Source: Acidobacteriota bacterium
GTDB taxonomy: Bacteria; Acidobacteriota; Terriglobia; Terriglobales; Acidobacteriaceae
NCBI GenBank assembly: GCA_016196065.1
Contig: JACPYL010000012.1
Coordinates: 310,001-374,000 of the forward strand
Length of the DNA stretch: 64,000 nucleotides
Direction: 5' to 3'
Shown: positions 1 through 64,000 of the stretch, piece by piece
Layout of the letters: each line of letters starts with the position of its first letter
Numbering within the stretch: position 1 is the first letter of the stretch
Translations under genes and position numbers: made by a program
The notes under the pieces: model-generated
The model's input: the letters and a program-made list of their open reading frames with translations, nothing else
What the model was told of the DNA's origin: nothing
Databases searched by the model: none

Positions 1-2
1 CC

Positions 3-824
3 AATGTAGAAAAGCTGATGCCAGCGCGGGCGGTAGTGGTGAACGCAATCCTGCAGGCGCCGTTGCCGGGAATGATTGGCGGTTCGCGAAAAATGCAGCC
101 CGTGTATCGAGGATCCCGGCTGATGGCGCGGCGGGATACGACTGTTCTAATCACAGGTCCAACGGGATCGGGAAAAGAGTTGGTGGCGCGCGCTATTCAC
201 GATTTAAGTGCGCGGTCCGCGCGCGCGTTTGTGGTGATCAACTGCGCTGCTATCCCTGAGGCTCTTCTCGAATCCGAACTCTTCGGGCATACGCGAGGCG
301 CATTTACAGGGGCGATGCAATCGTATAGCGGCAGAATTCAGATGGCACAGGGAGGCACGCTCTTCCTGGATGAGATCGGCGACATGCCTCTGAGCTTGCA
401 ACCGAAGTTGCTGCGATTTCTGGAGCAGAAAGAAGTCCAAAGGTTGGGGAGTTGCGAAGTTCTGCGGGTGGACGCTCGCGTGATCGCCGCAACCAATGCT
501 CGGTTGTTGTCGCTGGTGCAGCAGGGAAAGTTTCGCGAAGATCTGTATTACCGTTTGTGCGCTTTTCCGATCGAGATCCCGCCCTTGCGGGAGCGTCCGG
601 ATGACATTCTGGAACTTGCCCAGCATTTTCTGGACAAGTTTTCGTTGCGACCGCCAGCGCCGGAATTGTCGCCGGAAGGCGCGCAGTTATTGCGCTCGCA
701 TCCCTGGGCAGGCAATGTGAGGGAATTGCAGAACGTGATTGAGCGCTCGCTTATCCTCGCCGAAGACGAAATGATGATTCGTCCGGAACACATGCTGATG
801 CCCGAAGATCGTGCACATGGTTAG
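3..824 (+). CDS. Sigma-54 AAA+ activator, flagellar type, no HTH; open at left edge
   Basis: Bacterial enhancer-binding protein that would remodel sigma-54 RNA polymerase, probably the FlrA/FleQ-like top regulator of the flagellar genes that follow. The reading frame is open to the left edge (codons before the ATG at 18 are N-V-E-K-L), so the N-terminus is missing from the window. Visible are Walker A (GPTGSGKE), the sigma-54 contact loop GAFTGA, Walker B (GTLFLDEIGD), the VIAATN sensor region and the lid (WAGNVRELQNVIERS). The protein stops about 15 residues after the lid, with no Fis-type helix-turn-helix, unlike FleQ and most NtrC relatives. Either it acts without binding DNA, as FlgR of Helicobacter does, or the C-terminus has been lost. 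The family call is secure; the flagellar role comes from context. Confidence 0.85.
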   Translation, partial: NVEKLMPARAVVVNAILQAPLPGMIGGSRKMQPVYRGSRLMARRDTTVLITGPTGSGKELVARAIHDLSARSARAFVVINCAAIPEALLESELFGHTRGAFTGAMQSYSGRIQMAQGGTLFLDEIGDMPLSLQPKLLRFLEQKEVQRLGSCEVLRVDARVIAATNARLLSLVQQGKFREDLYYRLCAFPIEIPPLRERPDDILELAQHFLDKFSLRPPAPELSPEGAQLLRSHPWAGNVRELQNVIERSLILAEDEMMIRPEHMLMPEDRAHG

Positions 825-905
825 AAACAGGCCATCTACATCGGTAACATTTTCCCAGTGCGGCTGTTCACGATAAGAGTCTTCTAAGGGGATCGGGGAG
901 ATAGC

Positions 906-921
906 TGGCATCGCTCTTGCA
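906..921 (+). promoter_or_regulatory. Candidate sigma-54 (-24/-12) promoter
   Basis: TGGCATCGCTCTTGCA matches the consensus TGGCACG-N4-TTGCW with the exact GG-to-GC spacing. It lies between the AAA+ activator and the kinase gene, as in the FlrA to FlrBC hierarchy. The predicted start of transcription falls at about 931-932, almost on the kinase start codon, so the mRNA would be nearly leaderless. That weakens the call. Confidence 0.4.
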
Positions 922-930
922 AGAGCAGTT

Positions 931-1725
931 GTGATGTCATTCTCTTTTCCGATACCACAAACTCCGACGAGTGACGCCGACCATCCACTGGCACGGGCGT
1001 TCGCATCTTTCACAGAGGCGGCGGTTTCTCTCGAACGGTCCTACGCTCAGTTGCAAACCCAAGTGGTTCATCTGCGCGAAGACCTGAACGTCACCAATCG
1101 CGAACTGGCGCAAAGCCTGGAGGAAAATCGGCGAATCCGCGAGCGACAGCGGCGGATTCTGGAAGGGCTGCCGTGCGGGGTGCTGGTACTAGAAGGGGAC
1201 ACTGTTTCCGTTCTCAATCCTGAAGCGGAGCGGCTAACGGGTGTCAGAGCATCGGAGGTGAATGTTCTACCGGCTGCGATCCTCGCTGCACTCGAGCGCG
1301 CGCGGGACACTGGCAACGAAGAGGAACTATCGATCGACGGAACTGATGGCGAAAAGCCAACGTGGCTGTCGATTCGGCACGCATGGCTGGAGCGCGACGC
1401 CGAGCGCTCGACCTCGGTGTTCATCCTGCGCGATGTGAGTGCCGCGAAAGAACTGGAATTACAGCGCGGGCGGTTGGGAAGGCAGCAGGCGTTGGTGGAG
1501 ATGTCGGCATTGCTGGCTCATGAGATTCGTAATCCGCTGGGCAGCCTGGAATTGTTCGCCGGCCTTCTGGCCGAAGCGCGTCTCGAGAAAGAGAGTCAGC
1601 AGTGGGTCGAACATGTCCAAGCTGGACTACGCACGCTTTCCGCGACCGTGAACAACGTGCTGCATCTCTACAACACTCCTCAGCCGGAAGCCGCGGAAAT
1701 GGATCTCGGGCAATTGCTCGACTAG
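931..1725 (+). pseudogene. Flagellar sensor kinase (FlrB/FleS-like), N-terminal fragment ending at amber codon
   Basis: N-terminal two-thirds of a cytoplasmic PAS histidine kinase of the FlrB/FleS kind, which phosphorylates an FlrC-type regulator. There is no membrane segment. Residues 35-75 look like a coiled coil, about 76-170 a PAS domain, and about 185-250 a HisKA dimerisation domain with the phospho-acceptor His197 in LLAHEIRNPLGS. The frame ends at a TAG at 1723-1725 directly after GQLLD. The frame then stays open for another 140 codons that encode the missing ATPase domain. Without readthrough this product cannot bind ATP. Start is GTG 931 or ATG 934. The amber codon may be a real inactivating mutation or a sequencing error. 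Confidence 0.8.
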
Positions 1726-2145
1726 GCGCACGACTTCCTGCGTCCGCTGGCCAAGCAGGCAAAAGTTGAATTGCATCTCACCAATGGCTTGCGCGGCGTC
1801 ACCGTGCGCGCCGACCGGCATCGTCTCGAACAGGTGCTTCTTAATCTCGCCTTGAATGCGTTTCGCTTTATGCCCGGTGGAGGATGGCTCGGTTTTCGGG
1901 GTGCTGATCTGGGTGCGAAGGGAGCCGAGATTGAGGTTCGAGATACGGGGCCCGGCATACCTGAAAGCGATTTGCAGCGGATATTCCAGGCTGGGTTCAG
2001 TACTCGTCCCGGCAGTTGCGGGCTTGGGCTGGCAGTGTGTCATCAGATTCTGGAACAGCATGGCGGCACGATCGCGGCAGAAAGCCGCGCGGGCGAGGGC
2101 ACCACGTTCCGACTGAACCTGCCGCGCACGGGAGTGGCGCAATGA
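1726..2145 (+). pseudogene. Flagellar sensor kinase, C-terminal HATPase fragment
   Basis: Same reading frame as the upstream kinase fragment and continuous with it apart from the TAG. It encodes the GHKL ATPase domain: an N box around RLEQVLLNLALNAFRF, a G1 box DTGPGIPESD, and a G2 region SCGLGLAVCHQILEQHGG. The first ATG in the frame is at 1771, inside the ATPase domain, so independent translation would yield an incomplete domain. With readthrough the whole kinase would be 404 residues, a normal length for FlrB/FleS-type kinases. Its stop overlaps the start of the response regulator (ATGA at 2142-2145), which shows the ancestral gene was translationally coupled to its partner. Confidence 0.8.
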
Positions 2146-3470
2146 AGCGCGTATTGATTGCGGATGATGATGCCGGGATGCGAGCGGCGCTCGAAACACG
2201 TTTTCTGCAGCGCGGCTGGCAGGTTGATCTGGCCGTGAACGGATCCGAGGCGCTCGGCAAGTTCCGTGAAAGCCGGCATGCCCTGGTCATCACCGACGTG
2301 CGCATGCCGGGACGCGACGGTTTCGAGTTGATGCGTGAGGTGCAGGCAACGTCACCACGAACCGCAGTCATTCTCCTGACTGCGTATGGTTGCGTTCCCG
2401 ATGCGGTGCAGGCGATCCAGAGCGGGGCATGTGACTACCTCGTCAAGCCCGTGTGTTTCGAAAAACTGGAATTGGCCGTTGACCAGGTTTTGCGGCGGGC
2501 GCAAGAAGAGAACAAGGACACCGAATCACTGATAGGACACTCGCCAGCATGGGAACTGGCGCTGGAGCGGGCGCGGCAAGCGGCGTCTACAGATGCCGAC
2601 GTCCTGATCGAAGCGGAAAGCGGCACGGGGAAGGAATTAGTGGCGCGGCTGATTCATCGCTTGAGCGATCGTAAGCGAGGGCCGTTTGTCGCGTTGAATT
2701 GCACTGCATTTCCGGAATCGCTGCTGGAAAGCGAGTTGTTCGGCCATGCGAAAGGTGCGTTCACGGGCGCGGTGGCGGCGCGTCCCGGAAAGTTCGAGAG
2801 TGCCAACGGCGGCACGCTCTTGCTGGATGAAGTCGGCGAGATGCCGCTTCCCTTGCAACCCAAGTTACTGCGCGCGTTGCAAGAGCGCGAGTTTGATCGC
2901 CTGGGATCGAATCAAACCGTGCATGTCGATATCCGCGTGATTGCGACCACCAATCGTCCCCTGGAAGCCGCGGTCAAGGAAGGCCGCTTTCGCGCGGATC
3001 TGTATTACCGGCTGAATGTGATTCCGCTTACGCTGCCTCCGTTGCGGGAGCGCTCAGGAGACATCGCGGAACTGGCAGAACATTTCGCACGCATCTATGC
3101 CGCGTCGGGCGCGGTGCCACCCCTAAGCAGCGCGCTGGTGGCCCGCTTACAGGAGCAGGTGTGGCCGGGCAATGTGCGCGAGTTGGGCAACTTCGTGCGG
3201 CGGGCGGTTGCCCTGTCCCGCGGCGGCGAGATTGGGCTGGAGGCATTCGACCACGGTAAACCATCGGCGCGCGGTGCCGTTCCGGAGTGGAAAGCGGGCC
3301 TGTCGCTGGGAGAAATGGAACGGCAACTCCTGGCGATGACTTTGGAATCGACGGGCGGAAATCGTTCGCGGACCGCGGAACTGCTGGGAGTGAGCCTGCG
3401 CACGGTTCGCAACAAGATCCGCGAATACGGGCTGCCCCCGAGGAGTAACTACATCCATGTCAATGATTGA
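2142..3470 (+). CDS. Sigma-54-dependent response regulator, FlrC/FleR-like
   Basis: NtrC-family regulator of 442 residues and the likely partner of the kinase upstream. The receiver domain (1-120) has the acidic pair D8/D9, phospho-acceptor D52 in VITDVRMPG, T80 and K102. The AAA+ domain (about 135-370) carries a Walker A variant AESGTGKE, GAFTGA, GTLLLDEVGE and VIATTN. The C-terminal Fis-type helix-turn-helix is complete (GNRSRTAELLGVSLRTVRNK). I chose ATG 2142 because translation then begins exactly at MKRVLIADDD and overlaps the kinase stop by four bases; the longer frame opening at 2016 adds unrelated sequence. Its end overlaps flgB by 14 bases. It appears intact, although its kinase is interrupted. 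Confidence 0.9.
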   Translation: MKRVLIADDDAGMRAALETRFLQRGWQVDLAVNGSEALGKFRESRHALVITDVRMPGRDGFELMREVQATSPRTAVILLTAYGCVPDAVQAIQSGACDYLVKPVCFEKLELAVDQVLRRAQEENKDTESLIGHSPAWELALERARQAASTDADVLIEAESGTGKELVARLIHRLSDRKRGPFVALNCTAFPESLLESELFGHAKGAFTGAVAARPGKFESANGGTLLLDEVGEMPLPLQPKLLRALQEREFDRLGSNQTVHVDIRVIATTNRPLEAAVKEGRFRADLYYRLNVIPLTLPPLRERSGDIAELAEHFARIYAASGAVPPLSSALVARLQEQVWPGNVRELGNFVRRAVALSRGGEIGLEAFDHGKPSARGAVPEWKAGLSLGEMERQLLAMTLESTGGNRSRTAELLGVSLRTVRNKIREYGLPPRSNYIHVND

Positions 3471-3819
3471 TACGCCCATGATGCGAAGCCTGGAACGAGC
3501 GCTGGACACAGGCGCTTTCCGGCACCAGTTAATTACCTCTAACCTCGCGAACGTGGATACGCCCGGATACCGGACCCGCGACATTCGTCCCTTCGCAGGC
3601 GAACTGCAGCAGGCGATGTCGGGCGAAGAGCCGATGTTTTCTCCGATGTCACACGAACTGCGCGGGTTGATGGAGCGGCCGGATGGCAACAATGTGAACG
3701 TCGACCGGGAGTCGTTGCTGCTCGCCGAGAATCAGTTGCATTTTCAACTGGCGGTGCAGTTTCTGCGCGCGGAATTCCGGCGGCTGTCGCTGGCGATCCA
3801 TGAAGGAGCAAACTCATGA
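3457..3819 (+). CDS. flgB: Flagellar basal-body rod protein FlgB
   Basis: Proximal rod subunit of the flagellum, exported by the flagellar type III apparatus. At 120 residues it is near the usual FlgB length. The N-terminal rod signature is clear (HQLITSNLANVDTPGYRTRD), followed by a variable middle with the typical NNVNVDRESLLLAENQLHF stretch and a C-terminal helix ending AIHEGANS. A ribosome-binding site (GAGGAG) lies 10 bases before the ATG. It overlaps the regulator upstream by 14 bases and the next gene by 4, so it sits in one transcript. The gene looks intact, but its usual partner FlgC is truncated by a fusion. Confidence 0.93.
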   Translation: MSMIDTPMMRSLERALDTGAFRHQLITSNLANVDTPGYRTRDIRPFAGELQQAMSGEEPMFSPMSHELRGLMERPDGNNVNVDRESLLLAENQLHFQLAVQFLRAEFRRLSLAIHEGANS

Positions 3820-4895
3820 ACCTGTTTGGCATGCTGGAAATGAGCGGATCGGCACTGGGCGCAGAACGGCAACGCGCCGAAGTGGTGGCCAGCAATATGG
3901 CGAACGCACAAACGACTCACACTCAGGCGGGCGGCCCGTATCGGCGTCAGCTGGTGATCTTCCAGGCGCAGCGAACGCCGCGCTTTTCGCTGACACTCGC
4001 CGGAGCCCAACGAGAAACCTCTTCGGCCGTACGCGTGGCCGCGGTCGTTTCAGATACGCGTCCACCGGTGCAGCGTTTCGAGCCCGGGCACCCGGACGCG
4101 GACAAGCAAGGCTATGTTTCGTACTTGAGTATTGTGTTCGATTGCCGGCTGGTTTCAGCGGAGCATCTGACCTATCGCGAATTTCTGCAACGTCTTCCGG
4201 AAATTGCCTATCTCGCGTCCTGCGATCTGGTGCCAGCGGCGGCGCAAGCAGTGCTGCAGTTAGATCTCGCGGTGGCCTTCCCCGTCATTGACTTGTTACT
4301 CGGAGGAGAGGGTAAGGGAGGCGATCTGGGCCGGGAGATCACTGCCATCGAAGAGCAGATCTTGGAGAGTGTCATGCGGATCGTGTGCCGTGAGATGCAG
4401 GCTGCCTGGCAGGCCATCGCACTGGAATTCCGGTTTGGGCAACGACAGCCAATCGCACAGGCACAGCGCCTGATGGTTCCCGAAGAAAAGAATTTGTGTC
4501 TCAGCTTCGAAGCGAAGATGGCGGAGACTCGCGGCACATTGAACATGGCGATTCCGGCCGTGGTTTCGAACGCTCTCCTGCGGAAGATCTCTGCTGACCT
4601 GAGTTTCCAGCGCCCGCGCAGCCCGGTGGAGGCGCGTCGCAGAATCGAAAGGCGTTTGCTCGGCGCCGCATTCCAAGTGGACCTTTTCGCTCCGACGCTC
4701 ACTGTCTCCCTCAACGCTTTGGCCAAGTTGGTACCGGGCTCGGTGCTGTTGTTTCCGGAAAGCATCGAACAACCGGCGACATTGATGGTGGATGAAATGC
4801 AGTTGTGTTCGGCCGCGGCGGTGCGAGTAGACGCGCAACGCGCGGCCCGCGTGCTCGCCATGGAAGCCAATCCGGCAAGGCCTGGTGAAGTATGA
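3816..4895 (+). CDS. In-frame FlgC-FliM chimera (rod protein start fused to motor switch protein body)
   Basis: Residues 1-101 are the N-terminal three-quarters of rod protein FlgC: ASNMANAQTT, GGPYRRQLVIF, then FEPGHPDADKQGYV. From about residue 102 the sequence is FliM from its middle domain on: CRLVSAEHLTYREFLQRLPE, VFPVIDLLLGG-like FPVIDLLLGGEG, and a C-terminal SpoA domain (about 275-345). Lost are the C-terminal helix of FlgC, which FlgC needs to assemble, and the N-terminus of FliM that binds phospho-CheY. The genes normally between flgC and fliM (fliE, fliF, fliG and export genes) are also absent. The frame stays open across the junction near 4115-4125. It overlaps flgB and the next gene by four bases each. 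It is either a real deletion fusion, probably non-functional, or an assembly join. Confidence 0.88.
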   Translation: MNLFGMLEMSGSALGAERQRAEVVASNMANAQTTHTQAGGPYRRQLVIFQAQRTPRFSLTLAGAQRETSSAVRVAAVVSDTRPPVQRFEPGHPDADKQGYVSYLSIVFDCRLVSAEHLTYREFLQRLPEIAYLASCDLVPAAAQAVLQLDLAVAFPVIDLLLGGEGKGGDLGREITAIEEQILESVMRIVCREMQAAWQAIALEFRFGQRQPIAQAQRLMVPEEKNLCLSFEAKMAETRGTLNMAIPAVVSNALLRKISADLSFQRPRSPVEARRRIERRLLGAAFQVDLFAPTLTVSLNALAKLVPGSVLLFPESIEQPATLMVDEMQLCSAAAVRVDAQRAARVLAMEANPARPGEV

Positions 4896-5716
4896 CCGAG
4901 TCCGCAAACACACCGCTCCTCGACGAGTTGCCTGCATGGCTCGAAGGCTGGGAGAAATGTATCCAGTCTGTGCTTTCGCAGACGACCGGCCAGAGCGTCG
5001 TTTTTGAGGCATCGGCAGAGACACTGCCGAATGCGGAATCCGACTTGTGGTTCACCGTAGTCGTCGGAGGGGCCGTGCGCGGCGAGATGTCGTTACGTTT
5101 GCCGGCTGCTACCGGCATCCGCCTGGCGCAAAAATTTCTTCAGGAAACGGAACCAGCGCCGGACTCACCCACCGCAGACCACAAAGAGGCGCTCGAAGAA
5201 CTGTTTCGTCAGATCGCAGGGCAAGCCGCCACTGCGCTGGCATCCACGGCAGGCGGAGAAGTGCAATTTCACCTGGCTGGTTCGGGAGCGCCTTCGTGGT
5301 CAGCATCGAGCAACAGGAATCTGCATACCCGCGACGAAGCGGGAGCGTCCATTTCCATTGAGCTTCAGATCAGCGCTGCACTGGCAGGCGCATTGCAGGC
5401 CAGTCACGAACCACCCGCACCCAAATCTTCTACGCCGGTGCTTACAGAGATTTCACCCTCTCCGGGGACCGCTCGCTACGAACGATTGCGCGACGTGATT
5501 CTCGAGGTCAAGTTGCGTTTTGGAAGCCGTCGCATGGTACTCCGCGATGTGCTGGCGCTCAGCGCAGGCGTGGTGGTGGAACTCGACAGCAATGTGAATT
5601 CTCCTGTCGATCTGCTGCTCGACGGCAGGGTTGCTGCGCAGGGCGATGTGGTGGTGGTCGACGGTAAATATGGACTACGCGTGACTGCGGTACTCGATTC
5701 CGCACCACCGTCGTAA
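4892..5716 (+). CDS. fliN: Flagellar motor switch protein, FliN/FliY-like
   Basis: The C-terminal 75 residues (about 196-268) form a FliN-type SpoA domain (YERLRDVILEVKLRFGSRRM, LSAGVVVELD, VDLLLDGRVAAQGDVVVVDG), the part that builds the lower C-ring. The first 150 residues are longer than in ordinary FliN. They include LRLPAATGIRLAQKFL and EALEELFRQIAGQA, which recall CheC/CheX-like domains of FliY, but the conserved asparagine of the phosphatase motif is not present, so activity is doubtful. The start overlaps the FlgC-FliM ORF by four bases (ATGA). FliM-FliN order is the normal one, so the deletion that made the chimera ended inside fliM. Confidence 0.82.
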   Translation: MTESANTPLLDELPAWLEGWEKCIQSVLSQTTGQSVVFEASAETLPNAESDLWFTVVVGGAVRGEMSLRLPAATGIRLAQKFLQETEPAPDSPTADHKEALEELFRQIAGQAATALASTAGGEVQFHLAGSGAPSWSASSNRNLHTRDEAGASISIELQISAALAGALQASHEPPAPKSSTPVLTEISPSPGTARYERLRDVILEVKLRFGSRRMVLRDVLALSAGVVVELDSNVNSPVDLLLDGRVAAQGDVVVVDGKYGLRVTAVLDSAPPS

Positions 5717-5726
5717 GGAAAACACT

Positions 5727-6659
5727 ATGCGCGAAGTTGGGCAGATCTTGAAGTGGCTGGAGCACCGGACAAGGGAATTCGAGCACTCCAAGTCGGGCTG
5801 CGGCCTCATCCTGTGTGCAGGGCCGAAGTCGCCGTGGGCACGATTATGGAAGAAACGAAGTGGAGCTCTTCTGCAAGGCGAGTTCTATTGCCAGCGGGAA
5901 TGCCTGGAAATTGCATTGACGGCACAGCTGGCGCGTCTGCACGCGCTGAATCCGGCGCCGCCTCCTTCCAACCGCATTCCTCTGGGACTGCTCATGGTGG
6001 CGCGCGGCTGGCTCACTCATGAACAGGTAGTGAAGGCTCTGGCTGCGCAAGAGAAGGCCCGCACTGGACAGATCGGGGACTGGTTCGAGCGACTCGGATT
6101 CGCCACCGAACAACAGGTCACTTCAGCGCTTGCTTTGCAATGGGGATGTCCGGTGACCTCCTCGTTGGATTCGGCAGCGATCCAGCCATTCGACCGGATT
6201 CCGCTCGGGATTCTGGAAGCTTTCCAGATGATTCCCGTGCATTTCGTCCGAGCGACGAACACGGTTTACATCGCGTTCGGGCAACGGGTGGATCATGCCG
6301 CGCTCTATGCGATCGAAAAAATTCTCGGCTGCCGCACTCAGCCCTGTGTCGCCGGGCGCAGGCATGTTGCCGACGAACTGGTCCGTATGCGACAACAGCC
6401 CCGGCCCCGCGAACTGGCATTTGGTCCCATGCGAGACTTCGCCGAAATTGGACGAGTCAGTGTCAGCTACATGTTGAAGCTGGGCGCCGAGGACGCCACC
6501 TTGGGCCGAGTTGGTGACTTTATCTGGCTTCGCGTGCGGGTCCGCAATGCTCATACGGACGTGGTATTCCGGTTGGAGAGTAGAGTTCGCGCTGCAAAAT
6601 CGGCAGTCGGGTTGGGGTATTCTTCGACCGACGCCAGTGAGATTGCTTTGATCGGATGA
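5727..6659 (+). CDS. MshEN-domain protein, probable c-di-GMP effector
   Basis: Protein of 310 residues with a MshEN (GspE N-terminal) domain and no ATPase. Two 24-residue motifs of the type xLG-6x-G-6x-V-3x-L-2x-Q follow one another: PLGLLMVARGWLTHEQVVKA and then IGDWFERLGFATEQQVTSAL, with a six-residue spacer. After them comes the usual second half (FDRIPLGILEAFQMIPVHFV through VAGRRHVADELVRM). In MshE this tandem motif binds cyclic di-GMP. The first 80 residues and the last 70 match nothing I know. It starts 10 bases after fliN with an AAGGAAA site, so it probably shares the flagellar transcript and may couple c-di-GMP to motility. Binding itself is inferred. Confidence 0.72.
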   Translation: MREVGQILKWLEHRTREFEHSKSGCGLILCAGPKSPWARLWKKRSGALLQGEFYCQRECLEIALTAQLARLHALNPAPPPSNRIPLGLLMVARGWLTHEQVVKALAAQEKARTGQIGDWFERLGFATEQQVTSALALQWGCPVTSSLDSAAIQPFDRIPLGILEAFQMIPVHFVRATNTVYIAFGQRVDHAALYAIEKILGCRTQPCVAGRRHVADELVRMRQQPRPRELAFGPMRDFAEIGRVSVSYMLKLGAEDATLGRVGDFIWLRVRVRNAHTDVVFRLESRVRAAKSAVGLGYSSTDASEIALIG

Positions 6660-6666
6660 GGAAGAA

Positions 6667-7563
6667 TCAATAGAGCTTGAAGTTTACTTGGACGCTGATC
6701 AGCACCAGCACAGGGTGGCCATCCCTAGTAGCCGGATCGAACCGCCACGTTTCCACAGCCTTGATCGCCTGTTCGTCCAGCCCGAGGCCCGCGGGCTTCA
6801 TGATTCGGATATCGTGCGCTAGTCCGTCCGTTCCTACAACCACCGACAATATGGATTGCGCCGCGTACCCTGCCTGCCGAGCAAATTCCGAATATTCTGG
6901 TTCCGGATCGTACTTCAATTGGGGCGGAGAGACACCACCGCCCACGGGAACGACGGGTGCTGAGTGGTCTTGCGCTACCGGTACATTGTCCTTATCTTGC
7001 TTATCCTTCGATGCGAACCACGCCTTCCAAACATCGGGAAGCGCGTTCTTGAGTGGCTCGTCCGCCGCGAGAAACACCACTTCCATCACCTTCGCTACGT
7101 CTGGAATCTCCGGCTGCGCCGTGCCACACTCCAGTTCAATCTCAATCCCGCCATGTTTCGAGGCCCACTCGTCGATTTTCTTGATTCTGAAAATCTTCCT
7201 CGAGGGATCCTCCTTCGTTATGGAACCGAGATCACGAAATTGATTGCTACCAGGGTCCAAGAACAGGAACAACCGTTGCGCCTTGATGTGCAGGACTCCC
7301 GCTTGCAATGAAATGTCCTGCACTCTCACTTGTCCGTCGACCGTCCACGGACCGGGAGCGGCTGGCGGAGAGAGCTTCCCATCAGCGCCGAAATGCAGGG
7401 ACGCTCCGGGGTAGGCCTGCCGGAGTGTCAGAATCTTGTTGCCATATGCCGCCTGCAAATCGCTCTTACTGGCGACAGCATGGGCGATCATCGGCGCGCC
7501 GAATAATAGAGCGACACCGATGCAAGCATGCAATGGTCTGCGGAATTTCACGGTACGCCTCAT
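6667..7563 (-). CDS. Secreted/periplasmic TonB C-terminal domain protein
   Basis: Protein of 298 residues with an N-terminal signal peptide (PLHACIGVALLFGAPMIAHA). The middle 180 residues are unassigned. The C-terminal 80 residues are a TonB C-terminal fold: PEPEYSEFARQAGYAAQSIL, VVVGTDGLAHDIRIMKP, then LDEQAIKAVETWRFDPA. This domain contacts TonB boxes of outer-membrane receptors, but here there is no proline-rich spacer or obvious inner-membrane anchor, so it need not be an energy transducer. Acidobacteria carry many such proteins. It is convergent with the flagellar block and seven bases from it. Confidence 0.72.
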   Translation of the reverse strand: MRRTVKFRRPLHACIGVALLFGAPMIAHAVASKSDLQAAYGNKILTLRQAYPGASLHFGADGKLSPPAAPGPWTVDGQVRVQDISLQAGVLHIKAQRLFLFLDPGSNQFRDLGSITKEDPSRKIFRIKKIDEWASKHGGIEIELECGTAQPEIPDVAKVMEVVFLAADEPLKNALPDVWKAWFASKDKQDKDNVPVAQDHSAPVVPVGGGVSPPQLKYDPEPEYSEFARQAGYAAQSILSVVVGTDGLAHDIRIMKPAGLGLDEQAIKAVETWRFDPATRDGHPVLVLISVQVNFKLY

Positions 7564-7620
7564 GCGCTTCGGGAAGAGGACAGGATTCTACCACCCTGAA
7601 CTCAGATGGAGTATTTGGGA

Positions 7621-8733
7621 TTACAGCGTGCGCTTGAACAGCGGCACGGCCAGGCCCAGCGTAACCAGCGCAAAAATTGCGAGGTACATGACGTCGGGAA
7701 GAATTGCGATCAGGCCGCTCTCTTTCAACAACAGCGCCTTGAATCCGTGAACGGCGTAAGTGAACGGATCCACAATCGCGATGGCGCGCAGCCATGCTGG
7801 AAATGCCTGGATCGGATAAATCGAGCCGCTGGGGAAGAACAGCAGTGTATTCAGAATTCCAAAAACAGCGCGGGGCACGAGCGGATCCTCAACCCGGACC
7901 ATCATCAGGAACATCATACCGTTGAAGGCCAGAGAGACGGTGACGATCATCAAGAGCAGTCCAAGCACGGTCCCCGGATTGAAGATGGTGCCGACTCCGG
8001 ACATGAGCGAGCCAATCAGGCTGATCACGACCCCGGTGAGTACGGCCTTGATGGCACCCGCTCCGTTCAGTCCGAAGACCAGTTCTGCTTTGGTGATCGG
8101 AGTCACGAGATATCCTTCGTGCACGCCTCGCGCCTTGTCGTCGATATAAAGCATTCCGCCGCCGATCATCACGGAGACGAACATCGCCAGCGCGATCGAT
8201 CCGGGCAGCAGGTACTTCATGTATTCGATGTAAGGATAGAGTTCCACCACATCGAGAGCGGTTTGCCGCAGAAGGCGAGGCTCAATCGCCGGCTGGTTAA
8301 GAGCTTCGGTGATTCCGGCCAACTTCTCCTGCATGGTGGAACTCATGAAGTTGTCGCTGTTGTCCACGATGAGCGCGATGCGCGGACGGTTCTGCTGATA
8401 AACGCGCGCCGAATATTGCGGTGGAATGATGACTGCGCCCTGGATCTTTCCGTTGCGCACATCTTCGCGCGCCTGTACTTCGTTGTCGTAGTCAACCGGC
8501 ACGAAGGTGCGCGCATTGGCGCGGACAGAATCGAACGCTTCCTTAATGCGAATCGCCTGTGTGCCGTGGTCCTCGTCTACGATGCCGAGCTTGGCATCGC
8601 GAATCTTTCCGCCAAACGCGTTCCCGAGCACGATCAGTTGCACCAGCGGGAAGATCATGGACACCATCATCAGCGCGGGCGAGCGGAAGAACTTGCGCAT
8701 CTCGCGCTCGATAATTGCCATCATGCGGTTCAT
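7621..8733 (-). CDS. ABC-2 type efflux permease
   Basis: Inner-membrane subunit of an ABC exporter, 370 residues, like YbhS/YbhR or DrrB. One membrane segment near the N-terminus (MMVSMIFPLVQLIVLGNAF) is followed by a periplasmic domain of about 130 residues and then five segments (GSIALAMFVSVMIGGGMLY, VLTGVVISLIGSLMSGVG and others), the standard ABC-2 layout. Its start overlaps the stop of the ATPase gene by four bases, so the two are coupled. It is last in a four-gene operon with tetR, hlyD-like and ATPase genes. Substrate unknown; drugs, ions or lipids are possible. Confidence 0.85.
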   Translation of the reverse strand: MNRMMAIIEREMRKFFRSPALMMVSMIFPLVQLIVLGNAFGGKIRDAKLGIVDEDHGTQAIRIKEAFDSVRANARTFVPVDYDNEVQAREDVRNGKIQGAVIIPPQYSARVYQQNRPRIALIVDNSDNFMSSTMQEKLAGITEALNQPAIEPRLLRQTALDVVELYPYIEYMKYLLPGSIALAMFVSVMIGGGMLYIDDKARGVHEGYLVTPITKAELVFGLNGAGAIKAVLTGVVISLIGSLMSGVGTIFNPGTVLGLLLMIVTVSLAFNGMMFLMMVRVEDPLVPRAVFGILNTLLFFPSGSIYPIQAFPAWLRAIAIVDPFTYAVHGFKALLLKESGLIAILPDVMYLAIFALVTLGLAVPLFKRTL

Positions 8734-9818
8734 GGTTGCATCCCCGGACGCTGCGGCATCGTGAACGCATGCGCCTTGACCAGTTCGTCGCGTAACTGGC
8801 GCCCGGTGTAGTGGACGAATACATCGTCGAGCGTGGTGTTCTGCACCGAGAGTGTGCGCACCGGAACGCGCGCCTCGACTGCCATTTCGACCAGCATGGT
8901 AGTGGTGCGGGAACCGTTGGCGGTTAGCACGCGGTACATGCCCGCGCCCTCGTGCTGGACAGAAGTCACTTCCGGCAGGGCACGCAAACGCTGCTCCCAG
9001 TCAGACGGTGGATTATCAAATTGCGCTTCGATCACATTCGATCCGGGCACGCTAGCCTTCAATGCCTCGGGACTATCGAGCGCGACAAGCTTGCCGTGAT
9101 CCACAATCGCAATGCGGTTGCAGAGTCGATCGGCTTCGTCCATGTAGTGCGTGGTGATGAGCACGGTGAGTTTGCGCTTCGACTTGATGTTGGTGAGCAT
9201 CTCCCAAACCGCCACGCGAGAGACAGGATCGAGACCTGTGGTCGGCTCATCGAGAAAGAAAATCTTGGGACTATGCACCAGTCCGCGCGCGATTTCGAGA
9301 CGCCGGCGCATGCCGCCGGACAACGTTTTCGTTTGCGCGTCCCGCCACTTTGTGAGGTCAACAGTTTCCAGCAACTCGTCGATCGCTTGCTTGCGGCGTT
9401 GCGCGGGAACATCGTAAAGCTTGGCGTAGATGCTCAGATTCTCCTGCACGGTGAGATCAATGTCGCTGGTCATGGCCTGCGGAATGACGCCGATCGCTCG
9501 TCGTGCTTCGTTCGGTTCTTTGCTCACATCGTGCCCCGCCACGCGGGCGAATCCTGAGGTGATTGGAATGAGAGTGGTCATCATCCGGATCAGCGTCGAC
9601 TTGCCTGCGCCGTTGGGGCCGAGCAGTCCGAAGATCTCGCCTTCCTTCACCTGAAAAGAAACATCGTCGACCGCGGTGAAGTCGCCATACTTTTTCACGA
9701 TGCGCGAGACTTCGATGGCGTTGGGCGCGTCCGCTGGAATTTCGCTCTTTCCGTTGAATTCAGAAACCGGAAGCGGAGCGTCATTGCCGGTGCCATGATT
9801 CGTGGGTACGTCGCTCAT
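8730..9818 (-). CDS. ABC transporter ATP-binding protein (DrrA/YbhF-like)
   Basis: Cytoplasmic ATPase of the exporter, 362 residues. After a 35-residue N-terminal extension come Walker A (GPNGAGKST), the Q-loop region, the signature LSGGMRRRLEIARGLVHSPK, Walker B (IFFLDEPTTGLDP) and the H-loop (LITTHYMDEA). The last 100 residues form the accessory domain typical of DrrA-type ATPases. It overlaps the permease and the HlyD-like gene by four bases each. YbhF is a tandem double ATPase; this one has a single nucleotide-binding domain and would act as a homodimer. Confidence 0.88.
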   Translation of the reverse strand: MSDVPTNHGTGNDAPLPVSEFNGKSEIPADAPNAIEVSRIVKKYGDFTAVDDVSFQVKEGEIFGLLGPNGAGKSTLIRMMTTLIPITSGFARVAGHDVSKEPNEARRAIGVIPQAMTSDIDLTVQENLSIYAKLYDVPAQRRKQAIDELLETVDLTKWRDAQTKTLSGGMRRRLEIARGLVHSPKIFFLDEPTTGLDPVSRVAVWEMLTNIKSKRKLTVLITTHYMDEADRLCNRIAIVDHGKLVALDSPEALKASVPGSNVIEAQFDNPPSDWEQRLRALPEVTSVQHEGAGMYRVLTANGSRTTTMLVEMAVEARVPVRTLSVQNTTLDDVFVHYTGRQLRDELVKAHAFTMPQRPGMQP

Positions 9819-10912
9819 GGCTTCCCTGCAGCTTCGGAATTCTTCGGCACTGTGCCCTTCAGTTGCTCAGGGGACACCAGCACTTCGGCGGTCATGCCGG
9901 GCACATACGCGCCCTTAGGATTGTCGAGGCGAACCTTCAGGACGAGCGTGCGAATATCGCGCTTGCGGCGGCCGACATCGCGCTGGGTGGCGAAGTCCGC
10001 TTCCGCGGCCTTGTAGAACACTTTGCCAGGAGTAACCGTGCCGCCCGGCAGGCGAACCCGAAGCGTGTCGCCGAGCCCGATGTGATCGGCGTCCGTCTCT
10101 GGAATCGCCGCGCGTACCCACGTGTCGCTGAGATCGACCACCGTGACGATCGCCTGCCCGGCAGTGATTACTTCTCCTTCACGCGCCGCCCGCACCAGCA
10201 CCGTCCCCGTTACCGGGGCATAGATCTTTGTGTAGCCGAGACGAACTTCGGCTTCCTTTAGTTGCGCCTGTGCGTTGGCGAGTTGCGCCTGCATGGAGGC
10301 GACCGTGCTTTCCGCGGCGCCGGCCTGGTTGGTGCGAGCACTCGCGGAATCAAGGTCGGCTTGCCCCGCGCGTACCTGATCCTTCAATGCCTGCACGCTG
10401 GCCTGCTGCGCTTTCAAATTTTGCTCCGCTTGTACTTTCTCCATTTCGGAGGCTACGCCGGCCTGTGCAAGTCCAACGATGCGGCGGCTGTCGCTTTCTA
10501 CGCGAGTCAGAGTGGCTTCGGATTGCGCAAGCTGTGCGCGCGCGGATTGCAATCTTGCCTGTGCGTTGGCGACATCGCCGGAGGTCGAGCCCTTGGTCGA
10601 TCGCTGCGTGAACTGGCTCTCGCTGACTTTCGAGCGAAGACTGGAAATGGTTGCTGCTGCCGCCCGCTCCTGCGCCTCGAGTTCCGCTGGATCGAGCGTC
10701 GCGATCAGGTCTCCCTGCTTAACGGAAGCGCCCTCTTCGACCAGCAGCTTCGCGATGCGGCCACCGACCTGCGGGCTGACCACGATCTGGTTCGAATCCA
10801 CTGTGCCGACCAGGACCAGGTCATTTCCCGCGGGCGTCGAGAGAACGTAATAGGCCGATGCGATCAACAGAAGGATGCCAAGCAGGATCAGGAATTTGTT
10901 ACGAACACTCAT
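9815..10912 (-). CDS. HlyD-family periplasmic adaptor subunit
   Basis: Membrane fusion protein of 365 residues (YbhG/EmrA kind). One N-terminal membrane anchor (FLILLGILLLIASAYYVLS) is followed by a split biotinyl-lipoyl domain (VSPQVGGRIAKLLVEEGASV and later VTGTVLVRAAREGEVITAGQ), a long helical hairpin between them (about residues 70-205, rich in Gln, Ala and Ser), and a beta-barrel domain. It would bridge the inner-membrane ABC pump to an outer-membrane channel. No TolC-like gene lies in this window. It overlaps both neighbours by four bases, so the operon is tightly coupled. Confidence 0.87.
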   Translation of the reverse strand: MSVRNKFLILLGILLLIASAYYVLSTPAGNDLVLVGTVDSNQIVVSPQVGGRIAKLLVEEGASVKQGDLIATLDPAELEAQERAAAATISSLRSKVSESQFTQRSTKGSTSGDVANAQARLQSARAQLAQSEATLTRVESDSRRIVGLAQAGVASEMEKVQAEQNLKAQQASVQALKDQVRAGQADLDSASARTNQAGAAESTVASMQAQLANAQAQLKEAEVRLGYTKIYAPVTGTVLVRAAREGEVITAGQAIVTVVDLSDTWVRAAIPETDADHIGLGDTLRVRLPGGTVTPGKVFYKAAEADFATQRDVGRRKRDIRTLVLKVRLDNPKGAYVPGMTAEVLVSPEQLKGTVPKNSEAAGKP

Positions 10913-11592
10913 GCACGAACTCCTTGCCGTGACGCCGATAGCGGTCGCGTAAACAGCGCCGCGGAGATGAAGTCGAGTACGAATGCGCGCCGTTCCGCGA
11001 TGTGCTCGTCCGTCAGTGGGTCAAACTTCATCACGGATTTGATCACCGGCGCCGCGCTGAAATAGAAAACAATTACTGCAACCATGGACGGAACAAAGTG
11101 CATGGGATCAATGGGACGAAATTCACCGGCGGCGATCCCCTCGCGCAATACTTCGCCTAGTTTTTGATAGATAGGCTGGAAATAGGCCCGCGCCACGCGC
11201 TTCATCTGGCCGATGCGGTCGGTGCCGCTGCGTATCCATTCTCCCTGAACGACGCGCGGGAAGCGTGGATTCGCCGCAATGTAATCGAAATAGGCGCCGA
11301 GGTAATTCAGTACCTTCTGGCGTGGTGCGAGGTTGCCCTCGAGCATGGGGACAACCGTATCGCGCAGGCCGCTGAAGACATGGTCGAGCACGGCCTCATA
11401 AATCGAATCTTTGTCTTTGAAGTAGTAATAGAGAAGAGCTTTATTAACACCGGCGGTGCGTGCAATCGCATCCGTGCGGGCGCCGGCGATGCCATGCTCT
11501 GCGAATTCGTCGATGGCCGCGTTCAAGATGGCGGCCCGGCTCTGTTCGGGCTTTCCGCGGGAACCGAGACGGGGTGCAGGCGAACGTTTCAT
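10909..11592 (-). CDS. TetR-family repressor of the efflux operon
   Basis: TetR/AcrR-type regulator of 227 residues and the first gene of the tetR-hlyD-ATPase-permease operon, the same order as cecR-ybhGFSR. The N-terminal helix-turn-helix is plain: RAAILNAAIDEFAEHGIAGA, then IARTAGVNKALLYYYFKDKD. The C-terminal ligand domain (about 75-215) resembles the CecR/TetR_C group. A 20-base palindrome lies three bases before the start codon, so the protein most likely represses its own operon and responds to a transported compound. The ligand is unknown. Confidence 0.87.
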   Translation of the reverse strand: MKRSPAPRLGSRGKPEQSRAAILNAAIDEFAEHGIAGARTDAIARTAGVNKALLYYYFKDKDSIYEAVLDHVFSGLRDTVVPMLEGNLAPRQKVLNYLGAYFDYIAANPRFPRVVQGEWIRSGTDRIGQMKRVARAYFQPIYQKLGEVLREGIAAGEFRPIDPMHFVPSMVAVIVFYFSAAPVIKSVMKFDPLTDEHIAERRAFVLDFISAALFTRPLSASRQGVRA

Positions 11593-11595
11593 GGG

Positions 11596-11615
11596 CTAAT
11601 TAACCAGTTAGTTAG
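11596..11615. promoter_or_regulatory. Probable TetR operator palindrome
   Basis: CTAATTAACCAGTTAGTTAG has two nine-base arms (CTAAYTAAC and GTTARTTAG) around a CA centre, with one mismatched pair. It lies three bases upstream of the tetR start codon. A repressor bound here would block the start or passage of transcription for the whole efflux operon. No second copy was seen nearby. Confidence 0.7.
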
Positions 11616-11725
11616 ATAGTAGCCCATGCCTCCGGCAGCGTCAAGCGGACCTTTCCTTGGACGGAGCAGGTGCGAGGCCGGACGTGTGGATACAGAGCGT
11701 CCGCCCGGCCTGAACGGCAGATGCC

Positions 11726-12004
11726 TTACAGTCCGCCTGCGATCGATGGCACCAAAAGCACTTCGTCGCCATCCTGGAACGCGTAGGTATTGCCGCCGAG
11801 AAAGCGGATGTCCTCTTCGTTCACATACACATTCAGAAAGCGCCGGGTTTCTCCGGCTTCATCGCGCAGATGCGGCTTCAGGTCCGGGAACTGGGTATCG
11901 AGCACGGAAAAAAGTTCCGAGAGATTGGCGGCAGCACAGGTGATTTGCGGCGTGCCCGATGTCAGCCGGCGCAAGGCAGTCGGAATTTGGACAGTGACAC
12001 TCAT
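11726..12004 (-). CDS. MoaD/ThiS-like sulfur-carrier protein with a residue after the terminal GG
   Basis: Beta-grasp protein of 92 residues in the CysO/HcyS/MoaD group. The ubiquitin-like pattern is clear (SVTVQIPTALRRLTSG, FLNVYVNEEDIRFLGG, FQDGDEVLLVPSIAGG). Such proteins carry sulfur as a C-terminal thiocarboxylate on Gly-Gly. Here one Leu follows the Gly-Gly, so a protease would first have to trim it, as JAMM-type HcyD and QbsD do for their partners. Its ATG follows the stop of the PLP enzyme gene with no gap (TAAATG), and both lie behind a SAM-I riboswitch. This suggests sulfide delivery for homocysteine or cysteine synthesis. No activating E1 or JAMM gene is in the window. Confidence 0.75.
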   Translation of the reverse strand: MSVTVQIPTALRRLTSGTPQITCAAANLSELFSVLDTQFPDLKPHLRDEAGETRRFLNVYVNEEDIRFLGGNTYAFQDGDEVLLVPSIAGGL

Positions 12005-13291
12005 TTAAGCCTCCACAGGAATCGACGGCGTAGCGTCGGCAAAACTTGCAATCGTATTCAACTTGCTTTGCAGCAGGACTTCGAATTCGCGCAACTTGGG
12101 AGCGATGGGCGTTTCAGTTTCGTATTGCCCGGCCAGCACATCGGTTGTCTTCAGGCCGTTGCCAGTAATGCAGAGCACGGTCGTTTCATCGGAAAGAATG
12201 CGATCCTGCCGGACCAGCTTGCGTGCGGTGCCCACCGTGACGCCGCCTGCGGTCTCTGTGAAGACGCCTTCGCTCTCGGCGAGCAGTTGGATGTTGGCGA
12301 TCACCTCGGCATCAGAAACATCTTCCGACCATCCGCCACTGGCTGTGATCGCCTTGATGGCGTAGTGTCCATCGGCGGGATTGCCGATGGCGAGCGAGCG
12401 CGCGATGGTCGACGGCCTCTGCGGCTCAATGTCTTTGCTGTACTGTTTGACGGCCGTCGAAATCGGCGAACATCCCGTTGCCTGCGCGCCAAAGAACTTC
12501 ACGTCTTTCGGTTCGACCAATCCGAGCTGGATCAGTTCATCAAACGCCTTCTTGATTTTCGTGATCAGCGATCCACCCGCCATCGGGACAACGACGTTGT
12601 CCGGCAATCGCCAGCCCAGTTGTTCGGCAATTTCGAAGCCGACTGTCTTCGAACCTTCGGCATAGTACGGACGCAGGTTGACGTTGACGAATCCCCAGCG
12701 ATGCTCGTCGGCAATCTGCGAACAGAGCCGGTTCACCTGATCGTAATTGCCGCTGATTCGCACCACGTTCGCGCCGAACACCTGCGTTCCGAGAACCTTC
12801 GCCGGTTCGAGATCGGATGGGATGAAGATCCAGGCCTTGAATCCCTCGCGCGCTGCTTGCGCTGCGACCGAATTCGCCAGGTTGCCGGTAGAGGAGCACG
12901 CTACGGTATCGAATCCAAAAGCACGCGCGTTGGCGAGCGCAACCGCGACCACGCGGTCCTTGAAACTCAAGGTGGGCAGGCAAACGGCGTCATTCTTCAG
13001 ATAGAGATTGCGGATGCCGATCCGCTCTCCGAGTTGCGGCGCCTGCAGCAGCGGGGTGAATCCCGTGGGCAGTGAAGGCCGGAACGCGGCGGGCAAGGGC
13101 AGCAATTCGCGATAGCGCCATAGATTCGGAGCGCGCGAAGCGAACAGCTGGCGCGAGACCAGCTTCCGGATCGCGTCGTAGTCGTAGGTGATTTCGAGAG
13201 GCGAGAAGCAATCGTCGCAGATGCTGCGCGGTTGATTGCCAAAAGTCTTGCCGCATTCGCGGCAGGCAAGTTCATAGGTGCTCGTCGACAT
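12005..13291 (-). CDS. thrC: Threonine-synthase-like PLP enzyme
   Basis: Fold-type II PLP enzyme of 428 residues. The N-terminus has a small zinc-ribbon-like part (CRECGKTF, CDDC), then the PLP lysine in LSFKDRV, CSSTGNLANSVAAQAAREGF, and the phosphate-binding glycine loop region PMAGGSLITK. Threonine synthase turns O-phosphohomoserine into threonine. The operon, with a SAM-I riboswitch in front and a MoaD-like sulfur carrier directly behind, fits equally a sulfhydrylase making homocysteine from phosphohomoserine. I chose ATG 13291 (MSTSTYELACREC); the frame runs up to 13393, but that part lies in the riboswitch terminator. About 50 extra residues follow the catalytic domain. Family sure, substrate not. 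Confidence 0.85.
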   Translation of the reverse strand: MSTSTYELACRECGKTFGNQPRSICDDCFSPLEITYDYDAIRKLVSRQLFASRAPNLWRYRELLPLPAAFRPSLPTGFTPLLQAPQLGERIGIRNLYLKNDAVCLPTLSFKDRVVAVALANARAFGFDTVACSSTGNLANSVAAQAAREGFKAWIFIPSDLEPAKVLGTQVFGANVVRISGNYDQVNRLCSQIADEHRWGFVNVNLRPYYAEGSKTVGFEIAEQLGWRLPDNVVVPMAGGSLITKIKKAFDELIQLGLVEPKDVKFFGAQATGCSPISTAVKQYSKDIEPQRPSTIARSLAIGNPADGHYAIKAITASGGWSEDVSDAEVIANIQLLAESEGVFTETAGGVTVGTARKLVRQDRILSDETTVLCITGNGLKTTDVLAGQYETETPIAPKLREFEVLLQSKLNTIASFADATPSIPVEA

Positions 13292-13350
13292 TTCCGCAAC
13301 TGCCTTCTGTGACTGCGGGACGAGCCGGGTAAAAAAATACCCCAGATACG

Positions 13351-13381
13351 ACAAAACCCCTTTTCCGAATGGGAAAAGAGG
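13351..13381 (-). terminator. Riboswitch-controlled intrinsic terminator
   Basis: On the minus strand a 10-bp stem (CCTCTTTTCC with GGAAAAGGGG, one G-T pair) with loop CATTC is followed by TTTTGT. It lies between the SAM-I aptamer and the thrC-like start, the usual place for a transcription-attenuation platform. Confidence 0.7.
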
Positions 13382-13426
13382 CTCGAAGTGCAAATAGCGC
13401 TACCTTGAAAAATGCGCTGCACCCCA

Positions 13427-13542
13427 AATCTCATGGTCCCCGTTACCGGGCGAGAGTTGGCACCTGCAATACGGGATAGATGATCCCGATTCGGTTGCCG
13501 TGGCGTCTATGGGCTCGTCCCTCAGCCACTCTGCATGAAATT
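13427..13542 (-). promoter_or_regulatory. SAM-I (S-box) riboswitch
   Basis: The 116-base aptamer binds S-adenosylmethionine and shuts off the genes behind it. Going 5' to 3' on the minus strand: P1 arm AATTTCATG (pairs with CATGAGATT at the end, one wobble); the kink-turn and core AGAGTGGCTGAGGGA; GAGCCC and GGCAACC of P2; P3 hairpin CGGGATCATCTATCCCG; core CAGGTGCCAACTCTCGCC; P4 hairpin CCCGGTAACGGG. These match the S-box consensus in order and spacing. It controls the PLP enzyme and sulfur-carrier pair. Confidence 0.92.
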
Positions 13543-13623
13543 CAGGTCCGCTCCGAAGAGCTGACTTGTTAAAGATAGTAAAACCGACCGAGCGGTCTGT
13601 CAAGAGGGGTTACGGGGAACACC

Positions 13624-14343
13624 TCACTTCGAATCAGGATCTGTTCGAATCCTGGTTACTTGCTGCTCTGCGGTGCTTCGGACCGCCCGCGATCCCTCCT
13701 GCCAGCGAGCGACCGTCGCTTCTTGAAGGCGCCTGCTCTCGGAGGCCGAGAAGAAAAGCGCCCCTTGATCTGCGGCGAGCAACTCTCTGCTTGACCATGG
13801 CGACCGCATCAGTCCGACCCCAGAGTGGGACTTCGGACCGAGCAACAGATGGCCCAACTCGTGCGCGAATGCGTACCCTAGAAGTTGTCCCAAGCAAAGC
13901 TGTCTTTCGGCAGCGAGACGGTGGATCGAGTCGTAGAAGATCCATGCAATCGAGCCGAACGACTCCTCAAGCCCACCTTCGGTTGCATAGCCAAACGCGT
14001 CTCCCCGGTCATAGAGGGATCGCGACATGGAGAGTGGAAGCACATTTACAACGAGATCCATTGGTCCCGGCAGCCGGGTGCAGGCAACTTCTCCCGACCA
14101 TGTCGTGCCATCGAAACATACGAGCCAAAGCGTATTGACGCCAGCCTCGTGGAGGATCTTACGGGCTGTCGTTTCGGCTTTGGATAGAACGTTGGATTCA
14201 ATCTGGGCATAGTTACGAACGCGAACGGTGATTTGTGTTGCTACATCCGATGGGAGTTGGAGGGCACTTTGTGAAGCGGCGCGCAAAGTGGCTTCTGGGA
14301 GAAGCAGCAGCGTCAGGATCCAAAACAACGCGGTGCGTTTCAT
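13624..14343 (-). CDS. Secreted hypothetical protein with HExxH metallopeptidase motif
   Basis: Protein of 239 residues with a signal peptide (RTALFWILTLLLLPEATLRA). Near residue 160 it has AFAHELGHLLLG followed by SHSGVGLMR, that is HExxH plus the downstream His and Met turn seen in metzincin-like peptidases. An N-terminal part with RVRNYAQIESNVLSKAETTA is common in Acidobacteria hypotheticals of this kind. Secretion and zinc binding are inferred from motifs; no substrate can be named. It stands alone, divergent from the CadC/TolB-like gene. Confidence 0.62.
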   Translation of the reverse strand: MKRTALFWILTLLLLPEATLRAASQSALQLPSDVATQITVRVRNYAQIESNVLSKAETTARKILHEAGVNTLWLVCFDGTTWSGEVACTRLPGPMDLVVNVLPLSMSRSLYDRGDAFGYATEGGLEESFGSIAWIFYDSIHRLAAERQLCLGQLLGYAFAHELGHLLLGPKSHSGVGLMRSPWSSRELLAADQGALFFSASESRRLQEATVARWQEGSRAVRSTAEQQVTRIRTDPDSK

Positions 14344-14540
14344 GGAGCACCTCCTCGTGGTGCTCCATAAGTCGCGGATCTACCCGGCTACCTCAATGAG
14401 CGCGCTGTCGCACGGCCAACAAATATTTGTCGCACGTTAATCGGCTGATGGGAAAAGAGTTGTGCCGAATGTTTTGGTCAAGACAGTCTTCTTGAAATGG
14501 AGGATAATTTGGGGGTACGCCCCGGGTCAGGAGTTTCCCT

Positions 14541-16685
14541 ATGTCGGGAATCCACACTCCAAGGCCGATTATTTCTTTTGGTCCGTTTGAAGCAGATCTG
14601 CAGACGCAGGAAGTGAAGAAACAAGGTATCCGGCTACACCTACCGGGCCAGTCCTTTCAAATTCTGAAGATGTTACTGGAGCGGCCAGGGGAGCTGGTCA
14701 CTCGCGAAGAACTGCAAGAGGCGCTCTGGCCTAATGAAACATTCGTCGACTACGGCCACGGAGTGAACGCGGCCGTGAACCGGTTGCGAGATGCCCTGGG
14801 AGATTCCGCGGACAATCCCCGGCTGATCGAGACCTTGCCTCGGCGGGGATATCGGTTCATTGGGACGATTGCGCAGCCAGAGGAGTCAACTGCACCGGCT
14901 GAAGCAGGGGACGATAGGCGCGATCGCTTGCGTTGGCTACGAGTTGGAGCGGGCATTCTTGTCGTAGTTGCGGCGTGCGCACTCGCAGTGTGGTTTGTGC
15001 CTCGAGTTGCTCCTGGATTCTCCCTTCCAAAAATAACAACACTTGCAGCTGTGCCAGTCACAGCCTACCCGGGGGAGGAGTTATGCCTGGCGTTTTCCCC
15101 GGATGGATCGCAGATTGTTTTCGCGTGGAATGGTGATCCTGAATTGGGTCCGCAGGGTTTCGATCTCTACGTCAAGGTCCTGGGCAGTGAGGACCTGCTG
15201 CGCTTGACGCATCATCCATCGGCAGCGATTTGTCCAGCCTGGTCCCCGGACGGTTCGCAGATTGCCTTCCACCGCCTGTCTGGTGCAGACACGGGATTGT
15301 ACGTGGTTCCTGCATTGGGTGGGCCGCAGAGAAAGCTGCGCTCCACAAACATCACGAGTGAAAACCATACGTACATCAGTTGGTCTCCAGACGGCAAATG
15401 GATTGCCCACGTGGATAATCAGCGACTCTTCCTTCTCTCCACCGAAACCTTGGAAAGCAGACAGATTCCCCACACTCCTGAGTGTCTTTCGGAAGGGATG
15501 CCCGCTTTCTCTCATAGCGGGCGAGAATTGGCATACTTCTGTACGCAAAACACTCAAAATTTGACCCGCGGCTTGTACACCGTCTCAACCTCGGGGGGCA
15601 CGCCAAAACTGGTGACCACAATTGTCTGCGGGTGGCCTCCACGGCCACCCGCTTGGGCAGCCGGCGACCAGAAGTTGGTTTTTTCAAACACTCATTTTGG
15701 AGAAAGCTCCGACCTATATGACGTGACGCTCGCGGATGGATCAATTCGGAAACTACCCACCGAGGGAGGCGCCTTTGGTCCGGCAATTTCTGCAAAAGGG
15801 GACAAACTCGCCTACGTCAAACCCATTTCCGGCGATCATGGCCAGATCTGGCGAAGCGACCTGCTCAATCCGGGATCCTCCGGAGTCAGGTTGATGGCCT
15901 CTACCTATCAACAGCGAAGCCAACAGTTCTCCCCGGACGGAAAACATATTGCGTTTGAGTCCACTCGAGGAGGAATTCGAGAAGTTTGGATGAGCGATGC
16001 CGACGGGACTCAGCTGGTGCAGGTTTCGAATTTCAAGGACCCACGTACCGGCTCGCCACATTGGTCCCCGGATAGCCAGAAGATCGTCTTCGATACCCGG
16101 CATTCCGAACTTGCGGAATTGTACGTCGCCGATATTTCTGAACGGTTACCGCGGAAGTTGATCACAAACATCACGGACATTTTTCTTCCCACCTGGTCGC
16201 ACGATGGAAAGTGGATTTATTTCGTTTCGGGCGAACCAACCAGCAGGGGAATTTACCGCTGTCCAGCGAGCGGAGGAGATGCGGTTCTGCTGTTGACGCT
16301 GCCACCACAAAGTTCGTTGCTCGGGCCATTGGCGGAGTCATTCGATGGAGAAACGCTCTATTTTTCGAGGGCGGTAGGAGGTTATCGGTGGGAACTGGAT
16401 ATGGTTTCGACTCAACGGCCCGTCAAGATTACCGCAGTAGAAGGACTGCCCACGGTTGATTACAACGTCTGGGCAATCGCGCCGGGAGGCATGTACTTTG
16501 TGGATTTTGATGCGAACAAGTCGATCCGTTATTTCGACTTCAGTACCAAGCAGGTCCGCCCAATTTTGGATGTAGGAAGAGCTGTCGACGGCGGTTTAGC
16601 GGTCTCCCCGGACGGCCGATGGGTCCTCTATGTTCAAAAGGAGGACTATAACGAAGACATCATGCTTGTCGACAACTTCCAGTAG
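14541..16685 (+). CDS. CadC-type winged-helix protein fused to TolB-like propeller
   Basis: One-component membrane regulator of 714 residues. The N-terminal 105 residues are an OmpR/PhoB-type winged helix (FGPFEADLQTQEVKKQGIRL, RPGELVTREELQEALWP, ETLPRRGYRFIG). A single membrane segment follows at about 133-153 (VGAGILVVVAACALAVWFVP). The periplasmic part of some 530 residues is a PD40/WD40-like propeller with repeats such as AFSPDGSQIVFAW, AWSPDGSQIAFHR, SWSPDGKWIAHV, HWSPDSQKIVFDT and WSHDGKWIYFV. The layout puts DNA binding in the cytoplasm and sensing in the periplasm. A GGAGGATAA stretch lies about 40 bases upstream. Acidobacteria carry many paralogues. Target genes unknown. Confidence 0.85.
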   Translation: MSGIHTPRPIISFGPFEADLQTQEVKKQGIRLHLPGQSFQILKMLLERPGELVTREELQEALWPNETFVDYGHGVNAAVNRLRDALGDSADNPRLIETLPRRGYRFIGTIAQPEESTAPAEAGDDRRDRLRWLRVGAGILVVVAACALAVWFVPRVAPGFSLPKITTLAAVPVTAYPGEELCLAFSPDGSQIVFAWNGDPELGPQGFDLYVKVLGSEDLLRLTHHPSAAICPAWSPDGSQIAFHRLSGADTGLYVVPALGGPQRKLRSTNITSENHTYISWSPDGKWIAHVDNQRLFLLSTETLESRQIPHTPECLSEGMPAFSHSGRELAYFCTQNTQNLTRGLYTVSTSGGTPKLVTTIVCGWPPRPPAWAAGDQKLVFSNTHFGESSDLYDVTLADGSIRKLPTEGGAFGPAISAKGDKLAYVKPISGDHGQIWRSDLLNPGSSGVRLMASTYQQRSQQFSPDGKHIAFESTRGGIREVWMSDADGTQLVQVSNFKDPRTGSPHWSPDSQKIVFDTRHSELAELYVADISERLPRKLITNITDIFLPTWSHDGKWIYFVSGEPTSRGIYRCPASGGDAVLLLTLPPQSSLLGPLAESFDGETLYFSRAVGGYRWELDMVSTQRPVKITAVEGLPTVDYNVWAIAPGGMYFVDFDANKSIRYFDFSTKQVRPILDVGRAVDGGLAVSPDGRWVLYVQKEDYNEDIMLVDNFQ

Positions 16686-16739
16686 GGTCTGTTTGCTTCC
16701 GAGTAAGTCGGGTTCCGTGCTGTCCAACCTCTCGCAGCC

Positions 16740-18245
16740 TCACTGCTCATATCCGCCAATATCAATGTTCGACCCTTGCACCCGTGGGTTACCCGCATAG
16801 TCGGTGGCGCCGACAACCCCGGTTCCGAGATTGATCCCCGCATTCACCGCTCGCGAGGCCGCTTGAACGTGGAGATCCGGCGTGGTCGGGTTCACAAAGA
16901 GAGGATCCGCATAGTTCGAATGGGAATCCTCACCTGATCCCGATTGATAGGCCGTAAAGCCGCTGTAGGTTTTTCCTACCCACAGCCAGGTCGTGCCGCT
17001 GGCGTTCGCGCTCGAGTAATAAAGGTTGTAGTCGACGTCGGCGGGGTTGGGAGTCGACTTTGTGTAGTTATTGACCATGTAGCCCTGTGCGCCCGCATAC
17101 ACAATGTTGTTCTTGAAGACATTGTTGGTGGCGTGAAACTGAATCTGGAATTCTCCTGAACCCGTGTTCTGGCCATCGTTCTTGTAGAGCGTGTTGTTCA
17201 CGATGGTTACGTGATCGGTGCCACCGACGCCTGCCGCGTATCCGCCGATTGAGACTCCCGCTGAGTTTCCAAAGTAGATGAGGTTATTGCGGGCGGTTAC
17301 AAAACTGGATGTCTTGTTCTTGTGCTCGCTGGCGATTTCAATTCCCAGGTCGACGTTGTGGATGAGGTTGCGTTCGACGATGACGTTCGTGCCGCCGTCC
17401 ACATAGATGCCGTCGGAGCACCAGCAATTCTTTGGATACGACGGATTTCCGTCGGAAGAAATGTTGTAGACCGTGTTCTGGCTCACCGTGCCGTTGCGCG
17501 CCTGATCATAGGCTGGATTCGGCGAGGTGCCCTCAAAGCCGATCACGTCGATGCCGATGTTGTTGTTGTCGTGGATCAGGTTGTTGGTGACGGTGAACGT
17601 GTCCACATTGCCGTTGAGGGACATCGATTCGCTGCATCCAGTCTTGAGATGATCGAGTTCGTTGCCGCTGATCGTGAGATGGTTCAGCGCGGCCGGTGCC
17701 TCGCTTCCGTAGATCGCAACGCCGAGCGCATTCGCGCCGCATCCGGTCGCGGTCGTCACGATATCGTGAACGTGGTTATTGAGCAGTTGGAGATGGCTGC
17801 CCGCTCCAGTGATGTAGATTCCAACCGGGACATTGCTTCTGCTGGATGATTTGTAGTTTCGGACTTCCAATCCCTTCACGATGATGTAGCTTTGGCTCGC
17901 GATGTTGATCATGCCGTATTGGCCGCCGGGGATGGTGAGTCCGGTGCCGTCGAGAATCGCGGCCTGTTTGGAATAGTTCTGGAGCGTGATGTACCCGGCT
18001 GCCGCGGATCCTGATGCTGGAATATTCACGGTCTCGTTGTAAACGCCGCCCAGTACGTTAACGGTGTCGCCCGCCTGGACATGATTGGCGGCATATTGCA
18101 CGTTCCGCCATGCGGTGCGCCGGGAAAGGCCATCGTTGGCGTTGTTGCCGGAGGTTGCAACGTAATACGTAGCGCCGAATCCGAACCCGCTGCAGAGCAA
18201 ACTGAAGCAGATGCAGGAGAGTGATCTTTGAATTTTCGATCGCAT
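16740..18245 (-). CDS. Secreted parallel beta-helix protein
   Basis: Protein of 501 residues with a signal peptide ending near FGFGATYYV. It has DUF1565-like N-terminal sequence (YYVATSGNNANDGLSRRTAW and AGDTVNVLGGVYNE) and then many right-handed beta-helix coils rich in Asn (LTISGNELDHLKT, FTVTNNLIHDNNNIGID, VIVERNLIHNVDLGIEI, HVTIVNNTLYKNDGQN). Such folds occur in pectate lyases, alginate epimerases and adhesins; no catalytic set is recognisable. The C-terminus (GATDYAGNPRVQGSNIDIGGYEQ) is the common choice-of-anchor ending of these proteins. Polysaccharide binding or cleavage is a guess. The gene has an AT-rich upstream region. Confidence 0.75.
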   Translation of the reverse strand: MRSKIQRSLSCICFSLLCSGFGFGATYYVATSGNNANDGLSRRTAWRNVQYAANHVQAGDTVNVLGGVYNETVNIPASGSAAAGYITLQNYSKQAAILDGTGLTIPGGQYGMINIASQSYIIVKGLEVRNYKSSSRSNVPVGIYITGAGSHLQLLNNHVHDIVTTATGCGANALGVAIYGSEAPAALNHLTISGNELDHLKTGCSESMSLNGNVDTFTVTNNLIHDNNNIGIDVIGFEGTSPNPAYDQARNGTVSQNTVYNISSDGNPSYPKNCWCSDGIYVDGGTNVIVERNLIHNVDLGIEIASEHKNKTSSFVTARNNLIYFGNSAGVSIGGYAAGVGGTDHVTIVNNTLYKNDGQNTGSGEFQIQFHATNNVFKNNIVYAGAQGYMVNNYTKSTPNPADVDYNLYYSSANASGTTWLWVGKTYSGFTAYQSGSGEDSHSNYADPLFVNPTTPDLHVQAASRAVNAGINLGTGVVGATDYAGNPRVQGSNIDIGGYEQ

Positions 18246-18424
18246 GGCGGTTGCCTCTTTAGTTATGGTGCTATCTCCTCTGGCAGTTCTTTCTAATAAT
18301 GGTTATTTAGTTTCGTTTTATTACGGTTAGTAGATTGCAAATTTATGCCCGCCTCGGAATCGAGTCAAGCGAAATTGCCTGGAACACGCAGTAGGAAGGG
18401 CGTGGAAGCCGAATGAATAAAGGC
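18246..18424. other. Intergenic region, AT-rich
   Basis: It separates the beta-helix gene from ddl. About 18290-18345 is markedly AT-rich compared with its surroundings and is probably the promoter region of the beta-helix gene (minus strand). No hairpin terminator was seen for ddl. Confidence 0.35.
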
Positions 18425-19615
18425 TTACCGGCTGTACTGGTTCCTCTTCTTATCCTCGTGGCGCTCGATCCCTAACTGAATCAGCCGGGAGATCAGGTCA
18501 GGATACGAGAGTCCCGACGCCGCCCAGAGTTTGGGATACATGCTGATTGAAGTGAAGCCAGGCATGGTATTGATCTCGTTGACGAAAATCTTGCGGGACT
18601 TCGGGTCCATGAGAAAATCCACGCGGGCCAGGCCGGAACAATCGACAGCCTGAAATGACGCGACAGCCAGCGACTGCAAGTTTTTCATCTCCGATTTGGT
18701 TAGCTCAGCGGGAATGACTAACTCGGATCCTTCGTCAAGGTACTTGGCGTTGTAATCGTAGAATTCTTTGCAGGGGACGATCTCACCGGCGATGGACGCT
18801 TTGGGATCGTCGTTGCCGAGCACCGAGCATTCAATTTCGCGAGCTTTGCGATTTTTCCCGCCAACGCCTTCTTCGATCACAATCTTGCGGTCGAACTTTG
18901 CGGCTTCTTCGATGGCAGGGCCCAGTTCTTTCCGGTCATGCGCCTTCGAGATGCCGACGGATGATCCCAGGTTTGCGGGTTTAACAAACACGGGATACTT
19001 CAACTTGCTCTCCACCAGCTTCTGAACTTTCTTCGGCTCGCTCTCCCACTGGCTGCGCAGGACGGTGACGTGCTTCACGATCGGCAGGCCCGCCGCGCGG
19101 AACAGGGACTTCATGACGTCTTTATCCATGCCGGCGGACGAGCCGAGAACGCCCGCGCCGACATAGGCCAGGTCGGCGAGTTCGAGCAAGCCCTGGATCG
19201 TCCCGTCTTCGCCGAACGTTCCGTGGAGCACGGGGAAGATCACGTCAACATTGATGGCGCGGTCGGTCGTGCGTCGAAGGGCGGAGGCTTCGATGCGGAA
19301 GGGCTCCATGCCACCGCCGCGATGGACCGGTTCGGGCGGCACGATCACTGCCTCGCCTTGGGCAAGAAGCGCGGCTCCGGGTGTCGCATCGGGATCGCCC
19401 GCGCGGAGGGGACGACTTTCCTCAAGCGGCTTTCCCTGCAAAAGTCGCTCGGCATTTTCCGACGTCAGCCATCGACCGTCCTTGGTGATTCCAATCGGGA
19501 CAACGTTATATTTCGTCTTATCTATTGCTTTTAGGACCGATGCCGCTGAGAGGAGTGACACTTCGTGCTCGCCGCTTCGTCCACCAAAAAGGATGCCGAC
19601 TCTGAGTTTTGCCAT
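18425..19615 (-). CDS. ddl: D-alanine--D-alanine ligase
   Basis: ATP-grasp enzyme joining two D-Ala residues for peptidoglycan, 396 residues in the cytoplasm. Family marks are [74 protein letters not shown], and the C-terminal metal-binding [19 protein letters not shown]. All are present in order. The length is slightly above the usual 310-370 because of an insertion around residues 75-110. No cell-wall cluster surrounds it; it is divergent from the CsgG-like gene. Confidence 0.95.
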
Positions 19616-19729
19616 GCCATTTCAGTTTGGCGGGAGGCGCGGTCCGCGTCAATCGCAGGATTGGTACCCGAAAGGGTTGGACCCTCTGTCCGCGCAAAAA
19701 GAACACCTGCCAACAGGTTGCTGATTGTG

Positions 19730-19758
19730 TTGACAACCGTCAGAGGGCCGTTTAGCCT
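19730..19758 (+). promoter_or_regulatory. Candidate sigma-70 promoter of the CsgG-like gene
   Basis: TTGACA at 19730-19735, a 17-base spacer, and TAGCCT at 19753-19758. It lies about 70 bases before the CsgG-like start and in the gap behind divergent ddl. The -35 box is perfect; the -10 box is only a partial match. Confidence 0.5.
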
Positions 19759-19828
19759 CGCTGATCAAGGGAAAAGGCTCGCCTGTGAAAGGGTCATCTT
19801 CCTGAATCCCCCAGAAAAGGCATCCGAC

Positions 19829-20830
19829 ATGAAAAAAGCTCTATTCGCGGCAGCGATATTGGCACTCCTGACCACGACCTGGGTCGGCTCAGCAGTGGCG
19901 CAGGCGGAAGGTGCGCCCGCGCGCAAAAAGCGCGTCGCCATTTTCGATTTTGACTATGCCACGGTGCACAGCGGCGTAGCGGCGATCTTCGGGCAGGACG
20001 TTGACATCGGCAAGGGCATCTCGGATCTGCTCGTAAAGTACCTGGTCAAGGACGGCAGCTATTCGGTGATCGAGCGCAAGGCCATGGACAAGATCCTGGC
20101 CGAGCAGAATTTCTCGAACAGCGATCGCGCCAATCCGAATTCGGCCGCCAAGCTGGGCAAACTACTGGGTGTGGATGCAATCATCGTGGGCAGCATCACG
20201 CAGTTCGGCAATGACACGAAGAAGACGGGCGTGGGCGGAGCCGGCGGCGGCCTGGGCGGTTTCGGCCTGGGTGGATTCAAACATTCCAATACCAAGGCAA
20301 TCGTTGGACTCGATGCCCGCATCGTGGACATCGATACGGGTGAAATTCTGGCAGTTGCCGAAGGCAAAGGCGAATCGCAACGCTCCAGCACTTCGTTGCT
20401 GGGCGGCGGCGGTAACTGGCACGGATTCGGGGCTGGCGCCGTCGATTTTGGCAGCAGTGACTTTCAGAACACTATCATCGGCGAAGCCGTGAAATCCGCG
20501 GTCGAGCAGATGAGCACGGGAGTCATCGCCGGCAAAGACAAGCTGGTCACGCGCACGATCGTGGTCGAGGGCCTGGTCGCAGCGGTCGATGGCGGACAGG
20601 TAGTCCTCAATGTTGGCTCCAAAGCGGGCGTGAAGGTTGGCGACCAGCTTAGCGTCGAGCGAGTCAGCAAGGAAATTAAAGATCCGGCCACGGGAAAAGT
20701 ATTGCGGCGGATGAGCACGTCGATCGGCATGGTTAAGGTCACCGATGTCGACGATGTTTCGTCCGTGTGCTCGGTGGTTTCTGGAACAGGCTTCAAAACT
20801 GGGGACGCGGTGAAGACTAAGCTTCAATAG
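19829..20830 (+). CDS. CsgG/curli-assembly-like secreted protein
   Basis: Protein of 333 residues with a signal peptide (KKALFAAAILALLTTTWVGS, cleaved near AVAQA). CsgG-type features follow: KKRVAIFDFDYATV, a segment DIGKGISDLLVKYLVKDGSY and VIERKAMDKILAEQNFSNSD, LLGVDAIIVGSITQFG, and LDARIVDIDTGEILAVAEGK. The C-terminal 90 residues (VDGGQVVLNVGSKAGVKVGD) form an extra domain found in similar stand-alone proteins. There is no lipobox and no csg operon, so an outer-membrane or periplasmic role other than curli export is likely. ATG 19829 was chosen because it begins the signal peptide; the frame is open from 19565. A strong terminator follows. Confidence 0.77.
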   Translation: MKKALFAAAILALLTTTWVGSAVAQAEGAPARKKRVAIFDFDYATVHSGVAAIFGQDVDIGKGISDLLVKYLVKDGSYSVIERKAMDKILAEQNFSNSDRANPNSAAKLGKLLGVDAIIVGSITQFGNDTKKTGVGGAGGGLGGFGLGGFKHSNTKAIVGLDARIVDIDTGEILAVAEGKGESQRSSTSLLGGGGNWHGFGAGAVDFGSSDFQNTIIGEAVKSAVEQMSTGVIAGKDKLVTRTIVVEGLVAAVDGGQVVLNVGSKAGVKVGDQLSVERVSKEIKDPATGKVLRRMSTSIGMVKVTDVDDVSSVCSVVSGTGFKTGDAVKTKLQ

Positions 20831-20852
20831 TCTTCAGCCTGGTTGAGAAGGG

Positions 20853-20886
20853 AACGGCGGAGCTTAGGCTTCGCCGTTTTCTCTTT
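20853..20886 (+). terminator. Intrinsic terminator after the CsgG-like gene
   Basis: Stem AACGGCG...AGC paired with GCT...CGCCGTT around a TTAG loop, with one G-T mismatch, followed by TTCTCTTT. It sits 22 bases after the stop codon and before the convergent arginase gene. Confidence 0.8.
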
Positions 20887-20906
20887 GGGACAATCGGTAA
20901 ATTTTC

Positions 20907-21854
20907 TTACAGGATTTTCTTGCCGAAGGCTGACAACGCAAGCTCGACCGCCAAGTCGGCCGTCTGGTTCCGTTCGTCGATGACGGGATTGACTTCCACA
21001 ATTTCAAAACTCAGCATGCGGCCGTGGTCGGAGATGATTTCCATCGCCAGATGAGCTTCGCGATAGGTGGCTCCGCCCCACACCGGCGTGCCCACGCCTG
21101 GAGCATCTTCGGGATCGATCCAGTCCATGTCGAGCGACACGTGATAGCCGGCGGTGCCGCGTCCGGCCATGCGAAGCGCCTCTTCCATCACCGAGCGCAT
21201 TCCTCGTTCGTCGATGTCGCGCATGGTGAAAACTTCGACGCCGGCTTTGCGGATGTTTTCCTTTTCAAAATTGTCGACGTCGCGGATTCCCACGAGCACA
21301 CAATTCTCGGGTTGCACCTTGGGAGTGAAGTCGTAGATCTTGCCGAGTTCATACGGAGGCAGTCCCATGATCGCTGCGAGCGGCATCCCATGGACGTTCC
21401 CGCTCGGGGAAGATTCAGGGCTGTTCATGTCGGTGTGGGCATCAATCCAGATCAAACCGATTTTCTGATTCTGCCGGCGATAAAATTCCGCGACCCCGGA
21501 AACCGTTCCTGCCGCAATCGAGTGATCGCCGCCCAGCACCACGGGAACTTGCCCGGCCTCGAGAGTTTTCAGAACCAGGTCTGCGCCCTTGGTACACGTA
21601 GCCGTGATTTCTTTCAGGTACTTGGCGTTGGCGGCGCCTTCCTTCTTTTGCTCAGGAATCGCGACCACGATGTTGCCGGCGTCTTCTACTCGGTGGCCGA
21701 TTGCTTCCAGGCGAGCTTCCAGTCCGGCCACACGCACCGCCGACGGACCCATATCCACGCCACGGCGAGACTGCCCCAGGTCAAGAGGAACGCCAATCAC
21801 CCGAATCTTTCGGGGAGTGACACTGCTAAACGATGCTCGTGTTGTATGAACCAT
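20907..21854 (-). CDS. rocF: Arginase/agmatinase-family ureohydrolase
   Basis: Binuclear manganese enzyme of 315 residues. Metal-ligand motifs are all present: GGDHSIA, DAHTDMN, and SLDMDWIDPEDAPGVGTP. N-terminal IRVIGVPLDLGQSRRGVDMG and PSAVRVAGLEARLEAIGHRV, and C-terminal FEIVEVNPVIDERNQTADLA, match arginase (RocF) rather than agmatinase, so arginine to ornithine and urea is the best guess. No urease or ornithine genes are nearby. An inverted repeat lies just upstream. Confidence 0.88.
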   Translation of the reverse strand: MVHTTRASFSSVTPRKIRVIGVPLDLGQSRRGVDMGPSAVRVAGLEARLEAIGHRVEDAGNIVVAIPEQKKEGAANAKYLKEITATCTKGADLVLKTLEAGQVPVVLGGDHSIAAGTVSGVAEFYRRQNQKIGLIWIDAHTDMNSPESSPSGNVHGMPLAAIMGLPPYELGKIYDFTPKVQPENCVLVGIRDVDNFEKENIRKAGVEVFTMRDIDERGMRSVMEEALRMAGRGTAGYHVSLDMDWIDPEDAPGVGTPVWGGATYREAHLAMEIISDHGRMLSFEIVEVNPVIDERNQTADLAVELALSAFGKKIL

Positions 21855-21861
21855 AGAAGCC

Positions 21862-21936
21862 AGTTCTCAGTTCCCGGTTCTCAGTGAAACATCCCGTTCG
21901 CAGTTACTGAGAACTGGAAACCGGGAGCTGAGAACT
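21862..21936. repeat. Imperfect inverted repeat between rocF and asnS
   Basis: Arms built from AGTTCTCAGTTCCCGGTT and the reverse complement around 21906-21936 (ACTGAGAACTGG, CCGGGAGCTGAGAACT). The second arm carries a five- to seven-base extra segment. It is intergenic, and similar text-like repeats occur elsewhere in the window. Confidence 0.6.
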
Positions 21937-23261
21937 TATGGATACAGCCGATGCAACATTCTCGGGAACGGAATCGTTTCCCGCACGTGTTCGAGCCCGC
22001 AGATCCACGCTACGGCTCGCTCGATGCCCATGCCGAAGCCGCTGTGCGGCACGCTGCCGTACTTGCGCAGGTCAAGATACCATTTGAAAGCTTCTTCCGG
22101 CAGATTGTGCTCGTGGATGCGCTTCAGCAGCAGTTCATGGGACGCCATGCGCTGCGATCCGCCGATGATTTCACCGTAACCTTCGGGAGCCAGCACATCG
22201 ACGCAGAGCGCCAGTTCGGGACGCTGCGGATCGGGTTCCATATAAAACGCCTTCACGCCCGCGGGATAGCGATGCACCATGACCGGCTTGTCATATTGCG
22301 ACGACAGGTAAGTCTCGTCCGGTGATCCAAGGTCTCCACCGTATTCGAATTTGTTTTCCAGCGCGCCTTGCGAGTGGCCTTCCTGGAGTTTCTGGACGGC
22401 TTCGTCGTAGCTGATGCGCGGAAAGGGTGCTTCGATCTTTTCGAGTTTCGTGAGATCGCGTCCGATCGTTTGCAGGTCCGTGCGGCGGCGTTCGAGGCAC
22501 CGCTTCACGAGGAAGCTCAGCAAGCCTTCGGCGAGTTCCATCATGTCGTCGAGCGTGCCGTAGGCGACTTCGGGTTCGACCATCCAGAACTCGGTGAGAT
22601 GGCGCCGCGTTTTCGATTTCTCCGCACGGAACGTCGGGCCGAACGAATACACCTTGCCGAGTGCCATCGCGGTGGCTTCGATGTAAAGCTGGCCGGACTG
22701 CGTGAGGAACGCCTGCTCTTCGAAGTAGTCCACGGGAAACAATGTGCTCGTTCCCTCGCAGGCGGCAGGCGTGAGAATCGGTGGATCGGTCAGCGTGAAG
22801 CCGTTGCCGTCAAAGAAATCGCGCGCGGCGCGAATGATCTCGGCACGCACCCGCAAAATCGCTGCCTGCCGCAACGAGCGCAGCCAGAGATGGCGGTGCT
22901 CCATCAGGAACTCGGTGCCATGCTCCTTCGGGGTGATCGGATACGGATCGGACTCCGAGACGCGCTGCACGACCTGCACATTCAACACGTCCATTTCATA
23001 GCCGCCCGGAGCGCGCTTGTCGGCGCGGACCTTGCCTTCGACGATAACGCTCGATTCCTGCGTCAGGCCTTTGATGGCGTCGAATACTTCTGGCGGGACT
23101 GCGTTCTTCGGCACCACGCCTTGAATCACGCCGGAGCCGTCGCGAAATTGCGGGAACAAAAGCTTGCCGCTCTCGCGCAGGTTATAGAGCCAGCCGCGGA
23201 TGGTGACCGCCTGGCCTTCGTATTTGCCGATTTCTGCAATCGTACTTATGGGTGCGGACAT
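21936..23261 (-). CDS. asnS: Asparaginyl-tRNA synthetase
   Basis: Class IIb aminoacyl-tRNA synthetase that charges tRNA-Asn, 441 residues. It has an N-terminal OB-fold anticodon domain ([20 protein letters not shown]) and a class II core: motif 2 region [20 protein letters not shown] and motif 3 [40 protein letters not shown] and [20 protein letters not shown] are typical of AsnS. I chose ATG 23261 (MSAPIST); the earlier ATG at 23279 lies within an inverted-repeat arm. A dedicated AsnRS suggests Asn-tRNA is made directly. Confidence 0.94.
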
Positions 23262-23271
23262 AAAATCAAAC

Positions 23272-23362
23272 GAGGTCAAAGGTGAGAGGTCAGATTGCAG
23301 AGGTTAAAACCCAAGGCCTCCATATTTTCACCTCTTCAATCTGACCTCTAACCTTTGACCTC
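23272..23362. repeat. 33-bp inverted repeat upstream of asnS
   Basis: Arms at 23272-23304 and 23330-23362 match in 31 of 33 positions, around a 25-base loop. The arms begin GAGGTCAAAGGTGAGAGGTC. It fills nearly the whole gap between asnS and the sugar-isomerase gene, and the transcript could form a long hairpin there. Confidence 0.8.
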
Positions 23363-24184
23363 CTAGGAATCTTCGAGCGTGCGGAACGTGGCGATCACTT
23401 CCGGACTTGGGCTTTTCTTTTCTTCGCCATCGATCTCCAGCAGCAGGGGCGGCGTCTGAGGAGCGGTGCGCAGTAGTTCCATGGTCTCTTTCCAGTTGAT
23501 GGTGCCCTGGCCCGGCCACAGGTGCGTGTCTTTGTCGGCATGATTGTCATGCACGTGGGTCGAGCAGATGTATTTCTTGAGCGTCTCGAATGCCTGGGGC
23601 ACGCCACCCATCATGTGAGCGTGGCCGCAATCGAAGCAGACGCCGACGTCGTCCATGTGTGACGTCCGGATGAACTCTACCAGGCGCTCGGGTGTGGACA
23701 ATTCGTTCGGAATATTCTCGACCAGAATCCGTACTCCCAGCGGCTTGGCGAAAGCGCGCAGGTGCTCGATCGAGGTCATGGCCGATTCGAATTTCTTCTC
23801 GTCAAACTCTTCGTTCTGATTTCCGATGTGCTGCACCAGGAAGCGGAATGGAATCTGCTCGGCAATTTCAAGCGCGCGCTTGATTTCGTCCATGGCTTCG
23901 ATACGCTGGCCGCGGTCGACCGACGCGATGTTCACTGGAGGCGAGCCGGTTCGTCCCCACTCGTAGTCCGAATAGAGAGGCGCGTGTACGGAGTTCAGAG
24001 GGATGCCCGTGGAGTTGAACCAGTCGGCAATTTCGCGAATGTGCTGCTTTCGGTTCGCGTAGTCGAAGTGTTGCCGGGCGGCGAAAATTTCGATCGCCTG
24101 CGCGCCGGCTTTCACGAGCTCATCCAGCAATCCCGGATGAAGCCGTTCCTTCACATAGATGTATGTTGAGACGGCTCTCTGCAT
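23363..24184 (-). CDS. Sugar phosphate isomerase/epimerase-like TIM-barrel protein
   Basis: Xylose-isomerase-like (AP endonuclease 2 superfamily) barrel of 273 residues. Metal-site marks are LNSVHAPLYSDYEWGR, VLVENIPNEL, VGVCFDCGHAHMMGGVPQ, and CSTHVHDNHADKDTHLWPGQ. The substrate cannot be read from sequence; relatives include sugar epimerases and inosose dehydratases. Its ATG overlaps the stop of the gamma-glutamyltransferase gene (TGATG), so the two are translated together, though no functional link is evident. Confidence 0.78.
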   Translation of the reverse strand: MQRAVSTYIYVKERLHPGLLDELVKAGAQAIEIFAARQHFDYANRKQHIREIADWFNSTGIPLNSVHAPLYSDYEWGRTGSPPVNIASVDRGQRIEAMDEIKRALEIAEQIPFRFLVQHIGNQNEEFDEKKFESAMTSIEHLRAFAKPLGVRILVENIPNELSTPERLVEFIRTSHMDDVGVCFDCGHAHMMGGVPQAFETLKKYICSTHVHDNHADKDTHLWPGQGTINWKETMELLRTAPQTPPLLLEIDGEEKKSPSPEVIATFRTLEDS

Positions 24185-25908
24185 CAGTACCCTACCGCCT
24201 TCCCGTTATTGCGGCCGTCACTCGCACCCAGGCGTTCGCCTGTTTTGGGGTCAATCATGATGCACTCTCCGTCACCCCACAGGTGCTCGACTCTCAAGGT
24301 ATGTCCCTTGGACCGCAATAGGTTCATTGTATCGGGAGACAGGCGGTCTTCCACCTCAATTACGTCAGGGAGCCACTGATGATGCAACCTCGGCGCATTG
24401 ACGGCTTCCTGGATGTCCAGGCCAAAATCGACCACTCCCATGAGGACATTCGCGACCGTCGTAATGATGGTTGGACCGCCGGGCGAGCCCAGCACCAGGA
24501 AGAGCTTGCCGTCTTTAAGGACGATCGTCGGCGTCATCGCGGAAAGCGGACGCTTGCCGGGGCCGATCGCGTTGGCGGGGCCCTGAATCAGTCCGTAGGC
24601 ATTGGGGACGCCCTGCTTGGCTGCGAAGTCGTCCATTTCGTCGTTGAGCAGGAAGCCCAAGCCCTCGGCGGTAACCCGGGACCCAAACGAGTCATTCAGC
24701 GTAGTCGTCACCGCGACTGCGTTGCCCTGCGGATCGACAACCGAAAAGTGGGTTGTATTTTGTGGTTCGCGAATCGCCATCGGCTGGAATTCGGCGACCC
24801 GTTCCAGTTCATTGAAGACCTTGGGGCGTTTTAGATCTGCGCTGGCGCTGGCATGGCTGGGACTGATGGATTCACGCCATGCTTCGGCATAACGCTTGTC
24901 GAGCAACTGCGGTACGGGGATCCTTGCGAAGTCGGGATCGCCCATGAATTCCGCACGATCGTAGAAGGCACGGCGAAACGCTTCGACCGTCAAATGGACG
25001 GTTTGCGCCGAACGGTTGCCGAGTTTGGCGAGATCGAAGCCTTCGAGAATGTTAAGAATTTCGACCAGAGCCGTTCCGCCCGACGATGGCGGCGGAGCGC
25101 TGATGACGTCGTATCCCCGATACGTGCCGTGAATCGGCTCGCGCTCTTTGACTTCGTAGTCCGCCAGGTCTTTGGCCGTGATGAGGCCGCCACCTTTTTG
25201 CACGGCTGCCGCAAGTTCGCGGGCGAGGGCGCCGTGATAGAAGTCGCCCGGATTTTTGGCGATTCTCTCGAGCGTGCGCGCCAGTTCCGGCTGCTTCAGG
25301 ATTTCTCCCGGCTGATAATACTTGCCGCCCCGCTGGAAGATGCGTTTCGATGCCGGGAACTTCGCAAGATCGTTGTCTTTCAGGTCTTCAGAATCTTCCC
25401 ATGCCAGAGCAAACCCCTCGCGTGCCAGGCGAATGGCCGGGGCCATCACTTTTTCGAGCGTCAGCTTGCCGTATTTTTTTTCCGCATACACCAGGCCTGC
25501 GACCGATCCCGGAACTCCGACCGCCTTGTATCCGACCAGGCTCGCGTTCTCGATCACGTTGCCTTGCGCGTCGAGATACATGTTCTCGGTAGCAGCGGCG
25601 GGCGCCTTCTCTCGAAAATCGATGAAGTGTACTTCCCCGCTTGCTTTCCGCAATAGCAGGAACCCGCCTCCACCGATGTTTCCAGCCTGTGGATACACCA
25701 CGGCGAGCGCAAACCCGGTAGCCACCGCCGCGTCCACAGCATTCCCACCCGCGTGCATCGTCTCGACACCGGCGCGCGATGCCAGTTCGTGCACGCTCGC
25801 CACCATCGCATGCTGGGCATGGACTGGACTCAGCGGCGCAGCGGTCAGATTCCCCGCAACCATTGCGAGAAACCCGCACACAATGACCAGTTTGTATTGA
25901 ATACGCAT
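24184..25908 (-). CDS. ggt: Gamma-glutamyltransferase
   Basis: N-terminal nucleophile hydrolase of 574 residues that cleaves gamma-glutamyl bonds of glutathione and related peptides in the periplasm. It has a signal peptide (LVIVCGFLAMVAGNLTAAPL). Marks include HAMVASVHELASRAGVETM, GGNAVDAAVATGFALAVVYP, GGGGFLLLR-like GNIGGGGFLLL, the autoprocessing site with catalytic Thr in NTTHFSVVD, and PLSAMTPTIVLKDGKLFLVL with GSPGG. The length fits the precursor that splits into two subunits. Confidence 0.93.
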   Translation of the reverse strand: MRIQYKLVIVCGFLAMVAGNLTAAPLSPVHAQHAMVASVHELASRAGVETMHAGGNAVDAAVATGFALAVVYPQAGNIGGGGFLLLRKASGEVHFIDFREKAPAAATENMYLDAQGNVIENASLVGYKAVGVPGSVAGLVYAEKKYGKLTLEKVMAPAIRLAREGFALAWEDSEDLKDNDLAKFPASKRIFQRGGKYYQPGEILKQPELARTLERIAKNPGDFYHGALARELAAAVQKGGGLITAKDLADYEVKEREPIHGTYRGYDVISAPPPSSGGTALVEILNILEGFDLAKLGNRSAQTVHLTVEAFRRAFYDRAEFMGDPDFARIPVPQLLDKRYAEAWRESISPSHASASADLKRPKVFNELERVAEFQPMAIREPQNTTHFSVVDPQGNAVAVTTTLNDSFGSRVTAEGLGFLLNDEMDDFAAKQGVPNAYGLIQGPANAIGPGKRPLSAMTPTIVLKDGKLFLVLGSPGGPTIITTVANVLMGVVDFGLDIQEAVNAPRLHHQWLPDVIEVEDRLSPDTMNLLRSKGHTLRVEHLWGDGECIMIDPKTGERLGASDGRNNGKAVGY

Positions 25909-25972
25909 GGGATGGAGTTGAACTTAAGAGGCTAGTCCACGATATTGATCAGAGTCAAACGGAGCATGCCGT

Positions 25973-25996
25973 GGAGACGCGGCTGGCCGCGTCTCC
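25973..25996. repeat. Perfect 11+2+11 palindrome, GACGCGGC family
   Basis: Arms GGAGACGCGGC and GCCGCGTCTCC around TG. The family recurs at 37035-37056 and, less exactly, near 31991-32016 and 47272-47296. It lies between ggt and the GNAT gene. Confidence 0.75.
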
Positions 25997-26007
25997 AATG
26001 TCTGCGA

Positions 26008-26829
26008 TCAAGATGCTGGCGGTTGCTTGACCAGAGTCGCTTTGCTGTACGCCACGCGGAATCCGAGCCGCTCCGCGTTGCGCATGGACGTTGTTCCACC
26101 CAAGGTGATGATTACGGCGTACTCGCATCCGGCCTGAGCGGCGACTTGCATGCGCCGTTCGAGGATGGCGGTTTGTAAGCCGCGTCCGCGGTAATCCTTG
26201 AGTGTTCCTGCACCGTAGAGCCCGACGATCTTGTGCTCCGGGATGATGAGGCCCGCGCCGGTCGCGACAATGTGTCCGTCAATCTCGGCCACGAACGTCC
26301 GGCTGCCGGGGAAGGCGAACATGGGCGAGAGCATCTGATCGAAGCCCTCGGGCTCACCGCCATCCGGAAAGAACGCTCGCCGGACGATGCTGCCGATCGT
26401 AGGCAAATCCGCCGGCTGTCCCGCGCGAATCGTGAATCCGGAGTGAGCGGGAAATTTCTCGTCCGGATCCAGTTTTCGAGCCAGGACATTGTTGAGTTCT
26501 TCGATCCCGTAACCGCGTTCGCGGGTCAGATCGAGCAGGCTCGGGTCGCTGAGTGGACAGTAGTCAGTCTTCGACGGTGCCTTGCGGGAAAAGTAAAATT
26601 CTTCAAGGCGGTCCATGTCGGCGGCCGTGACAGGCGCTGCGAATCCCATGCCGACGGCGCGTCCGATGGGAGATCCGAGTCCGGCAAAGATCATGTGCCC
26701 GCCCGCGATTTCTTCCACTGCGGCCACCGGGTTCGGCTGATTCTTCAGACACCATTCTGCGTGATACACCTGCGGCATTTCTTCCGCAGACTCCAGGCGG
26801 CGGGCCAATGCCCGATCCACGAATTGCAT
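26008..26829 (-). CDS. GNAT-family N-acetyltransferase
   Basis: Protein of 273 residues with a C-terminal GNAT domain (about 130-265): FTIRAGQPADLPTIGSIVRR, FVAEIDGHIVATGAGLI, and the acetyl-CoA loop GAGTLKDYRGRGLQTAIL, then GGTTSMRNAERLGFRVAYSK. The N-terminal 125 residues (VEEIAGGHMIFAGLGSPIGR, GMGFAAPVTAADMDRLEEFY) look like a second, degenerate GNAT-like half. Substrate unknown. It is a single gene, divergent from the TonB receptor. Confidence 0.78.
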   Translation of the reverse strand: MQFVDRALARRLESAEEMPQVYHAEWCLKNQPNPVAAVEEIAGGHMIFAGLGSPIGRAVGMGFAAPVTAADMDRLEEFYFSRKAPSKTDYCPLSDPSLLDLTRERGYGIEELNNVLARKLDPDEKFPAHSGFTIRAGQPADLPTIGSIVRRAFFPDGGEPEGFDQMLSPMFAFPGSRTFVAEIDGHIVATGAGLIIPEHKIVGLYGAGTLKDYRGRGLQTAILERRMQVAAQAGCEYAVIITLGGTTSMRNAERLGFRVAYSKATLVKQPPAS

Positions 26830-27171
26830 GGGGAATGATCCTTTCTGTTGTTGATTCGGTGAGCCAGGGCGAAACTGCGCACACTACATGCGGGGCCTCG
26901 CCAGAACAACAGAGGCCGAGTTAGCGGGCGGCGATCATAAGAAGGAAACTAGGATACGACACTTTCAGCTGGAACTCATCTGGCAATCGCGCACGGAACC
27001 CGTAAACCGGTCTAATCCTAGTTGATTTCTAGTATTGCTGGTTCCCTACATCCTTTCTAGAGTGTCGGGTACTCAGGGTCACATTGTTTCGATGTTTCCC
27101 GGTTGCGGCCGGACTCTGCACGTTCTGAAGTGCCGTTCTGGACGCGAATCCTACCTCAAGGAAATTTGTGT
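26830..27171. other. Intergenic region upstream of the TonB receptor
   Basis: 342 bases with no credible gene. It must hold the promoters of the GNAT gene and the receptor. An AAGGAAA ribosome site lies just before 27172. I see no clear operator or terminator. Confidence 0.4.
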
Positions 27172-30100
27172 ATGCGAATCACCGCCATCGTTTTGTGTGC
27201 GTTCTGTGTGCTCGGCTTAGTGCTGCCCGGGTACGGGCAAAGTAACTACGCGACAGTGTCCGGAACGGTTCGGGATGCGCAGTCTTTGCCGGTTGCCAAG
27301 GCTACGATTCACATCCGAGCAATCAGCACAGGTGCGATCCGAGTGGTCGTTTCCAATGAGGGAGGACTGTTCTCCGCCGCCGGACTTTGGCCCGACGACT
27401 ATGAGCTGACCACCGAAGCCGCGGGCTTTGCCACCTCAAAGCAGTCTCTGCGGCTCGAGGTCGGAGAGAAGTTGGCAATCGATATCGGACTTAAAGTCGG
27501 AACCGTCAAAGAAGGCGTGCAGGTCAGCGCGGCCGCCGATGTACTGCGGACGACCGAAGCGAGTGTCGGTGAAGTCGTCGAGCGGAAATTGGTGCAGGAC
27601 CTTCCCTTGAATGGCCGGATGTTAATTGACCTGGTGTTGACGGTGCCGGGAGCGCACGTCGGCTTTGGAGCGCAGACGGGGGAAACGAATCCTCTTTATT
27701 GGCGGCCCGGGCAGCGCTCCGCGATCACGATTGGAGGCAATCGCCCGAACGCCAACTTCTTCCTGCTGGACGGCGCCACCAATACCGATCCCACCTTCAA
27801 CACGCAGAATCTGAGCCCGTCTCCGGACGCGGTCATGGAATTCCAGGTTGAGACGAGCAGTTACACCGCGGATATGGGAGGAGCGGGCGGCGGGCAGATC
27901 AACATCGTCACTCGCGGAGGAACCAACCAGTTCCACGGAACGGCCTACGAATTCTTGCGCAACGGCGCCATGGATGCGACGACGTTTGGCTCCATGGGCA
28001 ACAATCACCTGGTGCAGAACAATTTCGGCGCGTCATTCGGCGGGCCGCTCCTGGGCAAGAGCAAGAAGACTTTCTTCTTCTTCAACTATGAGGGCTTGCG
28101 GCTGGCGCAGGCGGATGCCGAGACGCTCACAGTCCCTACCCCGGAGGAAATCCAGGGCGATTTCAGTATGGCTAAGGCCAAGATCTACGATCCCACCACC
28201 GCGGTTCCGAATCCGAACTATGATCCGACGCAGCCGACTGGGCCGGACAACTTCCCGTACACACGCAGCCAGTTTCCCGACAACATGATTCCGATGGACC
28301 GGATCAATCCGCAACTCGCGGCATTTCTGATGCAGTACGTCCCGATGCCGAACATGATGATGGACAATACAGGAGTCGATTCGAATAACTATCTGGATAT
28401 CCGCAACGAAAACCACTATCAGGATCAGGGCACAGTTCGCGTTGATCACGTATTCGGGAACAACGACACACTCCTCGCGCGGTATAGCGTGAGTGCCGAG
28501 CGCGGGTTTTCTCCCAGCAACGGCTCCACGGCAACCACGGAAAACCTGCCCGGATTTGGCGCGAATTTCGATAATCTTTCCCAGCAGTCCGTAGTGTCGT
28601 GGAACCACGTGTTTTCCAGCACGAAACTGAATACCATCGCGCTTACGTTTTCTCGCCTGGCGATGAATCACACGTCGCAAAACAATGGCGTCAACGATAT
28701 CGTGGGTCAACTCGGTATCCAGGGAGTTGGATTCGGCGGAAAGAATGCCTGGGGCGCACCCTGGTTTGCGGCGCAGGGCTACACCGGAGTTGGAGATACG
28801 TTTGCCGCAACCCCCATGCATGCCTGGGACACGACTGCGGAATTGCGAGACACCTTTGCCTGGCAGCGCGGACGTCACGCCTTAAAGTTCGGTGGCGATG
28901 TTCGCAAATATATCTGGCCGATGTGGGGATTCTTTCAGAACCGCGGCTACTACCAGTACACCAACGGCTACACCACCGAATTCGGATTCAATGACGGGAG
29001 CGGGTCAGGATTTGCCAGCCTGTTGCTGAGCCTCCCCGCCGTGAAGCAGCGCCAGGCCGGAGTCCCGCAGATGCAATTGCGGAACTGGGGATGGGATACG
29101 TTCGCCGAAGACAGTTGGCAGATCACTTCAACGACGACGTTGAACATCGGACTGCGTTATGAATACACCAGCCCGCTCTATGATTTGCGGAACACCAATT
29201 CCAACATCATCTTCAAAGACGGACTCCCCGAAGTTTTCATCGGCGGCGAGCAGGGATATCCGCGTGGGCTGATGTATTCGAACAAGCACAACATCGCGCC
29301 CCGTTTTGGAATTGCCCAGAATGTTCCCCGGATGGGGTTGGTAGTTCGCGCGGCCTACGGGATCTTCTTTACGCCAGTGGATATGAACACCTGGTGCAAT
29401 CAGCGCCACAATGTCCCGTATGTTTTCCCGGAAACGCAACAGGCCGACAACTTCACGCCACCCGTGGGTCTGTTTACGAGCGGCTTGAATTTCGGCACGC
29501 CCGTCCTCGGAAACGGAGACTTGAAACCTACGACCGTAAGCTTTACGGCATTTGATCCGAATGCGCCCGCTCAGTATGTGCAGCAATGGAACGGGCAGAT
29601 CGAGAAGAGTTTTCACGGCAACACGACGCTTGCCGTGGGATACCTGGGCGCGCGCGGATTTCATCTACAGCGTGCGCACCTGATCAACAACGCGCCTCCG
29701 GGGCCGGGGCCGATCGGGCCGCGGCGTCCGTATAAGACACTGACGTTCGTCGACGGCACCGTGTTGACGCCGAGCAGTGATCCGGAAGCCATTATTCAAA
29801 GCCAGACGTTTCCGGTCAGCACCATCAACCGCCTGGAAGACTCCGCGCAGAGCTGGTACGACGCGGGCTACGTGAACATCCGCCGAAAGTACTCGCACGG
29901 CCTCAGCGTTTTGGCGAACTACACCTACGCCAAGACACTGACCAACGCGCCCGACTTCCGTTCTGCGATGGACGAGTCGGCCATCCCGCAAAACAACAGC
30001 GACCTGGGCGCTGAAAAAGGCCCGGGATGCGATGTGCGTCATCGCTTTGCGCTGAGCAGCGTGTTTGATATTCCAACCTACGGCGCGGCGACCTGGGCGC

Positions 30101-30567
30101 GGCTCCTCACGGAGAATTGGCATTTCACGACCATCTACCAGGTGCAATCGGGCATGCCGCTGACGATCTCAGTATTCGGTGACACCGCGAACTCGGGCAC
30201 GGTGTTGGGAGAAAATCCCATTCGCGCGAACGTTACCGGGGAGCCAGTCTTCGGTCCGGGCACGCGCACCGCAGACAAATGGTTTAACCCTGCGGCCTTT
30301 GCTGCGCCACCGGCGTTCACATTTGGCGACGTCGGACGAAATTCCGTGTACGGCCCGCCGCTCCAGACTCTTGACCTGTCCTTGGCGCGGACATTCCGCA
30401 TCACGGAAAAGGCAAACTTCCAATTCCGTGCAGAGGCCTTCAACGCTCTGAATAAGGTCAACCTGGGGACGCCGAACCGGTTCGTGAACACGCCGCAGTT
30501 CGGCACGATCACGATGGCGATGACGCCGGGGCGGGAGATTCAGTTGAGCGCGAGGTTATCGTTCTAG
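27172..30567 (+). CDS. Oar-like TonB-dependent receptor with carboxypeptidase-regulatory domain
   Basis: Outer-membrane receptor of 1131 residues. A signal peptide (ITAIVLCAFCVLGLVLPGYG) leads into a CarboxypepD_reg domain (ATVSGTVRDAQSLPVAKATI to EVGEKLAIDIGLKVG), then a plug domain (LVQDLPLNGRMLIDLVLTVP, ITIGGNRPNANFFLLDGATN, GGAGGGQINIVTRGGTNQFH) and a long barrel ending in an outer-membrane Phe (QLSARLSF). This architecture is expanded in Acidobacteria and is often linked to polysaccharide or peptide uptake. ATG 27172 starts the signal peptide; the frame is open from 27103. No partner SusD or enzyme gene is adjacent, so the substrate is unknown. Confidence 0.88.
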   Translation: MRITAIVLCAFCVLGLVLPGYGQSNYATVSGTVRDAQSLPVAKATIHIRAISTGAIRVVVSNEGGLFSAAGLWPDDYELTTEAAGFATSKQSLRLEVGEKLAIDIGLKVGTVKEGVQVSAAADVLRTTEASVGEVVERKLVQDLPLNGRMLIDLVLTVPGAHVGFGAQTGETNPLYWRPGQRSAITIGGNRPNANFFLLDGATNTDPTFNTQNLSPSPDAVMEFQVETSSYTADMGGAGGGQINIVTRGGTNQFHGTAYEFLRNGAMDATTFGSMGNNHLVQNNFGASFGGPLLGKSKKTFFFFNYEGLRLAQADAETLTVPTPEEIQGDFSMAKAKIYDPTTAVPNPNYDPTQPTGPDNFPYTRSQFPDNMIPMDRINPQLAAFLMQYVPMPNMMMDNTGVDSNNYLDIRNENHYQDQGTVRVDHVFGNNDTLLARYSVSAERGFSPSNGSTATTENLPGFGANFDNLSQQSVVSWNHVFSSTKLNTIALTFSRLAMNHTSQNNGVNDIVGQLGIQGVGFGGKNAWGAPWFAAQGYTGVGDTFAATPMHAWDTTAELRDTFAWQRGRHALKFGGDVRKYIWPMWGFFQNRGYYQYTNGYTTEFGFNDGSGSGFASLLLSLPAVKQRQAGVPQMQLRNWGWDTFAEDSWQITSTTTLNIGLRYEYTSPLYDLRNTNSNIIFKDGLPEVFIGGEQGYPRGLMYSNKHNIAPRFGIAQNVPRMGLVVRAAYGIFFTPVDMNTWCNQRHNVPYVFPETQQADNFTPPVGLFTSGLNFGTPVLGNGDLKPTTVSFTAFDPNAPAQYVQQWNGQIEKSFHGNTTLAVGYLGARGFHLQRAHLINNAPPGPGPIGPRRPYKTLTFVDGTVLTPSSDPEAIIQSQTFPVSTINRLEDSAQSWYDAGYVNIRRKYSHGLSVLANYTYAKTLTNAPDFRSAMDESAIPQNNSDLGAEKGPGCDVRHRFALSSVFDIPTYGAATWARLLTENWHFTTIYQVQSGMPLTISVFGDTANSGTVLGENPIRANVTGEPVFGPGTRTADKWFNPAAFAAPPAFTFGDVGRNSVYGPPLQTLDLSLARTFRITEKANFQFRAEAFNALNKVNLGTPNRFVNTPQFGTITMAMTPGREIQLSARLSF

Positions 30568-30629
30568 GCCAGCGACACCACGTCTCACAGTATTCAGCGT
30601 TTTGTTAGGAGACGGAGGAGTCAGTCCTA

Positions 30630-30694
30630 ACCTCAGCGGCTAAAGCCGATCAAAGCACCAACCTATCGCAGCGGTAAACCGCTGCGCCGCCCAA
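30630..30694. repeat. Intergenic repeat (copy A of a pair with 37186-37253)
   Basis: Begins CCTCAGCGGCTAAAGCCG and ends ATCGCAGCGGTAAACCGCTG followed by CGCCGCCCAA. The reverse complement, with changes only in the middle, occurs at 37186-37253. Both halves are themselves palindromic. Confidence 0.75.
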
Positions 30695-30787
30695 GAGCCT
30701 ATTCGCAAGAGGCCTGAGCAAGAGGCTAAGCGTTCGAATGCTCTAAATGGCCGGCTAGAGGCTAGTAGCCAGAAGCCAGCAGCTTTC

Positions 30788-31930
30788 TTACACCTGTTCC
30801 CGCGCTTCGCCCAGCACCACGCTGACCTCCATCTTCTTCTTTCCCCGATAGATGGTGACGTTCACGGTGTCTCCGGCGCGATGGCTATTCATGACCTGCG
30901 CGAGGTCTTGCTGGGTCTCCACCTTTTTCCCATCGACGGAGACGATCAGGTCCCCGCCAATCATGATCTGCATGTTGCCGAGGAAGGCGCGTTCGGTGCC
31001 TCCGCGCAGGCCGGCGCGATCGGCGGCGCCGCCGGGAACGGCTTGCACGATGAGCAATCCGTAGTCGGCGGCCAGGCTCATTTCAGTGGCGAGTTCACTC
31101 GAAATCGGAATTGTGCGCACGCCGAGCGCGGGACGCCGCACTCGTCCGATCGTGACCAGGTCATTCAAAACTGCTTTCGCGGTGTTGATCGGAATCGCGA
31201 AGCCGATACCTGCACTTTGTCCGACGCTCGACGCGATCATGGTATTGATGCCGATCACCTCGCCATGCCAGTTGAGGAGCGGTCCGCCGGAGTTGCCAGG
31301 ATTGATCGCGGCGTCGGTCTGAATCGCTTCCTCGATCACCATGCCGTCGGGTTCCTGCACCTGGCGGATCGAACTGACAATCCCGCGTGTGAGTGTCCCC
31401 GCGAGGCCAAAGGGATTGCCGATCGCATAAACCTTCTGGCCCACCTGCAGATTCGTGGAATCCCCTAACGTCATCGGCGTCAGGCCGGGCGCCTTTATCT
31501 GGACGATGGCCAGATCATGCGCGCGGTCGGTGCCGACAATTGTCGCCCTATATTTCTTTCGGTTGCTCAGCGTCACTTCTACCTGGCGCGCTTCGGCAAT
31601 CACGTGGTAGTTGGTGATGATGTGGCCCTCTTTATCAATGATGAAACCGGTTCCCTGACCTTCTTGCGGAACCAAGCCATAGAAAAAGTCGAAGGTCATC
31701 GCTCGCGAGGTGATGTTGACCACCGATGCGATGTTTTTGCGATAGACGCTGATGTTGTTCTGCTCTTCCGCATCGAGCGGATCGCCGCCGCCAGCGGCCT
31801 CGGTAATCTCAACGCTCGTGGGATGACTGATCCAATCGGCAGGATGCAACCGGTTATGACGATAAGTAGTGAAGTAGAAGAACGCACCCGCGATCAACAC
31901 AGCAAGAAGAAGTGGACGGCCGGCTTTCAT
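30788..31930 (-). CDS. HtrA/DegP-like trypsin-type serine protease with PDZ domain
   Basis: Periplasmic S1C protease of 380 residues anchored by an N-terminal membrane segment (LLLAVLIAGAFFYFTTY). The triad is His109 (IITNYHVIAE), Asp139 (RAHDLAIVQIK) and Ser214 (INPGNSGGPLLNW). One PDZ domain covers about 280-375 (GGAADRAGLRGG, GGDLIVSVDGKKVETQQDLA). A single PDZ and an anchor resemble DegS/HhoA more than DegP. It likely handles misfolded envelope proteins. Standalone gene. Confidence 0.9.
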   Translation of the reverse strand: MKAGRPLLLAVLIAGAFFYFTTYRHNRLHPADWISHPTSVEITEAAGGGDPLDAEEQNNISVYRKNIASVVNITSRAMTFDFFYGLVPQEGQGTGFIIDKEGHIITNYHVIAEARQVEVTLSNRKKYRATIVGTDRAHDLAIVQIKAPGLTPMTLGDSTNLQVGQKVYAIGNPFGLAGTLTRGIVSSIRQVQEPDGMVIEEAIQTDAAINPGNSGGPLLNWHGEVIGINTMIASSVGQSAGIGFAIPINTAKAVLNDLVTIGRVRRPALGVRTIPISSELATEMSLAADYGLLIVQAVPGGAADRAGLRGGTERAFLGNMQIMIGGDLIVSVDGKKVETQQDLAQVMNSHRAGDTVNVTIYRGKKKMEVSVVLGEAREQV

Positions 31931-31990
31931 GATTGGTAACTCCCGAACAAGCGGTATAGAAGAATTCTAGCGAAAATCGAGGCCACAGTG

Positions 31991-32016
31991 TAGAGCCGAG
32001 GCTGGCCGCGTCTCGG
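31991..32016. repeat. Imperfect copy of the GACGCGGC palindrome
   Basis: TAGAGCCGAGGCTGGCCGCG followed by TCTCGG keeps one arm and the centre of the element at 25973-25996. It lies between htrA and the hydantoinase gene. Confidence 0.5.
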
Positions 32017-32020
32017 GAGA

Positions 32021-33709
32021 CTAGTTGCTTGGGCTGCGATGTGTTTTACCCCAGCCACCACCACCCGGAGACTCAACGCGGACCCTCTCTCCGGAACGCA
32101 GGCGGACGCTGGTCTTGCCGGCTAGTTTTTCTTCGGTGCCATCCTGGCGGATCACCGTTGTTCGTCCTGGCGCGCCGTCGCTGCCTCCAGAAAGTCCGTA
32201 GGGACCGCGGTTGCGGCGGTCGGCCAGCAGAGTGACTTGCGCGTCGGAGAGCACTTCGATTTCACGGACAATCCCGTCACCACCCCGATGTAGACCTGCG
32301 CCGCCGCTCTCCGTACGAAACGAATAGCGCCGTAGTCGGACCGGGTAGGCATATTCGAGCGCCTCAGCCGGAGTGTTCAGCGAATTCGTCATGTGGGTGT
32401 GAACCCCAGACACGCCGTCCTTAGTGGGGCGCGCGCCCATGCCTCCGGCGATGGTTTCGTAATAGGCAAATGACTCGCCGGAGCGTGGATCGATCCCGCC
32501 GATGGTGAGGTTGTTCATCGTGCCCGAGGCAGCGGCAGGAATGCGGTCCGGAATCGCTTGCGCCAGTGCTTTTAGCAGTACATCGACAATGCGCTGCGAA
32601 GTTTCGACATTGCCTCCGGCCACGGCTGCCGGCAGCTTCGCATTGACGACAGTGCCAATGGGCGCGATGACCTCAATGGGACGCAAAAGTCCGGCCGTGG
32701 CAGGTACGTCTTCCTGCAGCAGGCAGCGAAACACATAAAAGCAGGCGGAAACGGTGATGGCTTCCACCGCATTGATCGCTCCCTCCACTTGCGGATCAGA
32801 TCCGGTGAAGTCGATGGTGATCGCTTTCTTAAGGGCATTCTTGCCGCCGGATTGCTTCTGGCCGCGTGCATGGACTCGCAGAGTCACAGCAATCCGCACC
32901 GGCTTGTCGTTGACACCATCATCATCGAGAAAATCTTCTGCGGAATACGTGCCGGGAGGGATGCTTCCCAGAAAACTGCGCATCATCGCCTCGGAGTAGT
33001 CAAGCAGCGACCGAGCCGCGAGTTGCGTACGAGCCAGTCCGTAGCGGCTGCAGATTTCGCCAAGCCGCGCAGCGCCAGTCTGGCACGCTGCGATCTGTGC
33101 TCCGAGATCGCCTTCGCGTTCCTCGGGTGTGCGGACATTATTCAGCAGCAGCGCCAGCACATCGGGAACGACCTTTCCTCCACGCAGAATCTTTACCGGA
33201 GGGATGCGAAGTCCCTCCTGATAAATCTCGCGGCAAGGCCCCATCGATCCGGGATAGGTGCCGCCGACATCTGCATGGTGAGCCCGGGAAGCAACATAGA
33301 AATCAGGCGTGACAGTGTGGAGCGGGCGCCCCCGCCCGCTGCCTTTGATTTTGAATGTGCCTTTGCCGCGTGTGCTGTTGACCGTGCCTACATACACCGG
33401 CATAACCAGCGTGATGTCCGGCAAATGAGTGCCGCCCCGAAACGGGTCGTTCAGCATCACGACGTCGCCTGGCTCAAGCGTCGAATGCTCGACTGCCGCC
33501 GCCACCGACATGGGCATCGACCCAAGATGCACCGGCATATGGTCGCCCATTGCAATCACTCGACCCTCACAGTCGAAGACCGCGCAGGAATAGTCGCGCC
33601 GCTCCTTGATGTTGGGAGAGAACGAAGTGCGGCGCAGCGCCGCGCCCATCTCTTCCGCAATCGAATGGTAGAGATTCTTGAAGACTTCGAGTTCGATAGG
33701 GTCGCGCAT
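32021..33709 (-). CDS. Hydantoinase B/oxoprolinase family protein
   Basis: Protein of 562 residues of the HyuB family, ATP-dependent amidohydrolase beta subunits acting on hydantoins, 5-oxoproline or acetone-type substrates. Marks are IELEVFKNLYHSIAEEMGAA, LRRTSFSPNIKERRDYSCAV, GDHMPVHLGSMPMSV, DVVMLNDPFRGGTHLPDITL and GGGGWGK at the end. ATG 33709 was chosen because the family begins at MRDPIELE; upstream codons in the frame are not conserved in type. HyuB normally works with HyuA, which is absent from the window, so the partner must be encoded elsewhere. Confidence 0.87.
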   Translation of the reverse strand: MRDPIELEVFKNLYHSIAEEMGAALRRTSFSPNIKERRDYSCAVFDCEGRVIAMGDHMPVHLGSMPMSVAAAVEHSTLEPGDVVMLNDPFRGGTHLPDITLVMPVYVGTVNSTRGKGTFKIKGSGRGRPLHTVTPDFYVASRAHHADVGGTYPGSMGPCREIYQEGLRIPPVKILRGGKVVPDVLALLLNNVRTPEEREGDLGAQIAACQTGAARLGEICSRYGLARTQLAARSLLDYSEAMMRSFLGSIPPGTYSAEDFLDDDGVNDKPVRIAVTLRVHARGQKQSGGKNALKKAITIDFTGSDPQVEGAINAVEAITVSACFYVFRCLLQEDVPATAGLLRPIEVIAPIGTVVNAKLPAAVAGGNVETSQRIVDVLLKALAQAIPDRIPAAASGTMNNLTIGGIDPRSGESFAYYETIAGGMGARPTKDGVSGVHTHMTNSLNTPAEALEYAYPVRLRRYSFRTESGGAGLHRGGDGIVREIEVLSDAQVTLLADRRNRGPYGLSGGSDGAPGRTTVIRQDGTEEKLAGKTSVRLRSGERVRVESPGGGGWGKTHRSPSN

Positions 33710-33876
33710 GACAGGGATGAGTTTACGCCAACCCTGAAACTGAGTTGGGTCACAACGAGGAGTCGTTTTGTCTTCTCGGAAATCGGTGTAAACTCGCACA
33801 AGGAGCCTGACGGCGGGGCAAATCCTGATGGCAGGCGACCGTGTCCAAACGCTGAATGCAAAGGACGTAACGGAGT

Positions 33877-34839
33877 ATGAACATGAACATAAGGAAGAAT
33901 GCCGCTCTCGCGACTCTGATCCTCTCAACTTTTGTGTTATTCGGCCAAGCTTCCGCCGCGAATCCGCCGGCCAATGCCGAAGAACTTATTGCCCAACACC
34001 TTGATTCGATAGCGAGCGGGACGGTTCGTGCCGGACTCAAAACTCGTGTAGTGCAGGGACCAGTACGCTTCTCGATCCTGAACGGCGCATCCGGCTCTCT
34101 CGAGGGCAAGGCAGCAATCGTATCGGACGGCAAGAAATTCCAAGTCATGATGAAGCTGCAGAACAACGACTATCGCGGCGAACAGTTTGTCTACGACGGC
34201 GACAAGGACAAGGTGGCGCTCTCCACCGCGCAAAAGTCGCGCTCCAATTTGGGCAACTTCGTCTTCGTACAGAATGCCGTTCTTCAGGAGGGTCTGTTAG
34301 GGGGAGCGCTGACCACCAGCTGGCCGCTGTTGAAAATAGACGAACGCAAGCCGAAGCTGAGCTTTGGCGGCCTGAAGAAACTCGACGGACAGGAACTCTA
34401 CGATCTTCGCTATCGTCCCAAAAAGAACAGCGATTTGGAAATCCACCTTTACTTCGACCCTCAAACCTATCGTCACGTGGCAACGGTCTACAGCCTGAGC
34501 GTGACGCAGGGACTTGCTGGCGATACGCCGGTGGCTTCGGGTACGGGCTTACCGAACGCAGGGTCCGCTGCTGGAGGCAACTTTCCGGCCGGCGGAACGG
34601 CTGGCATTCCCTCGTCCACGGAAACCAACCAGGCGCGTCAGCAGCAGAACCGCTATCTCCTGAAAGAAAAATTTAGCGAATTTACGACCGTGGATGGCGT
34701 TACGTTGCCGACCCACTACGACATTCAGTTCACGCAGGAACTCCAGACCGGAAGTTCCACGTTGTCGGATTGGGATCTAAAGGGCCTCGATATAGCCAGT
34801 AACGTCACTGTGGACGCCCGTAACTTTGACGTGAAGTGA
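33877..34839 (+). CDS. Secreted hypothetical protein, possible LolA-like fold
   Basis: Protein of 320 residues with a signal peptide (ALATLILSTFVLFGQASA). It contains EELIAQHLDSIASGTVRAGL, KAAIVSDGKKFQVMMKLQNN, GLKKLDGQELYDLRYRPKKN and a C-terminal LKEKFSEFTTVDGVTLPTHY. The strand pattern and the phrase on a parameter being dependent on a reading of coefficients resemble outer-membrane lipoprotein-sorting (LolA/LolB-like) proteins that Acidobacteria have in many copies, but I cannot assign it surely. A Gly/Ala/Pro-rich stretch (about 215-250) interrupts the domain. Function unknown. Confidence 0.62.
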   Translation: MNMNIRKNAALATLILSTFVLFGQASAANPPANAEELIAQHLDSIASGTVRAGLKTRVVQGPVRFSILNGASGSLEGKAAIVSDGKKFQVMMKLQNNDYRGEQFVYDGDKDKVALSTAQKSRSNLGNFVFVQNAVLQEGLLGGALTTSWPLLKIDERKPKLSFGGLKKLDGQELYDLRYRPKKNSDLEIHLYFDPQTYRHVATVYSLSVTQGLAGDTPVASGTGLPNAGSAAGGNFPAGGTAGIPSSTETNQARQQQNRYLLKEKFSEFTTVDGVTLPTHYDIQFTQELQTGSSTLSDWDLKGLDIASNVTVDARNFDVK

Positions 34840-34942
34840 AGAAGGAGGGAGGTTCGTGAACAAGCGATTTCCTTCGAGTTAGTAAGACTCGGCTTGGCAA
34901 GACTGAGTTTCACGGCCCTCCCGGTGCTACACTTTTCTCACT

Positions 34943-35854
34943 ATGACCGAGCGTCGTTCGCGTGTCTGGCTTTGGCTGCTCTTCGGCGGCGGAGCTTTCT
35001 TTCTTTTCGTGGCAGCGGTGTTTACGCTGGTGTACCTGAGCTTCAATGGCCACGATGAAGAATCATCATTCGGCGGTTTTGGAGACAAGATTGGCGTCGT
35101 CGATCTGGATGGTGTGATCCTTTCGCCGAAGCTGGTGGTGTCCCAGCTCAAGAAGTTTGCCGACGATGATTCCATCAAAGCGATCATTCTTCATGTCAAC
35201 TCTCCGGGCGGAGGAGTGGCGGCGTCCGAAGAGATCTATCGCGAAGTGAAGCGCATTCACGACTCCAAGAAAAAGCGCATCGTGGCCTCCATCGAAACGG
35301 TCGGCGCGAGTGGCGCGTACTACGTATCCTCCGCGACCGACAAGATTTATGCCGACAAGGGAAGCATTGTCGGTTCCATCGGAGTGATTGCGCAGTGGGT
35401 GAATTATGGCGAACTGCTCCGCTGGGCCAAGCTCAAGAACATCACGCTGAAAGCCGGAGAGTTTAAGGACACCGGCAATCCCACCCGCGACATGACCCCC
35501 GCCGAGCAGGAATACATGCAGACCCTGATCGACAACATGCATACCCAGTTTATCCAGGCAGTCGCCGACGGCCGGAAGATGAAAGAGGCGGATATCCGCT
35601 TGATTGCAAACGGCAAAGTATGGACCGGAGAACAGGCGTTCCCGATGAAACTGGTCGATCAGATCGCTGATTTCGAGGATGCCGTGAAAGATACCGCCAA
35701 GTCCGTTGGAATCAAGGGAGAGCCGTCACTTGTCTGGCCTCCAAGGAACCGGCGATCGGGCCTCGACCTCATGTTTGGCGACGTTTCCGACTACTTGCCG
35801 ACCCGCGAAAAGCTGATGGAGCAGCAAATGGGCTTCTATTATCTGTGGAAATAG
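34943..35854 (+). CDS. sppA: Signal peptide peptidase SppA (S49)
   Basis: Membrane-anchored serine-lysine protease of 303 residues that degrades cleaved signal peptides. The N-terminal segment WLLFGGGAFFLFVAAVFTLV anchors it. The S49 core includes IGVVDLDGVILSPKLV, ILHVNSPGGGVAASEEIYRE, nucleophile Ser123 in ETVGASGAYYVSSATDKIYA, GSIVGSIGVI, and general-base Lys175 in EFKDTGNPTRDMTPAE. It is a short-form (36K type) enzyme. The next gene, HU/IHF-like, follows after 128 bases. Confidence 0.92.
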   Translation: MTERRSRVWLWLLFGGGAFFLFVAAVFTLVYLSFNGHDEESSFGGFGDKIGVVDLDGVILSPKLVVSQLKKFADDDSIKAIILHVNSPGGGVAASEEIYREVKRIHDSKKKRIVASIETVGASGAYYVSSATDKIYADKGSIVGSIGVIAQWVNYGELLRWAKLKNITLKAGEFKDTGNPTRDMTPAEQEYMQTLIDNMHTQFIQAVADGRKMKEADIRLIANGKVWTGEQAFPMKLVDQIADFEDAVKDTAKSVGIKGEPSLVWPPRNRRSGLDLMFGDVSDYLPTREKLMEQQMGFYYLWK

Positions 35855-35982
35855 GGTATTTCCCTGTCCACTTGCGCAGAACCCCTGAAATTTGAGAGAG
35901 TTATAGACGATGCCGCCCTCGATAGACCGGGGGGAAGAGAAGTTCGGCAGGGTGACCCTACCCCCAAGGGAGTAAAGAGACT

Positions 35983-36315
35983 ATGACAAAAGCGGACCTC
36001 ATCGAAGAAGTGTCCCGGCTCGCCGAACTGACGCGCAAAGACAGCGAAGTGATTGTAGAGACGATCTTTGACAGCATCGTCCGATCACTGCGCGTAGGCG
36101 ACAAGATCGAAATTCGCGGATTCGGCAGTTTTCGTACCCGCCAGCGTAAGCCTCGCGTGGGACGCAATCCCAAGACCGGCGATCGCGTGGAAGTTCCGGC
36201 GAAGAAGATTCCTTTCTTCAAGCCGAGCAAAGAATTAAAGGACCTGGTCAATCACAGTGCGCTCGCCGCCGCTGCCGCAAATCCGGCGCCGGTCGTTACG
36301 CCTCCAACCCAGTAG
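35983..36315 (+). CDS. HU/IHF-family DNA-binding protein
   Basis: Nucleoid protein of 110 residues. The 90-residue core is complete: MTKADLIEEVSRLAELTRKD, a signature GDKIEIRGFGSFRTRQRKPR with GRNPKTGD, and the proline of the DNA-binding arm. The C-terminal 20 residues (AAAAANPAPVVTPPTQ) are a flexible tail. Whether it is HU or IHF beta-like is not certain; RNPKTGDRVEVPAKKIPFFK leans to the IHF side. An AAGGGAG ribosome site lies upstream. DUF2461 follows 17 bases later and may be cotranscribed. Confidence 0.9.
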   Translation: MTKADLIEEVSRLAELTRKDSEVIVETIFDSIVRSLRVGDKIEIRGFGSFRTRQRKPRVGRNPKTGDRVEVPAKKIPFFKPSKELKDLVNHSALAAAAANPAPVVTPPTQ

Positions 36316-36332
36316 ATCGGACCGTCAGTACG

Positions 36333-37004
36333 ATGCGGCAGGCGTATTTCAATCCCAAGCTCTTTCAGTTTCTGGAACAGCTGCGCCGCAACAACCGGCG
36401 TACTTGGTTCCTGAAACACAAACCGGAATTCGAAGAACTCGGACGCCAGCCGAGCCTCCGCTTCATCACCGACCTGCAACTCCGGTTGCGCACCGTCAGC
36501 ACCTGGCTTGTCGCCGATCCCAAGCCCAACGGTGGATCCCTGTTTCGTGTGTATCGCGATGTCCGCTTCTCCAAGGATAAGAAGCCCTACAAGACTCATG
36601 TCGGCATGAATTTCTGGCATGCATCCGCGACTGAGGCCGTGCATGGGCCCGGCCTGTATCTGCATCTTGAACCGAAAGGGTGTTTTCTCGCGGGCGGTAT
36701 CTGGCAACCGGACCCGCGTTCGCTGGCGCGAATCCGCGATGCCATTGCGTGGCGGCCTGATGAGTGGCGCGCTGCCAAGCGTGGACTCAAGTTAGGTGGC
36801 GACACGTTCACTCGCCCGCCCCGCGGCTATTCCGCCGACCACGCACTCATAGAAGATCTCAAGCGCAAGGATTTCGTCGCCAGCATTGACTTCTCGCAAG
36901 CGCAGGTGTGTAGCGGAAAATTTCTGGAAGATTTTCTGCGCGCCGCGAAAAAGATGACGCCTCTACTGAAGTTCCTTTCCGAAGCCGTGCAACTCCGCTT
37001 CTAG
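36333..37004 (+). CDS. DUF2461 domain protein
   Basis: Conserved protein of 223 residues (TIGR02453 family) of unknown function, seen in many bacteria and fungi. Typical are YFNPKLFQFLEQLRRNNRRT with WFLKHKPEF, FRVYRDVRFSKDKKPYKTHV, GPGLYLHLEPKGCFLAGGIW and PRGYSADHALIEDLKRKDFV. The length fits the family. It begins 17 bases after the HU/IHF-like stop on the same strand. Confidence 0.88.
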   Translation: MRQAYFNPKLFQFLEQLRRNNRRTWFLKHKPEFEELGRQPSLRFITDLQLRLRTVSTWLVADPKPNGGSLFRVYRDVRFSKDKKPYKTHVGMNFWHASATEAVHGPGLYLHLEPKGCFLAGGIWQPDPRSLARIRDAIAWRPDEWRAAKRGLKLGGDTFTRPPRGYSADHALIEDLKRKDFVASIDFSQAQVCSGKFLEDFLRAAKKMTPLLKFLSEAVQLRF

Positions 37005-37034
37005 CCACACAATTTTGAAGCATCTTTGAATGTA

Positions 37035-37134
37035 GAGACGCGGCTTGCCGCGTCTCCGCCGGCAGCGGCATTGCCAAATGCCAAGAGAGAAAGAAGAGAG
37101 AGAAGAAAAGAGAGACGAGGCAAGCCTCGTCTCT
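37035..37134. repeat. Two GAGACG-type palindromes with a purine-rich spacer
   Basis: Palindrome 37035-37056 (arms GAGACGCGGC and GCCGCGTCTC, centre TT) and palindrome 37111-37134 (arms AGAGACGAGGC and GCCTCGTCTCT, centre AA). Between them lies a tract of almost pure A and G (about 37083-37115). Together with the repeat at 37186 they fill the gap after the DUF2461 gene. Confidence 0.75.
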
Positions 37135-37185
37135 ACCCGAGATTTCCCAGGCCACTTCGGTGCTGCGGTCGCCGCAGATTTGTTT

Positions 37186-37253
37186 TTGGGTGGCGCAGCG
37201 GTTTACCGCTGCGATCGCAGACATCTTTTATGCTGCGGCTTCAGCCGCTGAGG
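37186..37253. repeat. Intergenic repeat (copy B, inverted relative to 30630-30694)
   Basis: Contains GGCGCAGCGGTTTACCGCTG and ends CTTCAGCCGCTGAGG, the reverse complement of copy A apart from the middle third. The two copies are 6.5 kb apart. Confidence 0.75.
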
Positions 37254-37286
37254 TCATCGTCCCCGACCAAAATATTTCGACAAGTA

Positions 37287-38222
37287 CTAGCGGCCGCTCG
37301 CGCGTGCCCGAAGCGCCTGTTGCTGCAAGGCATCAATTTCCGGAATCGATTTGGATGGAGTAAACGTCCGGTCCGGAGGCTGTGTGCCCGATTCAATGGA
37401 TTTCATCATCAACTCCATCGCATCCCCGGCATTCGGCGGGATAAATACCGTCGCCGCCAGTGTGCCGCGGCGCACCCACTCCTGACCGGTTTTCGGAAGC
37501 CCGTCACAACCGAGGAAGGGTATCTTCTGCCAAAGCTCGGGCTGCTTGGCGAAGCATTCTTCAAAAGCCTTGCGCGCTCCCACCGCCATGGAATCATCCT
37601 GCGCGCACACGGCGACCATCTGATTGTCGCGCGACGTAGAAAGCCGCAGCCACGAACTGACGGCCTTATAGGCGCTCGCTTCAGTCCAGTGCGCTTTCAG
37701 GACGCGCAATTGCACGGTCTCAAGTTTCGTTTCCAGCGTGCCGAACAGCCGTTGCTTGGCAGCCGAGCTTTCACTCGGTCCCTGGACGTAGAGCACCATT
37801 CCGCCTCCCGGAGCCAGCGCCGAGAGCTGCCGCCCCTGGATGCGTCCCACTTCTTCGTGATCGGAGGTGAGCGCAAACACGGGGACCTGAAACTGGCGCC
37901 GCAGATCGGCAATGTAATCCGCGTCGCGGTTCAACACGACCCAGCCGATGCCCGCCGCCACCGCGGCGCGCGCAACCTGTGGAAGCGTGGTGGAACCCGC
38001 AGGTTCAAACAGGATCGCGTCGGGGCGAGGATTGGTAGAAGATTGAATCCGGTTCAGCAACTGCTGGCTCTGCACGATCCCGTCATTTCTCGCGTGGATG
38101 ATCTCGAGTTCGATCCCACGCTTGATTGCCGTCTGCTTGGCCGCCGACGCCTGTTCGACCTGGTAGTCGTTATCGTCGTTGGTCAGCGACAGCAGAAATC
38201 GCGCCTTCTTCATTGCGGACAC
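37287..38222 (-). CDS. Orphan substrate-binding protein of the sugar/LacI fold, no signal peptide
   Basis: Type I periplasmic-binding fold of 311 residues. FLLSLTNDDNDYQVEQASAA, DAILFEPAGSTTLPQVARAA, WVVLNRDADYIADLRRQF, FALTSDHEEVGRIQGRQLSA, MVAVCAQDDSMAVGARKAFE and GCDGLP are typical of ribose- and xylose-type binding proteins. The protein starts directly with MKKARFLLSL at the first strand, and there is neither a signal peptide nor a helix-turn-helix. No ABC permease or ATPase is adjacent. It may be a cytoplasmic sensor whose partner is elsewhere. Start ATG 38222 or 38213 (MKK). Confidence 0.78.
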   Translation of the reverse strand: MSAMKKARFLLSLTNDDNDYQVEQASAAKQTAIKRGIELEIIHARNDGIVQSQQLLNRIQSSTNPRPDAILFEPAGSTTLPQVARAAVAAGIGWVVLNRDADYIADLRRQFQVPVFALTSDHEEVGRIQGRQLSALAPGGGMVLYVQGPSESSAAKQRLFGTLETKLETVQLRVLKAHWTEASAYKAVSSWLRLSTSRDNQMVAVCAQDDSMAVGARKAFEECFAKQPELWQKIPFLGCDGLPKTGQEWVRRGTLAATVFIPPNAGDAMELMMKSIESGTQPPDRTFTPSKSIPEIDALQQQALRARASGR

Positions 38223-38390
38223 CTATGTTGCGTAATGGTAGCCCGAAGCGCAACCAGGTGCCTGTCACCAAAGTAACTGGAGTAGCACTAGGAGCCCCCC
38301 GGCAAGTCTGATCAGAGCGAGGCGGAGGATCGGGGTCCTCGCCCCTCACACGGAAGCGTCCTCGAAGTTCGTGCGACAATATATGCGTTC

Positions 38391-38466
38391 GGGCCCATAG
38401 CTCAACGGTTAGAGCAGCAGACTCATAATCTGTTGGTTCTAGGTTCAAATCCTAGTGGGCCCACCA
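38391..38466 (+). tRNA. tRNA with CAU anticodon, probably tRNA-Ile2 (lysidine)
   Basis: A 76-base cloverleaf including encoded CCA: acceptor GGGCCCA/TGGGCCC, D-arm GCTC...GAGC, anticodon stem CAGAC/... with loop CTCATAA, T-arm CTAGG TTCAAAT CCTAG. The anticodon is CAU, shared by Met, fMet and Ile2. C4-G69 and C5-G68, which the lysidine synthase TilS recognises, are present, and the sequence is close to E. coli ileX; the first pair is normal, so it is not initiator. Ile2 is therefore favoured over elongator Met. Confidence 0.9.
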
Positions 38467-38567
38467 GCGAAACTCCCTCCGGCGGGAAATCTGTTTTTGC
38501 AGGCTGACGAAATGCCACAGTGGGGGCCTTGCGTAATTTCACCTCTTTGCTCAGAACCCGCAAGGAT

Positions 38568-38603
38568 GGGTGCCCCGCCAAAGACGCGAGAAATGAGGCA
38601 CCC
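38568..38603. repeat. REP-like hairpin, GGGTGCC family
   Basis: GGGTGCCCCGCC, spacer, then GCGAGAAATGAGGCACCC: terminal GGGTGCC pairs with GGCACCC. The right half is shared with the element at 54334-54372 (GTGAGAAATGGGGCAACCC). It lies between the tRNA and a secreted ORF. Confidence 0.6.
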
Positions 38604-38680
38604 ACCGCTGTCTACGATGCCGCATGTGGCCCACTGGACAAAATCGTGGGCAAGGTGCGAAATTGGTCGGGAGGTGCTGT

Positions 38681-38875
38681 ATGCGCTTCGCACCCATATC
38701 GGGTTCTCTGGCGCTCTGGTTGATCGTTTCCTCCTCAGCGAGCGCACAGTCTTCAGCCAGTCAGCCAGCAACTCCATCTCAGCCAGCCTGCCGGGCCTAC
38801 GCTTTCGTGCAGGAGGCGGACCCACAGCAGTGGATGTCACACTTACGCCACTCCGGTCGTGATCCCGGACGCTGA
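38681..38875 (+). CDS. Short secreted ORF, possibly the shifted start of the next gene
   Basis: ORF of 64 residues starting ATG after a strong GGGAGG site five bases upstream. It encodes a clear signal peptide (MRFAPISGSLALWLIVSSSA, cleavage near SAQ) and then SSASQPATPSQPACRAYAFV before ending at 38875. The next ORF begins in a different frame at 38859 and has no signal peptide. The simplest reading is one secreted protein split by a frameshift around 38800-38875, but a genuine short peptide is possible. No family recognised. Confidence 0.45.
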   Translation: MRFAPISGSLALWLIVSSSASAQSSASQPATPSQPACRAYAFVQEADPQQWMSHLRHSGRDPGR

Positions 38876-39557
38876 AATTATGCAGTCAGATTATCGGAAG
38901 CTGGAGGCGCTGGATTTCCCTGCAAAAATAACGCCTTGGCGAGATCGGCTGGGCCGCGGCCAATACAACAGCTATCTGGCTGCCTGGCGCGACAATTATA
39001 AGAGCCATTGGCAAGGTCTAAGTGCCCAAGAAAAAAAACTCTGGACGCGGCGACTTTATTGGCTAAGACGGCCACAATTCGAGTTTGTGCCTGTTTCCGA
39101 CGATGATGCGAAGCGAGCGGAAAAATACGTCGCCAAGCATGCTCATGAGTTTCCCGGCATTTGCTCGGACCAGGCAAAAGCGACTTACATTCTGGAGATT
39201 GCCCGAATCGTCTTTTCTCTCGAAGGGCTAGTAGCTTCGAAGCCGGCAGCTCCGAAGCTCATCGAAGTGCAAGAATGGCGGGATCGGGGCGCATACGATC
39301 CGCAGGGTGGTCCGCCAGAAGAAAGCTATAGCCGCGAGCACCGAGGTGAACCCTCTTCTCCCAGCGGAGCGCCGCATGTCGGGTTTACTTGTGTGTACCT
39401 TTACAAACTGGCACATCCCATTGAGAAGGTGCGCCATCCCCGGGGAGACCCCGACTACTATTATTGCCCGTATGGATTTAGGTTTGGCCCTCCGCTTACC
39501 GAAATGATGCGATTTGTGTCGCGATCGACTGGTCCTCAGAGCGGCCTGTTTAAGTGA
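38859..39557 (+). CDS. Hypothetical protein
   Basis: ORF of 232 residues starting at GTG 38859 (an ATG follows at 38880). It is rich in charged and aromatic residues (WRDRLGRGQYNSYLAAWRDN, LSAQEKKLWTRRLYWLRRPQ, HEFPGICSDQAKATYILEIA) and shows no motif I know. The C-terminal part (VGFTCVYLYKLAHPIEKVRH, DYYYCPYGFRFGP) has two cysteines. It overlaps the upstream signal-peptide ORF by 17 bases in another frame, so it may be its displaced continuation. It is followed immediately by another secreted hypothetical. Confidence 0.55.
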   Translation: MIPDAEIMQSDYRKLEALDFPAKITPWRDRLGRGQYNSYLAAWRDNYKSHWQGLSAQEKKLWTRRLYWLRRPQFEFVPVSDDDAKRAEKYVAKHAHEFPGICSDQAKATYILEIARIVFSLEGLVASKPAAPKLIEVQEWRDRGAYDPQGGPPEESYSREHRGEPSSPSGAPHVGFTCVYLYKLAHPIEKVRHPRGDPDYYYCPYGFRFGPPLTEMMRFVSRSTGPQSGLFK

Positions 39558-39560
39558 GCA

Positions 39561-40499
39561 GTGCTTGTCTGGGAGTCAATGAACAAAGGGCAGCGCAAGG
39601 CGCAGTTCATCTGCAGGTGGAGCATCACTCGAAGCCGTTGGATTTGTGAGTTTTCGCTGCTCGCTGCAGAGATCATGTTGGTGGCCGTTGTTGCCGGGGC
39701 ACAGGCAACGTCGATCACACTGGAACCTCCGAACGCAGCACCGGAATGCGCGCCCTGGGCGACAGGAAACCTTTCGCCGCTCCTGCGAACCTGCGAATAC
39801 GTGGCGTCCCTTCGGCGTTCTCTTCCTGATTTTGTCTGCGAACAGACTGCCGAGAGCGGCGGGCCAGAATACCCAACGGTGGTTATCCATGCACGGGTTT
39901 CCTACGAGGATGGACGCAATCAATACACTCATGTTGTGGTCGATGGTCCGTCCGGTTACGGCGAGAAGGTCGATGCCGTCGATTTGATGAGCCTGGTCAC
40001 GAACCGCAATTTCGGCGCCGAACTGATCGATCTGTTCCAGCCACCGTTCGCCGTTGACTTCAAGGTCCACAACGACGAGATGCTCAACTCGGTCCCTGCC
40101 TCGGTGTATCGATTTCATATTCCGGCGGCGAAGAACCAGTTCTGGACCATTGGAGACAACAAGACTACCTTGCATCCTTCGTATGAAGGCGAGTTGTACG
40201 TCGACCGGAATAGCGGACGCCCGCTACGAACCGTCGTGCGACTGACCGGTCTGCCAAGATCGTTCCAGATCAAGTCCGCAACCTTCGACACCAGCTACAA
40301 CGACGTGGACATCGCTGACCTAGGTGTGTTTTTGCTTCCCGCATATTCCGAGGTGAACCTATCGGTTCGCACTCCGCGGCATTTGCGTAGGGAGAACTCG
40401 GATTCGGCGTATCGTGTCCGCAATGTGGTGTGGTTTCACGACTGCAAGAAACTCGCAGGTAAGGCGCATTGCATTGGTTGCCTGGTTCCTCCCGAGTAG
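39561..40499 (+). CDS. Acidobacteria-type secreted hypothetical protein
   Basis: Protein of 312 residues (GTG 39561; ATG 39579 is an alternative). A membrane or signal segment (FSLLAAEIMLVAVVAGAQA) precedes a domain with SLRRSLPDFVCEQTAESGGP, ARVSYEDGRNQYTHVVVDGP, GAELIDLFQPPFAVDFKVHN, GELYVDRNSGRPLRTVVRLT and FLLPAYSEVNLSVRTPRH, then VRNVVWFHDCKKLAGKAHC. I know this pattern as a recurrent uncharacterised family in Acidobacteria genomes. It looks like an exported protein; the function is unknown. Confidence 0.65.
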   Translation: MLVWESMNKGQRKAQFICRWSITRSRWICEFSLLAAEIMLVAVVAGAQATSITLEPPNAAPECAPWATGNLSPLLRTCEYVASLRRSLPDFVCEQTAESGGPEYPTVVIHARVSYEDGRNQYTHVVVDGPSGYGEKVDAVDLMSLVTNRNFGAELIDLFQPPFAVDFKVHNDEMLNSVPASVYRFHIPAAKNQFWTIGDNKTTLHPSYEGELYVDRNSGRPLRTVVRLTGLPRSFQIKSATFDTSYNDVDIADLGVFLLPAYSEVNLSVRTPRHLRRENSDSAYRVRNVVWFHDCKKLAGKAHCIGCLVPPE

Positions 40500-40716
40500 C
40501 TTGCGGGTGGGCCAGGTGATCGCGATGAGTGGGGCACCCTCGAATGTATGGGCCACCCGCCGTGACAGCGTCTACTGACCTGACAATCTGCGAGGGTCCT
40601 TTGACGGGAGCAGGGTACTTTGCGATAGAATCTCTGGCGATCAGGGCCCCTCCCCTCCTGCGTACTCAGTTCCAATTCGTAACATTTTGACGTTGAAACA
40701 AACTCTAGGAGCTTCG
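40500..40716. other. Intergenic region with a fragment of the GGGGCACCC repeat
   Basis: Contains GTGGGGCACCCTCGAATGTA with TGGGCCACCCGCC (about 40530-40561), a member of the window's short GC-rich repeats. Nothing else recognisable; the promoter of the TIGR03803 gene probably lies in the right half. Confidence 0.4.
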
Positions 40717-42360
40717 ATGCCACTTCTTGCCAGCTTGGGGAAATTTGAAAGCGGAATCTGGAAGCGTTTCTTAGCAGTCGCTGGTGCCACACTCCTCACG
40801 GTCGCCGGACTCAGCGCCGGATGCGCCACCGCGCACGCGCAAACCTACACCGATCTGCATGATTTCAGTATTGCGGAAGGGTTCAATCCGCAGCAGCCAG
40901 GCGTGTTGGCGCAGGGGCGGGATGGAAACCTCTACGGAACGGTGAATTACGGGGGAACGGGAGCCTGCGGAATGGTCTTCAAGATGACTCCGTCAGGCAC
41001 TCTGACGCCTATCTACAATTTTGACGGAAATGGGAAATTCGGATGCGATCCTTGGAGCGGTCTCACGCTCGGTACGGACGGCAATTTCTACGGATCAACG
41101 TATCTGGGAGGTGCCCATAGCCTCGGCACGTTGTTCAAGATCACACCGGCAGGAGTCCTCACAGTTCTTCATGAATTTGATGGAACCCAAAACGACTCCT
41201 CTCCCATCGCACCGCCCGTACAGGGCAAGAGTGGAGCATTCTACGGGGTAACGTCCGTGGGAGCGGCTTACTCCATTACTTCGGCCGGCAAGTACAAGGT
41301 CCTCAATCCTTTCATCTATGCGGTGCCCAATGTAGAGGTGCCTCTCTTGCTCGCCAATGATGGAAATTTCTACGGCGTGACCGTCGGTTCGGTTAACGAC
41401 AAGGGGACTGTCTTCCGAATGTCTGCGAGCGGAGCGGTAAAAATCCTGTATCACTTTGACGGCACGCACGGCAACACTCCCCGGGGACAACTCGCACAAG
41501 GCGCGGATGGCCTTCTGTATGGAGCAACGCAGGGTGGCGGCGCGCACGCTTTCGGTGTCGCCTTCAAAATGACCCTCAAGGGCAGTATCTCCGTGCTCCA
41601 CGATTTCCAGTATCCCCCGGAAGGTGCGGGGCAAGTCGCCGGCTTCGTTTCCGGCAGCGATGGCAAGTTCTACAGCGCTTCTTCAGGGGGCGGAGCCGTC
41701 GCCGGCACGTTGTATCAGATCACCAAGACCGGCGCTTTTGCCACTCTGTATAACTTCGACAACACCCACGGCGCCACTCCGTACGCAAACCCGATGCAGC
41801 ATACGAATGGGACGATTTATGGCCTGGCCAATGCGGGCGGTGCGAACGGTAAAGGCGTCGCGTACAGCTTGAGCAATTCTCTGCCTCGCTTCGTCGCGTT
41901 GATGACGACGAGCGGTACGGCCGGCCAAACCGTGCAGATCCTGGGCACCGGACTTACGGGAACTACCAGCGTAAAGTTTGGTTCCGGGTCCGCCACCTTC
42001 AATGTTGTCTCCGACAGCTACATGACTGCCACTGTTCCCGCCAACGGAACATCCGGCAACGTAACCGTGGTCACGCCTGCCGGCACGCTCACCAGCAACA
42101 AGGCATACAAAATCGCGCCCGTGATCACCGGTTTTTCTCCGCCCAGCGGGCCGGTGGGCTCCCTCGTTACGATTACCGGCTCGGGGTTCATCGGCACAAC
42201 ACAAGTTAAGTTTGGCGGAGTAAAAGCAACCAGCTACACGGTGGATCCGTCGGGCGCCTCGATTACGGCAACGGTACCCGTGGGAGCCAAGACCGGCAAG
42301 ATCGCGATCAAAACCTCAGGCGGCAATGCCAGCAGCAAGACAACATTCACGGTCACATAG
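40717..42360 (+). CDS. Secreted TIGR03803 repeat protein with C-terminal IPT/TIG domains
   Basis: Exported protein of 547 residues. A signal peptide (FLAVAGATLLTVAGLSAGCA, cleaved near AHAQ) is followed by about eight repeats of roughly 50 residues of the form GxDGNLYGT...GGxxGxGxVFKMTPSGxLTxLYxFDG (for example QGRDGNLYGTVNYGG, GTLFKITPAGVLTVLHEFDG, GTVFRMSASGAVKILYHFDG), predicted as a propeller. Residues about 390-547 are two immunoglobulin-like IPT/TIG domains (GTAGQTVQILGTGLTGTTSV, GPVGSLVTITGSGFIGTTQV). ATG 40717 has an AGGAG site; a TTG at 40687 extends the frame. Probably a cell-surface protein. Confidence 0.82.
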   Translation: MPLLASLGKFESGIWKRFLAVAGATLLTVAGLSAGCATAHAQTYTDLHDFSIAEGFNPQQPGVLAQGRDGNLYGTVNYGGTGACGMVFKMTPSGTLTPIYNFDGNGKFGCDPWSGLTLGTDGNFYGSTYLGGAHSLGTLFKITPAGVLTVLHEFDGTQNDSSPIAPPVQGKSGAFYGVTSVGAAYSITSAGKYKVLNPFIYAVPNVEVPLLLANDGNFYGVTVGSVNDKGTVFRMSASGAVKILYHFDGTHGNTPRGQLAQGADGLLYGATQGGGAHAFGVAFKMTLKGSISVLHDFQYPPEGAGQVAGFVSGSDGKFYSASSGGGAVAGTLYQITKTGAFATLYNFDNTHGATPYANPMQHTNGTIYGLANAGGANGKGVAYSLSNSLPRFVALMTTSGTAGQTVQILGTGLTGTTSVKFGSGSATFNVVSDSYMTATVPANGTSGNVTVVTPAGTLTSNKAYKIAPVITGFSPPSGPVGSLVTITGSGFIGTTQVKFGGVKATSYTVDPSGASITATVPVGAKTGKIAIKTSGGNASSKTTFTVT

Positions 42361-42427
42361 CGGAACGGAAACGAGGCCGGAGCATCACTGATTGTGTTGC
42401 TCTGGCGTTATCAAACAACCTAACCGG

Positions 42428-42458
42428 GCCCCACACATCGCGTACTTTGCAATGTGTG
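42428..42458. repeat. REP-like hairpin, left copy of a 31-base direct repeat
   Basis: Hairpin CCACACAT...ATGTGTGG with an inner GC/GC pair. The same 31 bases occur at 42881-42911. The two copies bracket one small membrane-protein gene. Confidence 0.85.
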
Positions 42459-42559
42459 GGTTGCGCCATCGGAATGCGTCAAGATCATGATTATCGATAT
42501 ATCTATTCGCGTTAGGGATCTACCTGTTTACGTCAACAATCCGGCTTGGTAAAGTCTAG

Positions 42560-42871
42560 TTGACCGACGGCAAGCCGATGACCGATGAAAAGCACGGTCG
42601 GACGTTCGTCCCGCCCAGTGACCCTCCACCGAATCCTCTAAATGTTGACGCAAAGGACCCTCTGCGCGAAATTTACGATGGACGTTGGCAGCAACTTCCA
42701 CTCATTCAAAAAATTGGCGTGACAATAGTATTGGGATTCTGGTTGTTGTTCATCGCGGCCATGGTTTGGGGCGATGGACGAGGTCAATACCTAAACAGGT
42801 TGGCACCATTTGTCCTTGTTGCGTCAGTCTTTGGCGCGTTTATTCTTTTATTCAGAAGACGTGGTCAATGA
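42560..42871 (+). CDS. Small two-TM membrane protein, hypothetical
   Basis: ORF of 103 residues from TTG 42560 (ATG 42578 gives 97 residues). The first 50 residues are polar and proline-rich (FVPPSDPPPNPLNVDAKDPL). Two membrane segments follow (IGVTIVLGFWLLFIAAMVWG and LAPFVLVASVFGAFILLF), with a basic end RRRGQ. No family recognised. Identical 31-base hairpins lie on both sides, at 42428 and 42881. Confidence 0.6.
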   Translation: MTDGKPMTDEKHGRTFVPPSDPPPNPLNVDAKDPLREIYDGRWQQLPLIQKIGVTIVLGFWLLFIAAMVWGDGRGQYLNRLAPFVLVASVFGAFILLFRRRGQ

Positions 42872-42880
42872 GTGCCGGGT

Positions 42881-42911
42881 GCCCCACACATCGCGTACTT
42901 TGCAATGTGTG
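42881..42911. repeat. REP-like hairpin, right copy of a 31-base direct repeat
   Basis: Identical over 31 bases to 42428-42458 and in the same orientation, 10 bases after the stop of the small membrane-protein gene. Confidence 0.85.
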
Positions 42912-42966
42912 AGCAATACGGGGACAGACGGGACGATCCCTCTGATGTCGCCCCCGGTAGGCCTCT

Positions 42967-43482
42967 CTATTTGGATGTCTTCAGAAGTTCATTGATTTTC
43001 TGCCCGAACATCCGCGAACTCTTGGGAGCATTTCCGGTGACAATGTTGCCATCAACCGTGACTCCCGGCCCGGTGTATTCCGCTCCCTGGTTCTCGATGG
43101 TCTTGGCTTCCGTTCCGGCAACCGTGGCCTTCTTGCCGTTGAGGACGCCGGCATTTGCCAGGATTACGGGAGCGAGGCAAATGGCGGCAAGGACTTTACC
43201 TTGTGTCTGGAATTCTCTTGCGATACGAAGCGCATCGGGGTTTGCGAAGTAGATCTTCGATCCGCCTCCGCCGACAAATACAACAGCGTCGAAGTCTGCC
43301 GCGCGCACTGCATCCAGGGAGAGTGTCGCAGTGGCGAAGCCACCCCGGGAACCAGGGCATTTCCCCTTCCTGCTGCTTGCAATTACGGTTTTATGGCCGG
43401 CACCTTCCAGTTCCTCTTTGGTAATGAACAGTTCTTCGTCCCGAAAGCGCTCTGGGGCGATGATCATCACGACTTTAGCCAT
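42967..43482 (-). CDS. DJ-1/PfpI-family protein
   Basis: Glutamine-amidotransferase-like fold of 171 residues. VVMIIAPERFRDEELFITKE with the buried Glu16/Glu17, ASSRKGKCPGSRGG, VFVGGGGSKIYFANP, and the nucleophile elbow LAAICLAPVILANAGVL with Cys102 are typical. Members act as chaperones, glyoxalases or peptidases; which one is not readable. ATG 43482 begins at MAKVVMII; the frame is open to 43587, but that part overlaps the neighbouring gene. It lies 25 bases behind the secreted hypothetical and is likely cotranscribed. Confidence 0.85.
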   Translation of the reverse strand: MAKVVMIIAPERFRDEELFITKEELEGAGHKTVIASSRKGKCPGSRGGFATATLSLDAVRAADFDAVVFVGGGGSKIYFANPDALRIAREFQTQGKVLAAICLAPVILANAGVLNGKKATVAGTEAKTIENQGAEYTGPGVTVDGNIVTGNAPKSSRMFGQKINELLKTSK

Positions 43483-43507
43483 ACGATTCTTATCGAGGGG
43501 CACCCGC

Positions 43508-43963
43508 CTAGTTTGCGCTGCCACTCTTCCGCGCTTCTTCGTCCTGGTACTCAATCTTCCGTCCGCTGCGCGCTTCCAGGGCGGCAAGCGTAACGCGAAG
43601 AATGTCCTTACCGAGCTCCAGAACCGCGGATTGTTGCTTTCCGTTTTCGTCTTTGTAACCGATCGTCAGGTAATGCTTGCGTTTCTTCGTGATAACCCAT
43701 CGGCTGACAACTCCGCCACGTCTGCCAACTTTCTGCCCATACTCCAGGCTCTCGATTCGATCATAGGGAATCTGTAGTTTGTTGTTGCCGGAGTCAAACA
43801 AGAAGACTTTTTCGTCGCTGGTGGATGAAACTCCTTCGGTTTGCTCTTTGATGGAGCTGAGCGTACCTCCGACGTACATCGTCTTTTGGCTGTCCACGCC
43901 TGCCCACAGAGCCTCGAAGCAAAAACACATAATTAGAACAAATAAGAAGGATCGGTTCGTCAT
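43508..43963 (-). CDS. Secreted hypothetical protein
   Basis: Protein of 151 residues with a signal peptide (NRSFLFVLIMCFCFEALWAG). It continues SQKTMYVGGTLSSIKEQTEG, KVFLFDSGNNKLQIPYDRIE and YGQKVGRRGGVVSRWVITKK with HYLTIGYKDENGKQQSAVLE. The mostly beta pattern is common among Acidobacteria secreted hypotheticals. I chose ATG 43963 because it begins the signal peptide; the frame opens at 44131. No function can be given. Confidence 0.65.
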   Translation of the reverse strand: MTNRSFLFVLIMCFCFEALWAGVDSQKTMYVGGTLSSIKEQTEGVSSTSDEKVFLFDSGNNKLQIPYDRIESLEYGQKVGRRGGVVSRWVITKKRKHYLTIGYKDENGKQQSAVLELGKDILRVTLAALEARSGRKIEYQDEEARKSGSAN

Positions 43964-44042
43964 GGTGCCTCTCAAGAATTTGAAGTTTTTGGAAGCAGAA
44001 ATATCTGACAGCCGCGCCCGGAACGTTGCGGCCACGGCTGTT

Positions 44043-44255
44043 TTAAACCGGCAAGGTGACCCTGTATCTGTGGAGGGTGAGCTGACGGAGGGCTTCGTCG
44101 AGTGCGTGTTGCTCCCGGACATCAGCGGCATCCGATCCTAATTCCAAAACCCTGCTGTGGATTACACGGCGAGCGGTCTCGACCAGGCTTTCCAGTTCCG
44201 GTCCTTCCTGCTCGCGCATCGCGGCCTGGTAGGGAATCGTCCAGTCGGTATGCAT
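44043..44255 (-). CDS. Small hypothetical protein
   Basis: ORF of 70 residues. IPYQAAMREQEGPELESLVE, RRVIHSRVLELGSDAADVRE, HALDEALRQLTLHRYRV form an alpha-helical, acidic protein like other short Acidobacteria hypotheticals with the phrase IPYQEALxExDPxKLxxLVE. It ends 79 bases before the next gene starts on the same strand. Likely real but unproved. Confidence 0.5.
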   Translation of the reverse strand: MHTDWTIPYQAAMREQEGPELESLVETARRVIHSRVLELGSDAADVREQHALDEALRQLTLHRYRVTLPV

Positions 44256-44343
44256 ACGTCGCAGTCTAGCCGATGGCAGAAACGGGTGTCAGTGATGCAT
44301 GTGCCACTCGGATGTGATCTCCATTTTCCCCGCCGAATTCATC

Positions 44344-45204
44344 TCAAGTTTCGGCGATCACGCGCAGAGCTCCGCGCTCGACCCTAATCTCCACTGGCGT
44401 CTCGCATACATATTCGCCGTCCGCGTAAATTTCTACCGGCGCCGGTGAATCGACGAAGACACGTTCGGACTGCGAGTATTCGACTTCTTCCAGTTCCAGA
44501 TGCCGCCCGAAATACACCGACGGAAACAGGCTGAGCAGTTTCAATCGATTCAGGGGATTCACCATGCAGAGGTCGAGCTTGCCGTCGTCCATCAGCGCGC
44601 GGGGAGCGACGTGCATTCCGTCTCCGAAGTAGGGTGCATTGGCGAAAGCGGCCAGCAGCAAAGGTCTCGGAGTCTCCGCGGGGATGCCGCCGTTCGCAGT
44701 GATGCGAAGGTGGATCGGCGAAAACTGAAATATCGTGGGGACGAGTCCGAGAACGTAGCCGCCATGGCGGCGTAGCCAGCGCGGCATGCGGTTCGCCTTG
44801 CGGGCGACGGCGGTATCAATCCCGCATCCGGCGACGCAGCAAAAATAGTGTTTCGCCTCTCGGTTGCCCCTTTCGGTAATCGTTCCAAGATCAATCGAGC
44901 GGACGTTCCCCGCTCCCGACTCGAAATTACGCCACGCTCGCAGCGCGTCACGCACGCTGTTCAGATGGAGTGCACGAGCGAAATCATTTCCACTTCCCGC
45001 TGGGACTACCAGCACCGGAAGTTGCAGTCGCACCAGAGCGGGGAGGTGTCGATGAATCGTGCCGTCTCCACCAAAAATGAGGATGGCATCCGCGTTGTTC
45101 GAAGATGCAGGAACGCCCTCGATCCATTCCGTAGAAGAATCATCACGAAACGATCGCAGATTCGCCGAGGATGTGCCCAGCCCGAAAATAACCGCAGCGC
45201 GCAT
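44344..45204 (-). CDS. Diacylglycerol kinase family lipid kinase
   Basis: DagK/YegS-like catalytic protein of 286 residues. The nucleotide-binding part has AILIFGGDGTIHRHLPALVR and VVPAGSGNDFARALHL; the second domain has FANAPYFGDGMHVAPRALMD with DGKLDLCMV and ends PVEIYADGEYVCETPVEIRV. The GGDGT and GSGNDFA loops are intact. It would phosphorylate diacylglycerol or a related lipid at the inner membrane. The N-terminus is shorter than usual (IFGLGTSSANL), so a start slightly upstream cannot be excluded. Confidence 0.87.
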   Translation of the reverse strand: MRAAVIFGLGTSSANLRSFRDDSSTEWIEGVPASSNNADAILIFGGDGTIHRHLPALVRLQLPVLVVPAGSGNDFARALHLNSVRDALRAWRNFESGAGNVRSIDLGTITERGNREAKHYFCCVAGCGIDTAVARKANRMPRWLRRHGGYVLGLVPTIFQFSPIHLRITANGGIPAETPRPLLLAAFANAPYFGDGMHVAPRALMDDGKLDLCMVNPLNRLKLLSLFPSVYFGRHLELEEVEYSQSERVFVDSPAPVEIYADGEYVCETPVEIRVERGALRVIAET

Positions 45205-45342
45205 AAAGAGGTCACAGGTACTGGGCAGGTCACGGAACTGATCAATACTCTGTCCGCGACCGATAAGGGTGTTGCGTCACCCTCTTGTAAAGTTGCGAGG
45301 TAAGTCGCGACGTTCTAGAGTCGCGTCACCCTCTTTGTAAAA

Positions 45343-45418
45343 CTGTCATCCCGAGCGGAGCGAGGGATCTGCAGTTCGCCACCACAATGCAGATCCCTCG
45401 CTTCGCTCGGGATGACAG
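45343..45418. repeat. 31-bp inverted repeat (GTCATCCCGAGC family)
   Basis: Arms 45343-45373 and 45388-45418 match in 30 of 31 positions around a 14-base loop. The left arm begins CTGTCATCCCGAGCGGAGCG. The GTCATCCCGAGC...GGGATC core is a widespread intergenic element in Acidobacteria and other groups. Confidence 0.9.
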
Positions 45419-45433
45419 ACTCTATAAAATCGG

Positions 45434-45467
45434 CCAGAAACCAGAAACCAGAAACCAGAAACCAGAG
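45434..45467. repeat. Tandem CCAGAAA repeat, about five copies
   Basis: Four perfect CCAGAAA units and a partial fifth, directly after the inverted repeat at 45343-45418. Too short in unit for CRISPR. Confidence 0.9.
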
Positions 45468-45506
45468 TCCTAAGACCTGACACCAGACACCTGTTCCAAT
45501 CCCCAC

Positions 45507-47156
45507 CTATTTCGCCAGACACTTCTCCATAAAGTCGACCAGGTCTTTCTTCATCTTCGTATGTTCCGCGCGATCGATGTAGACCATGTGTCCGGCTTCA
45601 TACGTTGCGTAGGACACGCTCTGGCGATACTTGGCGCCCAGGTTGAGGTGGTCCATGGTCCAGTCGGCGGCTGCGAATGGAGTAGCCAGATCGTAGTGGC
45701 CTTCCATGACAAGGATCTTCATGTACGGATTCTTGATCATCGCCGAGCGCAATCCACCAGCGGTGCTGGGGAATCCTTCCGACGCGCTGCCCCATTCCCA
45801 CCGCTGGAACGCGGTTTCATCGGTCGGGAACACGCGATACGGCATGTCAGTCTTGTAGCCCAGTTCGCTGCGGACATAGTGATTGAATACCGAGGTGTAA
45901 GGCGGCATCACGGCCGACCCGGAAGGATCGTAGTAACCGCGCTCTTCCGGATCGCCACTCGTGAATCGTCCATCGAGGCGTCCCACGATCAGTTTCTGGT
46001 CGATCAGCAATTCTTTCATGAACGTGGGAACATCGATGCGCAGATTATTATTTTCGACTATTTCAGGACGCAGTCCGGTGTAGCGTGCCAGTTGGTCCAC
46101 GACTTTCTTGCGTTCTTCTGCTGACATCGCGTCGCTCTTGCCAAGCGCGACCAGATAATCGTTCATCGCCCAGTGGACAACTTCCTGCCGTGTCTTCGTC
46201 ATGTCCTGGGTGAGATCGGCGGCAAGCTTGTGATGGTAGCCGGCGATCGTGCTGAACGTAGGCAGCAACAATACGTAAGGCAGGTCGTTGGATTTGTTCC
46301 ATTCGAGCGTCTGAAAATCGACCGCCAGCGAAAGCAGGGTTACGCCGTTGAAGGAGACCCCGCGATCGGCGAGATAGCCCGCAATGCCCGCGGCGCGCGT
46401 GGTTCCGTAGCTTTCGCCGAGCAGAAACAGTGGGGAATTCCAGCGGTCGTAGCGCGAGAGGTAGAGCCGGATAAATTCTCCGAAGGCCTGCACATCGCCG
46501 CGTACACCGAGAAATTTCTTCGTGAGTTCGGCGGTCGCAGCTCGCGAATAGCCGGTAGCCATCGCGTCGATCATCACGAGATCGCTCCGGTCGAGCAAGG
46601 TGGCAGGATTATCTTCCATGCGATACGGTGCGGCCGGCATGAATCCATTGGATTCGAGCACGACCCGCTTCGGGCCAAGAGCGCCCATGTGCAGCCAGAT
46701 CGACGCCGAGCCCGGTCCGCCATTGAACGCGAACGTCAAAGGGCGCTTGCCCGCGTCCTGGCCATCGACCGTGTAGGCGACGAAAAACATTTCGGCTTCG
46801 ACCTTGCCGTCGCCGCGCTTGATGGGCAGACGCCCGGTGGTCGCCGTGTAGTTGAGTGCTTTTCCGTTTACCGTGATCTGGTGATGCGTGACGATAGGCG
46901 AAATTTCGCTGACGTCGAAGTGTTCGTCCTTGTCGATTGCTTCGCCATCTGATTTCGGCGACTCGGCAGGTTTGGCGCTCTCGGCAGTTTTGTCCGGCGC
47001 TGGCGTCGAAGGCGATGCTTGCTCTTTCTTATCCTTCTTTTCTTTTGCGGCAGGCTTGGCTTTGTCAGCAGCCTTGTCTGGCGACGGCTGATCCTGTTGT
47101 GCAATGCCCGTTGCAGCCATGAACACGCTGATCATCAGCGCGAGAACGATTCGCAT
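45507..47156 (-). CDS. S10-family serine carboxypeptidase
   Basis: Secreted peptidase of 549 residues. The signal peptide is MRIVLALMISVFMAATGIAQ. A Lys/Pro/Ala-rich linker (about 22-75) leads into an alpha/beta-hydrolase domain: FAFNGGPGSASIWLHMGALG (oxyanion region), nucleophile Ser in LLGESYGTTRAAG, Asp in VMEGHYDLATPF, His in YEAGHMVYID. These fit S10 carboxypeptidases, which remove C-terminal residues at low pH and are common in Acidobacteria. ATG 47156 starts the signal peptide; the frame opens at 47231. Confidence 0.9.
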   Translation of the reverse strand: MRIVLALMISVFMAATGIAQQDQPSPDKAADKAKPAAKEKKDKKEQASPSTPAPDKTAESAKPAESPKSDGEAIDKDEHFDVSEISPIVTHHQITVNGKALNYTATTGRLPIKRGDGKVEAEMFFVAYTVDGQDAGKRPLTFAFNGGPGSASIWLHMGALGPKRVVLESNGFMPAAPYRMEDNPATLLDRSDLVMIDAMATGYSRAATAELTKKFLGVRGDVQAFGEFIRLYLSRYDRWNSPLFLLGESYGTTRAAGIAGYLADRGVSFNGVTLLSLAVDFQTLEWNKSNDLPYVLLLPTFSTIAGYHHKLAADLTQDMTKTRQEVVHWAMNDYLVALGKSDAMSAEERKKVVDQLARYTGLRPEIVENNNLRIDVPTFMKELLIDQKLIVGRLDGRFTSGDPEERGYYDPSGSAVMPPYTSVFNHYVRSELGYKTDMPYRVFPTDETAFQRWEWGSASEGFPSTAGGLRSAMIKNPYMKILVMEGHYDLATPFAAADWTMDHLNLGAKYRQSVSYATYEAGHMVYIDRAEHTKMKKDLVDFMEKCLAK

Positions 47157-47271
47157 GAGAATACTCTCCCCTTTGAGGTCACGGGTCCCAGGTCTTGGAA
47201 GTAAAAGGCTCGATGTCCTGAGACCCAACACCTAGGACCTAACACCTGCATTTAGATTCTTGACTTCCTAG

Positions 47272-47296
47272 CTATAGACGCGGCTAGCCGGGTCTG
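47272..47296. repeat. Imperfect GACGCGGC palindrome
   Basis: TATAGACGCGGCTAGCCGGG with TCTGG is a decayed copy of the element at 25973-25996, in the gap between two minus-strand genes. Confidence 0.5.
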
Positions 47297-47300
47297 GTTT

Positions 47301-47963
47301 CTACTTTCCGAGATGCTTATCGAAAAAATCAGCAATCATGTGATCCGCTTCAATCGACTCCGGAAGCTTGAACTGATTCCAGAATGCATGGGGGAGCGCG
47401 TCGAATACGACCAGTTGCGACTCCACGCCGGCGTGCAGAAAGGCACGATGAAAGTTGACCGTCTCGCTCAGGAGAAGATCGCGCTCGCTGGTGAGAAAAA
47501 AAGTCGGCGGCATCCCCTTCAGATCGCCATAGATTGGAGACAGAATCGGATCACGAGGATTCGTCGAACCGAGATAGGGATCGCTTGGATCCCTCTTGTT
47601 CGGTACGCTGAGTGGCCCCGACAACCCCCAGAGCCCGAAGATGGCTGCCGAATCTCCCCACTGGCTCAAATCTCCGCTGCCCGAAAAAATGCCTAATGCA
47701 GCCGGCAGCGGTATGCCTAACTGCTTGAGCCGGGCCGCGACCTCGCCGGTCAGGACCGCGCCTGCCGACGTGCCATACAGCGCGATGTTCCGCGGCTTAT
47801 AAGTCTTGAGCAGTTCCTTGTATACGGCCACGGTGTCGTCGACGGCAGCAGGAAATACGGCGTCCGGCGACAAGCGGTACAACACCGCCACCACTTTTGT
47901 TTTCGTCAGGCTCGCAATCGGAACGGTCTCGGCGACTGATCCCCAATCCGCCTTGCAAGCCAC
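47301..47963 (-). pseudogene. Lipoprotein alpha/beta-hydrolase esterase, C-terminal fragment
   Basis: C-terminal 220 codons of an HSL-type (hormone-sensitive-lipase-like) esterase. It has the nucleophile elbow LYGTSAGAVLTGE with the catalytic Ser, the Asp in LTSERDLLLSE, and the His in ALPHAFWNQF. The first residues ADWGSVAETVPIASLTKTKV continue the block that follows HGGG in this family. It lies in the frame one base away from the N-terminal fragment. Removing one base near 47951 joins HGGG to ADWGSV in frame, so the two are one gene broken by a single inserted base. Confidence 0.85.
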
Positions 47964-48351
47964 CTCCGTGCACGTTGATCAAAACGCGATCCTGCTTCTC
48001 CGCAGGAATACCGGGCGGCGTGATGATGCGGACAGGCACGCCCGCAATTGCTTCCCTGGTGAGCGTGGTTGGATACATCGCCTGCATATCCTTGGCGAGC
48101 GTTTCCTGCCACTTTTCCGCGTGGGCGCGATTGTCGGCGACAGACGTGTTGTCAGGAGCGTCGGATCTCGGCTGGCTCAGCCACTTCTGCGCTTCTGGAC
48201 TGATCGTTCTGGGCACCGGCACGACGCGCGTCACGTGCGCTGTACCTTTTTCATCGATGGTGCTGGAGTCGGTGGTGGGGATGTCGCGCTCCTGGCATCC
48301 GGCAACGGCACACAGAAGCGTGAATGGCACAAACCAGTGGCATCGCGGCAT
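47797..48351 (-). pseudogene. Lipoprotein alpha/beta-hydrolase esterase, N-terminal fragment
   Basis: N-terminal part of the same esterase. A lipoprotein signal peptide (MPRCHWFVPFTLLCAVAGC, lipobox AVAGC) is followed by WQETLAKDMQAMYPTTLTRE, VPVRIITPPGIPAEKQDRVL and the oxyanion-hole motif INVHGGG. The frame then runs into unrelated, basic sequence (GISRRDRSDCEPDENKSGGG) and ends at 47797. ATG 48351 begins the signal peptide. The product alone has no catalytic triad. A sequencing error is possible, since the whole is otherwise well conserved. Confidence 0.83.
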
Positions 48352-48501
48352 AGTGATCTTTCGCTGGCCGAGCATTATACCGTTCGACTACTGGAAAGCG
48401 ACGATACGAATAAGGAGAGTGATTGGCGCGGGGGTCGGATCACCGGACGGTGCCCATTCGCGAAGGAACGAGCACCATCCGGCAACCGTTGATGACGAAA
48501 T

Positions 48502-50754
48502 TTATTGCAGCGCAACTTGTTGCTTCAGGCCCAAGTCCTTCGACGAACCGCCGACCGCGAACGTGTATTGTCCCGAAACTTGCTTCCAGCCGTTGGCCGC
48601 TTCATCGAAGACCTGCAGATATTGCGGATCGATGTCGACCTTCACCTCGCGGCTTTCTCCCGCTTTCAACTGCACGCGTGCCCAGCCCACCAGGCGCTTC
48701 GGTGGTTCCTGTGCGGCGTCTGGGAGCGTGGCATACACCTGGGCGATTTCAAGCCCGTCGCGCTTGCCAGTGTTGGCGAGTGTGAACGTTACCGAGGTCT
48801 TCGCTCCCGGATTCACTTTCAGTCCCGTATAGCGATAGCTCGTGTAGGACAGTCCATGGCCAAAGGGAAACTCGACGGCTTTGTTTTCCGCGTCGTACCA
48901 CTTGTAGCCGACCTTCAAGCCTTCGTCGTAGTGAACCGAGTACTTGGACTGCATGTGAGCTGGGCCATTATCAACTCCGTTGCCTTGGCCCTGGTCCTCG
49001 GCAGGAAGTGGTTCGATCACCGGACGCGGCAGGTCTCGATCACTCTTCGGGAACGTCACTGGCAATTTCCCAGACGGATTGACATCGCCGAATAACACAT
49101 TCGCGACCGCAATGTGTCCACGGCTGCCCGCATACCACGCTTCCAGGATGCCGGCGACTTTGTCGGACCACGGTGCCGTGACCGGGCCGCCCGTTTCCAG
49201 CACAACGATGGTGTGCTTGTTCGCCGCCGCGACTTGCGCGATCAGCGCATCCTGATTGTCGGGAAGTGAGAGCGTGGGAAGGTCCATACCTTCCGACGTC
49301 CACTGGTGAACAAAGACGATTGCGACATCAGAGTTCTTCGCCAGCGCAGCTGCTGCCGCCGGATCCTGTCCGGAGTTGAATTCCACTTTCGCATTCGGCA
49401 ACCGCGACCGCACCGCTTTCAGCGGAGAAGTCGGGAACCAGGTCGGCACCAGCCACTGCGTGGCGCCTTTGCCCGGAGGCATGATCGCGTTGCCTCCCGG
49501 GGGATCGACTTGCGCCGAGCCTCCTCCGGAAATCATCCCCACATCTGAATGCGGCCCAATCACTGCGACGGACTTCATCTTGGCTGCGTTCAAAGGCAGC
49601 ACACCGTCATTCTTCAACAGCACGATGCTTTGTTCTTCCAGGTTCTGCGCAATCGCCAGCCCGCCTTCAACGTCGACGACACTCTTCTGTACTGGATCGT
49701 CGATGATCCCCGAAGCGAACTCCGAACGCAGCACGCGTCGCGCATGATCGTCGATCTCCGACATCGGCACGCGTCCCGCTTCGACTGCCTCTTTCAACTT
49801 GGGGCCGAGGAAATCTCCCATCGGCTGTTCCTGATCCAGTCCCGCTGCCGAAGCCTTCTCGGTGCTGTGCGTACCGCTCCAGTCGGAAAGCACGAAGCCT
49901 TTGAAGCCCCAGTCTTTTTTCAGGACGTCGGTGAGCAGGTAATGGTTCTCGCAGGCATAGTCGCCGTTCACGCGGTTGTAGGAGCACATCACCGCGGCCG
50001 CTTCCGAGATCTGCAATCCAATTTTGAATGCCAGCAGATCTGTTTCCTGCATGGCGCGCTTGGAGATGATCACGTTGACGATGTTGCGCCCGGTTTCCTG
50101 ATCGTTGAGCGCATAGTGCTTCATGTCTCCGACTACGTGCGCTGACTGAGTGCCCTTGGCAAGATTTCCGACCATGGTTCCAGCCAGGATGGGATCTTCA
50201 CCCATGTATTCGAAATTGCGTCCGTTGCGCGGCTCGCGCGTCAGACACACGCCGCCGCCGAGAGACATGTTGAAGCCCTGTGCGCGCAGTTCGCGCCCGA
50301 TCAAGGCTCCGTATTCATGCGCGGCTGCCGGATTCCAGCTGGCAGCGAGGCCAAGCGTGGAAGGCAATGCCGTCGAGTACCGGCCATTCTCTCCGCTGCT
50401 GCGCACGCCGTAAGCCGCGTCAGAAATTACCAGGCCGGGAATACCGAGACGCTCGACACCTTGCACGTATCCCGCCCCGCCGTTCGTAAGGTGGGTGAGC
50501 GGCATCTGCCATATGTCGGCATGCGCCATCCCGTTGCCGTGGAGCAGATTAATTTTTTCGTCCAAAGTCATCTGTTTCAGAACCATCTCGGCGCGGACAT
50601 CCGGCGAGAGGCTCGAATCCATCCACGGCCGCGGCTGTGCGGCATCGGCTGGAGGCAATGCAGTCTTAGGAACGAACACGGAGGTCTGTCCGACCGCAGC
50701 CGGGATCAGGCCCAGGATGAGTAGCAGAGTACGCACAACATGCGAAATTTTCAT
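48502..50754 (-). CDS. bglX: Glycoside hydrolase family 3, beta-glucosidase-like
   Basis: Secreted enzyme of 750 residues with signal peptide (HVVRTLLLILGLIPAAVGQ). GH3 N-terminal barrel: MSLGGGVCLTREPRNGRNFE, YMGEDPILAGTMVGN, AVMCSYNRVNG, and the nucleophile Asp in GFVLSDWSGTHSTEKASAAG. Then the GH3 C-terminal domain (SIVLLKNDGVLPLNAAKMKS, VAVIGPHSDVGMISGGGSAQ) and a fibronectin III-like end (VEFPFGHGLSYTSYRYTGLK). It probably cleaves beta-glucosides or xylosides in the periplasm. The gene stands alone. Confidence 0.9.
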   Translation of the reverse strand: MKISHVVRTLLLILGLIPAAVGQTSVFVPKTALPPADAAQPRPWMDSSLSPDVRAEMVLKQMTLDEKINLLHGNGMAHADIWQMPLTHLTNGGAGYVQGVERLGIPGLVISDAAYGVRSSGENGRYSTALPSTLGLAASWNPAAAHEYGALIGRELRAQGFNMSLGGGVCLTREPRNGRNFEYMGEDPILAGTMVGNLAKGTQSAHVVGDMKHYALNDQETGRNIVNVIISKRAMQETDLLAFKIGLQISEAAAVMCSYNRVNGDYACENHYLLTDVLKKDWGFKGFVLSDWSGTHSTEKASAAGLDQEQPMGDFLGPKLKEAVEAGRVPMSEIDDHARRVLRSEFASGIIDDPVQKSVVDVEGGLAIAQNLEEQSIVLLKNDGVLPLNAAKMKSVAVIGPHSDVGMISGGGSAQVDPPGGNAIMPPGKGATQWLVPTWFPTSPLKAVRSRLPNAKVEFNSGQDPAAAAALAKNSDVAIVFVHQWTSEGMDLPTLSLPDNQDALIAQVAAANKHTIVVLETGGPVTAPWSDKVAGILEAWYAGSRGHIAVANVLFGDVNPSGKLPVTFPKSDRDLPRPVIEPLPAEDQGQGNGVDNGPAHMQSKYSVHYDEGLKVGYKWYDAENKAVEFPFGHGLSYTSYRYTGLKVNPGAKTSVTFTLANTGKRDGLEIAQVYATLPDAAQEPPKRLVGWARVQLKAGESREVKVDIDPQYLQVFDEAANGWKQVSGQYTFAVGGSSKDLGLKQQVALQ

Positions 50755-51029
50755 GAGAGTAGGAGGCCCCGCCTCAACTTAGAAAATCGTTTATCTTCTG
50801 GACGAAATACATGCTATCAGGGTTCCGGGGACGCCGTAAATCGGATTACTCGGGGTGGGCTGGCCGCCTCGGCGCGCACGCGGCAGGCAGGGAGAATCCA
50901 TCGTTGCTATCCGTCCGAAGTCGTCCCCTTCCGTAGTGAGGGTCTGAGCAGTGCAACAAGAAGAATTCCCCCTGAAATAGTTAAGGCGATATTCTAGGCG
51001 TGCTTCAACTCGACAGGGGAGAACCCACG
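50755..51029. other. Intergenic region between divergent bglX and the D-amino-acid enzyme
   Basis: 275 bases without a gene; it must hold both promoters. I see no clear operator or repeat. Confidence 0.4.
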
Positions 51030-52160
51030 GTGGCGGCTTCGCATTCCAAGCAAGGATTATCCATCTACGATCTGGACACACCCGCCACGCTCATCGATCT
51101 CGATCGCCTGGAAAGAAACATCCGCGAGTGGCAGGCAAGCATGGACGGGCACGGAGTCAAGTTCCGGCCGCACATCAAGACGCACAAGATTCCTGAGATT
51201 GCCCGGATGCAGGTTGCCGCTGGTGCAGTTGGGATCGTCTGCGCCAAGGTAAGCGAAGCCGAACCATTTGCGGCTGCAGGCGTCGAAGACATCTGCATTG
51301 CGTATCCGGTCTTCGGCGAGGTGAAGTGGCAGCGCATCGCCGAGTTGGCACGTAATACAAAGCGAGTCACAGTGAACTGCGACTGCGAAGAAGCTGCTCG
51401 CGGCTTGTCAAAGGCGGCCGCCAAGGCCGGTGTCACGATCTACCTGCAGATCGATATCGACAGCGGATTGCATCGGGGAGGTGTTCCCAATGACGACCCC
51501 GTTGCGATCGAGAAATTGGCCCGCGTAATCGAATCGCTGCCGGGCCTGAAGTTTTCAGGAATCACGACCTACCGGTCGAGCGGCTTTCCGGGGGCTCCTT
51601 CTCCCAGGGATGCCGGACACGCTGAAGGGCGATTGCTAGTGGAAGTTGCCACGCAGCTTCGCAACGCCGGAATCGAAGTGCACGAGGTCACTGCGGGCAG
51701 TACTCCGACGGGAAAGTGGGTCGCGGAAGTGGCAGGTGTCACGGAAGTGCGCGCCGGCAACTATGTCTTCAATGATCTGATGCAGCTAGGCAACAGCATC
51801 GCGGACGAAAGCCAGTTGGGTTTGTCTGTCCTGTGTACCGTCGCGAGTCACAATCAGGCCGATCGCCTGACCATAGACGGCGGCTCGAAGACGTTCAGTG
51901 GTGACGCCGGCGGCGTAGGCTCGGGACGAACTGCCCCCGCGGCGATTGCGCGGGCGGTGGATCGAAAAATCTTCGTCGAGCGCCTGAACGAGGAGCATGG
52001 AATGGCGCGTACCGAGGAGAAGGTGACGCTGGGTGAGAAGATTCGTTTCTTTCCCTACCACGCCTGCACGTGCGCAAACCTCAGCGACGAAATCATCGGC
52101 TTCCGGGGCGAGCGGGTGGAGGTGGTGTGGCCCGTCCGGGCACGTGGACTTCGAACGTAG
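51030..52160 (+). CDS. DSD1/D-threonine-aldolase-like PLP enzyme
   Basis: Alanine-racemase-fold PLP enzyme of 376 residues. IYDLDTPATLIDLDRLERNI starts the family; PLP Lys lies in KFRPHIKTHKIPE; then GAVGIVCAKVSEAEPFAAAG, VTIYLQIDIDSGLHRGG and the C-terminal metal motif FFPYHACTCANLSDEI (His-x-Cys). D-threonine aldolases and D-serine dehydratases (DSD1) share all these. RidA, which removes enamine by-products, follows 36 bases later and favours a dehydratase. GTG 51030 has a GGGGAGA site and starts at the conserved region; GTG 51000 is the alternative. Confidence 0.83.
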   Translation: MAASHSKQGLSIYDLDTPATLIDLDRLERNIREWQASMDGHGVKFRPHIKTHKIPEIARMQVAAGAVGIVCAKVSEAEPFAAAGVEDICIAYPVFGEVKWQRIAELARNTKRVTVNCDCEEAARGLSKAAAKAGVTIYLQIDIDSGLHRGGVPNDDPVAIEKLARVIESLPGLKFSGITTYRSSGFPGAPSPRDAGHAEGRLLVEVATQLRNAGIEVHEVTAGSTPTGKWVAEVAGVTEVRAGNYVFNDLMQLGNSIADESQLGLSVLCTVASHNQADRLTIDGGSKTFSGDAGGVGSGRTAPAAIARAVDRKIFVERLNEEHGMARTEEKVTLGEKIRFFPYHACTCANLSDEIIGFRGERVEVVWPVRARGLRT

Positions 52161-52196
52161 ACGCAAGAATGAATTTTGTATGGGAGAGGATTGCTG

Positions 52197-52655
52197 ATGG
52201 CCAAGTACGTGATTCAAGCCAAGGGCGGACAACCACCGCAAGGCGCTTACTCGCAAGGCTGGCGCGCCGGGGATTTCATCTTCGTAACAGGAACCGGTCC
52301 GGTCGATCCGCAAACCGGCAAGCTGGCGGGCGAGACGATTGAAGAACAGACCGAGCAGGTCATCAGCAACATGGAAACTGTACTTGCAGCCGATCGCGCC
52401 TCCCTCAAGGATGTCGTGAAGGTGACCGTCCACCTGAGCGACACCGCGCTGTTCGCGCGTTACAACTCCGTTTACGCCCGCCGCTTTGCGCCGCCGTATC
52501 CAGTGCGTACGACCGTGGGGAGTGATTTACGTCAGTTGCCGGGCATGTTGATTGAGACCGATTGCATTGCCTACCTTCCGCAACGAAAGGCTCGCTCTCC
52601 GAAACCCAGTGCACGTGCGAAGAAAAAGAAGAGCAAGCGCAGCCGCGCGAAATAA
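52197..52655 (+). CDS. ridA: RidA-family enamine/imine deaminase
   Basis: Protein of 152 residues. The RidA core (1-125) is complete: PQGAYSQGWRAGDFIFVTGT, ETIEEQTEQVISNMETVLA, LKDVVKVTVHLSDTALFARY, and the catalytic Arg in PYPVRTTVGSDLRQLPG, followed by LIETDCIAYLP. It hydrolyses reactive enamines such as 2-aminoacrylate. An unusual tail of about 28 residues is rich in Lys, Arg and Ser. It begins 36 bases after the D-amino-acid enzyme gene and probably shares its transcript. Confidence 0.9.
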   Translation: MAKYVIQAKGGQPPQGAYSQGWRAGDFIFVTGTGPVDPQTGKLAGETIEEQTEQVISNMETVLAADRASLKDVVKVTVHLSDTALFARYNSVYARRFAPPYPVRTTVGSDLRQLPGMLIETDCIAYLPQRKARSPKPSARAKKKKSKRSRAK

Positions 52656-52665
52656 GAAAAGTGCT

Positions 52666-54108
52666 TCAGCCTTTTAGGCCGCCCGACGGGGCGATCCCGG
52701 CGCGCGATTTGCGGAAGTAGAAATAGAGTGGAAGTCCGGCTGCGATTAAGACCAGGCCGACGGTAGATTCCAGCGGGCGAGTACGAATCGTATTCCACAC
52801 CAGCCAACTGGCTACCAGTACGAACACCAACGGCATGAACGGGTAGGCCACAGTTTTATAGGCCCTCTCGGCGTGCGGCATCTTGCGCCGGAGCGTGAAC
52901 ACCGAAGTGGTGACCAGCGCATAGAAGATCCACGACGCAAACACCACGCAGTCCGTGAGTTGATCGTAAGTTCCGGAGATGGCCAGCAAACTCGCCCATA
53001 TTCCCTGCAAGACAATCGAGAAGACCGGAACGTGTGTGGCTCCACTGACGCGGCCAAATGGAGCGAAGAACAGGCGGTCGCGCGCCATCGCATAGGGCAC
53101 TCTCGCGCAGGAAAGGATGGTGCCGTTCAGAGCTCCCAGCGTCGAGATCACGAACACCAGCGAAACCAGCGTCGCCCCGTAGCGGGCCAGAAAAGTCTGG
53201 GCGGCCTTGGCGGCAATTGGCAGCGCATCGCGATAGGTTGTGGAGTTCGAAGTCAGGACACTCGAAAAAGGAAGAGCGTAGAAGTACGCGAAGTTTGCCG
53301 TGCAGTAGATCACGACCACAATCACCATGCCGATGATGAGGCCGCGCGGAACATTGCGGGTCGGATTCTGTACCTCTCCGGAAACCATGGGCATCTGATT
53401 CCAGCCTTCGTAGGCCCAAAGCGCCGCCAGCATCGCCGTGCCGAATGGAGCCAGGCCGCTCCAGGACCGGACGCCCTCCGGCCGCACGAGATGACTGAGA
53501 CTTCCTCCCTTCGAAAAAATGAAGATGCCGCCGACGATCACCGCAATGCCGGTAACTTTGAGGACCGTCATCAGGAGTTGGACTCGTCCGCCCAGCACGA
53601 CGCTGCCGCAATTCAACGCCGACAACAAGAAGATCACACTGAGCGCCAGCACCTGCTGTGTGCCGAATCGCCAGACCAAGGTCTGGCCGAACGCGTGGTA
53701 GGTGTACTCGGCCCAGAGCCGGTTGATCGGGAGGATCGCCACCAGAAACGTTGCGAAGCCCACGGCCAGGCTGGCAATCGATCCGGCTGAGCCCATCACG
53801 AATCGCATCCATCCGTAAAGAAAAGCAGGACCCTCGCCATACGCTTCGAGCAAATACGCGTATTCTCCTCCCGCCCGCGGCAAGAGTGTGCCCAACTCGG
53901 CGTAGGTGAGCGCTCCCGCCATGGAGAGCAATCCGGCAACCACCCAGGCCCAGAGCACGAGGCTGGGCGATCCAACCGTTTGCGCCATGACGGCCGCCTT
54001 CAGGAAGACGCCGGTGCCGATCACAGTTCCGACGACCAGAGAAATCGTGTGTGTGAGGGTGAGTCCTCGACGAAGTTGCGGATCGGACTCGGTGCCGGAG
54101 CGGCTCAT
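52666..54108 (-). CDS. APC-family amino acid permease
   Basis: Inner-membrane transporter of 480 residues with about 12 segments. The first is LTHTISLVVGTVIGTGVFLK, with the APC-fold GTGVF loop and MAGALTYAELGTLLPRAGGE. Later segments include FGTAMLAALWAYEGWNQMPM and LGALNGTILSCARVPYAMAR. The substrate is an amino acid, probably taken up by proton symport. It is convergent with ridA, 10 bases away, so supply of a D- or L-amino acid to that pair is possible but unproved. Confidence 0.87.
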   Translation of the reverse strand: MSRSGTESDPQLRRGLTLTHTISLVVGTVIGTGVFLKAAVMAQTVGSPSLVLWAWVVAGLLSMAGALTYAELGTLLPRAGGEYAYLLEAYGEGPAFLYGWMRFVMGSAGSIASLAVGFATFLVAILPINRLWAEYTYHAFGQTLVWRFGTQQVLALSVIFLLSALNCGSVVLGGRVQLLMTVLKVTGIAVIVGGIFIFSKGGSLSHLVRPEGVRSWSGLAPFGTAMLAALWAYEGWNQMPMVSGEVQNPTRNVPRGLIIGMVIVVVIYCTANFAYFYALPFSSVLTSNSTTYRDALPIAAKAAQTFLARYGATLVSLVFVISTLGALNGTILSCARVPYAMARDRLFFAPFGRVSGATHVPVFSIVLQGIWASLLAISGTYDQLTDCVVFASWIFYALVTTSVFTLRRKMPHAERAYKTVAYPFMPLVFVLVASWLVWNTIRTRPLESTVGLVLIAAGLPLYFYFRKSRAGIAPSGGLKG

Positions 54109-54399
54109 ATCGATTGGAGGACGGTCTCGAAAGCCAAATGGTAGCAGCGTCGGGGAAGTATAGGGCGGGGACGTTCAAAACGACAAATGCCTCGGTAGGC
54201 GTTCAGCAAATCGGAGATATGTTCCACGTGGAACATTTGTACTGGCTCTGGTGTATGTACGACGGTGTGCTTATATTCTCGCCAAAGAGAGGCATGCGAA
54301 CTGGTTAGGGCGTATGGAGGGCGGAGCCGGTGCTGCCCACTTCTCGCAAAGGGCGTGAGAAATGGGGCAACCCGCCAATCGCACGTACAATCTGTCTGG
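54109..54399. other. Intergenic region with a REP-like hairpin
   Basis: The gap holds the hairpin at 54334-54372 (TGCCCACTTCTCGC, spacer, GTGAGAAATGGGGCAACCC), a relative of 38568-38603. Around 54225-54240 is a perfect 14-base TTCCACGTGGAA-type palindrome (TGTTCCACGTGGAACA). The latter could be an operator of unknown owner. Confidence 0.5.
54224..54239. promoter_or_regulatory. Perfect 16-base palindrome, possible operator or parS-like site
   Basis: ATGTTCCACGTGGAACAT is fully symmetric over 18 bases around CACGTG, at about 54219-54236. Perfect sites of the form TGTTNCACGTGNAACA are the parS sequences bound by ParB; this one reads TGTTCCACGTGGAACA and fits that consensus. It lies between the amino acid permease and the nucleoside hydrolase. 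Confidence 0.7.
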
Positions 54400-55416
54400 A
54401 TGTTGGAGGCGCTTTTGTCCGCTAACAGAACTACTCGAAGATGGACGTGGCAGATTTGCGCGGCGTTGGCGGTTGGGTTGTGGGCTGGGAGTTTGCCGGG
54501 CGAGGCCAAGGTTTCTGCGATTCTCTCCACGGATGTTGGCAACGAAGTCGATGACCAGTGGGCGATTGCTTACCTGCTGGTGAATCCGGAGTTTGATGTG
54601 CTGGGCATTGTCTCGGCGCAGGCTCCGACGGTTTCTCCTCCCGCGGCGCATACGACTTACCTGGCGCTTTTGGATGAGGTCGAGAACCGGCTGAAGATGA
54701 CGAGCCATCCGCCGCTGTTTGAGGGGGCGAGCCTGCCGCTGGTTGATGCGAAGACGCCTCGTCTGAATGCCGGCGTGGACTTCATGGTGCAGGCGTCGAA
54801 GAGCTTTTCGAAAGAGCGTCGGCTCACCGTGTTCACCATCGGCGCGGCTACGGACGTGGCTTCCGCCATCTTGAAAGACCCCTCGATTGTCGATCGCATT
54901 GTGGTAGTGGCGATGGGGTTCAACAGTTGGCCGAAGGGTGGCGAAGAATTCAACGTGTCGAATGACGTCAGCGCATGGCAGGTGATTCTGCGGTCGGACG
55001 TGCCGGTGGTGGTTGGGTCCGGCGATGTTTGTCGCGCACACCTTGGCCTGACGCTTGATCAGGCTCGAGATTTGATCGGCAAAGAAGGGCCCGTCGGCCA
55101 GTGGCTGTGGGATGAATATCTGGCTTGGTACTACCGGCACGTCAAGCCGATGCGGAAAGACGATTTCTCGAAGCCCTGGTTCATCTGGGACATCATTACG
55201 ATGGCGTATAGCCTGGGGATGACCAGTCAGGAAATCTATCCTCGGCCCACACTACGCGACGACGAGGAGTTTGAGCATTTGCAGACGGGCAAGACGATCA
55301 CTTGGATTACGTCCGTGGATGAGAAGCGGCTGTGGGCTGATTTTGTCGTCAAACTGGACGCTTACCAAAGAACCCATTCGGTCGGTCAGGGAGATGGCAG
55401 AGGAGTTCTGCCTTAG
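54400..55416 (+). CDS. Nucleoside hydrolase-like secreted protein
   Basis: Inosine-uridine-preferring nucleoside hydrolase family, 338 residues. A signal-like N-terminus (RRWTWQICAALAVGLWAGSL) precedes the metal-site motif ILSTDVGNEVDDQWAIAYLL, a form of the family DxDxGxDDxxA. Also LLDEVENRLKMTSHPPLFEG, FTIGAATDVASAILKDPSIV, and PWFIWDIITMAYSLGM, which carries the last metal-binding Asp. The signal peptide suggests it works in the periplasm on scavenged nucleosides. ATG 54400 begins at MLEALLSANR; upstream codons in the frame lie in a repeat. Confidence 0.82.
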   Translation: MLEALLSANRTTRRWTWQICAALAVGLWAGSLPGEAKVSAILSTDVGNEVDDQWAIAYLLVNPEFDVLGIVSAQAPTVSPPAAHTTYLALLDEVENRLKMTSHPPLFEGASLPLVDAKTPRLNAGVDFMVQASKSFSKERRLTVFTIGAATDVASAILKDPSIVDRIVVVAMGFNSWPKGGEEFNVSNDVSAWQVILRSDVPVVVGSGDVCRAHLGLTLDQARDLIGKEGPVGQWLWDEYLAWYYRHVKPMRKDDFSKPWFIWDIITMAYSLGMTSQEIYPRPTLRDDEEFEHLQTGKTITWITSVDEKRLWADFVVKLDAYQRTHSVGQGDGRGVLP

Positions 55417-55570
55417 CGGGTTGCGGTTTGGTCAGGTCACTCGCCATAGAAGGGCCAAGTTACACGAGGCCTTGGAGCCGACAGGGTTATCTAGTCAGCC
55501 CGTAGTCGCGCTGTATGGTACCCTCGCCCCTGTCGTCCATCGGCACATTTAACGCCACGGCAGGTGCAAA

Positions 55571-56290
55571 TTGAAAACTGATCGTTGGTTCTACAGCGCT
55601 GCCGGCGCTACCTTTCTCGTACTCATGCTGGTAGGCTTCCGTGCGTTTGTCACTCGCGGCATGGGCGATGGCGGCCGGGTGATCGACCCCGGCATTTTCC
55701 GCCTCGATCTTATCCACGGCCTCGCCATTGCGTCGTGGTACGTACTGTTCTTTGTCCAGTCCCTGTTGATGAGCGTGCGCAGTCGTGCGCTTCATTTCAA
55801 GCTGGGCTGGAGCGCAGTCGCGATTGGCCTGGCGATCGCCGTCACCGGTCCGTGGGTTGCCATCCGCTCAGTGCAGATTACCCCACCAGACTTCCACTTC
55901 TTCGGCATGCAATATTCCCGGTTCCTGCTGGTGATGCTCACCGAGATCGCCCTGTATGCCGCCTTCGTGACGATTGCAATTTTCGTCCGCAAGAAGCCGA
56001 GGATCCACCGGGCTTCCATGCTCCTGGCCAGCCTGTGCCTGTTGGCCGGCGCCACCGCCCGCATGTCATTTCTGCACCCGGTTTTCGGCGCCACGGGCTG
56101 GGTCGGACTTTTCGGCCCCGTCTTCTGCCTCGGTGCGGTGCTCTTGCTCATTCGCAGCGTCATGATGCGCGGCGTCGATCGCTGGTTCGCCGCAGGATAT
56201 GCCTGCTGGGTCATCCTCTTCATCGCGTCTACAAAACTGGCGCTGACAGAGGCATGGAGCTCGTTGGCCGCGGCAATTCTCAAAATCTAG
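55571..56290 (+). CDS. Multi-pass membrane protein, unknown function
   Basis: Protein of 239 residues from TTG 55571. It has about seven hydrophobic segments (AAGATFLVLMLVGFRAFV, GLAIASWYVLFFVQSLLMSV, LGWSAVAIGLAIAVTGPWVA, FLLVMLTEIALYAAFVTIAI and others). The pattern HGLAIASWYVLFFVQ and RSRALHFKLGW resembles DUF2306-like or cytochrome-b561-like membrane proteins, but no haem-ligand set stands out. It is flanked on both sides by short intergenic gaps without repeats. Confidence 0.6.
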   Translation: MKTDRWFYSAAGATFLVLMLVGFRAFVTRGMGDGGRVIDPGIFRLDLIHGLAIASWYVLFFVQSLLMSVRSRALHFKLGWSAVAIGLAIAVTGPWVAIRSVQITPPDFHFFGMQYSRFLLVMLTEIALYAAFVTIAIFVRKKPRIHRASMLLASLCLLAGATARMSFLHPVFGATGWVGLFGPVFCLGAVLLLIRSVMMRGVDRWFAAGYACWVILFIASTKLALTEAWSSLAAAILKI

Positions 56291-56575
56291 ATACGAACAG
56301 CAACCTCAGGATCTGAACTGATCAAGAGAGACTCTCCAACTAGTCCGAGCCGATCCATGTAGCCCAGCCCGTCCCCACTCGTACACTCCCCTTTGGTAAT
56401 CCTTAGTAACCATACGGTTCTTACCGAGGAGCCTTACAATGAGCCATGTCGCGACCCTGTTTCGGAGGGTTGCGGGTGTTTTGCCGGGAATGTCCGGTGA
56501 CATCAGGACCCGTTCGGTAGCGCTCCCAGGAATCACGGGCGTTCAACGGGAATCAAGGCTGGAGTCCGCACTTTT
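56291..56575. other. Intergenic region upstream of the TPR gene
   Basis: 285 bases with no credible gene; no clear promoter, hairpin or repeat was recognised. Confidence 0.35.
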
Positions 56576-59500
56576 ATGGCGTTTGGTTTCGGCTTCAACA
56601 AACAGAAGCTTCTCGGTACTGCGGAAAAGTTTGTCCAGCAGGGCAAGCTGCAGAACGCCATTTCCGAATACGAGAAGATCCTCAAGAACGATCCTAAAGA
56701 TCTCACCGTCAATAATACGGTTGGCGATCTCTATGCCCGTCTGGGCGACACCGCAAAAGCCATCGAGTGCTTCAAGAGTGTGGGCGATGCTTACGCCGCG
56801 CAAGGGTTCACGGTTAAAGGCATCGCGATGTACAAGAAGATCACGAAGATCCATCCGAGCGTGGACGGATCTTTGAAGCTGGCGGAACTCTATACCCAGC
56901 AGGGCCTGTTCAACGACGCGCGCGCACAGTATCTGCAGGTTGCCGAAGACTTCATGAAGAATGGAGACTTCGAGCAGGCGGTCCGGCTGTTCCAGAAAGT
57001 TCTGGAAATGGATCCGGAAAACGTCGCGATGCGGATCAAGCTCGCTGAAGTTTACGTTCGACTCGGGAAGAAGACCGAAGCCTGGGAAATTTTCAGCGCA
57101 GCGGCAGAGTCAGCCCGCTCGCGCGGTTCGCTGGCGGCTTCCGAAGAAATTCTGCAACGCATGTTGGCGCTTGATCCCGGCAACAGCTATGTCCTGTTGC
57201 TGCGTGGACGCGCTGCCCTCGAAGCGGACGATCCGAAAAAAGCGATTTCGTTCCTGGAAAAGGCTTCCGACCTCGATTCCCATCCCGATGGTTTGCGCGA
57301 TCTGCTGAAAGCCTGCCTGCAAACGGGACGCCTGGCACAGGCGGTTCCGCTCGCGGACAAGTTGCTCACCGTGCACAACGATCCGGAGGGCCAGTTCCTG
57401 CTCGCCGAAGGTTGCGCGCACAACGGGCAGTATCACCAGGCGCTCGACGTCTACACGCAACACGCGGATCGGTTGATGGCCACCGATTCGACCAAACTTC
57501 TTTCCAGCCTGCACACCATGATTACGCATGTGCGGGACGACGTCGGCGCACTCGACAAGCTCCTGAACCTGCTCAATAAAGCGGGCGAGAGCACGCACGT
57601 TGGCGAAGTTACGGAACTTCTCGCGCATGCCGCGGTGAAGGGTGGCGACTATCTCCGTGCGCGCGATCTGTATCAGATGTTGGCGACGCTCGAACCGCAG
57701 AACTCGGTGCACTTACAGAACTATCAGCAGGTGCTCACCCACATTGAAGCCGAATCTCCGGCGCGGTTGATCACCGCCGAAGAGGGTGCGGTGATTGTGG
57801 AAGAGCTGGAAGCAACCGCGCCGGTCATCGACCAGGTGTATCCGGATGACATCGCGATAGCGGTGCGGTCTGCGATTACGGATGCCGATTTGTTCCTTTC
57901 TTACAACCTGCCGGACAAGGCGGTTGTGCCCCTGCTGGGTGCGTTGCCGCAGGCGCCGCACGATGTCCGCCTGAACCAGCGGCTGGCGGCGTTGCATACT
58001 CGCTATTTGCGTTTCACGGAAGCGGCCGTGTGTTGCCGGACGCTCGAAAGCGCCTATCACGAAGCTGGATTCCCCGATGAAGCGGTCCGCTACGGAGAAC
58101 TGGCTGCACGTTACGAAGAGCGAGCGGCCACAGCAACGGCTGCGAAAGCGGTGCCCGCGTCGGCGGCTGTTGCGAACGCGTCGGCATCGGTGGCTGCTGC
58201 TGCAGGAAGCGCTGCTGCACCTCCTTGGCCCGTCGAACAGCCATCTTCTTCGGAATACGGCTTTACCGTGGAAGCTCCGATCGATCCCGCCGGCGAATTT
58301 TCGGTGACGGATTCGGTGGAAGTGGCACACGGGACCGAGGACCTGTCGTCCGAATGGGCGATCACGGATACTTCGGCGGAAGAAGCGACCGAGGATCAGC
58401 CGCCCGTTGCAGAAGAAGCGGTTGCGTCCGCGGATGGACCGGTGGCGGTCGATCCGGAAGAGCGGGCATCTGAAATCGCGGAAGTGGTCGAAGAGATTCG
58501 CTTCTATCTTGAGCATTTCATGCGCGACCAGGCGCAGGCAGCCTTCGCCCGTCTGAAATCGCTGACTGACGATCGCAGCATCGTGGATGCGGTACGCCTG
58601 CAGATCGAGGCGGCGGGAAGCAAGGGAGCGGCCGAGGCCGAGCCTGAAGTTTCCGAAGTTGCCGAAATCAACGCCGACGAACCGAACGACTTTGAAATCG
58701 AAGTGGAATCTGCCACTTCTTCCGAACTCGAGATTCCGCAGGAACCGCTCGTAGGTTACGACCACGCAATGCCTGCCATGCAGGAAGTCGCGGCAGAAGC
58801 AGAGGCCGAACCGGTCGCGGAGGAAGTCGAAGTTGTTGAAGCAGTCGAGTCGGACGATTTGTCCTCGTTCGTGTCTGACCTGGAAAAATCGCTGGGTGAC
58901 GGCTTCCCGACGGTTGAAGAGAAGCCTGCTGCTCCGGCAACGAAGCAACCGATGGCCGCATGGCCACAGACTGCTCCTGCGCAGCCCAAGCCGGTTCCGC
59001 CCGCAGTATCGGCGCCTCCAGTGCAACGCATCCCGGCGCCGAAACCCGCTCCGGAGGTTGCCGCTGAAATTCCGGCTGCCCGCGAAGTTGCGGCGCAAGA
59101 AACCGCCGCTCCTGCTGCCAGTGCCGCAGCCGCAGGTGCGGGATCACCGCTCAGTTACAGCCAGACTCCCGTCCGTCCGCTAGGCGCGGGTGCGACGGCG
59201 ATGCATCCGCAGGACAGCGTGGATCTGTCGCAGATGTTTGGCGAACTGAAGCACGAACTGGAAGAAGGCTCGACCAACGTCGATGATGGAGATCCCGAGA
59301 CGCATTACAACCTGGGCGTCGCGTTCCGCGAGATGGGCCTGCTTGATGAGGCGATCGCGGAATTGCAGAAAGTTTGCAGTGCCATCGATCGTGGCCACGA
59401 GTTCTCGCAGATCGTCCAGACGTATACCTGGCTCGCGCAGTGCTTCATCGACAAGGGCGTGCCGGACGCGGCGATTCGCTGGTTTGAAAAAGCGCTGACC

Positions 59501-59668
59501 ATTCCCGGACTCGACCAGGAAGCGAAGCTGGCGATTCACTACGAGCTCGGAAGTGCTTGCGAACACGCGCAAGACAAAGCCGCTGCCTTGCGTCATTTCA
59601 CTGCCGTTTATGGTGGCAACATCGATTATCGCGACGTCGCCGAGCGCATTCAGGCCCTGAAGTCGTAG
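56576..59668 (+). CDS. Large TPR-repeat protein with Ala/Glu/Pro-rich linker
   Basis: Cytoplasmic scaffold-type protein of 1030 residues without signal or membrane segment. The first 420 residues are tetratricopeptide-like repeats (GKLQNAISEYEKILKNDPKD, GDTAKAIECFKSVGDAYAAQ, GDFEQAVRLFQKVLEMDPEN). A low-complexity region rich in Ala, Glu and Pro fills about 520-880. Further TPRs close the protein (DPETHYNLGVAFREMGLLDE, GVPDAAIRWFEKALTIPGLD). Such proteins are frequent in Acidobacteria and in gliding or pilus gene sets, but no such genes are near. Function unknown. Confidence 0.82.
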   Translation: MAFGFGFNKQKLLGTAEKFVQQGKLQNAISEYEKILKNDPKDLTVNNTVGDLYARLGDTAKAIECFKSVGDAYAAQGFTVKGIAMYKKITKIHPSVDGSLKLAELYTQQGLFNDARAQYLQVAEDFMKNGDFEQAVRLFQKVLEMDPENVAMRIKLAEVYVRLGKKTEAWEIFSAAAESARSRGSLAASEEILQRMLALDPGNSYVLLLRGRAALEADDPKKAISFLEKASDLDSHPDGLRDLLKACLQTGRLAQAVPLADKLLTVHNDPEGQFLLAEGCAHNGQYHQALDVYTQHADRLMATDSTKLLSSLHTMITHVRDDVGALDKLLNLLNKAGESTHVGEVTELLAHAAVKGGDYLRARDLYQMLATLEPQNSVHLQNYQQVLTHIEAESPARLITAEEGAVIVEELEATAPVIDQVYPDDIAIAVRSAITDADLFLSYNLPDKAVVPLLGALPQAPHDVRLNQRLAALHTRYLRFTEAAVCCRTLESAYHEAGFPDEAVRYGELAARYEERAATATAAKAVPASAAVANASASVAAAAGSAAAPPWPVEQPSSSEYGFTVEAPIDPAGEFSVTDSVEVAHGTEDLSSEWAITDTSAEEATEDQPPVAEEAVASADGPVAVDPEERASEIAEVVEEIRFYLEHFMRDQAQAAFARLKSLTDDRSIVDAVRLQIEAAGSKGAAEAEPEVSEVAEINADEPNDFEIEVESATSSELEIPQEPLVGYDHAMPAMQEVAAEAEAEPVAEEVEVVEAVESDDLSSFVSDLEKSLGDGFPTVEEKPAAPATKQPMAAWPQTAPAQPKPVPPAVSAPPVQRIPAPKPAPEVAAEIPAAREVAAQETAAPAASAAAAGAGSPLSYSQTPVRPLGAGATAMHPQDSVDLSQMFGELKHELEEGSTNVDDGDPETHYNLGVAFREMGLLDEAIAELQKVCSAIDRGHEFSQIVQTYTWLAQCFIDKGVPDAAIRWFEKALTIPGLDQEAKLAIHYELGSACEHAQDKAAALRHFTAVYGGNIDYRDVAERIQALKS

Positions 59669-59742
59669 AATGCAACAGTGGGGCGAACTCTTGCTCTGGG
59701 GATGCCCTCGGGTCTCTCACCCACATCACAAATACGTACGCG

Positions 59743-60108
59743 ATGATTTCCGACCCCAAGTTGCCCCTGGCACGCACGTCTACCGGTCTGCCGGAACTCC
59801 AGCCTCAACCACAGGCGCCGGAGCCCGAGACTGCTCGCGATTCCGCTTCCCGGCCGCAACCATCCGCCCTCCACATCTGGCTTCGGCGTGTGGGCGTTCT
59901 GTTCTTTGTGTTTCTGTGCGCGACGATCGGCGTGATGATGATGATTCTGCCCTGGCGTACGGAGTGGGCGGAGAATCATCTGCTGATGCGGTATCCCACG
60001 CTCCTCACAATATTCGCGAGCGGGTTTACGCGCGGCGTTTGCACCGGCTTGGGCGTTTTGAACGTCTGGATCGGGTTCTGGGAGGCAATTCAGTATCGAG
60101 AAGATTGA
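59743..60108 (+). CDS. Small membrane protein, hypothetical
   Basis: Protein of 121 residues. A proline-rich N-terminal tail (about 1-45) precedes two membrane segments: VGVLFFVFLCATIGVMMMIL and LTIFASGFTRGVCTGLGVLN. ATG 59743 was chosen since earlier codons of the frame overlap the TPR gene. It lies 74 bases after the TPR gene and 88 before the LOG-family gene on the same strand. No family recognised with certainty. Confidence 0.62.
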   Translation: MISDPKLPLARTSTGLPELQPQPQAPEPETARDSASRPQPSALHIWLRRVGVLFFVFLCATIGVMMMILPWRTEWAENHLLMRYPTLLTIFASGFTRGVCTGLGVLNVWIGFWEAIQYRED

Positions 60109-60111
60109 TGC

Positions 60112-60190
60112 ACGTCGTTCGTCCTTCGCCATTGGCTGGTCCGCAAGGCCGAACACGAATGGCGAACGACGAATAGCGAGCGACCAACGA
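60112..60190. repeat. Imperfect hairpin in the gap before the LOG-family gene
   Basis: CGTCGTTCGTCCTTCGCCAT and the facing ATGGCGAACGACGAATAGCG are partly complementary. The 80-base gap consists almost wholly of this element. Confidence 0.5.
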
Positions 60191-60195
60191 CGCCT

Positions 60196-61083
60196 ATGAC
60201 CGACAAAATACTTCAGTCTGCTCCACTCGCTTACGAGAACGATCAATTTTTGGGCAGTCCGGACGGGCGCGTGCTGCGTGTGCTCTCCGAGTACATCGAG
60301 CCGCTCGCCCGTTTTCGCCGCGAACAGATTCAGGACACGGTTGTATTTTTTGGGTCCGCGCGCATTCAGAGCCAGCAGAAGGCGCTTCATAAACTTTCGG
60401 AAGTTGAAGGCAATGGAGTGCAGGCGGCGGCGCAGGAACAAGCGTCGAATATGAAGCGCGCGCAATCCGCCGTGGACATGGCGCGCTACTACGAAGACGC
60501 CCGCCGCCTTGCCTACATGCTGACCGAGTGGTCGATTCAGATTCCCGCCAAGCGCCGCCGTTTTGTTGTCACCACCGGTGGCGGTCCCGGCATCATGGAA
60601 GCGGCGAATCTGGGAGCCGAAGAAGCGGGTGGCAAGACGATTGGTCTGAATATCAATCTGCCGTTTGAACAGAATCCCAACCCGCACATTACGCCGTCGC
60701 TTAACTTCGAGTTTCACTACTTCTTCATGCGTAAGTTCTGGTTCGCCTATCTTGCAAAAGCGCTGGTGATTTTTCCCGGCGGCTTCGGAACGCTGGACGA
60801 ACTCTTCGAAATCATGACCCTGGCACAGACGGAAAAGCTCGCGAAGAAGATCTTTGTCGTGATTTATGGCAGCGAGTACTGGAACAAAGTCATTAATTTC
60901 CAGGCCATGGTCGATGCCGGGGTGATCTCGGCACAGGATCTCGACCTGTTTAAGATCGTGGACTCACCGGAAGAAGGCTTTGAATTCCTGAAGGAAAATC
61001 TCACCAAGTACCACCTCGGCCCGCACCAGCCCAAACATACGGGAGAAGCGGCCACGCCGGAGATCGCCAAGACCCGGCCGTAA
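60196..61083 (+). CDS. LOG-family protein (TIGR00730-like)
   Basis: Rossmann-fold protein of 295 residues. The nucleotide-binding motif FVVTTGGGPGIMEAANLGAE and the catalytic PGGFGTLDELFEIMTL are both present. Related LOG enzymes hydrolyse nucleoside monophosphates; the old lysine-decarboxylase label is not supported. The N-terminal 85 residues (EYIEPLARFRREQIQDTVVF with FGSARI) and a helical insert are those of the longer bacterial subgroup. No cytokinin genes are near. Confidence 0.88.
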   Translation: MTDKILQSAPLAYENDQFLGSPDGRVLRVLSEYIEPLARFRREQIQDTVVFFGSARIQSQQKALHKLSEVEGNGVQAAAQEQASNMKRAQSAVDMARYYEDARRLAYMLTEWSIQIPAKRRRFVVTTGGGPGIMEAANLGAEEAGGKTIGLNINLPFEQNPNPHITPSLNFEFHYFFMRKFWFAYLAKALVIFPGGFGTLDELFEIMTLAQTEKLAKKIFVVIYGSEYWNKVINFQAMVDAGVISAQDLDLFKIVDSPEEGFEFLKENLTKYHLGPHQPKHTGEAATPEIAKTRP

Positions 61084-61148
61084 AATGCGTCATTGAACAA
61101 AAACGCGCGGTCTGCGTATAGACTCTTGTGTTTCGGGAGAACCACAAG

Positions 61149-62534
61149 ATGACCTTACGAGCCACTTTGACGACCGCGCTTTGTTGTCTGGCCGTGTTTT
61201 GCATCGTTACGCCGCTAGCGCTAGCCGAGCCGCCAGCAAATCCCTTCGAAATCAAGACACCACCAGAAGCCCAGGCTACGACGAATTTCGACGCTGCCGC
61301 TGCCACGAATGCGTACCTGGCGGAGATTCCCGCCGATGCAAAGGCACGTTCCGACGCTTACTTCGAGGGCGGCTACTGGATGATCTTGTGGGACTTCCTC
61401 TACGGGGTCGTGGTCGCGCTGCTGCTGCTGAATCTGCGATGGTCCGCCTCGATGCGAAACCTGGCGGAACGAGTCACGCGCTTCAAGCCCCTGCAGTCGA
61501 TCGTGTACTGGCTGCAGTACCTGATTCTCACGACCATTCTGTTCTTTCCGATAACGGTCTACGAGAACTACTCCCGCGAGCACAAATACGGGCTTGCCAC
61601 GCAGACGTTTGGTCCGTGGTTCGGTGACTTCCTGAAAGATTTCCTGGTGAACGCCGTACTCGGCGCCATCCTCATCATGGTGCTGTTCGGCATTGTGCGA
61701 CGACTCCCGCGCACGTGGTGGATCTGGGGATCGGTGGCGACCATAATTTTTCTGAGTTTCGTGTCTCTGATCGCGCCCGTCTACCTGGTTCCGATCTTCA
61801 ACAAAGTCAAGCGGCTCGACAATCCGAAGATCACGCAGCCGATCTTGTCCATGGCACGGGCGAATGGAATTCCCGTCCACGACGTCTACGAGATGGATGC
61901 GTCCAAGCAAACGACTCGCATGAGTGCGAACGTCAGCGGTTTTGCCAGCACGATGCGCATCACGCTCAATGACAACCTGCTGCGGCGTGGATCTCCCGCG
62001 GAAATCCAGTCGGTGATGGGACACGAGATGGGGCACTACGTCCTGAATCATGTCTACAAGGGCATGATGTTTTTCCTCATCATCGCGGTAACGGCCTTCG
62101 CCTATCTGCGCTGGTCGCTCGACTGCTCCCTGCAGCGCTGGGGAGAAAAGTGGCAAATCCGGGGAATCGAGGACAGGGCTGTTGTGCCGCTCGTAATCTT
62201 GCTGGCATCGATTTTTTTCTTCGTCCTGACCCCGGTCCTGAACACCTTTATTCGCACGCAGGAATATGAGGCCGACATGTACGGATTGAATGCCAGCCGC
62301 CAGCCGGATGGTTTTGCGGAGGCGGCAATCCACCTCGGCGAATATCGCAAGATGAGCCCCGGCCCGGTCGAGGAGTGGCTTTTCTACGATCATCCCAGTG
62401 GCCGTAACCGGATTAATGCCGCCATGAGATGGAAAGCGGAGAACCTGCAACTTTTCACGGCGCCGTCGGTGAATCGCGAGGAAAAACCGGCACCGGTTCG
62501 TGACGACAAGAATCCAGCCGCCGTTTCCAAGTGA
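61149..62534 (+). CDS. M48/Ste24-family membrane metalloprotease
   Basis: Zinc protease of 461 residues in the inner membrane. N-terminal signal or anchor (ATLTTALCCLAVFCIVTPLA), several further membrane segments, and the zinc site in SVMGHEMGHYVLNHVYKG (HExxH), with the third ligand Glu in TQEYEADMYGL. NANVSGFA-like SANVSGFASTMRITLNDNLL is typical of Ste24/CAAX-type members. It likely cleaves membrane or misfolded proteins. ATG 61149 has an AGAACCACAAG leader; GTG 61128 is an alternative start. Confidence 0.88.
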   Translation: MTLRATLTTALCCLAVFCIVTPLALAEPPANPFEIKTPPEAQATTNFDAAAATNAYLAEIPADAKARSDAYFEGGYWMILWDFLYGVVVALLLLNLRWSASMRNLAERVTRFKPLQSIVYWLQYLILTTILFFPITVYENYSREHKYGLATQTFGPWFGDFLKDFLVNAVLGAILIMVLFGIVRRLPRTWWIWGSVATIIFLSFVSLIAPVYLVPIFNKVKRLDNPKITQPILSMARANGIPVHDVYEMDASKQTTRMSANVSGFASTMRITLNDNLLRRGSPAEIQSVMGHEMGHYVLNHVYKGMMFFLIIAVTAFAYLRWSLDCSLQRWGEKWQIRGIEDRAVVPLVILLASIFFFVLTPVLNTFIRTQEYEADMYGLNASRQPDGFAEAAIHLGEYRKMSPGPVEEWLFYDHPSGRNRINAAMRWKAENLQLFTAPSVNREEKPAPVRDDKNPAAVSK

Positions 62535-62600
62535 AAGCCCGTTGAGATAGGCCAGCAGTGACTTGGTCGAGCCGGATCTCGGTACACTGAAGCGGACGCC

Positions 62601-63242
62601 ATGCGCCCGCTTTTGTATTACATCACCGACCGCTCCCAGTTCCCGGGCGACGAGTCTGCTCGCCATCGAACGGTGCTCGCGAAGATCGCCGAGGCCGCGC
62701 GTGCGGGCGTCGACTACATCCAGCTTCGCGAAAAGGATCTGAGTACTCGGGAATTGGAAGATCTGGCTCGTGATGCGGTGGAGGCCGTCCGCGAGAACTC
62801 CGACACTACCCGGTTGCTAGTCAACTCACGTGCGGACGTTGCCCTCGCGGTGGGAGCGGAGGGTGTCCACCTGCGCAGTGATGACATACCTGCATCGACT
62901 GCACGTTCCGTTTGGACCGCAGTGCCGGTTCGAAGCTCGCAGCTCGAGGCTCGAAGCCCGATCATCGCGGTCTCCTGCCACTCTCTGGAAGATGTCGAAC
63001 GCGCCGAGTCCGAAGGAGCTGACTTTGCCGTGTTCGCGCCTGTCTTCGAAAAGGCGGGTAGCGCGCCGACGGGTCTGGCGGCGTTGCGCGCAGCCTGCAA
63101 TGTGAAAATTCCCGTGCTTGCATTGGGAGGTGTCACGCTGGAGAATGCGGCATCTTGTCTCGAGGCTGGCGCGGCGGGGATCGCGGGCATCCGACTGTTT
63201 CAGGAGAAGAAGATAGAGGATGTGGTGCGTAGGCTGCGGTAA
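62601..63242 (+). CDS. thiE: Thiamine-phosphate synthase/TenI-like protein
   Basis: TIM-barrel protein of 213 residues. ThiE marks: LYYITDRSQFPGDESARHRT, VDYIQLREKDLSTRELEDLA, LVNSRADVALAVGAEGVHLR with SDDIP, then IIAVSCHSLEDVERAESEGA and LALGGVTLENAASCLEAGAA with GIAGIRLF. ThiE joins hydroxymethylpyrimidine pyrophosphate and thiazole phosphate; TenI isomerises thiazole. The phosphate loop FAPVFEKAGSAP lacks the usual TPTK of ThiE, so TenI is possible. About 12 extra residues (VPVRSSQLEARS) sit before the IIAVS strand and stem from a short DNA repeat. No other thi genes nearby. Confidence 0.82.
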   Translation: MRPLLYYITDRSQFPGDESARHRTVLAKIAEAARAGVDYIQLREKDLSTRELEDLARDAVEAVRENSDTTRLLVNSRADVALAVGAEGVHLRSDDIPASTARSVWTAVPVRSSQLEARSPIIAVSCHSLEDVERAESEGADFAVFAPVFEKAGSAPTGLAALRAACNVKIPVLALGGVTLENAASCLEAGAAGIAGIRLFQEKKIEDVVRRLR

Positions 63243-63289
63243 TCGTAGTTACGTCGGACGTCCCTCCCGGACTTAAAATCTTTACTGCC

Positions 63290-63345
63290 TGGACCCAGCG
63301 CTAAAGCGCTGGGCTAAGTTCGGTCACCCCTCCGGGGCTTGCTTC
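63290..63345. repeat. CCCAGCGCTAAAGCGCTGGG palindrome with CCCCTCCGGGG
   Basis: The 20-base palindrome CCCAGCGCTAAAGCGCTGGG is followed by a second small hairpin (CACCCCTCCGGGGCT). This combination is a frequent intergenic element in Acidobacteria. It lies in the gap before the last gene. Confidence 0.8.
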
Positions 63346-63370
63346 CTGGCACACTGTGATTCGCCAAGTC

Positions 63371-64000
63371 ATGCACGCGGCTCCAACGGAACGTCAATCG
63401 GATGCGATGGAAACAACCAGGCTAATCTCGATTCCCGCCGGCTCATTCCTCATGGGCAGCGACACTGGCCAAGACAACGAAAAGCCAGTTCACCGCGTCT
63501 CGGTTGACGCATTTCTTCTGGCTGCTTGCCAGGTTACAAACGAGGAGTACGCGCGATTTCTTGACGATACTCACGCTGCGCCGACGCCCTTCTGGACCGA
63601 TCCCAACTTCAGCCATCCGAAACAGCCGGTGGTAGGAGTGTCGTGGTTCGAAGCGGTTCGTTATTGCGAGTGGCTCGGTGGCTGCACTGGTCAGCCCTTT
63701 CGTTTGCCCACGGAAGCGGAATGGGAGTATGCAGCTCGCGGAGGCCGCGAAAGCGCTCGATTCCCGTGGGGAGACGAGCCGCCGGAGTCTCGTGCAGGAT
63801 ATGCCGAGCGATGGAAGACAGGCCCGGAGCCGGTTGGCCAAAGTGAAGCTAGTGGATTCGGGCTCTTCAACATGTGCGACAACGTTCACGAATGGTGCAG
63901 CGATTGGTTTGATCCCGGGTACTATGCCGTCTCGCCGGAGAAGAACCCACGTGGCCCGGAAACAGGCGGCAGGCGCGCGTCTCGCGGAGGCTCGTGGCGC
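63371..64000 (+). CDS. Formylglycine-generating-enzyme-like protein (SUMF1 fold), cut by right edge
   Basis: The frame is open to the end of the window (210 codons seen). Family marks: ISIPAGSFLMGSDTGQDNEK with PVHRVSVDAF, QVTNEEYARFL, PVVGVSWFEAVRYCEWLG, RLPTEAEWEYAARGG, GLFNMCDNVHEWCSDWF and ASRGGSWR. The last pattern is the start of the conserved C-terminal block; the rest lies outside. SUMF1-fold proteins include true formylglycine-generating enzymes, which activate sulfatases, and many unrelated relatives, and the catalytic cysteines are beyond or not certain here. Start ATG 63371 or 63407. No sulfatase is visible. Confidence 0.85.
   Translation, partial: MHAAPTERQSDAMETTRLISIPAGSFLMGSDTGQDNEKPVHRVSVDAFLLAACQVTNEEYARFLDDTHAAPTPFWTDPNFSHPKQPVVGVSWFEAVRYCEWLGGCTGQPFRLPTEAEWEYAARGGRESARFPWGDEPPESRAGYAERWKTGPEPVGQSEASGFGLFNMCDNVHEWCSDWFDPGYYAVSPEKNPRGPETGGRRASRGGSWR

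Follow-up and report, generated by a model that had tools for sequence, protein, structure and literature searches.

The 64,000-nucleotide stretch of DNA analysed here (the window) contains, within a flagellar operon, a single open gene that begins as flgC, for a rod protein, and ends as fliM, for a switch protein. This raises the question of whether the two genes are really joined in the organism, what became of the genes that relatives carry between them, and whether the hybrid does anything for the cell. A preliminary description of the window had offered two answers: a deletion that ended flagellar assembly in this lineage, or a misassembly.

The hybrid gene and its locus

The hybrid lies in the following setting (window coordinates, strand, feature and basis):

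1–824, +: FleQ-like sigma-54 activator gene, 3′ part, the gene beginning before the window (contig C12:309664); PF00158, ortholog of fleQ of congener G008 (66.5% over 402 aa)
934–2145, +: sensor histidine kinase (HK) gene with an in-frame TAG at 1723–1725; ortholog 71% over residues 9–422
2142–3470, +: sigma-54 response regulator (REC-AAA-Fis); Pfam and ortholog comparison
3457–3819, +: flgB; TIGR01396, 75.9 bits, above cut-off
3816–4124, +: FlgC residues 1–103 of 144, C-terminal region 104–144 absent; Pfam, NCBIfam and comparison with intact G008
4122–4124, +: the joint, a Tyr codon common to both parts; comparison of fused and intact genes
4122–4895, +: FliM from residue 68 to its end at residue 324 and the stop codon, the first 67 residues absent; Pfam, NCBIfam, structure match and intact G008
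4892–5716, +: fliN; PF01052 SpoA, 62.8 bits; CheX-like N-terminal match weak, below cut-off
5727–6659, +: MshEN-like gene (gspEN); PF05157, 19.4 bits, below the cut-off of 23.1; orthologs in relatives
7621–11592, −: downstream flank of ABC-2 permease, ABC ATPase, HlyD-like and TetR-like genes; comparison with relatives

The hybrid frame (3816–4895, +) is open over 359 amino acids, encodes its FlgC and FliM parts in one frame and overlaps flgB on one side and fliN on the other by four bases each; the open frame, the two parts and the overlaps had been described from the sequence, and the domain matches confirm the two parts. The switch from FlgC to FliM was likewise recognized correctly, but it had been placed at residues 101–102; comparison with the intact genes of G008 shows that the join falls after residue 103, where FlgC 1–103 of 144 passes into FliM 68–324 of 324. 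The hybrid is present once in the genome of the window (G000).

Residues 1–105 match FlgC among solved structures (12du_W) and are 85% and 87% identical to FlgC of congeners G008 and G020. The Flg_bb_rod motif is found by Pfam above its cut-off on residues 8–34, but the C-terminal 41 residues are absent and the NCBIfam FlgC model (TIGR01395) matches residues 6–103 with 88.2 bits, below the whole-protein cut-off of 102.1. Congener residues 104–144, which have no counterpart in the hybrid, carry the C-terminal helix, the packing partner of the N-terminal helix in the assembled rod. The FliM part retains most of the middle domain, including GGEG, and the SpoA domain: Pfam FliM (PF02154) matches residues 103–257 with 83.7 bits and FliMN_C (PF01052) residues 283–347 with 25.5 bits, both above cut-off. 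The PF02154 match covers profile positions 35–191 of 192, so that the start of the domain is absent; in agreement, residues 103–259 match the FliM structure 5x0z_E from its residue 34, and the NCBIfam FliM model (TIGR01397) gives 109 bits on residues 111–347, below its cut-off of 219.6. The missing FliM residues 1–67, where G008 reads MEKVLNQQEIDDM, include the N-terminal segment, which binds CheY. The loss of both this segment and the FlgC helix had been noted beforehand and stands.

Judged by the Pfam and structure matches, the FliM middle domain is itself cut, and the joint coincides with no domain boundary. In structure prediction the hybrid reached a mean pLDDT of 33.4 and a full-length G008 FliM control 33.5, both uninformative with shallow alignments. 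Since the FlgC C-terminus and the FliM N-terminus are gone and the cut lies inside a domain, the hybrid is probably a deletion scar whose frame stayed open by chance.

Gene order and flanks identify the fused and intact loci as one and the same locus; gspEN adjoins the 3′ side of fliN in the window and in relatives where that end survives. Relative to G008, the locus lacks fliE, F, G, H, I, J and K, flgD and E, fliL, O, P, Q and R, flhB, flhA and fliA (for fliE, J, K, L, O, P, Q and flhB the names are presumptive, given by place and not by family match), as the preliminary description had supposed. The deletion amounts to about 18 kb (about 18,000 bases) by comparison with intact congeners. 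The in-frame TAG of the HK gene, at residue 286 of 441, is the only clearly internal stop among the locus genes checked across genomes; the other stops in this comparison lie at most 15 residues from an end or from a deletion joint. HK orthologs in G015, G016, G017, G008, G020, G013, G003, G001 and G002 have no stop, and those in G011 and G019 have a single stop each, near the C-terminus.

A search of G000 for fliE, fliF and fliG had been proposed. They are absent from this locus as expected, but present on contig C10, in a second, distant flagellar set that matches fleQ, HK, response regulator, flgB, flgC, fliE, F, G, H and I, flgE, fliL, P, Q and R, flhB, flhA, fliA, fliM and fliN, with only weak matches for fliK and fliO and with flgD and fliJ not detected. 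Across the whole genome, FlhA, FliG_C and YscJ_FliF are matched in this set only, FliG_C by a single match, which leaves the hybrid no FliG partner of its own set. The separate flgC and fliM of C10 are 54% and 24% identical to the two hybrid parts; a second contig with full-length flgC and fliM and the genes between does therefore exist, but it is not the missing half of this operon. FlgI and flagellin-type genes, on both C10 and C27, are open. The proposal that the deletion ended flagellar assembly is thus not supported for G000, where the second set would make the loss tolerable. Two sets are also found in G001 (C81), and G013 appears to have two as well (C190, plus fliM on C144).

Distribution and origins of the joint

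The genus sample comprised 24 Acidobacteriota genomes, all that the genus search returned, with one genome per species. The same codon joint occurs in five of them (G000, G015, G016, G017 and G019). The hybrid frame is open in G000, G015 and G017, broken in the G016 assembly by ambiguous bases and lost codons (71 N over the stretch compared), and shifted in G019 at most 90 nt from a contig end. Across 61 genomes drawn from the genus, family, order and class, the fusion is confined to these five, and in a 200-genome family sample a whole-length match to the hybrid was found only in G000 and G017. The comparison with close relatives that had been called for shows flgC and fliM as separate genes in eight congeners, on one contig in G001, G002, G003, G008, G013, G020 and G021 and on two in G011; where measured, their spacing is 17–19 kb, with fliE...flhA-fliA in between.

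Nine further congeners have other deletions in the same operon (G004, G005, G006, G009, G010, G012, G014, G018 and G022), which brings the total to 14 of 24. In G009, fliL to fliN are present, fleQ to flgE were not found in the next 15 kb upstream of fliL, and neither FliF nor FliG was found in the bin. The remaining two genomes are G023, in which fliK to fliN are present and the contig then ends, and G007, which gave no match to the hybrid or to the flanking ABC-2 permease gene. In-frame hybrids were also left by the deletions in G004 (FliL::FlhA) and G022 (response regulator::FlgC).

No FliF, FliG (FliG_C) or FlhA was found in G015, G016, G017 and G019, bins listed as 75–92% complete, and in these the loss may have ended flagellar assembly. 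G006 and G010, listed as 98% and 97% complete, also lack FliF, FliG and FlhA, and their distal rod, ring and hook genes are open and constrained.

Four of the five fused genomes (all except G000) are metagenome bins that share a naming scheme (bog/fen). That they are bins, together with the N in G016, is what could be said for misassembly, and their common scheme also weighs against the reading preferred below. The intact congeners are bins in part too: G008 and G013 from bog, fen or palsa, all of which presumably represent one site, Stordalen Mire; G001, G003 and G011 from the SRVP series; and G020 a GL140 bin. From one fused genome to another, the two gene parts are 62.6–87.4% identical in DNA, and in all five they are joined at the same codon. 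The G000 assembly (5.53 Mb in 29 contigs, listed as 100% complete) has the joint inside an 837-kb contig, and no repeat at the joint is long enough to mislead an assembler. With eight congeners retaining separate genes, we conclude that the deletion is real and regard an assembly error as very improbable.

The deletion is also not peculiar to the lineage of G000, as had been assumed: the five fused genomes do not form one clade. The AU test rejects their monophyly for the FliM part (p 0.00037, and 0.00054 in a second run) and for flgB+flgC+fliM (p 0.000047); the FlgC part alone, which is too short and was present in 12 of 16 rows, does not reject it (p 0.26). Fused G016 is the sister of intact G013 in trees of ribosomal proteins (92/99), flgB-fliN (96/97), gspEN (98/96), fleQ+HK (97/95) and distal genes (100/100); the fliM and fliN parts alone, both poorly resolved, do not recover the pair. 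G000 is the sister of G014, in which fliM and fliA are full length, with ribosomal proteins (100/100), fliM (98/98), upstream genes (100/99) and downstream genes (100/99), and weakly in the distal-gene tree (84/65). A clade of G015, G016 and G017 receives p 0.051 with flgB-fliN, 0.009 with fleQ+HK and 0.06–0.39 with four shorter segments (response regulator, flgB+flgC, fliM, fliN), and a clade of G000 and G019 receives p 0.0375. The tree of the fliE-fliA genes of intact genomes agrees with the other trees, so the intact state looks inherited and not regained.

By these trees, two separate origins of the identical joint are firmly supported. About four origins, as the best trees imply, are likely, and our confidence in the independence of origins within each group is moderate.

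Breakpoints and how the deletions may arise

We rejected a long direct repeat or a microhomology hotspot as the explanation: microhomology at the flgC-fliM joint in intact genomes is 3 nt in G008, G020 and G013, 5 in G003, 7 in G001 and 1 in G002, and among all in-frame flgC × fliM pairs (64,900 in G001) the rank of the joint in local similarity varies (20th in G001, 729th in G011, 1,360th in G003, 3,774th in G013, 3,788th in G002, 4,553rd in G008 and 10,557th in G020). Because flgC and fliM share 788–952 pairs of 5-mers in the five genomes counted (G013 left out), a chance double strike on the same joint is unlikely. Folding of 70-nt windows around seven breakpoints in five intact genomes revealed no consistent hairpin, and no motif was noticed. 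A search of viral contigs for excised copies found neither FliF relatives nor relatives of the hybrid.

Individual ends are reused by the other deletions as well. The left end lies at HK codon 37–38, within 1–3 nt, in G010, G012 and G018, joined to gspEN at about codon 271, gspEN at 117 and fliM at about 121, respectively, and gspEN Tyr117 is the right end both in G012 and in G005/G006. The left end of G014 lies a few codons further into the same kinase gene, and the left ends of all four of G010, G012, G018 and G014 are within kinase codons 37–46.

We lean, with some reservation, towards a reading in which these observations form one series. In the proximal flagellar operon, a real deletion of some 18 kb joined flgC codon 103 to fliM codon 68; the hybrid would be a by-product that kept the reading frame, and with it the four bases shared with fliN, and would be neither a working rod protein nor a working switch protein. 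Operon deletions recur in the genus and reuse a few breakpoints, and they would be young relative to the species; the exact flgC-fliM joint would have arisen no fewer than two times, probably about four. Illegitimate recombination would make the deletions. For spontaneous deletions in Salmonella chemostats, the joints are illegitimate, with short homology, and the cut-off for a true deletion was deduced as at least 8 bp of junction microhomology (PMC3411829). The joints described here are alike in being illegitimate with short homology, and differ in having 1–7 nt where that cut-off is 8 bp or more. Ordinary illegitimate recombination would hardly be expected to yield identical joints from so little microhomology.

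A more tentative reading, to which we give clearly less weight, is that the proximal block is repeatedly removed at fixed nucleotides, through site-directed excision or as an ancient motile/non-motile polymorphism, and that the hybrid is the scar. The identical joints, and likewise the single ends in common, fit a site-directed deletion that recurs. Identical breakpoints in independent events, as site-specific excision would leave, are found here; the two ends show neither direct repeats nor a common core, the joint offering 1–7 nt.

As for the polymorphism, one old deletion allele would have persisted beside the intact allele in several species, as non-motile and motile morphs, while recombination within each species kept the flanks species-specific and left the joint alone common by descent. 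This trans-species polymorphism would cover at once the identical joint, the species-specific flanks and the full constraint on the hybrid and the distal genes, and it fits the identical joints and the constraint; it does not explain a left end at HK codon 37–38 with three different right partners, and taken by itself we consider it rather unlikely.

The deletion allele could also have been spread between species by homologous recombination. Exchange between species is suggested by G005 and G006, which share an in-frame hybrid of a shortened response-regulator receiver and gspEN with an identical joint (L120:1091–2065 and L117:13352–14014): they form one clade in upstream genes (100/100) and gspEN (96/93) but are separated by the ribosomal tree and by the downstream flank, the latter placing G006 with G012 (97/89). 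Their joint possibly represents a single event. For the flgC-fliM joint, no identity peak was seen among the fused genomes, and G000 is 62–83% identical to the others within 40 codons on either side, similar to its distance to intact genomes. Spread of this kind is thus improbable as the source of the shared joint.

Selection on the hybrid and the distal genes

Could the hybrid instead be functional and selected, for example as a SpoA-domain protein that partners FliN and the MshEN-like protein in the cytoplasm? Besides the frame being open in three genomes, its evolution is constrained. Pairwise dN/dS is 0.09–0.32 between fused genes and 0.01–0.30 between intact pairs. Two-ratio codon models reveal no difference in omega between fused terminal branches and the background: it is 0.162 vs 0.133 for the fliM part (p 0.19), 0.090 vs 0.071 for the flgC part (p 0.40), 0.081 vs 0.107 for flgB (p 0.26) and 0.182 vs 0.162 for fliN (p 0.48); for fliM and fliN, genomes carrying other deletions, G014 and G018 among them, count as background, and G022 is left out. 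Pooled omega on fused branches is 0.147 vs 0.123, and its profile rejects 0.20 (2dl 6.57) and does not reject 0.18 (2dl 2.82). By arithmetic from this profile, in a mixture with neutral evolution roughly 7% of the fused branches could be neutral. The bound on the neutral share from stop codons is 18% for G000, where about 16.6 stops would be expected in the hybrid had the branch been neutral throughout and none is seen, and 49–90% for the other fused genomes.

The same constraint is found in distal genes. We tested flgF, G, I, K, L and a flgN-like gene (FlgI identified by a match, the rest by resemblance and place) in a class of five genomes without FliF, FliG and FlhA (G006, G010, G015, G016 and G019; G015 missing from flgL), against a background that includes G000, with its second set, and G014; G017, in which no FlgI or flagellin match was found, is absent from this test. 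None of the six genes showed relaxation in the test class (p 0.13–0.97). Taken by lineage, distal omega is above the mean in G015 (p 4e-6) and G010 (p 6e-4), as it is in intact G008, G003 and G020, and below the mean in G016, G019, G000 and G014; short branches tend to high values (G008 0.247, G015 0.231).

Because distal genes that should be useless without an export apparatus are equally constrained, the constraint seen in the hybrid does not prove that it has a function: a young loss can account for it. The unrelaxed selection could instead reflect a function of the hybrid, but the joint ignores domain borders and the G019 frame is shifted near its contig end, and we think a functional hybrid improbable. 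Since neither hybrid nor distal genes show relaxed selection, either the losses are young, as in the reading that we prefer, or intact alleles persist within the species.

Deletions can remove flagellar genes and leave chimeric genes at their joints, and the loss of flagella, a frequent event, is as a rule interpreted as one-off decay. The present case is alike in that the middle of an operon was removed and two genes were joined. It differs from an ordinary flagellar-gene deletion in that the same codon joint is found in several lineages and that breakpoints are common to other deletions. Among open-licence papers, which are only part of the literature in print, we found nothing on a FlgC-FliM fusion or on parallel flagellar deletions.

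In this genus, 14 of 24 genomes are deleted in one operon, the joint is codon-identical in lineages that form no clade, and the distal genes remain fully constrained. Because a codon-identical joint recurs while the distal genes stay constrained, a mechanism such as targeted excision, or else a long-lived motility polymorphism, is called for, and both are directly testable in peat and soil samples. Site-directed excision, if true, would mean that non-motile cells are made anew in each species of these soil Acidobacteriota.
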